Part shown: positions 1 to 38,259 of the stretch, piece after piece
Layout of the letters: the number at the start of each line of letters is the position of its first letter
Numbering within the stretch: position 1 is the first letter of the stretch
DNA from: Magnetococcales bacterium
GTDB taxonomy: Bacteria; Pseudomonadota; Magnetococcia; Magnetococcales; Magnetaquicoccaceae
Assembly (NCBI GenBank): GCA_011089965.1
Contig: JAANAU010000032.1
Span: 1 to 38,259 of the forward strand
Direction: 5' to 3'
Length of the DNA stretch: 38,259 nucleotides
Notes under the pieces: model-generated
Told to the model about the DNA's origin: nothing
The model's input: the letters and a program-made list of their open reading frames with translations, nothing else
The model's database searches: none
Position numbers and translations under genes: made by a program

Positions 1-87
1 GGACAATCCCAAATCCTTCAGGATCTCTTCGGCATCCTGTTTGACGGACGGTTCGATACGCGCCCGGATCATCCCGGTTTTGGACAT
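1..87 (-). CDS. RelB/DinJ-type antitoxin, N-terminal fragment (runs off the window)
   Basis: The minus strand opens with an ATG at 87 preceded by a good ribosome binding site (AAGGAG at about 95-100 on the minus strand). It encodes 29 residues beginning MSKTGMIRARIEPSVKQDAE before the window ends. The pattern of a short Arg-Ile-Glu beta strand followed by a helix (KQDAEEILKDLGLS) is typical of the ribbon-helix-helix N-terminus of RelB/DinJ antitoxins. These bind DNA as dimers and neutralise a RelE/YafQ-type mRNA interferase. The toxin would lie to the left, outside the window. Because only 29 residues are visible, the family call rests on the N-terminal pattern alone. Such modules are common at genomic island edges. 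Confidence 0.6.
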   Translation of the reverse strand, partial: MSKTGMIRARIEPSVKQDAEEILKDLGLS

Positions 88-436
88 GGTTGTTCTCCTT
101 GGCTGCTTGTTGAGACTTTTTCCTACTGTAGCACATATGGGGAACAAATTCCATTATTCTAACGTTAACCAATATTTAACATGCTATAAAAAATCAATTT
201 AGATATCAATATCTTGCGAGGCTATTTTTTGGCGAGTGGCACTACAAATTCACGATTCTTTGATTTGATGCCTCAGACGAGCATTTTTTTCACGGCACCT
301 GATCCAAATCCGATCCAAATACAAATCCGTCCAAATCCAAATCCGGGGACAGGACACAAATCCGCACAAATCCGTCCGACAAATCCGGGGACAGTATATC
401 CATTTCCTTTCCGGCTTGAAAAAGTTAACATGACCC
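88..436. other. Intergenic region between antitoxin and transposase
   Basis: There is no convincing gene here. The left part (100-240) is AT-rich and probably carries the promoter of the leftward antitoxin gene, but no clear -35/-10 pair could be assigned. The right part (300-415) holds short direct repeats rich in AAATCC, described separately. A plus-strand reading frame covering 214-579 is compositionally repeat-driven, overlaps the transposase in another frame, and is not called. Confidence 0.5.
321..394 (+). repeat. Direct repeats upstream of the transposase
   Basis: The 14-mer AAATCCGGGGACAG occurs twice, at 339-352 and 381-394, a spacing of 42 bases. Each copy is preceded by an ACAAATCCGTCC-type stretch, so the unit is a roughly 42-base imperfect direct repeat. 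The core GGGGACAG followed by TATAT resembles sequences I associate with the upstream flank of REP-associated tyrosine transposase genes. A role as recognition or end sequence for the adjacent enzyme is inferred. Confidence 0.5.
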
Positions 437-1111
437 ATGGCCAGAATCGCTCGCGTTGTTGCTCCTGGATTGCCGCATCACATCACCCAACGAGGCAATC
501 GGAGGCAGCAGACATTTTTTGTGGAACAGGATTATCAGGTCTATCTCGATCTGATGGCAGAGTGGTGCGCGCGTTTTGAGGTGGAGATCTGGGCTTACTG
601 TTTGATGCCCAACCATGTGCATCTGATCGCCGTCCCCAAAGTGGCGGATGGTTTGCGGTTGGCTATCGGCGAGGCTCATCGGCGTTTTACCCGGCATATC
701 AATTTTCGCATGAAATGGCGTGGACACCTCTGGCAGGAACGGTTTGCCTCTTTTCCTTTGGATGAAGCGTACCTTCTGGCCGCTACCCGGTACGTTGAAC
801 TCAATCCGGTACGAGCACGTTTGACCGCCTTGCCTGAAGAATACCTATGGAGCAGCGCACGCGCTCATTTGTCCGAGCAAGACGACAGGCTGGTCAAAAC
901 CAAACCCATGCTGGAGTTGATTCCGGATTGGTCTCTTTTTCTGGAAAGCCGGTTGGCTGATGAAACCATGGAAACCCTGCGCAGACACGAACAAACCGGA
1001 AGACCCCTGGGCAGTGATCTCTTTTTGGATAAACTGGAGACCCAACTGAAGCGGATTCTTAAGCCCCAAAAGCCAGGACGCAAGCCTGTCAAGCCCGATC
1101 AACCGGGATGA
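437..1111 (+). CDS. REP-associated tyrosine transposase (Y1 / IS200-like HUH family)
   Basis: The protein has 224 residues. Its N-terminus (MARIARVVAPGLPHHITQRG) is the signature of the RAYT / Y1_Tnp family. These are single-strand-specific HUH endonucleases that act through a 5'-phosphotyrosine. The metal-binding HUH motif is visible as HVH at residues 60-62 (MPNHVHL). The likely catalytic tyrosine is Y119 in the ATRYVELNPVRA motif, which is also a family hallmark. The Lys/Pro/Gly-rich tail is typical of the length variation in the family. The gene appears intact. Its 3' end overlaps the convergent recombinase remnant by 13 bases. No downstream REP hairpins were found. It marks a mobile-DNA edge of the magnetosome island. 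Confidence 0.9.
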   Translation: MARIARVVAPGLPHHITQRGNRRQQTFFVEQDYQVYLDLMAEWCARFEVEIWAYCLMPNHVHLIAVPKVADGLRLAIGEAHRRFTRHINFRMKWRGHLWQERFASFPLDEAYLLAATRYVELNPVRARLTALPEEYLWSSARAHLSEQDDRLVKTKPMLELIPDWSLFLESRLADETMETLRRHEQTGRPLGSDLFLDKLETQLKRILKPQKPGRKPVKPDQPG

Positions 1112-1427
1112 GTCATCCCCCACTTTTCCCTCTGCTGCTCCCATTCCATTGGGAACGGGTTCTTCAACTCCCGCCACGTCAGCACATCCGGCTGTCGCCC
1201 GTCCAGGATCGCGACGATGATGTCCGGCGCGAGCAGGGTCAGACGCAACACCCTGGCCAGATAGGAATCGTTGATCTGCTCCTGGGCCGCCAGATCCTTG
1301 ATGGAGCGGCAAGCCCCCCAGCGACAACTCCTGGATCCGATGAGCCAACCGCTTCACCAGAAACGCCCGGTTGACGGGTGTGGGGAGGATGTTCAGGGAT
1401 GTGCGCGGGTTGTTCCGGGAGGTCGGA
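1099..1427 (-). pseudogene. Recombinase / DUF2924 remnant, frameshifted composite
   Basis: On the minus strand, two recognisable fragments lie end to end in different frames. Upstream (about 1420-1310) reads ILPTPVNRAFLVKRLAHRIQ followed by ELSLGGL, which fits a DUF2924 protein. Downstream (about 1310-1099) reads SIKDLAAQEQINDSYLARVL, then RLTLLAPDIIVAILDGRQPD, and ends at a TGA at 1099-1101. The second part matches the C-terminal segment of large serine recombinase-like proteins, where LAPDI(V/I).AILDGRQP is characteristic. In many proteobacterial elements these two genes are neighbours, so an internal deletion has probably joined them. No intact start or catalytic domain remains. Confidence 0.65.
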
Positions 1428-2432
1428 TCAGCAGTCGAAGTCGCCCTGGATGTCAGGGGTGGTCGCTTGCCGGTCGAAGTCCAGCATCAGCAGGGAGATG
1501 ATGAAGTCGTACTGATCCGCGTAGACCGCCATCTCCACCACATCGTGTTCCTGGAACCAGGCGCCTTTTGGCACCAGCATGCCATCTTTGGGGTAATTGG
1601 TGGCATGGCGCCGGGCCGCCAGCGACTGGGCCGGGGTCTCCACCGGCTCCTTCCAGATCTCCCGGAAGCAGGCGCCACATTTTTTGGCGGTCTCGCTGGC
1701 TTCGGACCACAGAATGAAACCGTTCCTGGAGACCACCAGCACCGCCCTTTGTTGGGTCAAGCGCAGCCATTGCCGGATCAGAGCCAGCAGGGAGACGCCG
1801 TAACGGTCGGCACAGCAGCCCAGCATGTTGAGGTCCGTCCATTCCGTCGGCGGGATCTGCTCCATCAGATCGTGCGGGGGAATCAGGAAGTGGGAGGCAA
1901 AAGTGTCCGCTTCCCGTTCCAGGCGGTCGATGGGCTGTTCCGGATCCGGAATTTCCTCTGCCACGCACTGAAAGCCTTCAGGGCGGAAGGCGCGGTGCAT
2001 CAGATAGTGCCCGAACTCATGGGCCAGGGTGAAACGGATGCGCCGTTTGGAAGGAACGTTGCGGTTGTAGAGGATTCTCCATCCACGACTCGGGTGACGG
2101 ATCAGGGCGCCCTGAAACCCTGGCAACTCGCCGCCCTCCACGGCCATGATCGGCTCCGATGGATATTTGCTGGCAGAGAACATTTGTGCCACCTCGACCA
2201 CGCTGACGGGGTGGCGCTCCCGTCCGAAGGCCTGGTCCAGGACAAGGTTGACGAAGTGCGCCCACTCTTCCGGTGACCGGCGTTCCGACATCAACCGTCG
2301 CTCCAGAGCTTCCCCATCGCCCGGATCTTGCGTCGCGTTTCGACGGGCATGCGTTTGTATTGTCGATAAAAGGCCCGATCCCGAGGACATGAGGTACTCC
2401 GGCGTCACGCCCAAGGCTTCGGCGACCGGCAT
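1428..2432 (-). CDS. ImmA/IrrE family metallopeptidase, probably lacking its N-terminal HTH
   Basis: The protein has 334 residues. The zinc-protease motif HEFGH lies at residues 138-142. A downstream READTFASHFLIP motif (about 173-185) supplies the third, acidic ligand, as is standard for ImmA/IrrE peptidases (COG2856). These enzymes usually cleave XRE-type repressors and often carry an XRE helix-turn-helix at their own N-terminus. Here the N-terminus starts as MPVAEALGVTPEYLMSSGSG, which looks like the last turn of an XRE domain (ALGVTPEYL), and an in-frame stop lies just upstream. The 5' part has therefore probably been removed at the junction with the hemerythrin gene, which ends 4 bases away. 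It may still be expressed from the upstream operon. Target unknown. Confidence 0.8.
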   Translation of the reverse strand: MPVAEALGVTPEYLMSSGSGLLSTIQTHARRNATQDPGDGEALERRLMSERRSPEEWAHFVNLVLDQAFGRERHPVSVVEVAQMFSASKYPSEPIMAVEGGELPGFQGALIRHPSRGWRILYNRNVPSKRRIRFTLAHEFGHYLMHRAFRPEGFQCVAEEIPDPEQPIDRLEREADTFASHFLIPPHDLMEQIPPTEWTDLNMLGCCADRYGVSLLALIRQWLRLTQQRAVLVVSRNGFILWSEASETAKKCGACFREIWKEPVETPAQSLAARRHATNYPKDGMLVPKGAWFQEHDVVEMAVYADQYDFIISLLMLDFDRQATTPDIQGDFDC

Positions 2433-2436
2433 GCTT

Positions 2437-3177
2437 TCATCCGCGTTTGCAGGTCGTCAAAGCGCTATAGAAATCGCATGGTTGCCGTTCCAGAAACTGA
2501 ATACGGATATTATCCCCGGAGACACTCACGATTCGGCAAGGTGTCACATCGCATTGCACCAAAGGGATGATATGCAACAAAGCCGTTACACCATCCTCAA
2601 ACCAGGAGGGCACGGCTTGCATGAACAGCAAGGCCCCAGTATCACTGACATCCATCACCGAGCATGTCAATCCTCGTCCCTTGGACAATTCCAACAAGGC
2701 CCGCACATTGACCTTGATTCTTGGAGAACGTTGTTGGACACCATGGGCATTTCCAGAAAAATGACTCCGATGCTGGCGATCCACTTTCAAGATATGCTGG
2801 CAGAGCCATTCTTGCAACAACGTCGCGATCTCAACCGCGACTCCTTGTACACGGGTCGGATCGATTGCCGCTGACTGCGATGTTTGATTGATCAGGGCAT
2901 ATTGACCGCGAAAGTGATCATGAAGATTCTTGTGTTGCAAAAACGCCAAGGAACTTGATTTTTTAAGAATTTGTTCTTCATAGGCAAGATGCTCTGATAT
3001 ATAGGACTCAATTTCGAGCAGTACCGCCTCAATCTGGAGAGAGTTCGTATATCTCGATTCAGTAATCGTCTTGCAGAGAGTAAACAATCGCTCATGCTGT
3101 TCATCAATTCCAGGAATATCCAGTCTAAGATCAGATTCAAAAGAAACATCTCTCTGTGAGCATCTGATAATTAACAT
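2437..3177 (-). CDS. Bacteriohemerythrin with C-terminal PilZ-like domain
   Basis: The protein has 246 residues. Residues 14-140 form a bacteriohemerythrin domain that would bind O2 at a di-iron centre. The expected ligand pattern is visible as DEQH (H28), HxxxE (H63/E67), HxxxH (H82/H86) and H128/D133. Residues about 148-245 look like a PilZ domain: an Arg-containing strand (QRSPRIKVNVRALL) and the DVSDTGALL motif at about 176-184 (PilZ consensus D/NxSxxG). PilZ domains bind cyclic di-GMP, but the RxxxR part is imperfect here, so ligand binding is uncertain. It is the last gene of the minus-strand signalling block. An oxygen-sensing output would fit a microaerophile performing magneto-aerotaxis, though that role is inferred. 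Confidence 0.85.
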   Translation of the reverse strand: MLIIRCSQRDVSFESDLRLDIPGIDEQHERLFTLCKTITESRYTNSLQIEAVLLEIESYISEHLAYEEQILKKSSSLAFLQHKNLHDHFRGQYALINQTSQSAAIDPTRVQGVAVEIATLLQEWLCQHILKVDRQHRSHFSGNAHGVQQRSPRIKVNVRALLELSKGRGLTCSVMDVSDTGALLFMQAVPSWFEDGVTALLHIIPLVQCDVTPCRIVSVSGDNIRIQFLERQPCDFYSALTTCKRG

Positions 3178-3198
3178 GGCATATCCAATCGGTGCCGC

Positions 3199-4026
3199 TC
3201 AATGCCCCAATAAATTGACCGGTTTGGCCACCTCGCCAGATTGCAACAAAGTCATCTCGATGCGCGTCAACAGGTAGATCACTTCCCGACCAAGTCGCAC
3301 CACATCCTGATAAGCCTCTTCGGATTTCCGGAAATTTTTGCGCCGCAGCAGACGGATCGTCTCCTCGGCGCGTTGATGGAACCGCTGGTGCCGTTCTTCC
3401 AGTTCATGGATCAAAGCCTTGTCGGATCGGTTCCTGCTGTTCGCCTCGCCAATCCAGATGCCGACAAAGCAGGATTCCGCCGGCTCCAAAACCGCATCCC
3501 GACCCCAATTCTGAAAGGCCTTCAACAGGTGTCGCGACCATCGCAGGTGCATCAGTCGGGCGTGGCTGACTTCCAAGATGCCGTGACGTTCCGTATCCTC
3601 ATGATCGGGAATGTGAATGTTGAAAAGACGATGAATCATCGTCCGGAAGGGATGGGCGGCAAAGTCCTCCAGGGGCTTATGCTCCAGATAATCCAGTTCG
3701 GCCTCGGTAATGAAATAGACGATATCCCGACTGAACGAACGGATCTGGCGCATCTCCTGTTCCACCTGCTCCGGAGTGCTGGTGGAAAAAATGGACAACA
3801 GATGCAGCGCAGAACGATGAAACCGCTCGTGTATTTCCACCAACTGTCGCAGCGGGGTCAGATGATACAGTTCGCGAATCCCCTCGCCATGCAGCCACTG
3901 ACCCAGTTCGCAATCCTCATGGCTGGTCAGATGTACGGTTTTGCGCCGTTGTTCAACCAACTCTTCCAGTTCTGATTCCCACATGACGTGGGCGATGCGG
4001 GCGATGCCGAAATCGATTGGTCTCAT
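3199..4026 (-). CDS. Tandem CZB (chemoreceptor zinc-binding) domain protein
   Basis: The protein has 275 residues and no membrane segment. It contains two copies of the CZB four-helix zinc site. Copy 1 has H13 (IAHVMW), C39 in CELGQW, and H66/H70 (EIHERFH). Copy 2 has H160 (LMHLRW), C186 in CFVGIW, and H213/H217 (ERHQRFH). Both keep the complete His-Cys-His-His ligand set. CZB domains usually sit at the C-terminus of chemoreceptors or diguanylate cyclases and sense zinc or hypochlorous acid. A stand-alone tandem arrangement is unusual. The start is supported by GAGGGAAC just upstream. It lies 7 bases after the Hpt-like membrane protein gene, so the two are probably co-translated. Function in this organism is inferred only. 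Confidence 0.8.
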   Translation of the reverse strand: MRPIDFGIARIAHVMWESELEELVEQRRKTVHLTSHEDCELGQWLHGEGIRELYHLTPLRQLVEIHERFHRSALHLLSIFSTSTPEQVEQEMRQIRSFSRDIVYFITEAELDYLEHKPLEDFAAHPFRTMIHRLFNIHIPDHEDTERHGILEVSHARLMHLRWSRHLLKAFQNWGRDAVLEPAESCFVGIWIGEANSRNRSDKALIHELEERHQRFHQRAEETIRLLRRKNFRKSEEAYQDVVRLGREVIYLLTRIEMTLLQSGEVAKPVNLLGH

Positions 4027-4033
4027 TGTTCCC

Positions 4034-6073
4034 TCACGGTGCAGTCCGTCGGATATAGGACATGGACAACGAGGTCAGATCTCTCAACTTGACACCATCC
4101 GATCCCTGTTGAATGACACGACTGATGCTGACTGCCTTTTGCGTGCTTTGGGAAAAAGGATTCCAGAACGCTTGCGGGATGATCACCTCTCCGTTCCGAT
4201 CCAGTTCGAACATGTACGCATGACCACGTTCCACCTGTAAGACCAGACGCAATTCAGCCATGGAGTCCGGGGTCAATGTGAAGGTTTCATGGGGACGAAT
4301 GGCGCTGTGTCCCATCATGTCAGCAATGGAGAATACCATGTTGCCATCACGATTACGCCACACACGCAGACTGCCGTGTGTAGTATTCTTGGCGGGTTTG
4401 AATTTCTCATACGACTCTTTGGTGACGCGCAGCATTTTGGTATCAAATCGTGCGAACTCAGTCTGCCAAGAGGAGGAGGTTGAAGCGGTACTCTTCGCCG
4501 ATTTAACAGGAACAGAAGGTATGGAAGATTTGTTGGCGGGCGCTGTGGAGTTCATTACCACGTCGGCCTGGATGTTTTGCTCTTTCGCCGGATGTGAAAG
4601 AGGGGGGGCATCGCCTTTATTCTTTTCTGGTGGATGTGGTTCAGCAACATCCCTGGTGTCGGCTGGTGTTGCCGGGGCTTTGGACTCTTGTGGTGCTGCT
4701 GCGGGCGGAAGAGAGGGCACAGTCGTAGTCATGGCAACAGGTGCAGCAACGGAAGGCAACTCCTGGGACGCTTTTGCAGCAGGTTTGTCGAAAGTTGGAG
4801 GTGGTTGCGCGGGCAGAGCCTCTGTAGCAGGTGGAGCGATCTTGTCAACAGATTTCTTGGAGAGCTGTTCCGAAGACAAAAGCTGAACAAGTGGGTCAGG
4901 CAACGACGAAACATCCACCAGTTGGGCAACGACTGCCACCAACCCGGCTGCCACCAACCCGCCAAACATCCAGCGGCGTTGACTGCTCTTGCGATTTTGC
5001 ATCGCAATCTGTTCTGCTTCCTGGCGCTGCCGTTCTTCGGTTTGGCGTTGTGTCAGTTCCTGACGTTTACGTTCGATTTCATCATTGGTGGCCTGCTGAC
5101 GTTTCCGTGCCTCCTGCAAGGCGGCCTCCTGTCGATGCATCTCTTCGAAGTGGGCTTGACGCGCCTGTACTTCCGTTGCTCCGAGTTGCGCATCCGCCAA
5201 CGGATCCGCAGGTACGGACACATCGCTTTCGATCAAATCGCTCCGGTCTTCTGTAACGTCAATATCCCCAACCAGTTCTGGTGTCGATTCCCTGGCTTTT
5301 CTGGTCTCAGCCTCTTTGGCCAGGCGTTCGATCTCAGCAGACGCTGCTTTCCGCAACTCTTCTGGAATCTCCAGGCGCACGATGCGTTCCTGTGGCAATT
5401 GAATCAAACCATGCAGGATCTCTCCGGGCAGAACCGTACTCAACAACAGACGCACCATGCCGCCAGGAATATCGTCCCGCCAAGCGAACTGCGCGCCCAG
5501 ATCCGGTTTGGTGGCAATCAGCGTGGCCACCACCTCCACCGCCGCCTTGATCTGCTCGAATTGATTTCGATTGGCCTCCGGATTCCCGCCCAAAGGGATG
5601 TGCAATGAGTAGAAATCAAGTCCCTGGGTAATGGCCGTAGCCAGAGCCTGGGGATGATCCGCCAGATTGAACTCCGGGGGATCGGAGTGGGCCGCGAGCA
5701 TCGACTGGATGGCGAGAACCTCCTGATCAATGGAGGGGAGTTGCAAGCGGGTTGGATCTTCCAGAAGCAGGGCGAGTTTTTTGAGAGCCAGGGAAACAAT
5801 CGATACGAATTCTGGTCGGGCGTGCGACAGATGTCCTCTGAAGCGACCCAGGAAGGATTCCAGCGCTTGACACAACCGTACCATCTGCGGCAGTGCATGA
5901 AAGCGGGCCGATCCACCAATGCCGCGCGTGGTACGCAGCAATCGTTCATATGCAACGGCCCGTCCTTGCGGATCGTTCTGCTCCAGAGTGTCCAGGTCAT
6001 CCAGACAGAGCTTCACCCGGTTCTGGGACTCTTGGACAAACAGCCTTAACTGGGAATTATTCTCTTCAAGCAT
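4034..6073 (-). CDS. Membrane protein with degenerate Hpt/CheA-P1-like N-terminus
   Basis: The protein has 679 residues. The first about 130 residues resemble the histidine phosphotransfer (P1) domain of CheA, but the usual His-x-x-Lys-Gly motif reads LRTTRGIGGSARFHALP (about 46-62), so the phosphorylatable His is absent. Residues 150-240 resemble a CheA-type P1-P2 linker. A charged coiled coil (about 300-362, Gln/Arg/Glu-rich) leads to one transmembrane segment (about 368-388, FGGLVAAGLVAVVAQLVDV). A Pro/Ala-rich extracytoplasmic linker (about 410-530) and a globular C-terminal domain (about 538-679) follow. I do not recognise the C-terminal domain. The protein may link cytoplasmic signalling to a periplasmic or magnetosome-lumen domain. 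No kinase domain is present. Confidence 0.65.
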   Translation of the reverse strand: MLEENNSQLRLFVQESQNRVKLCLDDLDTLEQNDPQGRAVAYERLLRTTRGIGGSARFHALPQMVRLCQALESFLGRFRGHLSHARPEFVSIVSLALKKLALLLEDPTRLQLPSIDQEVLAIQSMLAAHSDPPEFNLADHPQALATAITQGLDFYSLHIPLGGNPEANRNQFEQIKAAVEVVATLIATKPDLGAQFAWRDDIPGGMVRLLLSTVLPGEILHGLIQLPQERIVRLEIPEELRKAASAEIERLAKEAETRKARESTPELVGDIDVTEDRSDLIESDVSVPADPLADAQLGATEVQARQAHFEEMHRQEAALQEARKRQQATNDEIERKRQELTQRQTEERQRQEAEQIAMQNRKSSQRRWMFGGLVAAGLVAVVAQLVDVSSLPDPLVQLLSSEQLSKKSVDKIAPPATEALPAQPPPTFDKPAAKASQELPSVAAPVAMTTTVPSLPPAAAPQESKAPATPADTRDVAEPHPPEKNKGDAPPLSHPAKEQNIQADVVMNSTAPANKSSIPSVPVKSAKSTASTSSSWQTEFARFDTKMLRVTKESYEKFKPAKNTTHGSLRVWRNRDGNMVFSIADMMGHSAIRPHETFTLTPDSMAELRLVLQVERGHAYMFELDRNGEVIIPQAFWNPFSQSTQKAVSISRVIQQGSDGVKLRDLTSLSMSYIRRTAP

Positions 6074-6117
6074 GGCGATCCCCGGATCGAAAGAACAGAA
6101 CGAACAGGAACTCTTGG

Positions 6118-7050
6118 TTATTCGATTACAAAGAAGTTTTCAAATTTCATTTGATGCATCAAATTTTTGATATGTGGACTGCAATGGATCATCCGGATCG
6201 GTTCACCCTGTTTTTCGCGGTTGTGCTGGTTCAACATCAACATGCTCCCGAAGGCGGCTTTGCCGATATGAATGGTATCCTGAAAATCAAGAATGTAATG
6301 GGTATTGCGTCCACGATAACGGTAGAGTTTGGCAAAATCGTTTCGGCAGTTGTAATCGAACATCCGGGCCACGCGGATCTTGACCGTGGCAGGTTCGCCC
6401 GGTTCGCGGAAGGTCTCGACCTGGAATTGATGCACGTCGTCTCCTTGCTGATCCGAACCGAGCAGAGTGATGCCGATGCCGGGAACATTCAGAAACGCCA
6501 ATGCATCCAGCATCTCCTTGCTGCAATGAACGATGACGATATCATCATGCCCGCCGTGATTGTGCGCCTCCAGATCCAGCAGCATGGCCAATCCCGATGG
6601 CGCCACCCCGGTGACGTTTTTGAAATCGAGCCGATAGCGCCATCCCGGAGGACGTTCACGATAGATCTGGCTGAATTCATCCCAAAAATCGGCGGACAAC
6701 TCCCCACGCAGATGGATGATCGATTCCTTTTCATTGTGCTGCACAAATTTGATCCCGCTTCTGGATGAAACGCACAATTTGGCAAATGCGCTCGACTCTT
6801 CGAGGGAGACCAGGGCTACGCCCACTTTGGTCACACGTGCCACTTTGACGTGCTCGCGGATGGGTTGATGATCGACAATAAAGCTCAACAATCCCTTGTG
6901 ACCCACCTCGAATGACTGGGTGGTCGGAAAAACCAGGAACACGGCGATTTCGTTGACATCCAGTGCATTGCCCAGAACGCCATCCAGTTCCATGGGCAGA
7001 CCACAAAAAACGCGTTCATGTTTTCTTCTGGAATGCAATGTCGCTGACAT
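6118..7050 (-). CDS. PilZ-like / double STAS domain protein
   Basis: The protein has 310 residues and is probably cytosolic. Residues 6-90 resemble a degenerate PilZ domain (RRKHERV at 8-14, then DVNEIAVFLVF where the canonical DxSxxG would be). Residues about 100-205 and 222-310 each look like a STAS fold: alternating strands and helices with YRLDFKNVTGVAPSGLAMLL in the first and HYILDFQDTIHIGKAAFGSM in the second. STAS domains act as anti-sigma-antagonist switches, usually phosphorylated on a Ser or Thr in the loop after the LDF strand. S152 in the first copy is a candidate. The second copy has G263/K264 there and may not be phosphorylated. The start is supported by a strong GAGGAGG site, 4 bases after the response regulator. 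Confidence 0.65.
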   Translation of the reverse strand: MSATLHSRRKHERVFCGLPMELDGVLGNALDVNEIAVFLVFPTTQSFEVGHKGLLSFIVDHQPIREHVKVARVTKVGVALVSLEESSAFAKLCVSSRSGIKFVQHNEKESIIHLRGELSADFWDEFSQIYRERPPGWRYRLDFKNVTGVAPSGLAMLLDLEAHNHGGHDDIVIVHCSKEMLDALAFLNVPGIGITLLGSDQQGDDVHQFQVETFREPGEPATVKIRVARMFDYNCRNDFAKLYRYRGRNTHYILDFQDTIHIGKAAFGSMLMLNQHNREKQGEPIRMIHCSPHIKNLMHQMKFENFFVIE

Positions 7051-7054
7051 TTGA

Positions 7055-7477
7055 TCAATCCTCCTCTGCGCCCTCGGGGATCAGATTGAATTTTTGCAGC
7101 TTCTCCAACAGCGCCTGCCGGGTGACCGGTTTGGTGAGATAGTCCGAACAGCCCCCCTTGAAATAGGCCTGCATCGCTTGCAGAGACGAGTCCATTCCGG
7201 TCACCATGATGATCGGAATCTCTTTGTACCCCTCTTTGCCTTCGGAGAACTTTTTCTCCGTGGCGCGGATGCGTGCCAGCGCCTTTTGTCCGTCCATGAC
7301 CGGCATGATGATGTCCAACAACACCAAATCATACAGTTCGCCATCCTCCAGATCGGCGGTGAACAACTCCAAAGCCGCTTTGCCGTCGCTTACCATATCG
7401 CAGTGGGCGTATTTTTTTAAATAATCGCGCATCAATTTTCGGTTGTTCAACTCGTCATCGGCAATCAGGATTTTCAT
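7055..7477 (-). CDS. CheY-like single-domain response regulator
   Basis: The protein has 140 residues and is a stand-alone receiver domain. All key residues are present: the acidic pair D7/D8, the phosphoacceptor D55 (LVLLDIIMPVMDG), T93 and K116 (TKPV). It has no output domain, so it would act by protein-protein contact as CheY or Spo0F do. The insertion between helix 3 and strand 4 (KKFSEGKEGYKE) is typical of a subgroup found beside hybrid kinases. The gene begins with ATG overlapping the stop of nothing upstream but its own start shares ATGA with the end of the hybrid kinase gene at 7474-7477, so translation is coupled. The kinase is the obvious phosphodonor. Confidence 0.92.
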   Translation of the reverse strand: MKILIADDELNNRKLMRDYLKKYAHCDMVSDGKAALELFTADLEDGELYDLVLLDIIMPVMDGQKALARIRATEKKFSEGKEGYKEIPIIMVTGMDSSLQAMQAYFKGGCSDYLTKPVTRQALLEKLQKFNLIPEGAEED

Positions 7478-10400
7478 GCGACACCCTCTTGGGCTAGGTG
7501 TTGAACCAGGGCTTCCACATACTGTTCCAGATTTGGATACATCGATTGAGCATCTTCCCAGGCATCCATTTCAACCTGGCCGATCAGACGGATGGCGTGC
7601 GATGCCAACCGGTTGGCCCCGATGTGTTCGGCCATGTTGCGTAACCAGTTGCACTCAAGCACAACACTGCCCAGATCGGTCTGCTGCAACGATTGATGTA
7701 ACTTGAACAGGTGATTGGGTGCTTCAACGATGAAGTTCTGCCTGAAACGCCGCAGCGTCTCGGCGTCGATCTCCACACCGCTCAAAACGATTTCACTGAC
7801 CGGTTTGACCGGTTTGACCGGTTTGCGTACTGGAGGGGTATTGATTTTCGAGAAGCCAGAGACCATTTCAACGAGTTCATGGGGCTGATACGGTTTCAAG
7901 AGAAAACCGTTCATGCCAATCTCATAGCACTTTTGTCTCTCGTTCATCATCACCATGGCTGAAACCGCCACGATGGGCACGTGTGGATTCCCGACTTCGC
8001 TCGGATCGCCGTTGCGGATGCGGCGCGTGGTCTCGAAGCCATCCATGACAGGCATCTGCAAATCCATGAGGATCAGATCGAAATGAGCGCCCCGTTTAAG
8101 CGTCTCCAGGGCGTCAACCCCGTTGTTGGCGATCATCACACGATGCCCTTGATAGACGAGAATATCCTGGGCAAGTTTCTGATTGCCGGGCAGATCTTCT
8201 ACCAGAAGGATCTCAAGGGGTTGCAATGACTTGGACAGCAATGGGTTGATCGCAATTGCCGGATCCTCGGCAGTCTGTCCAGTTGGCTGCGTCAGGAGTT
8301 GCTGGATTTTTTTCAACAGATAGAATTGCCGCACCGGCTTTTTGATCAGGACTGCCTTCTGAAAAAGCCCATCCAGGACAAATTGTTTGGATGTCAGATA
8401 GGGCGAGACCAAGACGAGGATGCGGGATTGGTAGTACAGATAGGGATCTTGCTCCAACCCGCTAACACGCTGCTTAATCGTTTCGTCCACCACCACCAGG
8501 TCGAAAGGATGATGGACATTTTGGTCCATTTGCTCCTGGAGATCTGCGCAATTATTGACGTAAGTCACTATTGCACCATGAAAACACAACAGGTTTTCGA
8601 TGATCTCGCCCCCCGTGGGATGCGTATCGGCCAGAAGTATCCGTCTTTCCTGCAACGGGGCCGAGGTGTCTGCCGCATGATCGCTCCGACGCGGTTTCAT
8701 CCAAGGCTCCTGTTCCGGTTGTTCCTTGGCAATGGCCAGAGGAAGCGAGAAATGAAAGCAACTGCCATGCCCCTCCCGACTGATCACCTGCAGTTTGCCT
8801 CCCATCATCTCGACCAGATGGCGCGAGATCGTCAACCCCAGACCCGTGCCACCGAATTTGCGGGCAATCGATCCATCCGCCTGTACGAAACTCTGGAAAA
8901 TCTGTTGTTGCTGATTTTCGGGTATTCCGATACCGGTATCGCGCACAGAAAAACGCACACGAAATTCCGGACCATTGTGGGGGTCACACAACGCATCGTG
9001 TTCGACCGTAAGGACGATCTCTCCGGCGTTGGTGAATTTGATGGCGTTGTTGATCAGGTTGATGATGATCTGCTTTAAACGCAACGGATCTCCCATCAGG
9101 GTACGCGGCAGATCCATCGGGATGCGGGTGTAGAGACTCAACCCTTTTTGATGGGCCTTGATCGCGAGCATTTCGCAGGCTCCTTCCAGTTGACCGAGCA
9201 GGTCGAAAGGAGTCGATTCAAGTTGAAAGTGGCCCGCCTCAATCTTGGAAAGATCCAGAATGCCGTTGATCAGTTCGAGCAACGACAGGGATGAACTGCG
9301 CACGATTTCCAGATTGCCGAACATTTCCTCGCGGGAGAGTGGGGTATTCAACACCAGATCGGTCATGCCGATGATCACATTGAGCGGAGTGCGGATCTCG
9401 TGGCTCATGTTCGCCAGGAATTGGCTCTTGGCATTATTGGCGATTTCCGCTCTTTCTTGGGACTCCTTCAATGCCTGATCCACATGTGAACGTATGACAA
9501 GATTGACAAGAACCTTTCCTATCGAATCAAACATCAGATTGTGGAAAGCTCCTTGCATGATTGTTTCATCTACCACCATACGGAAGATTCCAATATTTTC
9601 TGAATTGGAAATCAGAGGGATGCAATAATCAAACTTGTTCTCTATCTCTGCTTCAATAAAGCGATTGCCCGGAGAGACAAATACACTCAACAATGGATTG
9701 GTATGTAATGAGTGAATGCAGAGCGAGCAATCATTGGATGCATACTCACAACAATACTGTTTTGGGAATTTGCCTTCTGGGCAGTCTGCAAGCAACTCGA
9801 AAATGTTATCATGCTTATTGCTTAAATAAATTCCCAACCAGTTTTCCCCATGGAGTAGCCACGGCAACTTGCCGATGAAATCCAAAGCCATCTGCAACTT
9901 TTCTTGCAGGGAACAATCCTTAAGAGAAAGATGCAGAATATGGTTCACGGTTTGTTGTGTCTGCAATGCAATGGTGGCATTTTTCTCAGATCGCTTTATC
10001 CTTTCCAACTCATTGTTCTTGCTTTCTGTATTTTGCTCTGCAACCAGAAGGGTATCATTCAGTGCGCGTACCAACTGTTGAAATGCAGTCGCATCTCGAA
10101 TACTTGCAACACCATATATCTCTTGATCAATTTTAACAAGAAAAAGGGAAATTTCAACTTGAATATGAAACCCGCCAGAACATACAGCAACCGAATTGAA
10201 TCGTTTAAGAAATTTCGGCATCAAATTTTCTTGATTCCTTAGATGTTCCAGGCCACGTTTATGCATGGAACCATACTCTGATGGGATCAATAAATCGCCA
10301 ATATCCTTGCCAATGCAATCTTCTCTGATAAAACCAAATAATTTTTCTGAAGAACGATTGAACTCTATGATTCTGCCGCAAAGATCAGCAATAATGACGG

Positions 10401-10533
10401 CGTCTATACTGTAATCAATGAACGAACGAGAGAAGCTGTCAACATTGAAATAATTTTGGTTGTTATTGTATGGATGTGTCAGTGTACCATTCTTGGGGGC
10501 AGGATTGGATATCATGGCATCATGTTGGATCAT
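7474..10533 (-). CDS. Hybrid sensor histidine kinase (PAS, GAF-like, HisKA, HATPase, two receivers, Hpt-like)
   Basis: The protein has 1019 residues from the ATG at 10533, chosen because GGGAGAAAAC lies just upstream. A longer reading to 10575 would overlap the preceding gene more. Domains: PAS (about 40-150); a GAF-like sensor region (about 200-345) with clustered cysteines C251, C261, C262, C269 and C272; HisKA with H378 in SHEIRTPLN; HATPase_c (about 480-600) with N, G1 (DTGIGIP) and G2 (GGTGLGL) boxes; a weak receiver (about 630-745, D683); a canonical receiver (774-892) with D824 in [12 protein letters not shown]; and an Hpt-like end (about 925-1010) in which the phosphorylatable His is replaced ([13 protein letters not shown]). 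No membrane segment is evident, so sensing is probably cytosolic. Its partner is likely the adjacent CheY-like protein. Confidence 0.9.
7797..7823 (-). repeat. Three tandem 9-base units inside the hybrid kinase gene
   Basis: TGACCGGTT is repeated three times exactly. It encodes a KPVKPVKPV-type linker between the second receiver and the Hpt-like end of the kinase. The unit is in frame, so copy-number change would only alter linker length. Confidence 0.85.
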
Positions 10534-11113
10534 GATGGTTTTCTCCCAGACTCTCGACGGTATGTGACAGGCCAAAGTTCACCACGTAGGGCACGACATG
10601 CCGTTCGGCGCCGATGTTGACATAATAGATTCCCCGGCGTGAGGTCTGTTTCCAGGTCAGCCGGTAGCGCACCATCTGGCCCGGTTCGGTGGAAAAATGG
10701 ATCTTCACCCGCCGGGTCACCTGGGTGCCGAATTCAATGTGCAGCGTTTTCTTGAGTTCCTTTTCCACCAGGCCGTCCACCAGACGCAGGACCGAGGATT
10801 TGACCTGATTGGAGCGCTCCTGGCTGCGATCCACGGCAAAGCTGATCTCGGCGGTACGCGTGAACTCATGTTCACTGGTCAACACCTTGTTGCCATAGCG
10901 ATTGTCCAGAGGCACATCCTCAATCGCCAGAATCACCGACTCTTCCTGGATCAGTTGTTCACCCACCAATTCGATCAGCGAGAGCGACGTTCGCTCGGAT
11001 CGGGTGTTGCGGGGAGCGTCCTCTATCTGTTCACTCAAGATGGTCGGTCCGAACTTCTTGCCGAGCATGCCGCCCAACAGTGCCGCCACGCCATAGGGAA
11101 TCAATTGCAACAT
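10520..11113 (-). CDS. Protein of unknown function with hydrophobic N-terminus
   Basis: The protein has 197 residues and I do not recognise it. Residues about 3-24 (QLIPYGVAALLGGMLGKKFG) are hydrophobic and Gly-rich, suggesting a short membrane anchor or hairpin. The rest looks like a mixed alpha/beta domain with strands EFTRTAEISFAVD, TRRVKIHFSTE and YYVNIGAERHVVPYVVNFGL. No enzymatic motif is visible. The start is supported by GGGAGACGAAA. It lies 59 bases after the coiled-coil gene and overlaps the start of the hybrid kinase gene by 14 bases, tying the magnetosome genes to the signalling block. It could be a magnetosome-associated or signalling accessory protein. Confidence 0.6.
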   Translation of the reverse strand: MLQLIPYGVAALLGGMLGKKFGPTILSEQIEDAPRNTRSERTSLSLIELVGEQLIQEESVILAIEDVPLDNRYGNKVLTSEHEFTRTAEISFAVDRSQERSNQVKSSVLRLVDGLVEKELKKTLHIEFGTQVTRRVKIHFSTEPGQMVRYRLTWKQTSRRGIYYVNIGAERHVVPYVVNFGLSHTVESLGENHHDPT

Positions 11114-11172
11114 TTTCGTCTCCCGGGTCGATTTCGTGAACGCTCTCCAGCTTTAGTCGTCACAAAGAGAAC

Positions 11173-12075
11173 TCACCCCTCAACGACCACCCCAAACGGT
11201 TTGAGCTGCTCCTGATGCGCCATGTGCTGCATCAACTCCATCTGTCGAATCCGCTCCATCTGCTGGGCATGCGCCTGATGCATGCGCTGCATCTCTCCCA
11301 AAAAACTGGGAAAATCATCGTGCAGTTGTGCCATCAGATCGTGCGCCTGAACGATGATCTCAAGATTGTTCCGGAACAGACGCCCAACGTGCTGGAACGG
11401 CGTCACCACGATCTGCAACGCTTGCTGGGTGCGCTCGAATGCGGCCTGGCACTTCTCCATCTCCAAACTGACATGCTCCAGCATTCCGGCGATCTCCCGG
11501 TCTGTGCCGGTGCGCTGCCCAGTCATCAACTCGTTCAACTCTTTCAAGGCGTTGTTCTTCATCTCCTCGGCCTGACGACCTTCCTCTTCCAGCATTTCGA
11601 TCAACGGCTTCAAATAGATCATCAGGCGCGGATCAATGCGTTTTTCCAATGTTTGCAGAATGGTGCTCTGTTGGCTCTGGAATTTGTCAAACATGTCAGG
11701 AACCTGGGAGAGGGCGTCGAGTTTTTCGACCATCGGGGATGCCGTGCTCAAATGGACGCTTTCGGATTTCTCCAGCATGTGTTGCAACGTCGCCTTCAGA
11801 TCGGCCATCTCCTTGCGCATCTCGACCAGCCCTTGCGAAAGCTCGGGGCTGACCCGAGTCTCTCCCAGAGTTGCGCCGTCGGTCTCTGGATCCATGCGAC
11901 GCATGAAGTTGGTGATGGTATCTGCGGAGATTTCGATGCGATTGAGCTTTTCGTCCAGACTCTTGACATGTACCGCTGTTGAAAGATGCACCTCCACCAC
12001 TTTTTTCAACAAATCTTCCAAGAGGGAGATGCGATTTTGCAGACCGGTATCGACGGAATCGGCGCTCTGAGCCAT
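11173..12075 (-). CDS. Coiled-coil protein of unknown function
   Basis: The protein has 300 residues and is almost entirely helical, with heptad-like patterns at about 14-55 (LEDLLKKVVEV and following), 75-120 and 140-215. The C-terminus (about 255-292) is Met/Gln/His-rich (EMQRMHQAHAQQMERIRQME), which might bind metal, though composition alone does not show it. There is no membrane segment, signal peptide or catalytic motif. A clear AAGGAGCG site precedes the ATG. It begins 21 bases after mamT and so is probably in the magnetosome operon. The motif VHLSTA occurs twice (about 29-34 and 107-112), suggesting an internal duplication. A scaffold or adaptor role is a guess. Confidence 0.6.
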   Translation of the reverse strand: MAQSADSVDTGLQNRISLLEDLLKKVVEVHLSTAVHVKSLDEKLNRIEISADTITNFMRRMDPETDGATLGETRVSPELSQGLVEMRKEMADLKATLQHMLEKSESVHLSTASPMVEKLDALSQVPDMFDKFQSQQSTILQTLEKRIDPRLMIYLKPLIEMLEEEGRQAEEMKNNALKELNELMTGQRTGTDREIAGMLEHVSLEMEKCQAAFERTQQALQIVVTPFQHVGRLFRNNLEIIVQAHDLMAQLHDDFPSFLGEMQRMHQAHAQQMERIRQMELMQHMAHQEQLKPFGVVVEG

Positions 12076-12096
12076 AATGATCGCTCCTTAAAGACG

Positions 12097-12615
12097 TTAT
12101 CTGGTTTGTACATACACCAAAATATCATGACACTTGATGCACCGACCCGAGGGCGGATGCGGTCTGGTCGAATTCGGCATGATCGGCGGCCCGACCTTGT
12201 AGTAGGTCGAAACCTGTTCCCACACCTTGGCCACGGGCGTGGCCGGCTGACTTCCCGCTGGCGCCCCGCCACGGATCAGATGGCAGTTGGTGCATGGCCC
12301 CCAGGTCGGATGTGGCATGCTCGCACCCGGGTTGATGGTCGGGATGCGCTTGACCAGCATGCGCTGCAACGAAGTGGATGGCGGATTCACGAGTTGCAAC
12401 ACCGGTTCCTGCAGGGAGGGTTGCGTGGGCTTGGGGATTGATCCGAACACTTCGCCCTGCACCTGCCCGGTTGCCTCGCCGGAAAACAGTGGCAACGCAT
12501 TTTTGCCACCGCCAAAACCGCCAAAACCCCACAAGATCAATCCCGCCACAACGATCAGCACGATCACTGCAGCCGCCGCCTTGAAAATCGTTGAGTGGAA
12601 GGGCAGATCGCTCAT
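12097..12615 (-). CDS. mamT: MamT, magnetosome magnetochrome c-type cytochrome
   Basis: The protein has 172 residues from the ATG at 12615. An upstream in-frame extension would overlap mamS. One transmembrane segment (about 12-31) anchors the protein, with the rest facing the magnetosome lumen. Two magnetochrome motifs are visible: PHPTWGPCTNCH (CxxCH at 108-112) and PHPPSGRCIKCH (159-163). This double CxxCH arrangement, specific to magnetotactic bacteria, covalently binds heme c and is thought to help set the Fe(II)/Fe(III) balance for magnetite growth. In Magnetospirillum, mamT loss gives smaller or altered crystals. It lies directly after mamS, as in known mamAB operons. Only a weak ribosome binding site is visible. 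Confidence 0.93.
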   Translation of the reverse strand: MSDLPFHSTIFKAAAAVIVLIVVAGLILWGFGGFGGGKNALPLFSGEATGQVQGEVFGSIPKPTQPSLQEPVLQLVNPPSTSLQRMLVKRIPTINPGASMPHPTWGPCTNCHLIRGGAPAGSQPATPVAKVWEQVSTYYKVGPPIMPNSTRPHPPSGRCIKCHDILVYVQTR

Positions 12616-12622
12616 GGCTTTG

Positions 12623-13192
12623 TCAACGCAGCTTGTTGGACCAAAGGGCAAACCCTTCGTCGTTGCGCAATTGACAGATTTTGCCGTTGATGCGGAGCCG
12701 CTTGGCATAGATCAACGGACGCGCCCCACCCTTTTCGTAGGAGAAGCCGGTGCCTTCCACCATCACATCATGCGCCAGCGGGCAGCCGAGATATTTCAGA
12801 AACCAACCCGGTCCGACCGAAACGCGCGCCTCCGCGCCATTGGCCCCTGTGATCCACAGATGCAGTTGACCATCGCTCTGGGGCTGTTCGGAGACCTGTT
12901 GCACCCTTCCGCTGAAGGTCACGGTTGGAGCCTGTTGCAACTGGATCAGCCCGGCGGCACCGGTGCCACCATCAGGCGGGGTGCGCGGTGCGGCCACCGG
13001 AATCATGTGCAATGCCTGCTGATCCCCAGGACGCAGCAGGGCATTGGTTCCCACCTGTCCCATCGCCACGGTCGGGTTGGCCGGTTGACGCTCCCAGAGC
13101 CGTTCCGGCAGCATGGCAGCCACCACGATGAGCAGAACCAACACCACGCCTGCAAGCAGAATCCACTCCGCCGGATTCAAGGAACGTTTCAT
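12623..13192 (-). CDS. mamS: MamS, magnetosome crystal maturation protein
   Basis: The protein has 189 residues. One N-terminal transmembrane segment (about 10-28, WILLAGVVLVLLIVVAAML) is followed by a linker and a globular domain (about 85-189) with strands TVTFSGRVQQVSEQPQSDGQ and ARVSVGPGWFLKYLGC. MamS has no known enzymatic activity. In Magnetospirillum it is needed for normal crystal size and shape, and it has a paralogous relation to MamR-type small proteins only by function. Here it lies between mamB and mamT, the conserved order. It starts 12 bases after mamB. The identification rests on the domain pattern and the position. Confidence 0.9.
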   Translation of the reverse strand: MKRSLNPAEWILLAGVVLVLLIVVAAMLPERLWERQPANPTVAMGQVGTNALLRPGDQQALHMIPVAAPRTPPDGGTGAAGLIQLQQAPTVTFSGRVQQVSEQPQSDGQLHLWITGANGAEARVSVGPGWFLKYLGCPLAHDVMVEGTGFSYEKGGARPLIYAKRLRINGKICQLRNDEGFALWSNKLR

Positions 13193-13204
13193 CCGGTCAT
13201 CTCC

Positions 13205-14092
13205 TCATGCTTCATCCCGGATATCCGGGGTGAGATAGAACTGCATGCTGCCGACATTTTCCAAATTGAGACGCAACTTCTCCGTCAGGGCGGCCAGGAC
13301 CAGATCTCCTTCAAACACCTTCAAATTCTTGTCCACCCGCAGATCGGCTTCAATGTAGAGCGATTCGCCCAGACTGCGCGCACGCAGGTAATTGATCCCC
13401 TGAATGTGCGGGAAGGCACGAATGATCTTGTAGATCCCCTCCAACTCTTCGATATCCGGCGAGGCGTCCATCAGGTTGTCCACTGCCTCGATGATCAATT
13501 CGATGCCGATCTTGATCACCAGGATCGACAGGATGATCGCGGCCAGAGGGTCAGCCACCGGAAAGTCCAGCACCGTAGCGAAGAACAAACCCACCACCAT
13601 GCCGACCGAGGAGAAGGCATCGGAACGGTTGTCCCAGGCGTTGGCCATGATCGCCGGGCTGTTGTTTTCGACCGCCACGCAGCGTTGATATTGATACATC
13701 AACTCGTTGCCAATCGTAGAGACCACTGCAGCCACCAGGGACATGCGATCCGGAGTGGCAAAGGTGTTGTTGATGATGCTTAACAACGCATCCACCATGA
13801 TGAAGATCGAACCGATCACAAGAATCAATCCGACGATCCCGGAAGAGATGTGTTGGATCTTGCCGTAGCCGTAGGCGAATTTCTCATCCGCCGGTCGGTC
13901 GGAGAGCCGCAGACTGAACAAGGTGAAAACGCTTGCCAGAAGATCGGCCATGGAATGGAAGGCATCCGCCATCAATGCCGCACAATTGGTCACCAGCGAC
14001 ATGATGATTTTGTAGGTGACCATGAAGACATTGAACCAGATCGAATACCAGGTCACGTAATCACGGCAGCGTATACAATGCGGATACTTCAT
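13205..14092 (-). CDS. mamB: MamB, magnetosome cation diffusion facilitator
   Basis: The protein has 295 residues and belongs to the CDF family, with six predicted transmembrane helices followed by a cytosolic metal-binding domain (about 210-295). It would move Fe(II) into the magnetosome and is required for membrane invagination, working with MamM. A CxxC pair (C6, C9 in PHCIRC) opens the protein. The intramembrane site includes H46 and D50 (ADAFHSMAD) and D154/D158 (NAWDNRSDAF). It lies between mamQ and mamS, as in other magnetosome islands. The 60-base gap to mamQ contains no obvious element. Distinguishing MamB from MamM rests on H46 versus Y46, D154 versus H157, and gene order. Confidence 0.95.
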   Translation of the reverse strand: MKYPHCIRCRDYVTWYSIWFNVFMVTYKIIMSLVTNCAALMADAFHSMADLLASVFTLFSLRLSDRPADEKFAYGYGKIQHISSGIVGLILVIGSIFIMVDALLSIINNTFATPDRMSLVAAVVSTIGNELMYQYQRCVAVENNSPAIMANAWDNRSDAFSSVGMVVGLFFATVLDFPVADPLAAIILSILVIKIGIELIIEAVDNLMDASPDIEELEGIYKIIRAFPHIQGINYLRARSLGESLYIEADLRVDKNLKVFEGDLVLAALTEKLRLNLENVGSMQFYLTPDIRDEA

Positions 14093-14152
14093 GGCTGTCT
14101 GCGCCTTGCCTTAAAATGGTGAGCCGAATTCATTCTCATCCCCTGTCTTGCT

Positions 14153-15100
14153 CTATTTCACGCCACCGCGTCCCGGGTCCAGATTGCCCGATTCGTTGCG
14201 CACGCCGGTCGCCGGATCGCCAGCATCCGGTTTGGCCGGTATTTTCCCTGCCTCGGCAGGAGCTTTGGGCGCAACCGCAGGGGCGGAATGCTCCTTGCCA
14301 TGCGAAGTGTTCAATTCGCCCTCCGGAATCAAGCGCATAAATTTCCTGGAGTCCAGATCCATATCCATGTTGTCCGGTCCAGGTGATGCACTGAAATAGG
14401 GGTGGCGTTGAAAATTGAGAATCCGCGCCATGATCGACCATGGAAATGTGGTGATCAATGTATTGTAGACCTTGACATCTGTATTGTACTCGTCACGCCG
14501 TTGACTGATGAGATTCTCGATATCCACCAGTTTGTCCATCAACTGCTGGTAAGTGGTCGAGGTTTTGATGTCCGGGTATTGTTCCACCAGACCAAACAGC
14601 CGTGCAATCGCCTCGGCTGCCGTGGTACCGGAAGGCAGGGATGTCGGCGATTGCCCGCTCTGCGTCTCGCCATTGCCTTTGCCAGACGGTGCTGGTGTTT
14701 TGCCCATCATCCCCAAACGACCGTCCGAAACATACCGGAACACCTCCTGTTCCAGCATGGCATGGTTCAAAGTCAGATTGACCAGATTGCCGAACAGGTT
14801 GGAGCGCCGTTGCAGGGCGTCGTGAATGTGACCCTTGGCCGACAACACCTGCTCCTCGGCAGCGACAAACCGATTGAAATTATAAAAGGTCGTCACCACC
14901 AGAAAGAGAATCGCCGCAATGCTGAATCCCAGAATCAGCGTTTTGGATCGAATCGGTGGCATTTCGACGACAGGCGTGGTCTCTTCCTCCTCCTGATAGA
15001 GTTGACGCATCAGTTTGCGCATCCGCTGCATGCGCTCACTGCTGGTCATCTCCAGGCCGAGGTCATCCATCTCGTCCATCGGGTCGCGTTTATCCGCCAT
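14153..15100 (-). CDS. mamQ: MamQ, LemA-like magnetosome membrane protein
   Basis: The protein has 315 residues. An acidic cytosolic N-terminus (1-50) precedes one transmembrane helix (about 54-73) and a long helical domain of the LemA family (about 76-255), with characteristic FNRFVAAEEQV and later PWSIMARILNFQRHPYF (LemA proteins typically have FP...A...f...pyF). The C-terminal 60 residues are low-complexity (Pro, Ala, Lys). MamQ is one of the four proteins (with MamI, MamL and MamB) essential for magnetosome membrane formation in Magnetospirillum. It follows mamA by 23 bases. No mamR gene is present between them, unlike in Magnetospirillum. Confidence 0.93.
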   Translation of the reverse strand: MADKRDPMDEMDDLGLEMTSSERMQRMRKLMRQLYQEEEETTPVVEMPPIRSKTLILGFSIAAILFLVVTTFYNFNRFVAAEEQVLSAKGHIHDALQRRSNLFGNLVNLTLNHAMLEQEVFRYVSDGRLGMMGKTPAPSGKGNGETQSGQSPTSLPSGTTAAEAIARLFGLVEQYPDIKTSTTYQQLMDKLVDIENLISQRRDEYNTDVKVYNTLITTFPWSIMARILNFQRHPYFSASPGPDNMDMDLDSRKFMRLIPEGELNTSHGKEHSAPAVAPKAPAEAGKIPAKPDAGDPATGVRNESGNLDPGRGGVK

Positions 15101-15123
15101 GACAGGTCACACCCAACCGTTCT

Positions 15124-15786
15124 TCAACCTTCCTGAATGACTTCCTTGATCTCCGAGGTCTTCTTGAAGAAGACCACGGCTTCATCGTGTTTGCCTTGCT
15201 GATCCAGCACGAAGCCAATCGATTGATATACCTTCATCTCGTTGGGACGAATCGCCAGGGCGTTCTGGAACGCCTCGATGGCGCCGTCGTACTCGCCGAG
15301 ATGATCCAGCGCCAATCCGAGACGGTAGTGCATGTTGAAATTGTGCGGCGTCCTGGCCAGACCGGCCTGCAATACCTCGACGGCCTTTCGGTACTCCTTG
15401 GCCTGGATGTAGGCCATGCCGAGAATCGAACTCACCCGCGAACTGGCAGGATCCAACTCCCGCGCTTTTTCCAAGGTCATGATGCCTTCCCGGGTCTGTT
15501 CGGTTTTCAAGTAACAGTAACCCAAGTGAAACAACGCCTCCTGATCCTTGGGCATTTGACGGATCACCTGTTCCAAAAGGGGCAGGGCCTGCCAGTACCG
15601 TCCCTGCTTGGTATGTTCGACCCCGCGTTCCCGATAGAAACGGGCGCGCATCTCGTCGTCCACCGAAAAAACCCGATTGAAGGCATCGATGGAATGGACG
15701 GCCAGACGTTGCAACACCCCCAGAGAGGCATAGGAAAACAGTTTGATCTCATCCAACATGTTGACGGGAGAACGGGTGTTACTCAT
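15124..15786 (-). CDS. mamA: MamA, TPR protein of the magnetosome surface
   Basis: The protein has 220 residues from the ATG at 15786, chosen because the upstream extension overlaps mamP and because TAAGGAAGGA precedes this ATG. The body consists of about five tetratricopeptide repeats (for example EALFHLGYCYLKTEQTREGI, ASSRVSSILGMAYIQAKEYR, FNMHYRLGLALDHLGEYDGA and EMKVYQSIGFVLDQQGKHDE). MamA homo-oligomerises through its TPR superhelix and coats the cytosolic face of the magnetosome, where it serves as a docking platform. The length matches the known protein (about 217 residues). It lies between mamP and mamQ, the conserved position. Confidence 0.94.
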   Translation of the reverse strand: MSNTRSPVNMLDEIKLFSYASLGVLQRLAVHSIDAFNRVFSVDDEMRARFYRERGVEHTKQGRYWQALPLLEQVIRQMPKDQEALFHLGYCYLKTEQTREGIMTLEKARELDPASSRVSSILGMAYIQAKEYRKAVEVLQAGLARTPHNFNMHYRLGLALDHLGEYDGAIEAFQNALAIRPNEMKVYQSIGFVLDQQGKHDEAVVFFKKTSEIKEVIQEG

Positions 15787-15808
15787 GGAGGTCTGATCCT
15801 TCCTTATA

Positions 15809-16702
15809 TTAACGGATGATGGTGTGACAAGCATGACAAGGCCCCCGATCCTTGTGGGGGGAGGCCGCATTCGCCCGGATGGGCGGAGGCGGCAGTATGA
15901 TCCCATCCGGATCCGGGACGATATGCCCCGTAGTGCCGATGGCATGACACTGGGTACACGGACCCCGGTAGGGGTGTGGCATGATCTCGCCGGGCAGAAT
16001 CATTGGCGCGGTCTCCACCTGGGCATAGCCGAGATTGTTCCTGGCCACCAGCATGAACTGCTGCATTTTACCCTTGCGATAGATCAGCATCGACGCGGAT
16101 TTGGCCATCTGCACCCGCCGACTCTCCGTGACCAGATCCTCCAGACTGCGCACCGGCCTGCCGTTGACGGCCACCAGAACATCACCAGCCAACAGTCCGG
16201 CTTCGGCGGCATTCAAAGTCACTTCGTCGATCAACAACCCCTCCAGTTCCATGGGCAGTTTGAGTTTCTGCTTCAACTCATTCGACAACGGCAACGCCTC
16301 CAGTCCCTTCCAATGGCCCTCGGAGAGTCTGGCCTTGGGATTGAGATAAGGCTTCAATCCACCGGCATCGCCTGTGCCCATGGGGGCATTGGCCGTGGGA
16401 GGCATGGCAGAAGCGAACGGTGCCGACGGAGTGGTCATGACCGGTGTGGAAGGGACAGGAGCCATGCGTGCCGCAGGCATCATGGAAGAAACCCGATTGC
16501 CGGTCGTGGCGACGGTGGATGGATTGTCGGTCGTCGGAGAGAGAGTCGGATTGCCGGTCATTCCGATGACTGGTGCAACGGTGACGGTCGAATGGGTTCC
16601 TCCCCTGGTTTTTGGATCGGCCAACAGGGCGAACAGCATCAATCCGATGATCAGGATGAATCCGACCATGACCAGCAAGGTGGCATCCGGTTTCCACTTC
16701 AT
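15809..16702 (-). CDS. mamP: MamP, PDZ and double magnetochrome iron oxidase
   Basis: The protein has 297 residues from the ATG at 16702, which overlaps the mamO stop as ATGA. One transmembrane segment (about 9-28) is followed by a Thr/Pro/Ala linker, a PDZ domain (about 140-225, with [24 protein letters not shown]) and two magnetochrome motifs, [12 protein letters not shown] (CxxCH 249-253) and [12 protein letters not shown] (289-293). MamP oxidises Fe(II) in an acidic crucible formed by its PDZ dimer and yields mixed-valence precursors of magnetite. A longer reading to 17083 overlaps mamO in another frame and is not needed. The order mamO-mamP-mamA is conserved. Confidence 0.94.
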
Positions 16703-18672
16703 GACAAGAACATCCTTATCGCGATGATGAACATGAGTACGGCATAGAACCAGCGCAGCACGTTCAAGGGGATGACCGATGTCAGCCATGCGCCGACCAT
16801 TCCGCCCACAAATGCGCCGGGAGTCAGGATCAGCGCCATGACCACCGGAGTATGCACCTCGAATGATCCGGTGTTCACCCCGTGCCACAACGCCACCATG
16901 GAACCGACGATTGATGCGAAAAAGACCAACGTGGCGCTGTTGGCAATGGCAGTGCGCAATGGCATGCGTGCGATGTATCGCTGCAAGGGCACCTCGATCA
17001 CCCCGCCGGTGATGCCGAGAATCCCGGAAATGATCCCCATCGGCAGGCCGAGCATGCCGTGTCGCGCCTTGGCGCTTTGCCATTCGGGCGGTGGCAGGTC
17101 GTCATCCACCCGGCTTCCGAAATATTTCTGCAACCAGGTGAGCCATGCCGACTCCTGTCCGCCTGGTGGCAGATCTTCATCCAGCATATCGCCGCTTTTC
17201 CGGTAGCCGCTCACCCGATACTCGGTGATTTCGACCAGCATCTTGATGCCGAGCAACAGCGCAAAAGCGCCCAGCAACCACTGGATGGCGGTTTTGCTCA
17301 TGACGTTGCCGATGAAATAGCCGAGTACCATACCGGCCATGGCCCAGGGGATCAGGGGACGACATTGGTGAAATTTCAGCAATCCCTGTCGCTGATAGCG
17401 CAACATGGCTGCGCCGTACATGAAGATGTTGGTGATGTAGGCCACCGGTCGCACCAGCAGCAGGCCATACCCGAAAAACCACATCAATCCGGTGACCTTG
17501 ATGATCCCACCTCCCATGGTCATCATGCCGCCGCTGATTCCGGAAATGAATCCGAGCAGCAACAGGCCAAGAAAATTCCCCGGCGTATAACCCAGAATCA
17601 ACAGTCTGGTTTCGTGGACCGGATCCCGTATCGCACCGACCGGATCTCCCGGAGTGGTCAAAGCGACATGTTTGCCCAAATTGACGCCCAACAGCCCTTG
17701 CATCTTCTGCCACCAGATATCCGCAGTGCGCGGGGCACGACTCTGGGGAGGCTGTTGCGGCGATGGGGACAGCGACTCTGGAGCGGCAAAGAGTGGCTCG
17801 GCAGAGGGATTCAGGGTAGAGGCCGGAGAACTCTTATGTACGAATGTGACCACCTCCTGGAAGTGGGTCACGAGTACGGTGGTCGGAATCGCATAGCCGA
17901 AGATCCGGCCATTGCCATCCTCGACCGCGAGATTGATGCCCACCAAATGGCCACTGCCGTTCACCAAAGGCCCACCATTTTGCGCCCAGTTGTAGACCGC
18001 ATCGGTGAGCATCAGATGGGTCAGTTGGTTGCCCTTGATCAGAACCGGCTCGGTCAGATCCATTTTGGCCAAGGTGCCAACCCGCTGGATCGCTTCGGTG
18101 CCCACGGGATCTCCCCACGCCTGCACCGGATCGCCAACCTTCAACACAGGTGTCTGTTCGAGTGCCAGATAGGGGAAGATGTCCTGGGAGACGATCTTGA
18201 TCAGCGCCAGATCGTGCTGCGGCAACACCTTGACCGTCTTGGCCGGATATTGCCGTGGTCCAAAGGGGGTCTGCACCCGGACCAGAATTTCGGCGAGATC
18301 CTGGATCAGATGTTGCGCAGTGACGACATACCCTTTTGGATTGATGATCACACCGGAACCGGTACTGACATAGGTTCCCTCCTGACCATTGGCCGCCTTG
18401 CTGATGCCGGCGATATTCACCATGGCCACACGGATGGGGTTGATCGTCTGGGAAACCGGTTGCGTCATGGCCACGCTCTGGGCATTCAACTCCGGGTTTG
18501 CGGATTGGGTTATGGTCAGCATCCCCAGACCCAGTTGATCCGCATGATCCCTTACCAGATGAATGCCCCAGGCGAACGTGCCGATGAACAGCACGATCAA
18601 CACCATGGCGGGGATTCTCCACGCCTGACGGCAGAACGGCGGAATATGGGGCAGATGTCTGTATGCTCTCAT
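16699..18672 (-). CDS. mamO: MamO, degenerate trypsin-like protease fused to TauE/SafE-like transporter
   Basis: The protein has 657 residues. After one transmembrane segment (about 20-40) comes a HtrA/trypsin-like domain (about 85-275). H121 (VVTAQHL) and D154 (HDLALIKI) of the triad are present, but the nucleophile position reads AQNGGPL, with N232 instead of Ser. It is therefore a pseudoprotease, in line with published work on MamO as a repurposed protease. H153 and H270 are at positions compatible with the di-histidine metal site described for Magnetospirillum MamO (recalled, not checked). Residues about 365-657 form an eight-helix TauE/SafE-type transporter domain. MamO is needed for magnetite nucleation and for activating MamE. 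Start supported by AGGACG upstream. Confidence 0.94.
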
Positions 18673-18741
18673 CGTGTCGTCCTGATCACATTCTCTTTTA
18701 ACACCGCTTTAACAGACCAATCCTGATTCAACCATTTGCAT

Positions 18742-20079
18742 TCATGCAGCAATGATCGAGATGTAAACGGTTGAGATCATCAAAAACAGCAGTGCAATCG
18801 GGATCCCCCATTGCAGATAGCCATGAAAATCCAACAGATCGCCGATCCTGCGTTGATCACGCGGCAACTCCCGGGCATATCGGGCCATGGTGCTGGCCAC
18901 GACCGGTCCAGCCGTCGCACCGGAGAGCGTGGCCGAAGAACCGGCCAATACACCCAGAGAGAGCGCCCACCAGATGGCGTCGCCCGGCAGATCGTGCGCC
19001 ATTCCCTTGACCACCGGGATCAACAGGGCAGTTGTGGGTCCGGCGTTGAAAAGCGGGGTGACGATGCCAGCCAGCCACATCAGGACCAGAAGCGTGGTCG
19101 TGCTTTGCGTGCCCCCCAGGGTGACGATGAGGGAGTGGAACAGATCCAGCACGCCTGCGGCCTGGAGTCCACCCACCATCACGAACAGGCCGAGAAAAAA
19201 CAACAGATCCCCGCCGCTCATCGCGGAAAAAAGATCGTTTCTGGGAATCCGGCCCCACACCAGCATGGCCGCTCCGGCCAATAGTGAAATCATGGCAGGC
19301 AGAATGCCGAGCGGTTTGGCCAGAAAAAATCCCGCAAGGGAGAGGAGGAAAGCCCATCCACCCACTCTGAACAGATAGGGATCCACCTCGATTCGCCCGG
19401 ATGAGGCATGTTGCGGGGAGAGTTGTGCCAAAGAGTGGTGAATCGCCTCCATATCCAACTGTCCGGCAGATGCACCGGTGGCGTATTTTTGGAATTGAAG
19501 GAGCAGTACCGCCAGCAGCACCAGGCAGGGAACCATCATGCCGACGATGAAATCATCGAAATGGAGACGGGCGACCGAGCCAATGATCATGTTGGGGAAG
19601 TCACCTATCAGGGTGGATGCGCCGCCCAGGTTGGAGGCGATCAATTCCGCAGCCACGAGAGGTGCAGCCGACATTGCCAATGATTGGCACAGTACCAGGG
19701 TCAACGGCAGCACGATCACCATGACGGAGAGATTGTTGAAACACAACGAGGCCGTGTAGGTGGCCAGAATCAACAGGGTCAGAATCAGCAGACGATTGCC
19801 CCGGGAATAGCCCACGGCCCGGAAGGCCAGAGCGTGAAAGATTCCGGAGCGGTAGAGTACGTTGGAGATCAACGACATGCCGAACAATAAAGCCAGACTG
19901 TCGAAATAGATCGCTTCAAACGCTTCCTGAAAAATATAGAAATCAAAAATCCAACCGAGTGTCAAAAACAGTACGGCACCGCCGAGCATGGCCACGCCAC
20001 GCTCCACCCGGTCGGTCTGCACCAGAATGAAAATCGCCACGAACAACGACAGCGTCATGACAACCCGGAAGGTCTCCAT
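18742..20079 (-). CDS. mamN: MamN, CitM/ArsB-type ion transporter of the magnetosome
   Basis: The protein has 445 residues with about 11 transmembrane helices and belongs to the ion transporter superfamily (ArsB/NhaD/CitMHS). The conserved half-repeat motif is visible as NLSVMVIVLPLTLVLCQSLA with the GGASTLIGDFPNMIIGSVA region (about 150-170), and again near FNAGPTTALLIPVVKG and SSATLSGATAGPVVAS. MamN is proposed to export H+ or carry another ion to keep the lumen alkaline enough for magnetite precipitation, because deletion abolishes crystals but not vesicles. It begins 3 bases after mamM. The order M-N-O is conserved. Confidence 0.93.
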   Translation of the reverse strand: METFRVVMTLSLFVAIFILVQTDRVERGVAMLGGAVLFLTLGWIFDFYIFQEAFEAIYFDSLALLFGMSLISNVLYRSGIFHALAFRAVGYSRGNRLLILTLLILATYTASLCFNNLSVMVIVLPLTLVLCQSLAMSAAPLVAAELIASNLGGASTLIGDFPNMIIGSVARLHFDDFIVGMMVPCLVLLAVLLLQFQKYATGASAGQLDMEAIHHSLAQLSPQHASSGRIEVDPYLFRVGGWAFLLSLAGFFLAKPLGILPAMISLLAGAAMLVWGRIPRNDLFSAMSGGDLLFFLGLFVMVGGLQAAGVLDLFHSLIVTLGGTQSTTTLLVLMWLAGIVTPLFNAGPTTALLIPVVKGMAHDLPGDAIWWALSLGVLAGSSATLSGATAGPVVASTMARYARELPRDQRRIGDLLDFHGYLQWGIPIALLFLMISTVYISIIAA

Positions 20080-20082
20080 GGC

Positions 20083-21069
20083 TCAAACCACCCCGAGATC
20101 CGGCGCTTCCGTATCGGCTCGCCGGGCAAAGCTCTGACGCATCTTTTCAAATTCACCATCCATCTGCTGCAATTCCGGTAGTGTGCCACTTGCGGATTTG
20201 AAATGGACGCTCACCTCGCCAAGATGGGGAATCGCATTCACCAGACGCTCCTCGACCCACAGACTGATCTCCTTGGCCCGTTCAATCGTCAACTCCGGAT
20301 CTGTGCCGATCACCAGGGTGATCCAGATATCCTGACCTACCCGACGGGTCCGGACGCTTTCCACCGACTTGACCCCGGCCACGGCGCGGGTCAACTCATG
20401 CACCTTCTGCACGGTCTCCTGTGGTGCGGAGACATCCATCAAACCCTGTAACGCCTCCATGGAGATCTTCACCCCCAGATGAAACAAATCCAGGCATTCG
20501 CCGACCGCCACCAGGGTGTCGAGCCACGGCATGTTCAGATAATGCGAACCGATGATGCCCAAAGCCACGGCCATGGAAGAGATTGCATCCGACTTCTGAT
20601 GGTCCGAGAGGATGGCCACAATCGGACTGTTGACCTGGTGGGCCACACAGCGGGTGTAGTACCACATGTAAATGTTGGCCCCAACCACGAACAGTGCAGT
20701 CCAGAGGGCGATCATGTGCGGGGCCTTGTGGGTCATTCCAGCCCCGGACAACACCTTGTCCGCCTCGAAATAGATGAACATCCCGGTGATGATGATCATC
20801 GACAAGCCAACCACCAGCGAAAACAGGAATTCTGCCTTGCCGTGTCCGAATTGGTGCTCCTCATCAATCGGTTTTTTGGAATATTTGAGTCCGAGCAGAA
20901 TGAGAAACGAGGTCAATACATCCTTGAGCGAATAGAGCGCATCAATCATCAACGCCTGTGAGCCGGAGATGAATCCGACAAACAGCTTGAGCAGGGATAA
21001 GCCGATGTTGACGACCAGACCTGTCCATCCCACAGTACGGTGACAGATCAGGCATTGCGGATAACTCAT
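20083..21069 (-). CDS. mamM: MamM, magnetosome cation diffusion facilitator
   Basis: The protein has 328 residues and belongs to the CDF family, with six transmembrane helices and a cytosolic C-terminal domain (about 215-300) that dimerises on metal binding. The putative transport site is Y46 and D50 (MIDALYSLKD) with H157 and D161 (SDHQKSDA), matching the Y-D-H-D set known for MamM. A CxxC (C6, C9) opens the protein, as in MamB. MamM stabilises MamB and carries Fe(II) into the vesicle. The start codon overlaps the end of mamL by 4 bases (ATGA), so translation is coupled. Confidence 0.95.
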   Translation of the reverse strand: MSYPQCLICHRTVGWTGLVVNIGLSLLKLFVGFISGSQALMIDALYSLKDVLTSFLILLGLKYSKKPIDEEHQFGHGKAEFLFSLVVGLSMIIITGMFIYFEADKVLSGAGMTHKAPHMIALWTALFVVGANIYMWYYTRCVAHQVNSPIVAILSDHQKSDAISSMAVALGIIGSHYLNMPWLDTLVAVGECLDLFHLGVKISMEALQGLMDVSAPQETVQKVHELTRAVAGVKSVESVRTRRVGQDIWITLVIGTDPELTIERAKEISLWVEERLVNAIPHLGEVSVHFKSASGTLPELQQMDGEFEKMRQSFARRADTEAPDLGVV

Positions 21070-21332
21070 AATTTCTCATCCCTGCGTCGGATGCGCATGA
21101 CCTTGCGAGCCAGATGGTGGACCGTTGACAATAAAAAACCGGCAATGAACGCCCCGGAAATGATCAAAATCAGAGGAAGTTCGAGTGGCGGTCCCACGAT
21201 CAGCCTGACCTGCACGGCATGCATGTTCTGGGAGGCAAAAATCAACAAGAGAATCGCCAACAGCAGAGACAGGAATGCCCGTGTCCGGCCATCCTTGTCC
21301 CGCTGCGGCGCTTTTTGCTGTGCCACCTTCAT
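21066..21332 (-). CDS. mamL: MamL, small magnetosome membrane-biogenesis protein
   Basis: The protein has 88 residues with two transmembrane helices (about 18-36 and 50-72) joined by a short loop (NMHAVQVRLIVGPPLEL) and a strongly basic tail (VHHLARKVMRIRRRDEKL). The fold is that of the LapA/DUF1049 family. MamL is essential for invagination of the inner membrane, and its basic amphipathic tail is thought to bend or bind the membrane. It sits between mamF and mamM, 7 bases after mamF. Size and topology match known MamL proteins. Confidence 0.92.
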   Translation of the reverse strand: MKVAQQKAPQRDKDGRTRAFLSLLLAILLLIFASQNMHAVQVRLIVGPPLELPLILIISGAFIAGFLLSTVHHLARKVMRIRRRDEKL

Positions 21333-21339
21333 GCCGGTT

Positions 21340-21660
21340 TCAAATATTTTCCGCCCAATTGCCGATCAGCGGCAATTTCCAGGCTCGCCCCGTGAAGACC
21401 GAAATCAGACCGATCACGGAAAATGTGAAGCACAACAGACTGGAAATGCCGAAGAACAGGCGTCCCAGCCCCGGGAACACCAGGCTGTAGATGGCCAGAA
21501 CCTCCCACATCCACAACACGATCCCCTGCCGGGCATGAAAGCGCACATAGGGATCCTCCCGGTTCACCACCAGAGGAACCAGCGAAAGAATGCCCAGGTA
21601 GCTCATGGCTGCGAGCATCCGGGTGGTCAAGCTGCGTGACATGGTCAATGTCGATGACAT
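21340..21660 (-). CDS. mamF: MamF/MmsF-family magnetosome membrane protein
   Basis: The protein has 106 residues, three hydrophobic segments, and belongs to the DUF4870-type family. Family hallmarks are MLAAMSYLGILSLVPLV near the start and the DPYVRFHARQGIVLW motif (about 36-50). MamF and MmsF control crystal size and shape, and MmsF forms proteinosomes that template magnetite. The gene lies between mamK and mamL, a placement I associate with Magnetococcus. In Magnetospirillum, mamF is in the separate mamGFDC operon. A second paralogue lies at 28337-28660. Which of the two is MamF and which is MmsF cannot be decided by eye. Confidence 0.88.
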   Translation of the reverse strand: MSSTLTMSRSLTTRMLAAMSYLGILSLVPLVVNREDPYVRFHARQGIVLWMWEVLAIYSLVFPGLGRLFFGISSLLCFTFSVIGLISVFTGRAWKLPLIGNWAENI

Positions 21661-21711
21661 TTTTTTTCTCCTTCTGTTTGAAGGTGGTTTGGCATGGTTG
21701 TTTTGGAAAGA

Positions 21712-22746
21712 TCAGGCAGAGGCGACGTGTCCGACCTGATCCCAATATTGCGGCGGCAATTCCATGGCCAGTTTCAGGGCACCGACAACGCCACAGTAGT
21801 CGGGATCCGGAACCTGCTGCACCTGCACCGTGCCGTAACCCTGCATCATCGCCACGATCATCTCTTCAAGACCACGAATCTTGGAGCCGCCACCGGTCAG
21901 ATAGATGTTCTTCAGCGCCTCTTCCTGATCCTCGGGATCGAAGACGCTGATCAAAGCCTGCAGATGCTCCACGATTTCGCTGACAATGGATTCGCAGGCC
22001 GTGCGGACCTCCTTGGTCAGGTTGATCGAGACCGGCTTGCCAGAGACGCGCATGTTGACGACAATCTCCTCCTTGGGTGTGCCGACAAAGGCATGCTGTT
22101 CCTTGATCTTGCGTGCCAGATTGTTGGTCATCTGTACGTGCGGATGGTTTTCGCGGATCAGGTTTTCCAGCACGACATCGATGTAGTTGCCAGCCTTGAG
22201 TACGGTCACCTGCTCGTTCACCCCAGGAATCGTACCCATCATGGCGCAGATGTCGGTTGTGCCGCCCCCGATGTCGATGATGATGGCGTTGTTCAATTGA
22301 TCGATGGCGTAGGCGGCCATGAACGGCTCCGAGACCACCATGGAGAGATCCAACAGTTCGTGCGTGATCTTCAACAACTGATTCTTGTTGAACAGCGATG
22401 CCCGAGCCGGTACGCCCAACACCCCGTAGATCTTCTCGCCGGGCAGAGGGTTCATGAGGGTGATGGCATGTTTGATCAACAGTCTGGCTGCTTCCGTGGC
22501 CTGGTCATTGGCATCCTTGAGCACGCCATCTTCCAGAGGATAGTGGATGTTCAGATAGGATTGCCGTTTGAGCGCCTCTTCGCCGATCATGTACGAATGA
22601 TGCATCAGCTTGACGCCAATGATATCCTTGGGATAACCGACAACGGAGCGGACCGTGGATTTGTCCCCACGGCTGGACATGATCATGGTCCTGGATGTTC
22701 CCAGGTCGATCCCGAGCAAGAGTGGACTGCGGTCGGTTTTTTGCAT
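21712..22746 (-). CDS. mamK: MamK, actin-like magnetosome filament protein
   Basis: The protein has 344 residues and belongs to the actin/Hsp70 ATPase fold. Phosphate 1 motif: LLLGIDLGTSRT (about 9-20). Phosphate 2: AIIIDIGGGTTDICAM (about 154-169). Adenosine motif: IYLTGGGSKIRGLEEM (about 297-312). MamK polymerises into dynamic filaments that position and segregate the magnetosome chain and interact with MamJ and related proteins. The length agrees with known MamK (about 347). Upstream of it, 77 bases away, is a mamJ-like acidic repeat gene, which matches the mamE-J-K order of Magnetospirillum. Confidence 0.96.
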   Translation of the reverse strand: MQKTDRSPLLLGIDLGTSRTMIMSSRGDKSTVRSVVGYPKDIIGVKLMHHSYMIGEEALKRQSYLNIHYPLEDGVLKDANDQATEAARLLIKHAITLMNPLPGEKIYGVLGVPARASLFNKNQLLKITHELLDLSMVVSEPFMAAYAIDQLNNAIIIDIGGGTTDICAMMGTIPGVNEQVTVLKAGNYIDVVLENLIRENHPHVQMTNNLARKIKEQHAFVGTPKEEIVVNMRVSGKPVSINLTKEVRTACESIVSEIVEHLQALISVFDPEDQEEALKNIYLTGGGSKIRGLEEMIVAMMQGYGTVQVQQVPDPDYCGVVGALKLAMELPPQYWDQVGHVASA

Positions 22747-22823
22747 GGTCTTTCTGTCCCTTCGGCGGATGTGAATGGAATCGTCGTTCCTGTCCCCTGT
22801 GTGGCCTCGGTGTGGGCCAACGT

Positions 22824-24557
22824 TTACTCTTTGGCCGGCTTGAATGCCTGGAAGACCGAACCGATGGCTCCCAGTACCGGCATGGTTACGATGCCGACCG
22901 CACCCACCACGATGTTGCCGGCTCCGATAACGATCTCGGCCACACCGCCGCCCGCACCCTTGACCCCTTTGGCAATGCGACGCGCAGCGCGGTCGGTGCC
23001 GGAGAGCTTCGGACCCGGAGCTTCCGGCATGGGATCCTCACCTGTCACCGTGGACTGCACCTTGCGGGCGGTCGCAGCGCTTCCCTCGACCACTGCACCC
23101 ACCATGTCACCAAGAACATTGAAAATCCCGCTTCCCAGCGACTCCACCGGCACCTCAACGGATCCATCCTCGGCAATGCGTCGTCCAGAACGCCTGCGAG
23201 GTTGTTTGGCAGCAGTTGCGGCCTCCGGTTGGGGGGTTGCATCGTCGGTTGCCTTGGGACGCGGTTTTTTGATCTCCAATTCCTCCGGCATCGGTTCATG
23301 ACCTTTCAACTGACGCAAAAACGCCTCAGTCAAACGGGTCTGACTCGGTGATGGGAGAGGATCCATCTTCATCCGGGAACCGGACGGAACCTTCATGGAA
23401 GGAGGCAGCAACACTGTGGGCTGGAGCGGTTTGGTGGTTTCAGCAGCAGGAGTTTCCACCGGCTGGATTGCAACGACAGGAGCGGCCTGCACCTCGACCG
23501 CCGCCGCAGGCTCTTCCGGTACGGAAGAGGTTTCAGGCGCGACAATCGTGGTGACATCTTCCTGGATCGTGAAACCGGTTGCTGTTGCGACTTCCGGTGC
23601 ATCGGTCACAGTCGGGGCCTCTTCAACAACAACCGGGGTCTCGGTTGGAGCCGGAGCCTCTTCTTGCGGAACCATGCGTGCCCGCAACGTGGCGCGCAGG
23701 TCAAAGCCATCCTCCATGCGTTTGGAGGCTGCATCCCGGATCATTTTCAAGACCCGCTCCTTTTCGGCAGCGGCCACATAGGGATCCTTCTTCGTCATGT
23801 TCAGATCAACCTTTGGGCTATCGTCCTCAGGTTTGGCCACCTCTTCGGCAGTCTGAGCCGACGTGCGCGCCAGGTCGGTGAAGTGATCTGCCAGTCCGGA
23901 CATTTCGGCCATCTTCTCAGTGATCGGATTGGTTGGCTTTTCTTCCGACGTGACCGCATCAACAGCAGGTGTTACGACAGGAGCGGCTTCGACAGCAGGT
24001 GTTACGACAGGAGCGGCTTCGGCAGCAGGTGTTACGACAGGAGCGGCTTCGGCAGCAGGTGTTACGACAGGAGCGGCTTCGGCAGCAGGCGTTACGACAG
24101 GAGCGGCTTCGGCAGCAGGCGTTACGACAGGAGCGGCTTCGGCAGCAGGTGCCTCGACAGGAGCGGCTTCGGCAGCAGGTGCCTCGACAGGAGCGGCTTC
24201 GGCAGCAGGTGCCTCGACAGGAGCGGCTTCGACAGCAGGTGCCTCGACAGGAGCGGCTTCGACAGGGGCGGCCTCGACAGTGGGTGATGCCACGGGAGCG
24301 ATCACAGCAGCAGGCGTTTCTTTGACTGCGGCGCGCTTCAATGTCGGCTTGGACTCTTCGGTTGGTGCCGAGACCGGGGATTTGCCGTTTTGTCTCACTT
24401 TCAGCTTATCATTGATCTGACGTTGCAACACGGCATCCATCTGGCTGGCAGCCGCATCCTCGGAACCCACTGGTTCGACTTCCACGGATTTCTCACCAAT
24501 GGATTGCGGCTTGACACTTTTTTTCTCTTCCCCAGGACCGTCTTTGATTTTTTCCAT
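22824..24557 (-). CDS. MamJ-like acidic repeat protein at the mamE-mamK interval
   Basis: The protein has 577 residues. A charged N-terminus (1-80) leads to ten or more in-frame copies of a decapeptide EAAPVVTPAA / EAAPVEAPAA (about 94-200), then Glu/Pro/Val-rich acidic sequence with two predicted helices (about 205-285), a basic patch (KQPRRRSGRR, about 448-457) and a C-terminal Gly/Ala/Ile-rich hydrophobic stretch (about 527-567, GGVAEIVIGAGNIVVGAVGI). There is no alignable family domain. Magnetospirillum MamJ has the same architecture and position: a central acidic repeat, a hydrophobic Gly/Ala C-terminus, and a location between mamE and mamK. There it ties magnetosomes to MamK filaments. 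I infer a functional analogue, not proven homology. A good AGGAGAAAC site precedes the ATG. Confidence 0.7.
   Translation of the reverse strand: MEKIKDGPGEEKKSVKPQSIGEKSVEVEPVGSEDAAASQMDAVLQRQINDKLKVRQNGKSPVSAPTEESKPTLKRAAVKETPAAVIAPVASPTVEAAPVEAAPVEAPAVEAAPVEAPAAEAAPVEAPAAEAAPVEAPAAEAAPVVTPAAEAAPVVTPAAEAAPVVTPAAEAAPVVTPAAEAAPVVTPAVEAAPVVTPAVDAVTSEEKPTNPITEKMAEMSGLADHFTDLARTSAQTAEEVAKPEDDSPKVDLNMTKKDPYVAAAEKERVLKMIRDAASKRMEDGFDLRATLRARMVPQEEAPAPTETPVVVEEAPTVTDAPEVATATGFTIQEDVTTIVAPETSSVPEEPAAAVEVQAAPVVAIQPVETPAAETTKPLQPTVLLPPSMKVPSGSRMKMDPLPSPSQTRLTEAFLRQLKGHEPMPEELEIKKPRPKATDDATPQPEAATAAKQPRRRSGRRIAEDGSVEVPVESLGSGIFNVLGDMVGAVVEGSAATARKVQSTVTGEDPMPEAPGPKLSGTDRAARRIAKGVKGAGGGVAEIVIGAGNIVVGAVGIVTMPVLGAIGSVFQAFKPAKE
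23971..24270 (-). repeat. Ten tandem 30-base repeats inside the mamJ-like gene
   Basis: Ten head-to-tail 30-base units start at 23971, 24001, 24031, 24061, 24091, 24121, 24151, 24181, 24211 and 24241. The first six (plus-strand view) begin GTTACGACAG and the last four GCCTCGACAG, and all continue GAGCGGCTTC. Partial units flank both sides. Each unit encodes ten residues (EAAPVVTPAA or EAAPVEAPAA). There are no spacers, so it is not a CRISPR array. The near identity implies recent expansion by slippage or unequal recombination. Confidence 0.95.
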
Positions 24558-24612
24558 CTCGTTGTTTCTCCTGTCAGCCGTTGTTCATTGGCGATGATGA
24601 GCTTCACTGCGG

Positions 24613-26739
24613 CTATTGCAGTGTTACGAACATTCTTTTTCCGTCACGTTCCACATCGAGAAGAATCGTCTTGGCCGTGGCGCTGGCCTTGATCGCCTTG
24701 TCCAGATCCGCATTGCTGCCGACTGGATTGCCGTTGATCGCCACGACGATGTCGTTGGCACGAATGCCGGCCATGTCCGCTTGCAGTCCAGGATCCACTT
24801 CACCCACCAGGGCACCCTGCTTGTTCTTGAGGGTGGGATTCTTGGCTGCGGCTCCCTTTTGGATCGGTTGCAGTTCCATGCCGAACCACTCGAATTCCGT
24901 GGGTGGCTTGGGTTGACCGGTCTTGGCCTTGGTTTTGGCAGGCTCTGCGGCCTGAGCAGGCACCATGGGGGCAACCTGGGTCGCCTCCAGTACGGAGAGC
25001 GGAGGTGCCACATGGACCGGTTGCGGATTCATGGTGAGAACCACTTCCATGCGTTGCCGCTTACGCGCCAGCGAGAAGCGGGCCTTGTCGCCGATCCGAA
25101 TCTCCTGTAGACGTTGCTGCAATTCATCGGTCGAGCGTACCCAGCGGCCATTGATCTTGAAGATGATGTCCCCAGGCTGAAGACCGCCGCTCTCGGCCAG
25201 AGAACCGGGTTGCATGGATTGCAAAAAGACTCCGGTCGAATAAGGGGGTTGAAACCGTTTGACGAGTTGATCGTCGAGCGGTCTGAACTCAGCGCCCAGA
25301 ATCGCCGACAGTACACTGGCTGCCGGTGCCGAAGGATTCGTTGCCCCAACCGCATTGGTTGTGCCTGCTCCATTGGCGCCAGTGACCGCATTTTGCGCCG
25401 GTCCGATTGGATTCATGCCGCCACTGCCGGTTGGATTGCCGGGTTGTTGGGGATTCAACGAGATATTGATACCATTGGCACCCCCAGGAACCCCTGTGTT
25501 GCCGGTTTGGTTGATCGGTTGACCACTGCGCAGAATGACGTGACAATTCTCACAAGGTCCGCGATCCCCGTGCGGTGCCACGGCATTGACGGGAATCGGC
25601 GGCGGGCCGGGACGGGTCGTGGCTGCGACGGGACGTCCCTGACCGAGCCAACCCGGTTGGGTCATGGCCGGGGTGACCTCCGGAATCGAAATCACCTCGG
25701 CGATGAACTCCTTGACACTGTTGACCGGCACCGCGAAGCCCACACCAGAGAAGGCCTGCGTGGGCGAATAGATGGCGGTGTTGATGCCGATCACATAGCC
25801 GTAGCGGGAGACGAGCGGACCGCCTGAATTACCCTGGTTGATGGCGGCATCGGTCTGGATCAGATCCTTGTGGATCGTGCCTTCGATGGTGACTGCCTTG
25901 CGCGCTCCGGAGATGATCCCCTTGCTCACGGTTTGATCCAGTCCGAACGGACAACCCACGGTGATCACCGGATCCCCAACCAGGAGCAGATCGCTGTTGC
26001 CGAGCGGGGCCGGTTGCAAGGGGATCGGGACGTTGATCTTCAACAAAACCAGATCACGTGTTGGATCCAGACGCACCACATCGGCAGGATAGCGCTGCAT
26101 GCCATAGGGACCGAATACGGTCACGAAGACATTTTGCGAATTTTCCACCACATGGAAATTGCTGACGATGTAACCATCCGCCGACACGATCACACCGGAG
26201 CCGATGCTTTCCATGGCCACACCCGAAAAAGGGCTGGCAAATTTCAGTCCATCAGGACCGACCGGCGTGACAACATTGGCCGATTGCACTGTTTGCGCCG
26301 CATTGGGTTGCTGAGAGAGCGGGGCGCTCATCGGCATGGTGTTGGGCAGGGTTGTGCTGCGATTCTGCGTGCTGACGTTCACAACGCTCGGCAGAATGGA
26401 GCGGACCACGGTGGGGAACGACTCCTGATCGCTGGGGGTTGTATTCGGATTTTGAAACAGGGGTTGCGGCCACACCAGTCCGGCCTGCTGACCTTGCGCC
26501 CCCGTGAACGCAGGGGCGGTTTGCAGCGGCGTGCCGGGCAGTTCGGTGATCGCCTGGACTCCTCTTTGTCCAACGTCGCGCGTCAAGGCGACCGCCTTTT
26601 CGGAGTCGAAGCCGATCTCGTCGAGAAAATAGTTCAGATACCAGTAGCTTCCAATCAGGCCCAAAACGGCCATGGCCCCCAGAATGTAGAGGTATTTTCT
26701 GTATTGGAGTCCACATTCGACGCTTTTGCTGGAAAACAT
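24613..26739 (-). CDS. mamE: MamE, HtrA-like magnetosome protease with one magnetochrome motif and two PDZ domains
   Basis: The protein has 708 residues. It contains a transmembrane segment (about 18-38), a trypsin-like domain (about 108-350) with an intact triad H196 (VSNFHVV), D229 (TRDLVLLKI) and S305 (GNSGGPLV), a magnetochrome motif APHGDRGPCENCH (CxxCH at 396-400), a Pro/Asn/Gly linker, PDZ1 (about 490-590, TGVFLQSMQPGSLAESGGLQ) and PDZ2 (about 615-708). MamE sorts proteins to the magnetosome and, by proteolysis of MamE, MamO and MamP, switches on crystal growth. Magnetospirillum MamE carries two CxxCH motifs. Only one is found here. It lies between mamI and the mamJ-like gene. Confidence 0.96.
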   Translation of the reverse strand: MFSSKSVECGLQYRKYLYILGAMAVLGLIGSYWYLNYFLDEIGFDSEKAVALTRDVGQRGVQAITELPGTPLQTAPAFTGAQGQQAGLVWPQPLFQNPNTTPSDQESFPTVVRSILPSVVNVSTQNRSTTLPNTMPMSAPLSQQPNAAQTVQSANVVTPVGPDGLKFASPFSGVAMESIGSGVIVSADGYIVSNFHVVENSQNVFVTVFGPYGMQRYPADVVRLDPTRDLVLLKINVPIPLQPAPLGNSDLLLVGDPVITVGCPFGLDQTVSKGIISGARKAVTIEGTIHKDLIQTDAAINQGNSGGPLVSRYGYVIGINTAIYSPTQAFSGVGFAVPVNSVKEFIAEVISIPEVTPAMTQPGWLGQGRPVAATTRPGPPPIPVNAVAPHGDRGPCENCHVILRSGQPINQTGNTGVPGGANGINISLNPQQPGNPTGSGGMNPIGPAQNAVTGANGAGTTNAVGATNPSAPAASVLSAILGAEFRPLDDQLVKRFQPPYSTGVFLQSMQPGSLAESGGLQPGDIIFKINGRWVRSTDELQQRLQEIRIGDKARFSLARKRQRMEVVLTMNPQPVHVAPPLSVLEATQVAPMVPAQAAEPAKTKAKTGQPKPPTEFEWFGMELQPIQKGAAAKNPTLKNKQGALVGEVDPGLQADMAGIRANDIVVAINGNPVGSNADLDKAIKASATAKTILLDVERDGKRMFVTLQ

Positions 26740-26745
26740 AGCGTT

Positions 26746-26973
26746 CTACTCATCGGATTTGGAGGATGACTCGGACAATTCCGCATCCATCGGTGCGGCA
26801 GCAGGCTGCTCCTTCTTGATTTTCGTGACCCCGGCACCGAGCGAGACAATGCCGAGAATCAACAGCGCCATGGGAACCAGGCCGCGCAAGAGTTCGACAA
26901 TCGACCACCACCAAGTCGAAACGCCCCACAATCCAAGCGCCATGGCAATCAATCCGAATACGATTTTAGGCAT
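26746..26973 (-). CDS. mamI: MamI, small magnetosome membrane-biogenesis protein
   Basis: The protein has 75 residues from the ATG at 26973, chosen over a TTG at 26994 because AGAAGGATGG lies at the right distance. Two transmembrane helices (about 3-21, KIVFGLIAMALGLWGVSTW, and about 30-50, GLVPMALLILGIVSLGAGV) are joined by a short turn, and a charged tail follows. This agrees with MamI (about 70-77 residues), which is essential for vesicle formation and may act at magnetite nucleation. The Gly spacing in both helices is characteristic. It is 24 bases after mamH and 6 bases before mamE, in the conserved H-I-E order. Confidence 0.9.
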   Translation of the reverse strand: MPKIVFGLIAMALGLWGVSTWWWSIVELLRGLVPMALLILGIVSLGAGVTKIKKEQPAAAPMDAELSESSSKSDE

Positions 26974-26997
26974 TACACGCCATCCTTCTTGCAAAAT

Positions 26998-28329
26998 TTA
27001 GATGGAGGAGAGATTCAAATCTTCTGACATCACCGGCCCCTTTCGGGGATCTTTCATCACGGTCAACGCATAGGCGAACAAGGCCAGGTTGACGATTCCC
27101 ATAAACAAAAACGGCACGGTTGGTCCCAACCAGTCAAACAGGATGCCACCGACCTGGAGAAAGAAAATCACGCCAAAGCAACCGACGGTATTGAATACGC
27201 CCAGCACGGAACCGCGAATCTCTTCCGGGGCCAGATCCAGTGCCAGGGTTTGCGGCACCAATACACATCCGGCCTGCCCCACACCGATGATGGTGACCGG
27301 GATCACGATCCACCAGGAAAAAGGATTGAGAATCAGGCCCATGGATGCAAAGCCGATCCCCGAGATCAGCAGTCCGATCACGATGGCAGGAATTCGACCG
27401 ATCCGAGCGGTCACGCGGCCCCAAATCGGAATGGTGATCAACACCACAAGTCCCAACCATCCAATCACCAGTCCCGCGCGGGATGCGGCCTGTTCGTGAC
27501 TGGTTTTTTCAAGCAGATCCGCAAAATAGACGAACCAGGTCATCAGAAAGAGTCCGACGAGTACCATGTCGTTGCGGGCGGTGAAGGCGGAAAGGAAACT
27601 CAAACGCAATCCCTGCTCCCGTTTGATCAACTCCCAGACATCCCGGAAGGGAAAGCTGCGATCCACCATCCTGGGCTGCACCATCTCCACCAGAAGTTTC
27701 TTGGCCAGCCATGCCCCGGCCAGGGCGAAGAATCCGGCCAGCCACATGGTGGCAGTGACGCCGATCTGCTCGGGCAACTGCATGAAAACCGCGTAGACAA
27801 TCGTCACCCCGAAAGCCATCATGAAACCAACGTTGGCCAGCAGCAGTGGACGATCCTCCTGCCGGGTATAGTCTCCGGTCAGCGTGGCGATCTGTGGCCA
27901 GATCAGGGTGCCTCCCAGGGACATCAATACCCGCACGACGTAAAAAATCACCAGGGCATTCACCCCCAGCACCGCCCCAACCCAGCGATCAAAGGGAGCC
28001 AGGAGCGCCGTGATGCCAGCCAACAGAAATCCATAAACAATCAATGGTATACGACCAATGCGATCCGAAATGTAGCCCAGATAGCCGACGAACAACAAAT
28101 CCACCAACTCCGTGATGGCCTGAATATTGGCGTTGACAAACCCGGCATTGTCTCGCCCCAGACCGAGTACGCGACTCAGATAGAGGGGTTGCAAGGCCAA
28201 CACCATGGTCAGAAAGATCATCACGATGGCCACGATGAGGTACAGGGCGTTATGGTGGTAGCCTTCCAGATCTTCCACCAGGGAGTTGCCCGCATCCGGT
28301 CCATCGTTTTTTATGGGAATATTGGCCAC
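26998..28329 (-). CDS. mamH: MamH, major facilitator superfamily transporter of the magnetosome
   Basis: The protein has about 443 residues from a GTG at 28329, which lies 7 bases after the stop of the mmsF-like gene. A longer form from a TTG at 28374 (458 residues) would overlap that gene and cannot be excluded. No ATG occurs before the first transmembrane helix. It has 12 predicted helices. The MFS loop motif between helices 2 and 3 is visible as GYLGYISDRIGRIPLIVYGF, with a second copy WGRVTARIGRIPAIVIG later. MamH, with MamZ, is thought to move iron into magnetosomes. It is the first gene of the classical mamAB operon, and the H-I-E order is kept. Confidence 0.92.
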   Translation of the reverse strand: MANIPIKNDGPDAGNSLVEDLEGYHHNALYLIVAIVMIFLTMVLALQPLYLSRVLGLGRDNAGFVNANIQAITELVDLLFVGYLGYISDRIGRIPLIVYGFLLAGITALLAPFDRWVGAVLGVNALVIFYVVRVLMSLGGTLIWPQIATLTGDYTRQEDRPLLLANVGFMMAFGVTIVYAVFMQLPEQIGVTATMWLAGFFALAGAWLAKKLLVEMVQPRMVDRSFPFRDVWELIKREQGLRLSFLSAFTARNDMVLVGLFLMTWFVYFADLLEKTSHEQAASRAGLVIGWLGLVVLITIPIWGRVTARIGRIPAIVIGLLISGIGFASMGLILNPFSWWIVIPVTIIGVGQAGCVLVPQTLALDLAPEEIRGSVLGVFNTVGCFGVIFFLQVGGILFDWLGPTVPFLFMGIVNLALFAYALTVMKDPRKGPVMSEDLNLSSI

Positions 28330-28336
28330 TTTTTGA

Positions 28337-28660
28337 TCAATCTTTCTGCAAATGTTCGGCTGGAATTCCGGCAATGCTGGCGATGACCGGGATTCTCCAG
28401 CGTTGATTCATGACCACCGAGAACAGACCGAACATACTCAGGAACAAGACGAGTACGGTCGAGGTGCTGAAAAGATAGGGGCCAAGCCCCGGGATGTGCA
28501 TGGCAAAGTAGGAGAGTACGGTCCACACCCAAAGCACCAACCCCTGTCTGGCGTGAAACACCACAAAGGCGTCTTTCGATTCCATCAGCAACGGCACAAG
28601 GCTCAAAACGCCCAAATAGCTGAGTGCGGCCAGCAAACGATTTTTCATGGTCGGACGCAT
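28337..28660 (-). CDS. mmsF: MmsF/MamF-family magnetosome membrane protein (second copy)
   Basis: The protein has 107 residues, three hydrophobic segments, and is clearly paralogous to the protein at 21340-21660. It shares LLAALSYLGVLSLVPLL near the start and the FVVFHARQGLVLW motif. In Magnetospirillum, MmsF is the master regulator of crystal maturation. Two starts are possible: ATG at 28660 or ATG at 28648 (KNRLLAALSYLG). Neither has a strong ribosome binding site. Upstream, a long stem-loop separates it from mamD. Its 3' end may overlap mamH if the TTG start of that gene is used. The symbol is given by family. MamF is equally possible. Confidence 0.83.
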   Translation of the reverse strand: MRPTMKNRLLAALSYLGVLSLVPLLMESKDAFVVFHARQGLVLWVWTVLSYFAMHIPGLGPYLFSTSTVLVLFLSMFGLFSVVMNQRWRIPVIASIAGIPAEHLQKD

Positions 28661-28684
28661 TCAATGATCCGGAGGTTGATAATG

Positions 28685-28729
28685 CCCGTCTGCCGGATGG
28701 CCGCCAAAACAGACCTTCCGGCAGACGGG
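28685..28729 (-). other. Stem-loop between mamD and the mmsF-like gene
   Basis: A perfect 12-base inverted repeat, CCCGTCTGCCGG at 28685-28696 and CCGGCAGACGGG at 28718-28729, extends to 13 pairs with A28697-T28717 and leaves a loop of about 19 bases. On the transcribed minus strand it lies after the mamD stop and before the mmsF start. No T-run follows it on that strand, so it is not a classical rho-independent terminator. It could be an RNA-processing or stability element, or a weak attenuator that sets mamD above the downstream genes. Confidence 0.75.
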
Positions 28730-28758
28730 TCCAGAACCCGCTTTTCAAGCTGAAGCGG

Positions 28759-29616
28759 TCAGCTCAAGGCGTCCTCAAGCTCGCCATCTTCCTGCGAGCG
28801 TTTCATGTAGCTGTAGATTCCGACCCCGACCGCAGCCAGGGCGCCGACCAGAAGGATCGGTCCCCAACCCCCCAAACCAAGGCCAAGGCCAAGGCTTGTG
28901 CCGGAACCGGTCCAAATGGTACCACCTGCAGCCGCGCCTTTGGCTCCAGCGGCAGTGGCCGCACTGGCCGCAGCCTTGGCACCACCGGACAAGGTGGCCG
29001 ATCCGGTGAGCGCAGAACCGCCTGCCATGGTGTTGGTGGTGCCTGTGGCAATGGATCCGGCACCCAGTGTCGATCCCGTGGTCAGGGTCAGCGCTTCGTT
29101 GCCGGCTGCCGCCGTGGTGCCCACCTTGCAGGCCGCAGCCCCTTTGCTGACCGCAGCCCCTTTGCCGACCGACGCTGCCCCTTTGCCAGCCGTGGCACCC
29201 TTGCAGATCAAACCGCCCTTGCCAGACGCACCCTTGGCCGCTGCCCCTTCGATCTCAAAATTCATTGGCTGCATGGCCACGCCCGTCATGCCGGCCTTGG
29301 CCGCCGTACCGGTGATACCCGGCTGAAGAACCAGCCATTTGCCAGCCGCAGTCGCGCCAACCGGCGATTTGCCCACGGTGACCGTTTTGCCGACCAGTGC
29401 GGACAGTTGACCTGCCTGGCGCGCGCCTTCCAGTTTCAGGGCCACCATGCCGCTGTTGGCTCCACCACCGGCCACCGGGTTCAAAAAGATCCAGTTCGCC
29501 AATCCATCGCCTGTTGCCACAGTGCTGCCCACGGTGAATGACTTGCCCGCAAGCATCGGCACTTGGGCAGCCTGGGCAGCTCCGCTCAATTTGAACATCA
29601 TGGTTTCCACTGCCAT
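28759..29616 (-). CDS. mamD: MamD, magnetosome crystal-associated protein with Mms6-like C-terminus
   Basis: The protein has 285 residues from the ATG at 29616, chosen for the strong AAAGGAGATG site. An upstream extension to 29658 has no site of its own. The N-terminus holds two related modules (about 7-50 and 58-100), each with a Gly-Lys-Ser/Thr-Val-Thr-Val-Gly strand (LAGKSFTVGSTV, LVGKTVTVGKSPV). Residues about 125-165 are Lys-Gly-Ala repeats. The C-terminus contains the signature LGLGLGLGGWGP (about 242-253), a transmembrane helix and an acidic tail (EDGELEDALS), which in Mms6 binds iron and the crystal surface. MamD (Mms7) regulates crystal size. It is probably the first gene of the minus-strand operon. 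Confidence 0.9.
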   Translation of the reverse strand: MAVETMMFKLSGAAQAAQVPMLAGKSFTVGSTVATGDGLANWIFLNPVAGGGANSGMVALKLEGARQAGQLSALVGKTVTVGKSPVGATAAGKWLVLQPGITGTAAKAGMTGVAMQPMNFEIEGAAAKGASGKGGLICKGATAGKGAASVGKGAAVSKGAAACKVGTTAAAGNEALTLTTGSTLGAGSIATGTTNTMAGGSALTGSATLSGGAKAAASAATAAGAKGAAAGGTIWTGSGTSLGLGLGLGGWGPILLVGALAAVGVGIYSYMKRSQEDGELEDALS

Positions 29617-29690
29617 CTTAACATCTCCTTTTTTTGGTGAAAATGCGTAGACATCCACTTGTCAAAACAATATTAACTGCTGATCTTTTC

Positions 29691-29718
29691 AAAACAAAAC
29701 AAAACAAAACAAAAAAAA
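29691..29718. repeat. Pentanucleotide AAAAC repeat in the mamD leader
   Basis: Four exact AAAAC units (29691-29710) run into eight A residues. The tract lies about 75 bases upstream of the mamD start, probably within the untranslated leader or between promoter and gene. On the mamD sense strand it reads T-rich (TTTTG repeated). Such short tandem repeats are prone to slippage and can alter promoter spacing or leader structure. Confidence 0.85.
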
Positions 29719-29785
29719 TTTAGAAACTTCTTAAAGAATGAAAATTAATCACCGTCAATGTATTTCACGCTTATTTCTGAGAGTC

Positions 29786-29815
29786 AATATAACACGCAGA
29801 AATATTTAAAGGCAA
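29786..29815 (-). promoter_or_regulatory. Candidate leftward promoter for mamD and the magnetosome operon
   Basis: On the minus strand TTGCCT (29815-29810) and TATATT (29791-29786) are 18 bases apart, which is 4/6 and 5/6 matches to the sigma70 consensus. It faces mamD about 170 bases before the start codon. The match is modest in AT-rich DNA, so the assignment is tentative. Confidence 0.35.
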
Positions 29816-29860
29816 GTATTGAATTTATATATTTTAAATTTCCTTGAAATTTCAAATTAT

Positions 29861-29875
29861 TGAGAATGCTTCTCA
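29861..29875. promoter_or_regulatory. Fur-box-like palindrome
   Basis: TGAGAATGCTTCTCA is a 6-3-6 perfect inverted repeat that matches 11 of 14 fixed positions of the 7-1-7 Fur consensus (TGATAATNATTATCA). The GAGAAT/TTCTC variant is common in real Fur sites. It lies between the candidate leftward promoter and the strong rightward promoter, so iron control of one or both operons (magnetosome genes, feoB) would make sense. Binding is inferred. Confidence 0.5.
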
Positions 29876-30017
29876 TTTGTGCAGCGTCTGCGACTTGTCT
29901 CTTGTTTGATGATTATTGTAAATAATAATAACCAATAAATATTGATGGCAGATGAAACATTCTTTAAATTATCATTCCATTTTACAAAAAATATTATTCA
30001 ATAATCAAGTTGATTGC

Positions 30018-30046
30018 TTGACATTTTTACATTGCATGGATAAAAT
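30018..30046 (+). promoter_or_regulatory. Strong sigma70-type promoter for the ZorA-like/feoB operon
   Basis: TTGACA at 30018-30023 and TAAAAT at 30041-30046 are separated by exactly 17 bases. That is a 6/6 and 5/6 match with ideal spacing. Transcription would start near 30053, giving a leader of about 70 bases before the ATG at 30124. The palindrome ATTATTCAATAAT (29993-30005) sits just upstream of the -35 box and could bind a regulator. Confidence 0.75.
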
Positions 30047-30123
30047 TTGCAAAATTTGACCTTGCATTTTACTCTATGTTATATTTGAGAAAATGCGGTT
30101 GCCGACCCAAGGATTGAAACGCG

Positions 30124-33100
30124 ATGATTGCCATTGCCACCTTTTTTTCCAGCCTCGGGGGTCATTTGGTTTTGGCCTTCATGGTTATCAGTGGTTTTTT
30201 GTTGAGCCTTGGAATCTTTTTCCTGCAAACCCGCAGAATCGGCAAGCAGGTCGCACGCGGCTTGCACCTCATTGAGTTGCATGCGGACTCCCCGGAGATC
30301 GCCAGGGAGTCGGATCCGGATCGGAAAATTTTGCGGCGCAAAATCCGGTTTGCCAACAACTGGAAAGCGTTCCGACAGGGCATGGAAGAGCCGGGCATGG
30401 GCTATTTCGGCTCTTCCTGGGCCGAATTCGTCAAGCACATCACCGTGCCGGCTACCGATTCACAAAAGGCGATCCAAACCTCCGCCGACCCGGCCATCTA
30501 TTTCAACGAACGCACACTCTATTTCGTCAATATCAACACCCGGCTTTTTGATGCGATTCCAGGGTTCTTGACGGGTGGCGGCATCTTTGGCACCTTCGTC
30601 GGTTTGGTGGCCGGCATCTACCTGGCCCAGGATGGCATGGCCGCCGGTCCTCAGGAGATGAAACAGGCGATGAAGTTCCTGATGGGGGGGGTCTCCACGG
30701 CCTTCATCACCTCCATCTTCGGTATTGGCCTCTCCATCCTCTTCTCAATCATCGAAAAACGTCGCCAACACTGGATCGGTCGGCTGGTACACCGCTTCTG
30801 CGAACAGTTGGAATCCTGTTTCGAGATTCATCACCGGGAGGACAGCGGCCTTGCGCCCATTCACATCGCCCAGATGGAGCAGGTGGCGGAACTCAGAAAA
30901 TTGAACAGGCTTCTGCAAACCAGAACCATGGGGCAGGACTCCTCTGCCACTACGGCGGCAGAGGTGGAGAATCGTATCGGCGCCAGCCTGGCACCGGCCA
31001 TCGGAAAGATGTTTGAAACCCTGGTGCGCTATCAGGACAACCAGCGCGCCACGCAGCAACAAGCCATGCAGGATGCGCTCGCCCCTCTTTTTGCGCAGTT
31101 CCAGACCACACTCGGAGAAAAACTGTCCTCCATCGAACTGGGTCTGTTCGCGTTGAACGAAAATCTGCGCAATCAGCATGCCGGGATGGACGGGTTGTGG
31201 AGCGATCTGCGTGCCAGCAATAAAGAAGGGTTGTTGAATATGGCCCAGAGCATTCGTGCGGCCTTCGACGACTTTGCCGTGCAGTTCACCATACTGATGC
31301 GCGAATCCTCCGCCGGTTCTCTCAACAGCCTGAATCAGGCCATGAGTCAACTCACCGAGGCGTTGACCGCCATTCACAACGCCCAGGATCGTCAGTTGCG
31401 CTCCGTGGTCGAAGGTCTGAACCGTCAGCAGGGTGAGATGCGCGGTGACAGCGACCGGTATGGACAGACCCTGGAACAACTGGTCACCGGTCTTCAGGGG
31501 CTGACCGATCAGGGCAACTCCAGGATCGATCAGCTCATCTCCGGTCTGCACGGGGCATCTGATCAGAGCAGCCAGCGGCTTGAACAACTCATCTCCGGCT
31601 TGCACAAAGGCGTGGCCGCGCAGAACGAACGGTTGACCCGTTTTGTCGAGGATGCCGCCCGGATTCTTGCCGACTTGCAGGGGCGCAGCGAGGTCCAGAG
31701 TGCAGCGGCCCGGCAGACCGCCACCGGACAGGAGCAACTCATCACCCATCTGCTCGCCAGTCTGACCGATGTCGCGGTGGGCATGCGCAGCTCCCAGATC
31801 GAACTGTCCGCAGCACTCAAGGACTCCTCCTCCGGCATGAGCGCCCGTCTTGAGCGGGTGTTGGCCGATCTGGCCGATGTGGCCGCAGGCATGCGCGGCG
31901 CACAATCCGAGATGTCCGCTTTGCTCAAGGACTCCTCGGCGGGTCTGGCCGGCACCATGAATCGCACCATCACGGATCTGGGGGCTGTGGCCTCCGGCAT
32001 GAAGAGTGCACAGATGGAACTGGTCACCCTGCTCAGGGAGTCGTCCAACAGCTTTGCCGGTCAGATGGGGAACTCCTTGAAGGAGATGGCCCAATCCTCC
32101 ACGGCCATGCTGGCGGTACAAAACGAGATGCAACGCATCTTCGGGGCTGCCCCGCACCTGCTTGCCGCCACCGAAAAACTCCTCGATGGCATGGAGCGGT
32201 TCCAGGGATCGATCACTTCCAAAATCGATACCGTCGTGACCGCAGCCAAGCCGCATGATGCGACGCCATCCGGAGTTGTCGAAAAACAGATCCTGGAGCA
32301 GATGACCCGCTATATGGATTCAAACCGTGATGCGTTGCACGAGGAGTCCAAGACCATCTCCGAAACCATGATGATGGCCGGTGGTCTGCTGCTGCGCGCC
32401 GCCGAAAGCCTGGAACAGACTGCCGCCGGCATGGCCAGTCATTTTGCCACCTCCTTGAATCAACTCTCCACACAGCACACCACGGCTGCCTCGACCTTGC
32501 GCCAGGCAAGCGATCAGGTGTCGAGCCGCATCGAGGAGTCGCTCTCCACCATGCTTCTGACCATGGAGGAGATGCGTTACGCCGTGGATGGCATGATGAA
32601 ACAAGCGAACAAACGAGACGCGGTTTCCAGCCAGACCAGTCAACTGGTGCATCCTGACCAGCAGCGCATCGAGGACGCCTTGTTCGGCATCCTGCACTAT
32701 ATCGAACGTCTGGAGAGCAGCCATCAATCCACGGTACACAGCCTGGATCAGCACAACCAGACAATCACCACGGCTTTGCAAAACTCGCGTGAACATCTGA
32801 GCCAGGGCAATGCCGAATTGCAATCTTTGGTCGGTGTGGCTGCATCATCCTTGGTGCAAGCGGTCGGCGAGATCAATCACGCACTGACCCGTCTCAATGT
32901 GACCATGCAGCAACAATCCACGCGTCTCTCCGATGAAAACCGCAAGGCGCTCACTGAGGTGACCTCCCTCACCAACCACTTCGATCCAGAGGGAGGACGT
33001 TTCGGTCATCTGATCGAAGCCATGGAGTCTGGCGCCATGATGATCGCCGTGGCTGGCGAGAAGCTGCAAACCAGCAGCGACAAGCTGGAAAAGGTCTCCA

Positions 33101-33879
33101 CCTCCCTGACATCCACCCAGGAGACCGCCCGGCAGACCCTGGCCGGGATTGGCAAGGCGCACGAGCAGTTGCGTCTGCTCCTCACCAACTACGAAGCCCG
33201 CTTTGAAAAGGTCGATGATGCGCTTGGTCGCACCTTTGGTCATCTGAACAACGGCTTGCAAGAGTTCTCCGAGAAGGTGCTGCATTTCATCGCCCAGATC
33301 GACGAACATATGGGCGGAATTTCCGAGAAATTGGGATACAGTGTCGGGGATCTCGGCTCCAAGCTCGACGACATGAATGACACGTTGAGCGGTTTTCTGG
33401 AGAGCCTTGCCAATACCCTGCTCAAACCCCTGATCGAAAGTTCCCGACAGGTGATGCAGGCCGGTCAGAAACTCCACGCCACCATGGAGAGCCTGCAACA
33501 GCTTGCGCACACCTTGAAACGGATGGAAGGCGCGACCAGTCAAGACAACAAACAAACCATGGTTGCTATCGCAGAGTTGCAGGAACGCCTTAAGATGACA
33601 ACAATCGCCGTACAACAGCAATTGCAATCCTCGCTGGGCGAGCATCAACGGAAGCTCGATCACCTCTCTGTCAACATGATGCAGACCATCGGTACACTGA
33701 ACGGCGATCTGAAGGCCCTTTCGTCCGAGAGAATCCTGGAGTTCATCGGCGGGGTGGACGAGCATATGGATCATGTGTCGCATCAGTTGCGGGGCACCAT
33801 CGAGGAGATGCATGTCAAGCTGGAGGAAATGAACGAGACCATGCATTATTACATGCAGATCAACCCGGATCATAAGTAA
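30124..33879 (+). CDS. ZorA-like MotA/TolQ/ExbB-family channel protein with giant coiled-coil tail
   Basis: The protein has 1251 residues. It has a transmembrane helix at about 12-36, a cytosolic segment, and the paired MotA-type helices at about 146-168 (IPGFLTGGGIFGTFVGLVAG) and 187-210 (MGGVSTAFITSIFGIGLSIL). The stretch from FNERTLYFVNINTRLFDAIP through FCEQLE is close in pattern to ZorA of Zorya anti-phage systems (FN..L...LNLR.Y.A.PNLL.GLGILGTF.GLV.GIY). About 1000 residues of helical coiled coil follow, with repeated modules such as LISGLHGASDQ and ADLADVAAGMRGAQ. In Zorya, such a tail transmits proton-driven rotation to effectors. An AAGGA site precedes the ATG. The gene is followed 10 bases later by a ZorB-like gene. 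A chemoreceptor is less likely, since there is no MCP hairpin signature. Confidence 0.8.
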   Translation: MIAIATFFSSLGGHLVLAFMVISGFLLSLGIFFLQTRRIGKQVARGLHLIELHADSPEIARESDPDRKILRRKIRFANNWKAFRQGMEEPGMGYFGSSWAEFVKHITVPATDSQKAIQTSADPAIYFNERTLYFVNINTRLFDAIPGFLTGGGIFGTFVGLVAGIYLAQDGMAAGPQEMKQAMKFLMGGVSTAFITSIFGIGLSILFSIIEKRRQHWIGRLVHRFCEQLESCFEIHHREDSGLAPIHIAQMEQVAELRKLNRLLQTRTMGQDSSATTAAEVENRIGASLAPAIGKMFETLVRYQDNQRATQQQAMQDALAPLFAQFQTTLGEKLSSIELGLFALNENLRNQHAGMDGLWSDLRASNKEGLLNMAQSIRAAFDDFAVQFTILMRESSAGSLNSLNQAMSQLTEALTAIHNAQDRQLRSVVEGLNRQQGEMRGDSDRYGQTLEQLVTGLQGLTDQGNSRIDQLISGLHGASDQSSQRLEQLISGLHKGVAAQNERLTRFVEDAARILADLQGRSEVQSAAARQTATGQEQLITHLLASLTDVAVGMRSSQIELSAALKDSSSGMSARLERVLADLADVAAGMRGAQSEMSALLKDSSAGLAGTMNRTITDLGAVASGMKSAQMELVTLLRESSNSFAGQMGNSLKEMAQSSTAMLAVQNEMQRIFGAAPHLLAATEKLLDGMERFQGSITSKIDTVVTAAKPHDATPSGVVEKQILEQMTRYMDSNRDALHEESKTISETMMMAGGLLLRAAESLEQTAAGMASHFATSLNQLSTQHTTAASTLRQASDQVSSRIEESLSTMLLTMEEMRYAVDGMMKQANKRDAVSSQTSQLVHPDQQRIEDALFGILHYIERLESSHQSTVHSLDQHNQTITTALQNSREHLSQGNAELQSLVGVAASSLVQAVGEINHALTRLNVTMQQQSTRLSDENRKALTEVTSLTNHFDPEGGRFGHLIEAMESGAMMIAVAGEKLQTSSDKLEKVSTSLTSTQETARQTLAGIGKAHEQLRLLLTNYEARFEKVDDALGRTFGHLNNGLQEFSEKVLHFIAQIDEHMGGISEKLGYSVGDLGSKLDDMNDTLSGFLESLANTLLKPLIESSRQVMQAGQKLHATMESLQQLAHTLKRMEGATSQDNKQTMVAIAELQERLKMTTIAVQQQLQSSLGEHQRKLDHLSVNMMQTIGTLNGDLKALSSERILEFIGGVDEHMDHVSHQLRGTIEEMHVKLEEMNETMHYYMQINPDHK

Positions 33880-33889
33880 CGGAGACGCC

Positions 33890-34834
33890 ATGTATCAGCG
33901 CAGGCGCGAAACCCGAGGCCCGCAATATACGGCGCACGACTACTCCATCTCGATCAGCGATGTGATGTCTGCGTTGCTGTATGTGTTCATCGTCATCCTG
34001 ATCATCTTTTCGTTCAATATGGGCAACTCCGAGAGCGACTTCCGCACCGAATACGAGAAGGCTGCGCAGGAGCGCGAACAGATCAAGAAACTTCACAATG
34101 AACAGAGCGAGAAACTGAAAAAACTGGAAATCGGCATTGTCGAATTGCGTGATCTGGCCGCGCATCTCAAGCGCGATCTGGACCAACACATGGCCAAGAC
34201 CAACCAACTGCTCCACCAGCTTTTGTCCGATATCCACCACGATCTGCAAGTCGAGAATGTCCAGGTCTTCATCGATCCCAACCACGGCCTCCTGCGTCTG
34301 CCCAACGAGATCCTTTTCCCGTTGGGTCAAGCGCAATTTGCCCCGGGTGGCGAGGAGACCCTCACCAAACTCGCCCGGGTGCTGGCGCGTCATTTGCCCT
34401 GCTACGCCGGATCAATCGACAAGGCTGTGCGTCTGTCGTTTTGCGAAGAGCGTCAATGGAATCCAGGCACCCTGGATGCGGTCTTCATCGAAGGACATAC
34501 CGACAATATCCCTCTGGGCAAGGCCAATCCCTTTGCCAACAACCTGCATCTTTCCGGCATGCGTGCCATTAAGACCTTCGAGACCATCCTGGGTGGCGAG
34601 AAGGGGGTATCGGTACTCAAGGAGTTGCGCAACCAGAAGGGTCAGTCGGTGTTCGGAATCAGCGGATACGGTGAACATCGACCGGTGATTTCTCACGAAA
34701 ACCCCACCGCTGAACCGGCCAACCGGCGCATCGACATCCGTTTTTTCCTGGTCAATCCGAAACCGCCTGCGGTCATCCCCCAGCTTTTTGAAGAACTGGA
34801 CCGTTTGACCCAGAAACTCGATGCCCTGAAATGA
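33890..34834 (+). CDS. ZorB-like MotB/OmpA-family protein
   Basis: The protein has 314 residues. A short cytosolic N-terminus leads to a single transmembrane helix (about 26-42, MSALLYVFIVILIIFSF) preceded by D24 (SISDVMS), the position of the proton-carrying aspartate of MotB, ExbD and ZorB. A coiled coil (about 50-115) and an OmpA-like peptidoglycan-binding domain (about 137-290) follow. The OmpA core is clear: EGHTDNIPLG (201-210), LSGMRAI and the closing YGEHRP...NRRIDIRFF. Such proteins are the stator partner of a MotA/ZorA-type channel and anchor it to the cell wall. Its position straight after the ZorA-like gene fits a five-plus-two stator. It overlaps the next gene by 4 bases (ATGA). 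Confidence 0.85.
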   Translation: MYQRRRETRGPQYTAHDYSISISDVMSALLYVFIVILIIFSFNMGNSESDFRTEYEKAAQEREQIKKLHNEQSEKLKKLEIGIVELRDLAAHLKRDLDQHMAKTNQLLHQLLSDIHHDLQVENVQVFIDPNHGLLRLPNEILFPLGQAQFAPGGEETLTKLARVLARHLPCYAGSIDKAVRLSFCEERQWNPGTLDAVFIEGHTDNIPLGKANPFANNLHLSGMRAIKTFETILGGEKGVSVLKELRNQKGQSVFGISGYGEHRPVISHENPTAEPANRRIDIRFFLVNPKPPAVIPQLFEELDRLTQKLDALK

Positions 34835-36099
34835 GCCTAAAGCGCGCCATCTTTGCCCATCAGCAAGCCTTTTTGTTTCCCAATCTGCCTCTGGGCAGCC
34901 GGGTGGCTCAGGCCGAACAGAAACTCGCAGACCTGTGTGCGCAGAATGCATTTACCCGCATCCCGGCAGAGGATCTGCAAACCGGTCTGTTGCGCGTGGC
35001 CGAATGGATCACGCAACACGACGGTATCGAGGGTCTTTCCCGCAAGGATCTCAAGAAAATGCCCTGGTTCCTTTTCGAGGATCTGGGCGATGGGATGACC
35101 CTGGCGGACCTACCCTCCGTACTCCCGGAGTGGCTGCATTGGTTCCGGGATCATCCATCCAGCGGCACGTTGTCGGTGCTGCTTTACCAGGTGCTGTTGA
35201 AAACACTCACACGGGAGCAATTGGCCCTGCTGCACCCGGTGGTTTACGAGGGCATTGCCAGCAGTCGTCATCCCAAGTGGCAGCTTTGGAAAGATCGCTG
35301 TGACCGTTTTCATCTGTTGACCCTGGATGGGCCGGATCGATTGGCCGAACGGATCTATCAAGGCAGCCTCACCTTCGAAACCTTCTGCCGCGAGGCCGAT
35401 TTCAGTGGAGAGTTGGCCACGGGGGGATTCGTGCAGCGTTCCCTGACCAGGCTGTTGATACGAATGCAGGACTATGCGGATCAAAACACCGGTCTGAAGC
35501 TGGAAACATTGAAGGCGCTCCTGAACGGATTCCGCGATCAACAGGGGCGTTTTCTGCAAATCATCCCAGGTTTCAAGGCGCAACTGGCCGAAGTCCTGTT
35601 GCGCCCCTTCATGAATCGCGAACCCGAGGCCAATCTGAAGAATCTGGTGCGGGATTTTCTGGTCAAGAACCTGGGCGATCCACGCACCCACCCGGCTGCG
35701 TGGCAGGCTGTGGACCCCAAGGCGCGCCAGGTCATCACCCTGTGGCTTTCCGGCAGACCGTCGCGACTCGATGACAAGGTGTGGATGTTCATCGAAGAGG
35801 CCAACAAGCAGATCGTCGGATTGGAAAAAGATTTCTACCAGATCAAGAATCAAACCACCGCCGTATCACCCAATCTTCTGCTTCAGTCCGTGCACCGGCT
35901 CAATGCCATCATTGGGGTCGCGCAGTTTTTTCAGTTGTTTGATGTGATCAACACCTGCAAGACCATCGAATCGACCTTGAACCGGATCGCTCAGCGCCAT
36001 GCGGTGGAGGGGCCTCATGTGGTGGATGAGTTGTTCGACCGGTTGGGCCGTTTGCAAACCGCAGTCCGGGATGTTCCTGGATTTGGCTTTCATGCGTGA
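34831..36099 (+). CDS. ZorC-like EH_Signature protein with degenerate Hpt-like C-terminus
   Basis: The protein has 422 residues with no membrane segment. The region about 268-322 (FLVKNLGDPRTHPAAWQAVD, then ARQVITLWLSGRP) fits the C-terminal block of the EH_Signature family (LGDPR...W...R..v..WLs), to which ZorC of type I Zorya belongs. The N-terminal two thirds are helical and typical for the family in pattern (W..r...f..l). ZorC binds DNA in known Zorya systems. Unusually, about 345-415 looks like a histidine phosphotransfer helix bundle (LLQSVHRLNAIIGVAQFFQL, H355), with the KGS part replaced. The gene overlaps the ZorB-like gene, so the three form one translational unit. The EH_Signature call is by eye and needs a profile search. 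Confidence 0.6.
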   Translation: MSLKRAIFAHQQAFLFPNLPLGSRVAQAEQKLADLCAQNAFTRIPAEDLQTGLLRVAEWITQHDGIEGLSRKDLKKMPWFLFEDLGDGMTLADLPSVLPEWLHWFRDHPSSGTLSVLLYQVLLKTLTREQLALLHPVVYEGIASSRHPKWQLWKDRCDRFHLLTLDGPDRLAERIYQGSLTFETFCREADFSGELATGGFVQRSLTRLLIRMQDYADQNTGLKLETLKALLNGFRDQQGRFLQIIPGFKAQLAEVLLRPFMNREPEANLKNLVRDFLVKNLGDPRTHPAAWQAVDPKARQVITLWLSGRPSRLDDKVWMFIEEANKQIVGLEKDFYQIKNQTTAVSPNLLLQSVHRLNAIIGVAQFFQLFDVINTCKTIESTLNRIAQRHAVEGPHVVDELFDRLGRLQTAVRDVPGFGFHA

Positions 36100-36189
36100 A
36101 CAATGCAAAATGTGCAGAGCAGGTGGAAGTTTTCAGAAACCCGGATCACGCTGGACCGTGATACCAAAGACTTGGAAAAGGAGATTCGC

Positions 36190-38175
36190 ATGTCCACATC
36201 ATCCATTGCCGCCGTTCCGGTGGCGTTCCCGGTTTCGCTCCGCAGCGCAGAGTGTGATCCGATCCTGGTGATTGTGGGATTGACCAATGCGGGTAAAAGT
36301 ACACTATTCAATGCCATTACTGCAAGCTATACGATGGTGGCCAACTATCCACAGACCACTGTGGCCCCGAATCGCAAGGAAATCACCTTGCATGGGCGCA
36401 AGGTAACGATTATCGACACCCCTGGCATTGCATCATTGGCTGCCTTGACAGCCGATGAACAAACCACACTGGATCTTCTGCTTGGGAAAAAGCCCTGCCG
36501 GATCTTGTTTTGCGGGGATGCGTTGCGACTCAAACCGAGTTTGATCCTGTATGCTCAAATTCGCGAATTGGGCATTCCAACCGTCTTTTGTCTCAACAAG
36601 GCGGATGAAGCGGCACGCCTTGGTATTGTCATCGATGCGGAACAGTTGTCGCGTGACGCAGGAACCCGTGTTGTCCTGACCGATGCCTCGCATGGCATTG
36701 GCATGAAGAGTTTGTTGCAACAGTTGGCGAATCCCTCCCTGCCCGTCGGGGGCATGATCCAGTACCCCGAGGATCTGGAACAGGTCATAACGCGCATCAG
36801 TGCATTGTTCAATCCCATCCGACGTCCTTCCAAAGGACAAATGTTGCAAATCATCCAATGCCCGGATGGTCCCGAACGTTTGCTGGCGGACCGTTTCCCC
36901 GCCGAAAGGATCGACAAGGTCAAGGAGATCATCCATGAACTGCAATGGCGCTACTCCGTGTCCGCCTTGCAATTGCGGATCTTTCATGGGCGGGAGGAGT
37001 GGGCGGAACGGATCTCCAGACAGGTGACCCATCGTTCGGATTTTCCCATTCATTCGCTTTTTCAGCGCGTGGCCTGGGCCTCCCGCCATCCCCTCCTGGG
37101 GTGGCCGATTTTTTTTGCCATTTTATGGTTGACCTTTCACGGTGTGGTGGTCCTTTCATCGGAAATGGCCGGATTTCTGGACGGTGAAATCTTCAAGCCT
37201 CTGGCTGCAATGATCGAGGGGTGGGTGGATCATCCCGGAGTCAACGAATTCCTTGTAGGCAATTTTGGTCTTCTGACCATGGGATTGTTCAATGCCATGG
37301 TCACGGTGGTACCGATTCTGCTGGTCTTTTTTTTGATCATGAACATCCTGGAAGATACCGGATACCTGCCCAATCTCAGTGTCCTGGCCAACCGCACCCT
37401 GGCACCTTTCGGACTTTCCGGAAAGGCCGTTCTGCCTCTGGTGTTGGGTACAGGGTGCAACACCATGGCCACCCTGACCAGTCGAATTCTGGAAACCCGC
37501 AAGGAACGATTGATGGCCGTCTTTCTGATCGCTCTGGGCATGCCTTGCGCTGTTCAGTTGGGCATCATGATGGCCATTCTGGCCACCATTCCCTTTTCAG
37601 CCATGCTGATCGTACTGGCCGCCGTGGCAGGCACGCAGATCGTCTGCGGGGTGATCCTGAACCGGGTCATCGGGATGCGTCAGGGCAAAGGGGCGGAATT
37701 CATTCTGGAACTCCCCCCGTTCCGCTGGCCGGATCCGCTCCATGTGGTGCGCAAGACCTATTATCGGGTCAAATGGTTTTTGTGGGAGGCGGTTCCCATG
37801 TTCATGCTTGCCGCTGTGATGATGTATACGCTGGAAAAGAGCGGCATCCTGGAACGGTTGAAAGAGTGGTTCCATCCGGTGGTGACAGGCTTCTTGTCCC
37901 TGCCCGACAAGGTGACCGAAGTCTTTATTCTGGTGCTCTCCCGCAGAGAGGTCGGTGCGGTCTATTTCAAGGATATGGTGGATGGGGGCGCGTTGACCTT
38001 CCAGCAAATTGTGGTCGGACTGGTGGTCATGACCTTGTTTATTCCATGCGCATCCAACACCATGATGATGATCAAAGAGATCGGACCCAAATGGGCGATC
38101 AGCATGAATATCGCCATCATCCTGCTGGCCATTCTGGTCGGCGGTCTGGTCAATTTTCTCATGAACCTTGTGTAA
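36190..38175 (+). CDS. feoB: FeoB-type ferrous iron transporter (divergent subclass)
   Basis: The protein has 661 residues from the ATG at 36190, preceded by AAAAGGAG. An upstream in-frame extension to 36103 has no such site. The GTPase domain shows G1 GLTNAGKST (30-38), G2 near QTTV (55-58), G3 DTPG (76-79) and G4 NKAD (136-139). After a helical spacer, two Gate regions follow: GTGCNTMATLTSRILETRKE with ALGMPCAVQLGIMM, and later LSRREVGAVYFKDM with FIPCASNTMMM. The PCAVQLG form differs from the standard FeoB Gate (SCSARLP) and resembles a separate FeoB subclass. Magnetosome islands often carry their own feoB. Here it is co-directional with the Zor-like genes, 90 bases downstream. Confidence 0.9.
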   Translation: MSTSSIAAVPVAFPVSLRSAECDPILVIVGLTNAGKSTLFNAITASYTMVANYPQTTVAPNRKEITLHGRKVTIIDTPGIASLAALTADEQTTLDLLLGKKPCRILFCGDALRLKPSLILYAQIRELGIPTVFCLNKADEAARLGIVIDAEQLSRDAGTRVVLTDASHGIGMKSLLQQLANPSLPVGGMIQYPEDLEQVITRISALFNPIRRPSKGQMLQIIQCPDGPERLLADRFPAERIDKVKEIIHELQWRYSVSALQLRIFHGREEWAERISRQVTHRSDFPIHSLFQRVAWASRHPLLGWPIFFAILWLTFHGVVVLSSEMAGFLDGEIFKPLAAMIEGWVDHPGVNEFLVGNFGLLTMGLFNAMVTVVPILLVFFLIMNILEDTGYLPNLSVLANRTLAPFGLSGKAVLPLVLGTGCNTMATLTSRILETRKERLMAVFLIALGMPCAVQLGIMMAILATIPFSAMLIVLAAVAGTQIVCGVILNRVIGMRQGKGAEFILELPPFRWPDPLHVVRKTYYRVKWFLWEAVPMFMLAAVMMYTLEKSGILERLKEWFHPVVTGFLSLPDKVTEVFILVLSRREVGAVYFKDMVDGGALTFQQIVVGLVVMTLFIPCASNTMMMIKEIGPKWAISMNIAIILLAILVGGLVNFLMNLV

Positions 38176-38185
38176 GGTGACAGAC

Positions 38186-38259
38186 ATGAATCTTGAAACA
38201 TCGCACAAAAAAGATGAACTCCTGGAGATGCTGTGGCGTCTGCATGAATTTTATGAAGA
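38186..38259 (+). CDS. Start of an unidentified gene, possibly a DtxR/MntR-type regulator (truncated by the window)
   Basis: The ATG at 38186 follows feoB by 10 bases and has an AAGGTGA site. The visible 24 residues begin MNLETSHKKDELLEMLWRLH. The pattern ELLEMLWRLHE resembles the first helix of DtxR/MntR-family metal-dependent repressors (EeiLe.lw.l.Ee), which often lie next to feoB. With so few residues the family call is weak. Confidence 0.4.
   Translation, partial: MNLETSHKKDELLEMLWRLHEFYE

What the first reader, a model, noticed from the sequence alone, without database searches (positions are those of the whole stretch)
22824..24557. MamJ analogue with decapeptide repeats in a Magnetococcus-like island
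The protein lies exactly where mamJ lies in Magnetospirillum (mamE-J-K), is acidic and repetitive, and ends in a Gly/Ala/Ile hydrophobic stretch. I recall that mamJ is regarded as absent outside Magnetospirillum-like strains, so this may be a convergent or highly diverged MamK-magnetosome connector.
Basis: partly seen in the sequence, partly recalled or inferred. Interest (0 to 1): 0.7.

Follow-up and report, generated by a model that had tools for sequence, protein, structure and literature searches.

The report
MamJ-type magnetosome anchor in magnetotactic cocci
A repetitive protein encoded between mamE and mamK in a magnetotactic coccus shares with MamJ, the protein that ties magnetic organelles to an actin-like filament in Magnetospirillum, the short C-terminal segment that anchors MamJ in the organelle membrane, although MamJ is reported as absent from cocci.

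Summary
It is a homologue of maq1, a mamE-mamK gene of unknown function described in the coccus UR-1 (2019) and found again in HHB-1 (2026). I found no published link between maq1 and MamJ.

Aa 466-505 (EVPVESLGSGIFNVLGDMVGAVV...) match the C-terminal segment of Magnetospirillum MamJ. A profile built only from alphaproteobacterial MamJ C-termini finds the window ORF and about 40 other ORFs directly upstream of coccus mamK genes; reversed and shuffled controls fail. Profile-profile probability is 93%. The segment occurs in 44 of 46 coccus genomes with MamK; in Rhodospirillales it tracks MamK (32 genomes with both, p=4e-37).

In M. gryphiswaldense the segment coincides with the helix (aa 359-379) that inserts MamJ into the magnetosome membrane with help from MamF-like proteins. 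The genome's only MamF-like gene lies just downstream of mamK.

MamJ's N-terminal motif is absent and NCBIfam's MamJ model does not match, so this is not a MamJ equivalog. Best reading: a magnetosome-anchored, disordered adaptor working like MamJ on a different arm. MamK binding is inferred, not shown.

The parts
22824..24557 (-). The ORF, 577 aa: Maq1 homologue with a MamJ-type C-terminal anchor
   Evidence: conserved family of 18 in cocci, 25-65% identical; 35% identical to the UR-1 mamE-mamK ORF (= maq1)
24387..24464 (-). Conserved N-terminal helix (aa 32-57, consensus LDaVLQxQLxDKLK); candidate partner-binding motif
   Evidence: conservation and AlphaFold pLDDT about 70-90; not in alphaproteobacterial MamJ
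23963..24265 (-). Tandem array, 10.1 x 30 bp, decapeptide APV(E/V)(A/T)PA(A/V)EA; hypervariable flexible linker, counterpart in character of MamJ's CAR domain
   Evidence: arrays in 31 of 44 orthologous-position ORFs
23673..23936 (-). Conserved central helices (aa 208-295, including VAAAEKERVLKMIRDAASKRM); candidate partner-binding motif
   Evidence: pLDDT 83-87 in aa 260-280
23298..23375 (-). Conserved helix (aa 395-420, PSPSQTRLTEAFLRQLKG)
23043..23168 (-). MamJ box (aa 464-505, EVPVESLGSGIFNVLGDMVGAVVEGS...): the segment homologous to the MamJ membrane-anchor helix
   Evidence: 19.9 bits, E=8.6e-5 with an alphaproteobacterial MamJ-only profile; hhalign 93%, P=3.1e-7; maps on MSR-1 MamJ aa 354-379
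22842..22943 (-). Second, glycine-rich hydrophobic C-terminal segment (aa 539-572); probable additional membrane-associated element, specific to cocci
   Evidence: hydropathy peak 2.1; found in coccus relatives, not in alpha MamJ
21712..22746 (-). mamK (actin-like), proposed partner
   Evidence: NCBIfam MamK 509 bits, cut-off 400
21340..21660 (-). mamF-like gene (DUF4870/HOTT, 106 aa), proposed membrane-insertion factor; only DUF4870 hit in the genome
   Evidence: Pfam 26.5 bits, cut-off 25
24613..26739 (-). mamE-type protease, upstream neighbour in the same operon
   Evidence: Trypsin_2, PDZ, magnetochrome domains; NCBIfam MamE 417 bits, below the 800-bit cut-off

Best explanation
The ORF encodes a long, mostly disordered magnetosome adaptor (a Maq1) that works like MamJ. 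Its C-terminal 'MamJ box' helix, helped by a second glycine-rich segment, is inserted into the magnetosome membrane, probably by the MamF-like protein encoded just downstream of mamK. The acidic, repeat-expanded arm with four short conserved helices projects into the cytoplasm and tethers the magnetosome to MamK, or to MamK plus another partner. Shown here: existence, conservation, homology of the anchor segment to MamJ, linkage to a specific mamK lineage, co-occurrence with MamK. Shown elsewhere for M. gryphiswaldense MamJ: membrane targeting by this segment and interaction with MamF-like proteins. Inferred: membrane insertion of this protein, the role of its neighbour MamF-like, and MamK tethering by the arm.
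For: (1) HMM from 17 alphaproteobacterial MamJ C-termini hits the window ORF (19.9 bits, E=8.6e-5) and about 40 other ORFs directly upstream of coccus mamK, up to 32.6 bits, among 2,562 six-frame ORFs; best reversed decoy 6.6 bits, best of 7,683 shuffles 8.8 bits. (2) Reciprocal coccus profile: MamJ are the top alpha hits (E 2.3e-4, 0.011), none in reversed sequences; hhalign 93%, P=3.1e-7, 39% identity over 33 columns, control with MamD 0.6%. (3) The published MamJ C-terminal signature VPVEx4GxF (PMC2818848) is matched exactly by VPVESLGSGIF; in the coccus loci that pattern hits 11 of 2,562 ORFs, 9 of them upstream of mamK, and none reversed. (4) Whole genomes: box in 44 of 48 Magnetococcia, none solid in 13 phylum-mates without a MamK over the cut-off; Rhodospirillales 32 with both box and MamK, 2 box only, 3 MamK only, 260 neither, p=4e-37; one of the two box-only genomes has a truncated mamK at a contig edge. 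(5) The box maps on MSR-1 MamJ aa 354-379, i.e. the membrane helix 359-379 that targets MamJ to magnetosomes, binds MmsF/MmxF and is needed for chains (PMC11628618). (6) MamKs next to this ORF type form one clade of 18 with support 1.0; 10 label changes on the tree against a shuffled mean of 25.6. (7) Proven MamJ substitute Mg-1g50 carries a degenerate box.
Against: No biochemical data for any coccus protein. MamJ's N-terminal motif is absent and NCBIfam MamJ does not match. Maq1-bearing UR-1 and FCR-1 have unchained or clustered magnetosomes and the HHB-1 authors conclude that Maq1 gives no evidence for a role in chains (PMC12791574). The box contains Asp484, unusual in a membrane helix, and its hydropathy (1.2) is moderate. 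The AlphaFold models of the C-terminus are of low confidence (pLDDT 51). A MamF-like ORF was found in only 31 of 44 box loci fetched.
Confidence: 0.68

Rival explanations
1. The protein is a magnetosome-membrane organiser that acts independently of MamK, for example by clustering or spacing magnetosomes through its repetitive arm; only the anchor is shared with MamJ.
For: Published hypothesis for Maq1; strains with Maq1 show non-linear arrangements (PMC12791574, PMC6783814). MamJ's N-terminal motif, one of its two conserved motifs, is missing.
Against: Position directly upstream of mamK, one clade of cognate MamK proteins, and genome-level co-occurrence with MamK. Other anchored substrates (MamD) lack the box.
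Confidence: 0.17
2. The box is primarily a MamK-docking motif rather than a membrane anchor; the second glycine-rich segment is the anchor.
For: Box and MamK co-occur (p=4e-37); some box proteins have their own transmembrane segments (L183:340-1017, L192:283-912); several coccus proteins carry box variants but end right after it. From memory, an early two-hybrid study placed a MamK-binding region in the MamJ C-terminus.
Against: MamJ variants truncated in or next to the helix lose chain formation but keep magnetoskeleton binding, and the isolated C-terminus goes to magnetosomes (PMC11628618). McaA, whose end has a weak box-like stretch, still binds MamK without its 530 region (PMC12642318).
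Confidence: 0.1
3. The resemblance is convergent: a glycine-zipper targeting signal for MamF-like proteins, with no common descent with MamJ.
For: MamD, Mms5 and MamJ share glycine-rich C-terminal helices as MamF-like substrates with low sequence similarity (PMC11628618). The shared stretch is only about 33 residues, partly of biased composition.
Against: The most conserved residues (V-P-V-E-x-L-x-x-G) lie at the polar start of the segment, not in the zipper; shuffled and reversed controls with the same composition fail; MamD of the same window does not match.
Confidence: 0.05

Closest known systems
[quoted passage not shown] Magnetaquicoccus inordinatus UR-1; also HHB-1, FCR-1)
   Same: Same position and clear homology: window ORF against the UR-1 locus 156 bits, 35% identical; all conserved motifs shared.
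   Different: Different repeat unit and length (577 vs 723 aa). Published as family-specific with no relation to MamJ noted; here the C-terminal segment is traced to MamJ and, in wider form, across the class.
MamJ / LimJ of Magnetospirillum
   Same: Position between mamE and mamK, acidic repeat-rich variable arm, C-terminal VPVEx4GxF plus glycine-rich helix.
   Different: No DxWx2LLExSPWS N-terminal motif, no NCBIfam NF040987 match, repeats unrelated, extra coccus-specific C-terminal segment, four coccus-specific helices.
Mg-1g50 of Magnetovibrio blakemorei MV-1
   Same: Adaptor upstream of a mamK that substitutes for MamJ experimentally (PMC10653835); carries a degenerate box and a second hydrophobic segment.
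   Different: 289 aa, no repeats, box score only 11 bits.
MamJ-like of Rhodovastum atsumiense G2-11
   Same: Long acidic mamE-mamK protein that restores chain-like arrangement in an M. gryphiswaldense mamJ mutant (PMC9938234).
MamD / Mms5
   Same: Ala-rich arm plus glycine-rich C-terminal helix, targeted by MamF-like proteins (PMC11628618).
   Different: No box; biomineralisation proteins.

Membership tests
Maq1 | gene between mamE and mamK in a magnetotactic coccus | tested here: met
Maq1 | sequence homology to the UR-1 gene | tested here: met
MamJ (NCBIfam NF040987 equivalog) | score above the 100-bit cut-off | tested here: not met
   no NCBIfam hit; Magnetospirillum controls 331-551 bits
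MamJ | N-terminal motif DxWx2LLExSPWS | tested here: not met
   alpha N-terminal profile finds no coccus ORF upstream of mamK; pattern 0 of 2,562
MamJ | C-terminal motif VPVEx4GxFx2AxSA | tested here: inconclusive
   core VPVEx4GxF exact; the AxSA tail is replaced by LGDMV; profile and hhalign positive
MamJ | C-terminal glycine-rich membrane helix | tested here: met
   by sequence and alignment only: box aligns with MSR-1 aa 354-379
MamJ | acidic, repetitive, hypervariable central region | tested here: met
   unit unrelated in sequence, so a likeness of character only
MamJ | binding to MamK | not testable with these tools
   needs co-sedimentation or two-hybrid
MamJ | localisation to the magnetosome membrane dependent on MamF-like proteins | not testable with these tools
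   a single DUF4870 gene lies next to mamK

The most novel reading that the evidence does not exclude
MamJ is not a Magnetospirillum invention. A family of 'box' adaptors, with one conserved membrane-anchor segment on freely exchanged, repeat-expanding arms, is part of the ancestral equipment shared by alphaproteobacterial magnetotactic bacteria and Magnetococcia, including MC-1, for which mamJ is reported missing. Each mamK lineage carries its own version.
Probability: 0.6. Interest if true: 0.72.

Novelty: new variant of a known kind. Interest (0 to 1): 0.6.

Why it matters
How cocci attach magnetosomes to MamK has been open because MamJ was scored as absent from MC-1 and the Ca. Etaproteobacteria (PMC2818848, PMC6783814). 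A shared anchor segment gives a sequence handle on the missing adaptors of nearly all Magnetococcia, links the orphan Maq1 to a protein of known function and to MamF-like insertion, and turns the question into rescue and swap experiments in M. gryphiswaldense. It also offers a test case for how a short anchor is kept while the rest of a cytoskeletal linker is replaced.

Tried and rejected
Pfam/NCBIfam on the ORF: only a low-complexity Extensin_1 match below its cut-off, dismissed as composition. Plasmid collection: no match. Alpha MamJ N-terminal profile against cocci: nothing. Coccus N-terminal, central and final glycine-rich motifs against alpha MamJ: nothing, so the match is confined to the box. 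My first idea, that the box is the MamK-docking site, was demoted after reading that this segment is MamJ's membrane anchor and that truncations there keep magnetoskeleton binding. The relaxed regular expression [VI]x[VI]Ex4G[hydrophobic] is useless on its own (56 hits, but 38 in reversed sequences); conclusions rest on the profiles. The McaA C-terminal resemblance (9.4 bits, E=0.03) is too weak to use. AlphaFold models of the whole protein (pLDDT 47) and of the C-terminus (51) show only disorder plus helices, so no fold search was run. Two class/order searches failed because the handle type was wrong.

Full report
What is there. The feature is a minus-strand ORF of 577 aa at 22824-24557 with a Shine-Dalgarno-like AGGAG, 55 bp after mamE and 77 bp before mamK. 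The operon reads mamD, mamH, (small ORF), mamE, this ORF, mamK, mamF-like, mamL-like, mamM, mamN, mamO, mamP, a TPR protein (mamA position), a LemA protein (mamQ position), mamB. The decapeptide repeat is coded by 10.1 copies of a 30-bp unit, 97% matching. Arrays of other units occur in 31 of 44 coccus ORFs at this position, always with periods divisible by three, and almost never in the flanking mamE and mamK. The repeated stretch is therefore a fast-changing in-frame linker.

Relatives in cocci. I took the regions around the MamK genes of 46 Magnetococcia genomes. Eighteen ORFs (including the window's) belong to one clear family (82-618 bits against the window ORF) that shares five motifs separated by variable repeats: an N-terminal helix (aa 32-57), central helices (208-295), a helix at 395-420, the segment EVPVESLGSGIFNALGDMVGgVV (464-505) and a glycine-rich end GNIVvGtvGiVTMPVxGAvGxxfrAFKP. 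AlphaFold places confident helices only on the first motifs and predicts the rest as disordered. One member lies in a genome whose contigs of 44,671 and 7,100 bp match the published UR-1 assembly, so it is maq1; UR-1's authors already noted that maq1 sits where mamJ sits and might be a linker. A 2026 paper found maq1 in HHB-1 and doubted a role in chains. None of the papers I could find connects maq1 with MamJ by sequence.

The link to MamJ. Alphaproteobacterial MamJ sequences were taken from named genomes next to mamK and confirmed with NCBIfam MamJ for Magnetospirillum-type examples. A profile made only from their C-termini was searched against all 2,562 six-frame ORFs of the coccus loci. 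Nearly all hits above 9 bits are the ORFs directly upstream of mamK; the window ORF scores 19.9 bits (E=8.6e-5), others up to 34 bits, reversed decoys at most 6.6 and shuffled decoys at most 8.8 bits. The reciprocal search, more weakly, puts MamJ on top. Profile-profile comparison gives 93% probability, P=3.1e-7, 39% identity over 33 columns, while MamD as a control gives 0.6%. The window matches exactly the core VPVEx4GxF of the MamJ C-terminal signature that Rioux et al. 2010 found only in magnetospirilla; the tail of their pattern is not matched.

Distribution. With the combined profile A1, 44 of 48 Magnetococcia have a box protein; two of the four without it also lack MamK over the cut-off and the other two are incomplete; 13 phylum-mates without a MamK over the cut-off have none at E<0.005. 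For sequences that went into A1 the scores are by construction, so the independent evidence is the alpha-only search and the genomes outside A1. Among 297 Rhodospirillales, 32 have both MamK and box, 2 box only, 3 MamK only, 260 neither (Fisher p=4e-37; related genomes are not independent, so the p-value is nominal). On inspection one box-only genome has a mamK cut by a contig end, and two of the three MamK-only genomes have an ORF before mamK with a marginal box. A 4,719,581-bp single-contig genome, which I take from memory of its size to be Magnetococcus marinus MC-1, has a 1,254-aa box protein directly after a mamE-type gene. A genome with the published MV-1 arrangement has the 289-aa ORF matching Mg-1g50 with a degenerate box (PMC10653835).

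Mechanism. In M. gryphiswaldense MamJ (426-aa numbering) VPVE falls at 354-357 and the box helix on the membrane helix 359-379. Paulus et al. 2024 showed that the C-terminus (334-426) alone goes to the magnetosome membrane, interacts with MmsF and MmxF, and that deletions next to or within this helix abolish chain rescue while leaving magnetoskeleton binding intact. The conserved part is thus the organelle anchor, and the variable part is the arm. By analogy the window protein is inserted by the MamF-like protein encoded just downstream of mamK, the only DUF4870 protein in the genome, and its arm reaches the filament. Which arm motif, if any, binds MamK is unknown. The MamKs next to this family form one clade with full support, and the two other MamKs of this genome fall in a large clade with almost no box neighbours, which fits a dedicated pair but does not prove contact.

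Verdict. Membership in Maq1 is met. Membership in MamJ as an equivalog is not: the curated model and the N-terminal motif fail. 'Works like MamJ' remains the best explanation (0.68) because the anchor is homologous, the position and partner lineage are conserved, and two other diverged proteins in comparable positions, Mg-1g50 and MamJ-like[G2-11], have been shown by others to substitute for MamJ. The new element is the sequence link from MamJ to Maq1 and to most Magnetococcia.

Noticed in passing
L044:2247-2579, L042:5395-5727, L059:4020-4346, L073:5396-5716, L065:2118-2408, L061:1768-2223, L066:1671-2030: Small acidic proteins (96-151 aa) with a box at their N-terminal part lie just downstream of mamK in several coccus families; apparently undescribed minimal box proteins.
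   Followed up: partly
L183:340-1017, L192:283-912: Proteins with two N-terminal transmembrane segments and a C-terminal box next to mamK, in the presumed MV-1 genome and one other.
   Followed up: no
L164:3725-4087, L168:2904-3215, L169:1456-1824, L170:938-1390: Small box proteins in Magnetospirillum-type genomes, away from mamJ and limJ; one has N-terminal hydrophobic segments.
   Followed up: no
L178:7339-11103: 1,254-aa box protein directly after a mamE-type gene in the genome that looks like Magnetococcus marinus MC-1, where mamJ is reported absent.
   Followed up: partly
L201:6173-8503: VWA-domain protein beside the mamK-like gene, apparently McaA of AMB-1, ends in a weak box-like stretch VPVQGLTTGIADLVG (9.4 bits, E=0.03).
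   Followed up: partly
G000:C25:57843-58844 and G000:C56:75219-76220 (L084, L099): The window's genome has two further MamK genes over the family cut-off, without a box protein upstream, in a separate MamK clade.
   Followed up: partly
L196:1374-3203, L197:174-764, L041:2314-4182: Some box proteins carry two boxes in tandem.
   Followed up: no
window:30124-38175 (+): Divergent cluster of a MotA/apolipoprotein-like 1,251-aa protein, a 314-aa protein, an EH_Signature protein and FeoB, resembling the set next to feoAB reported for UR-1.
   Followed up: partly
window:2437-10575 (-): Signalling genes beside the magnetosome operon: hybrid histidine kinase (1,033 aa), STAS, Hpt, CZB and hemerythrin-PilZ proteins.
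   Followed up: no
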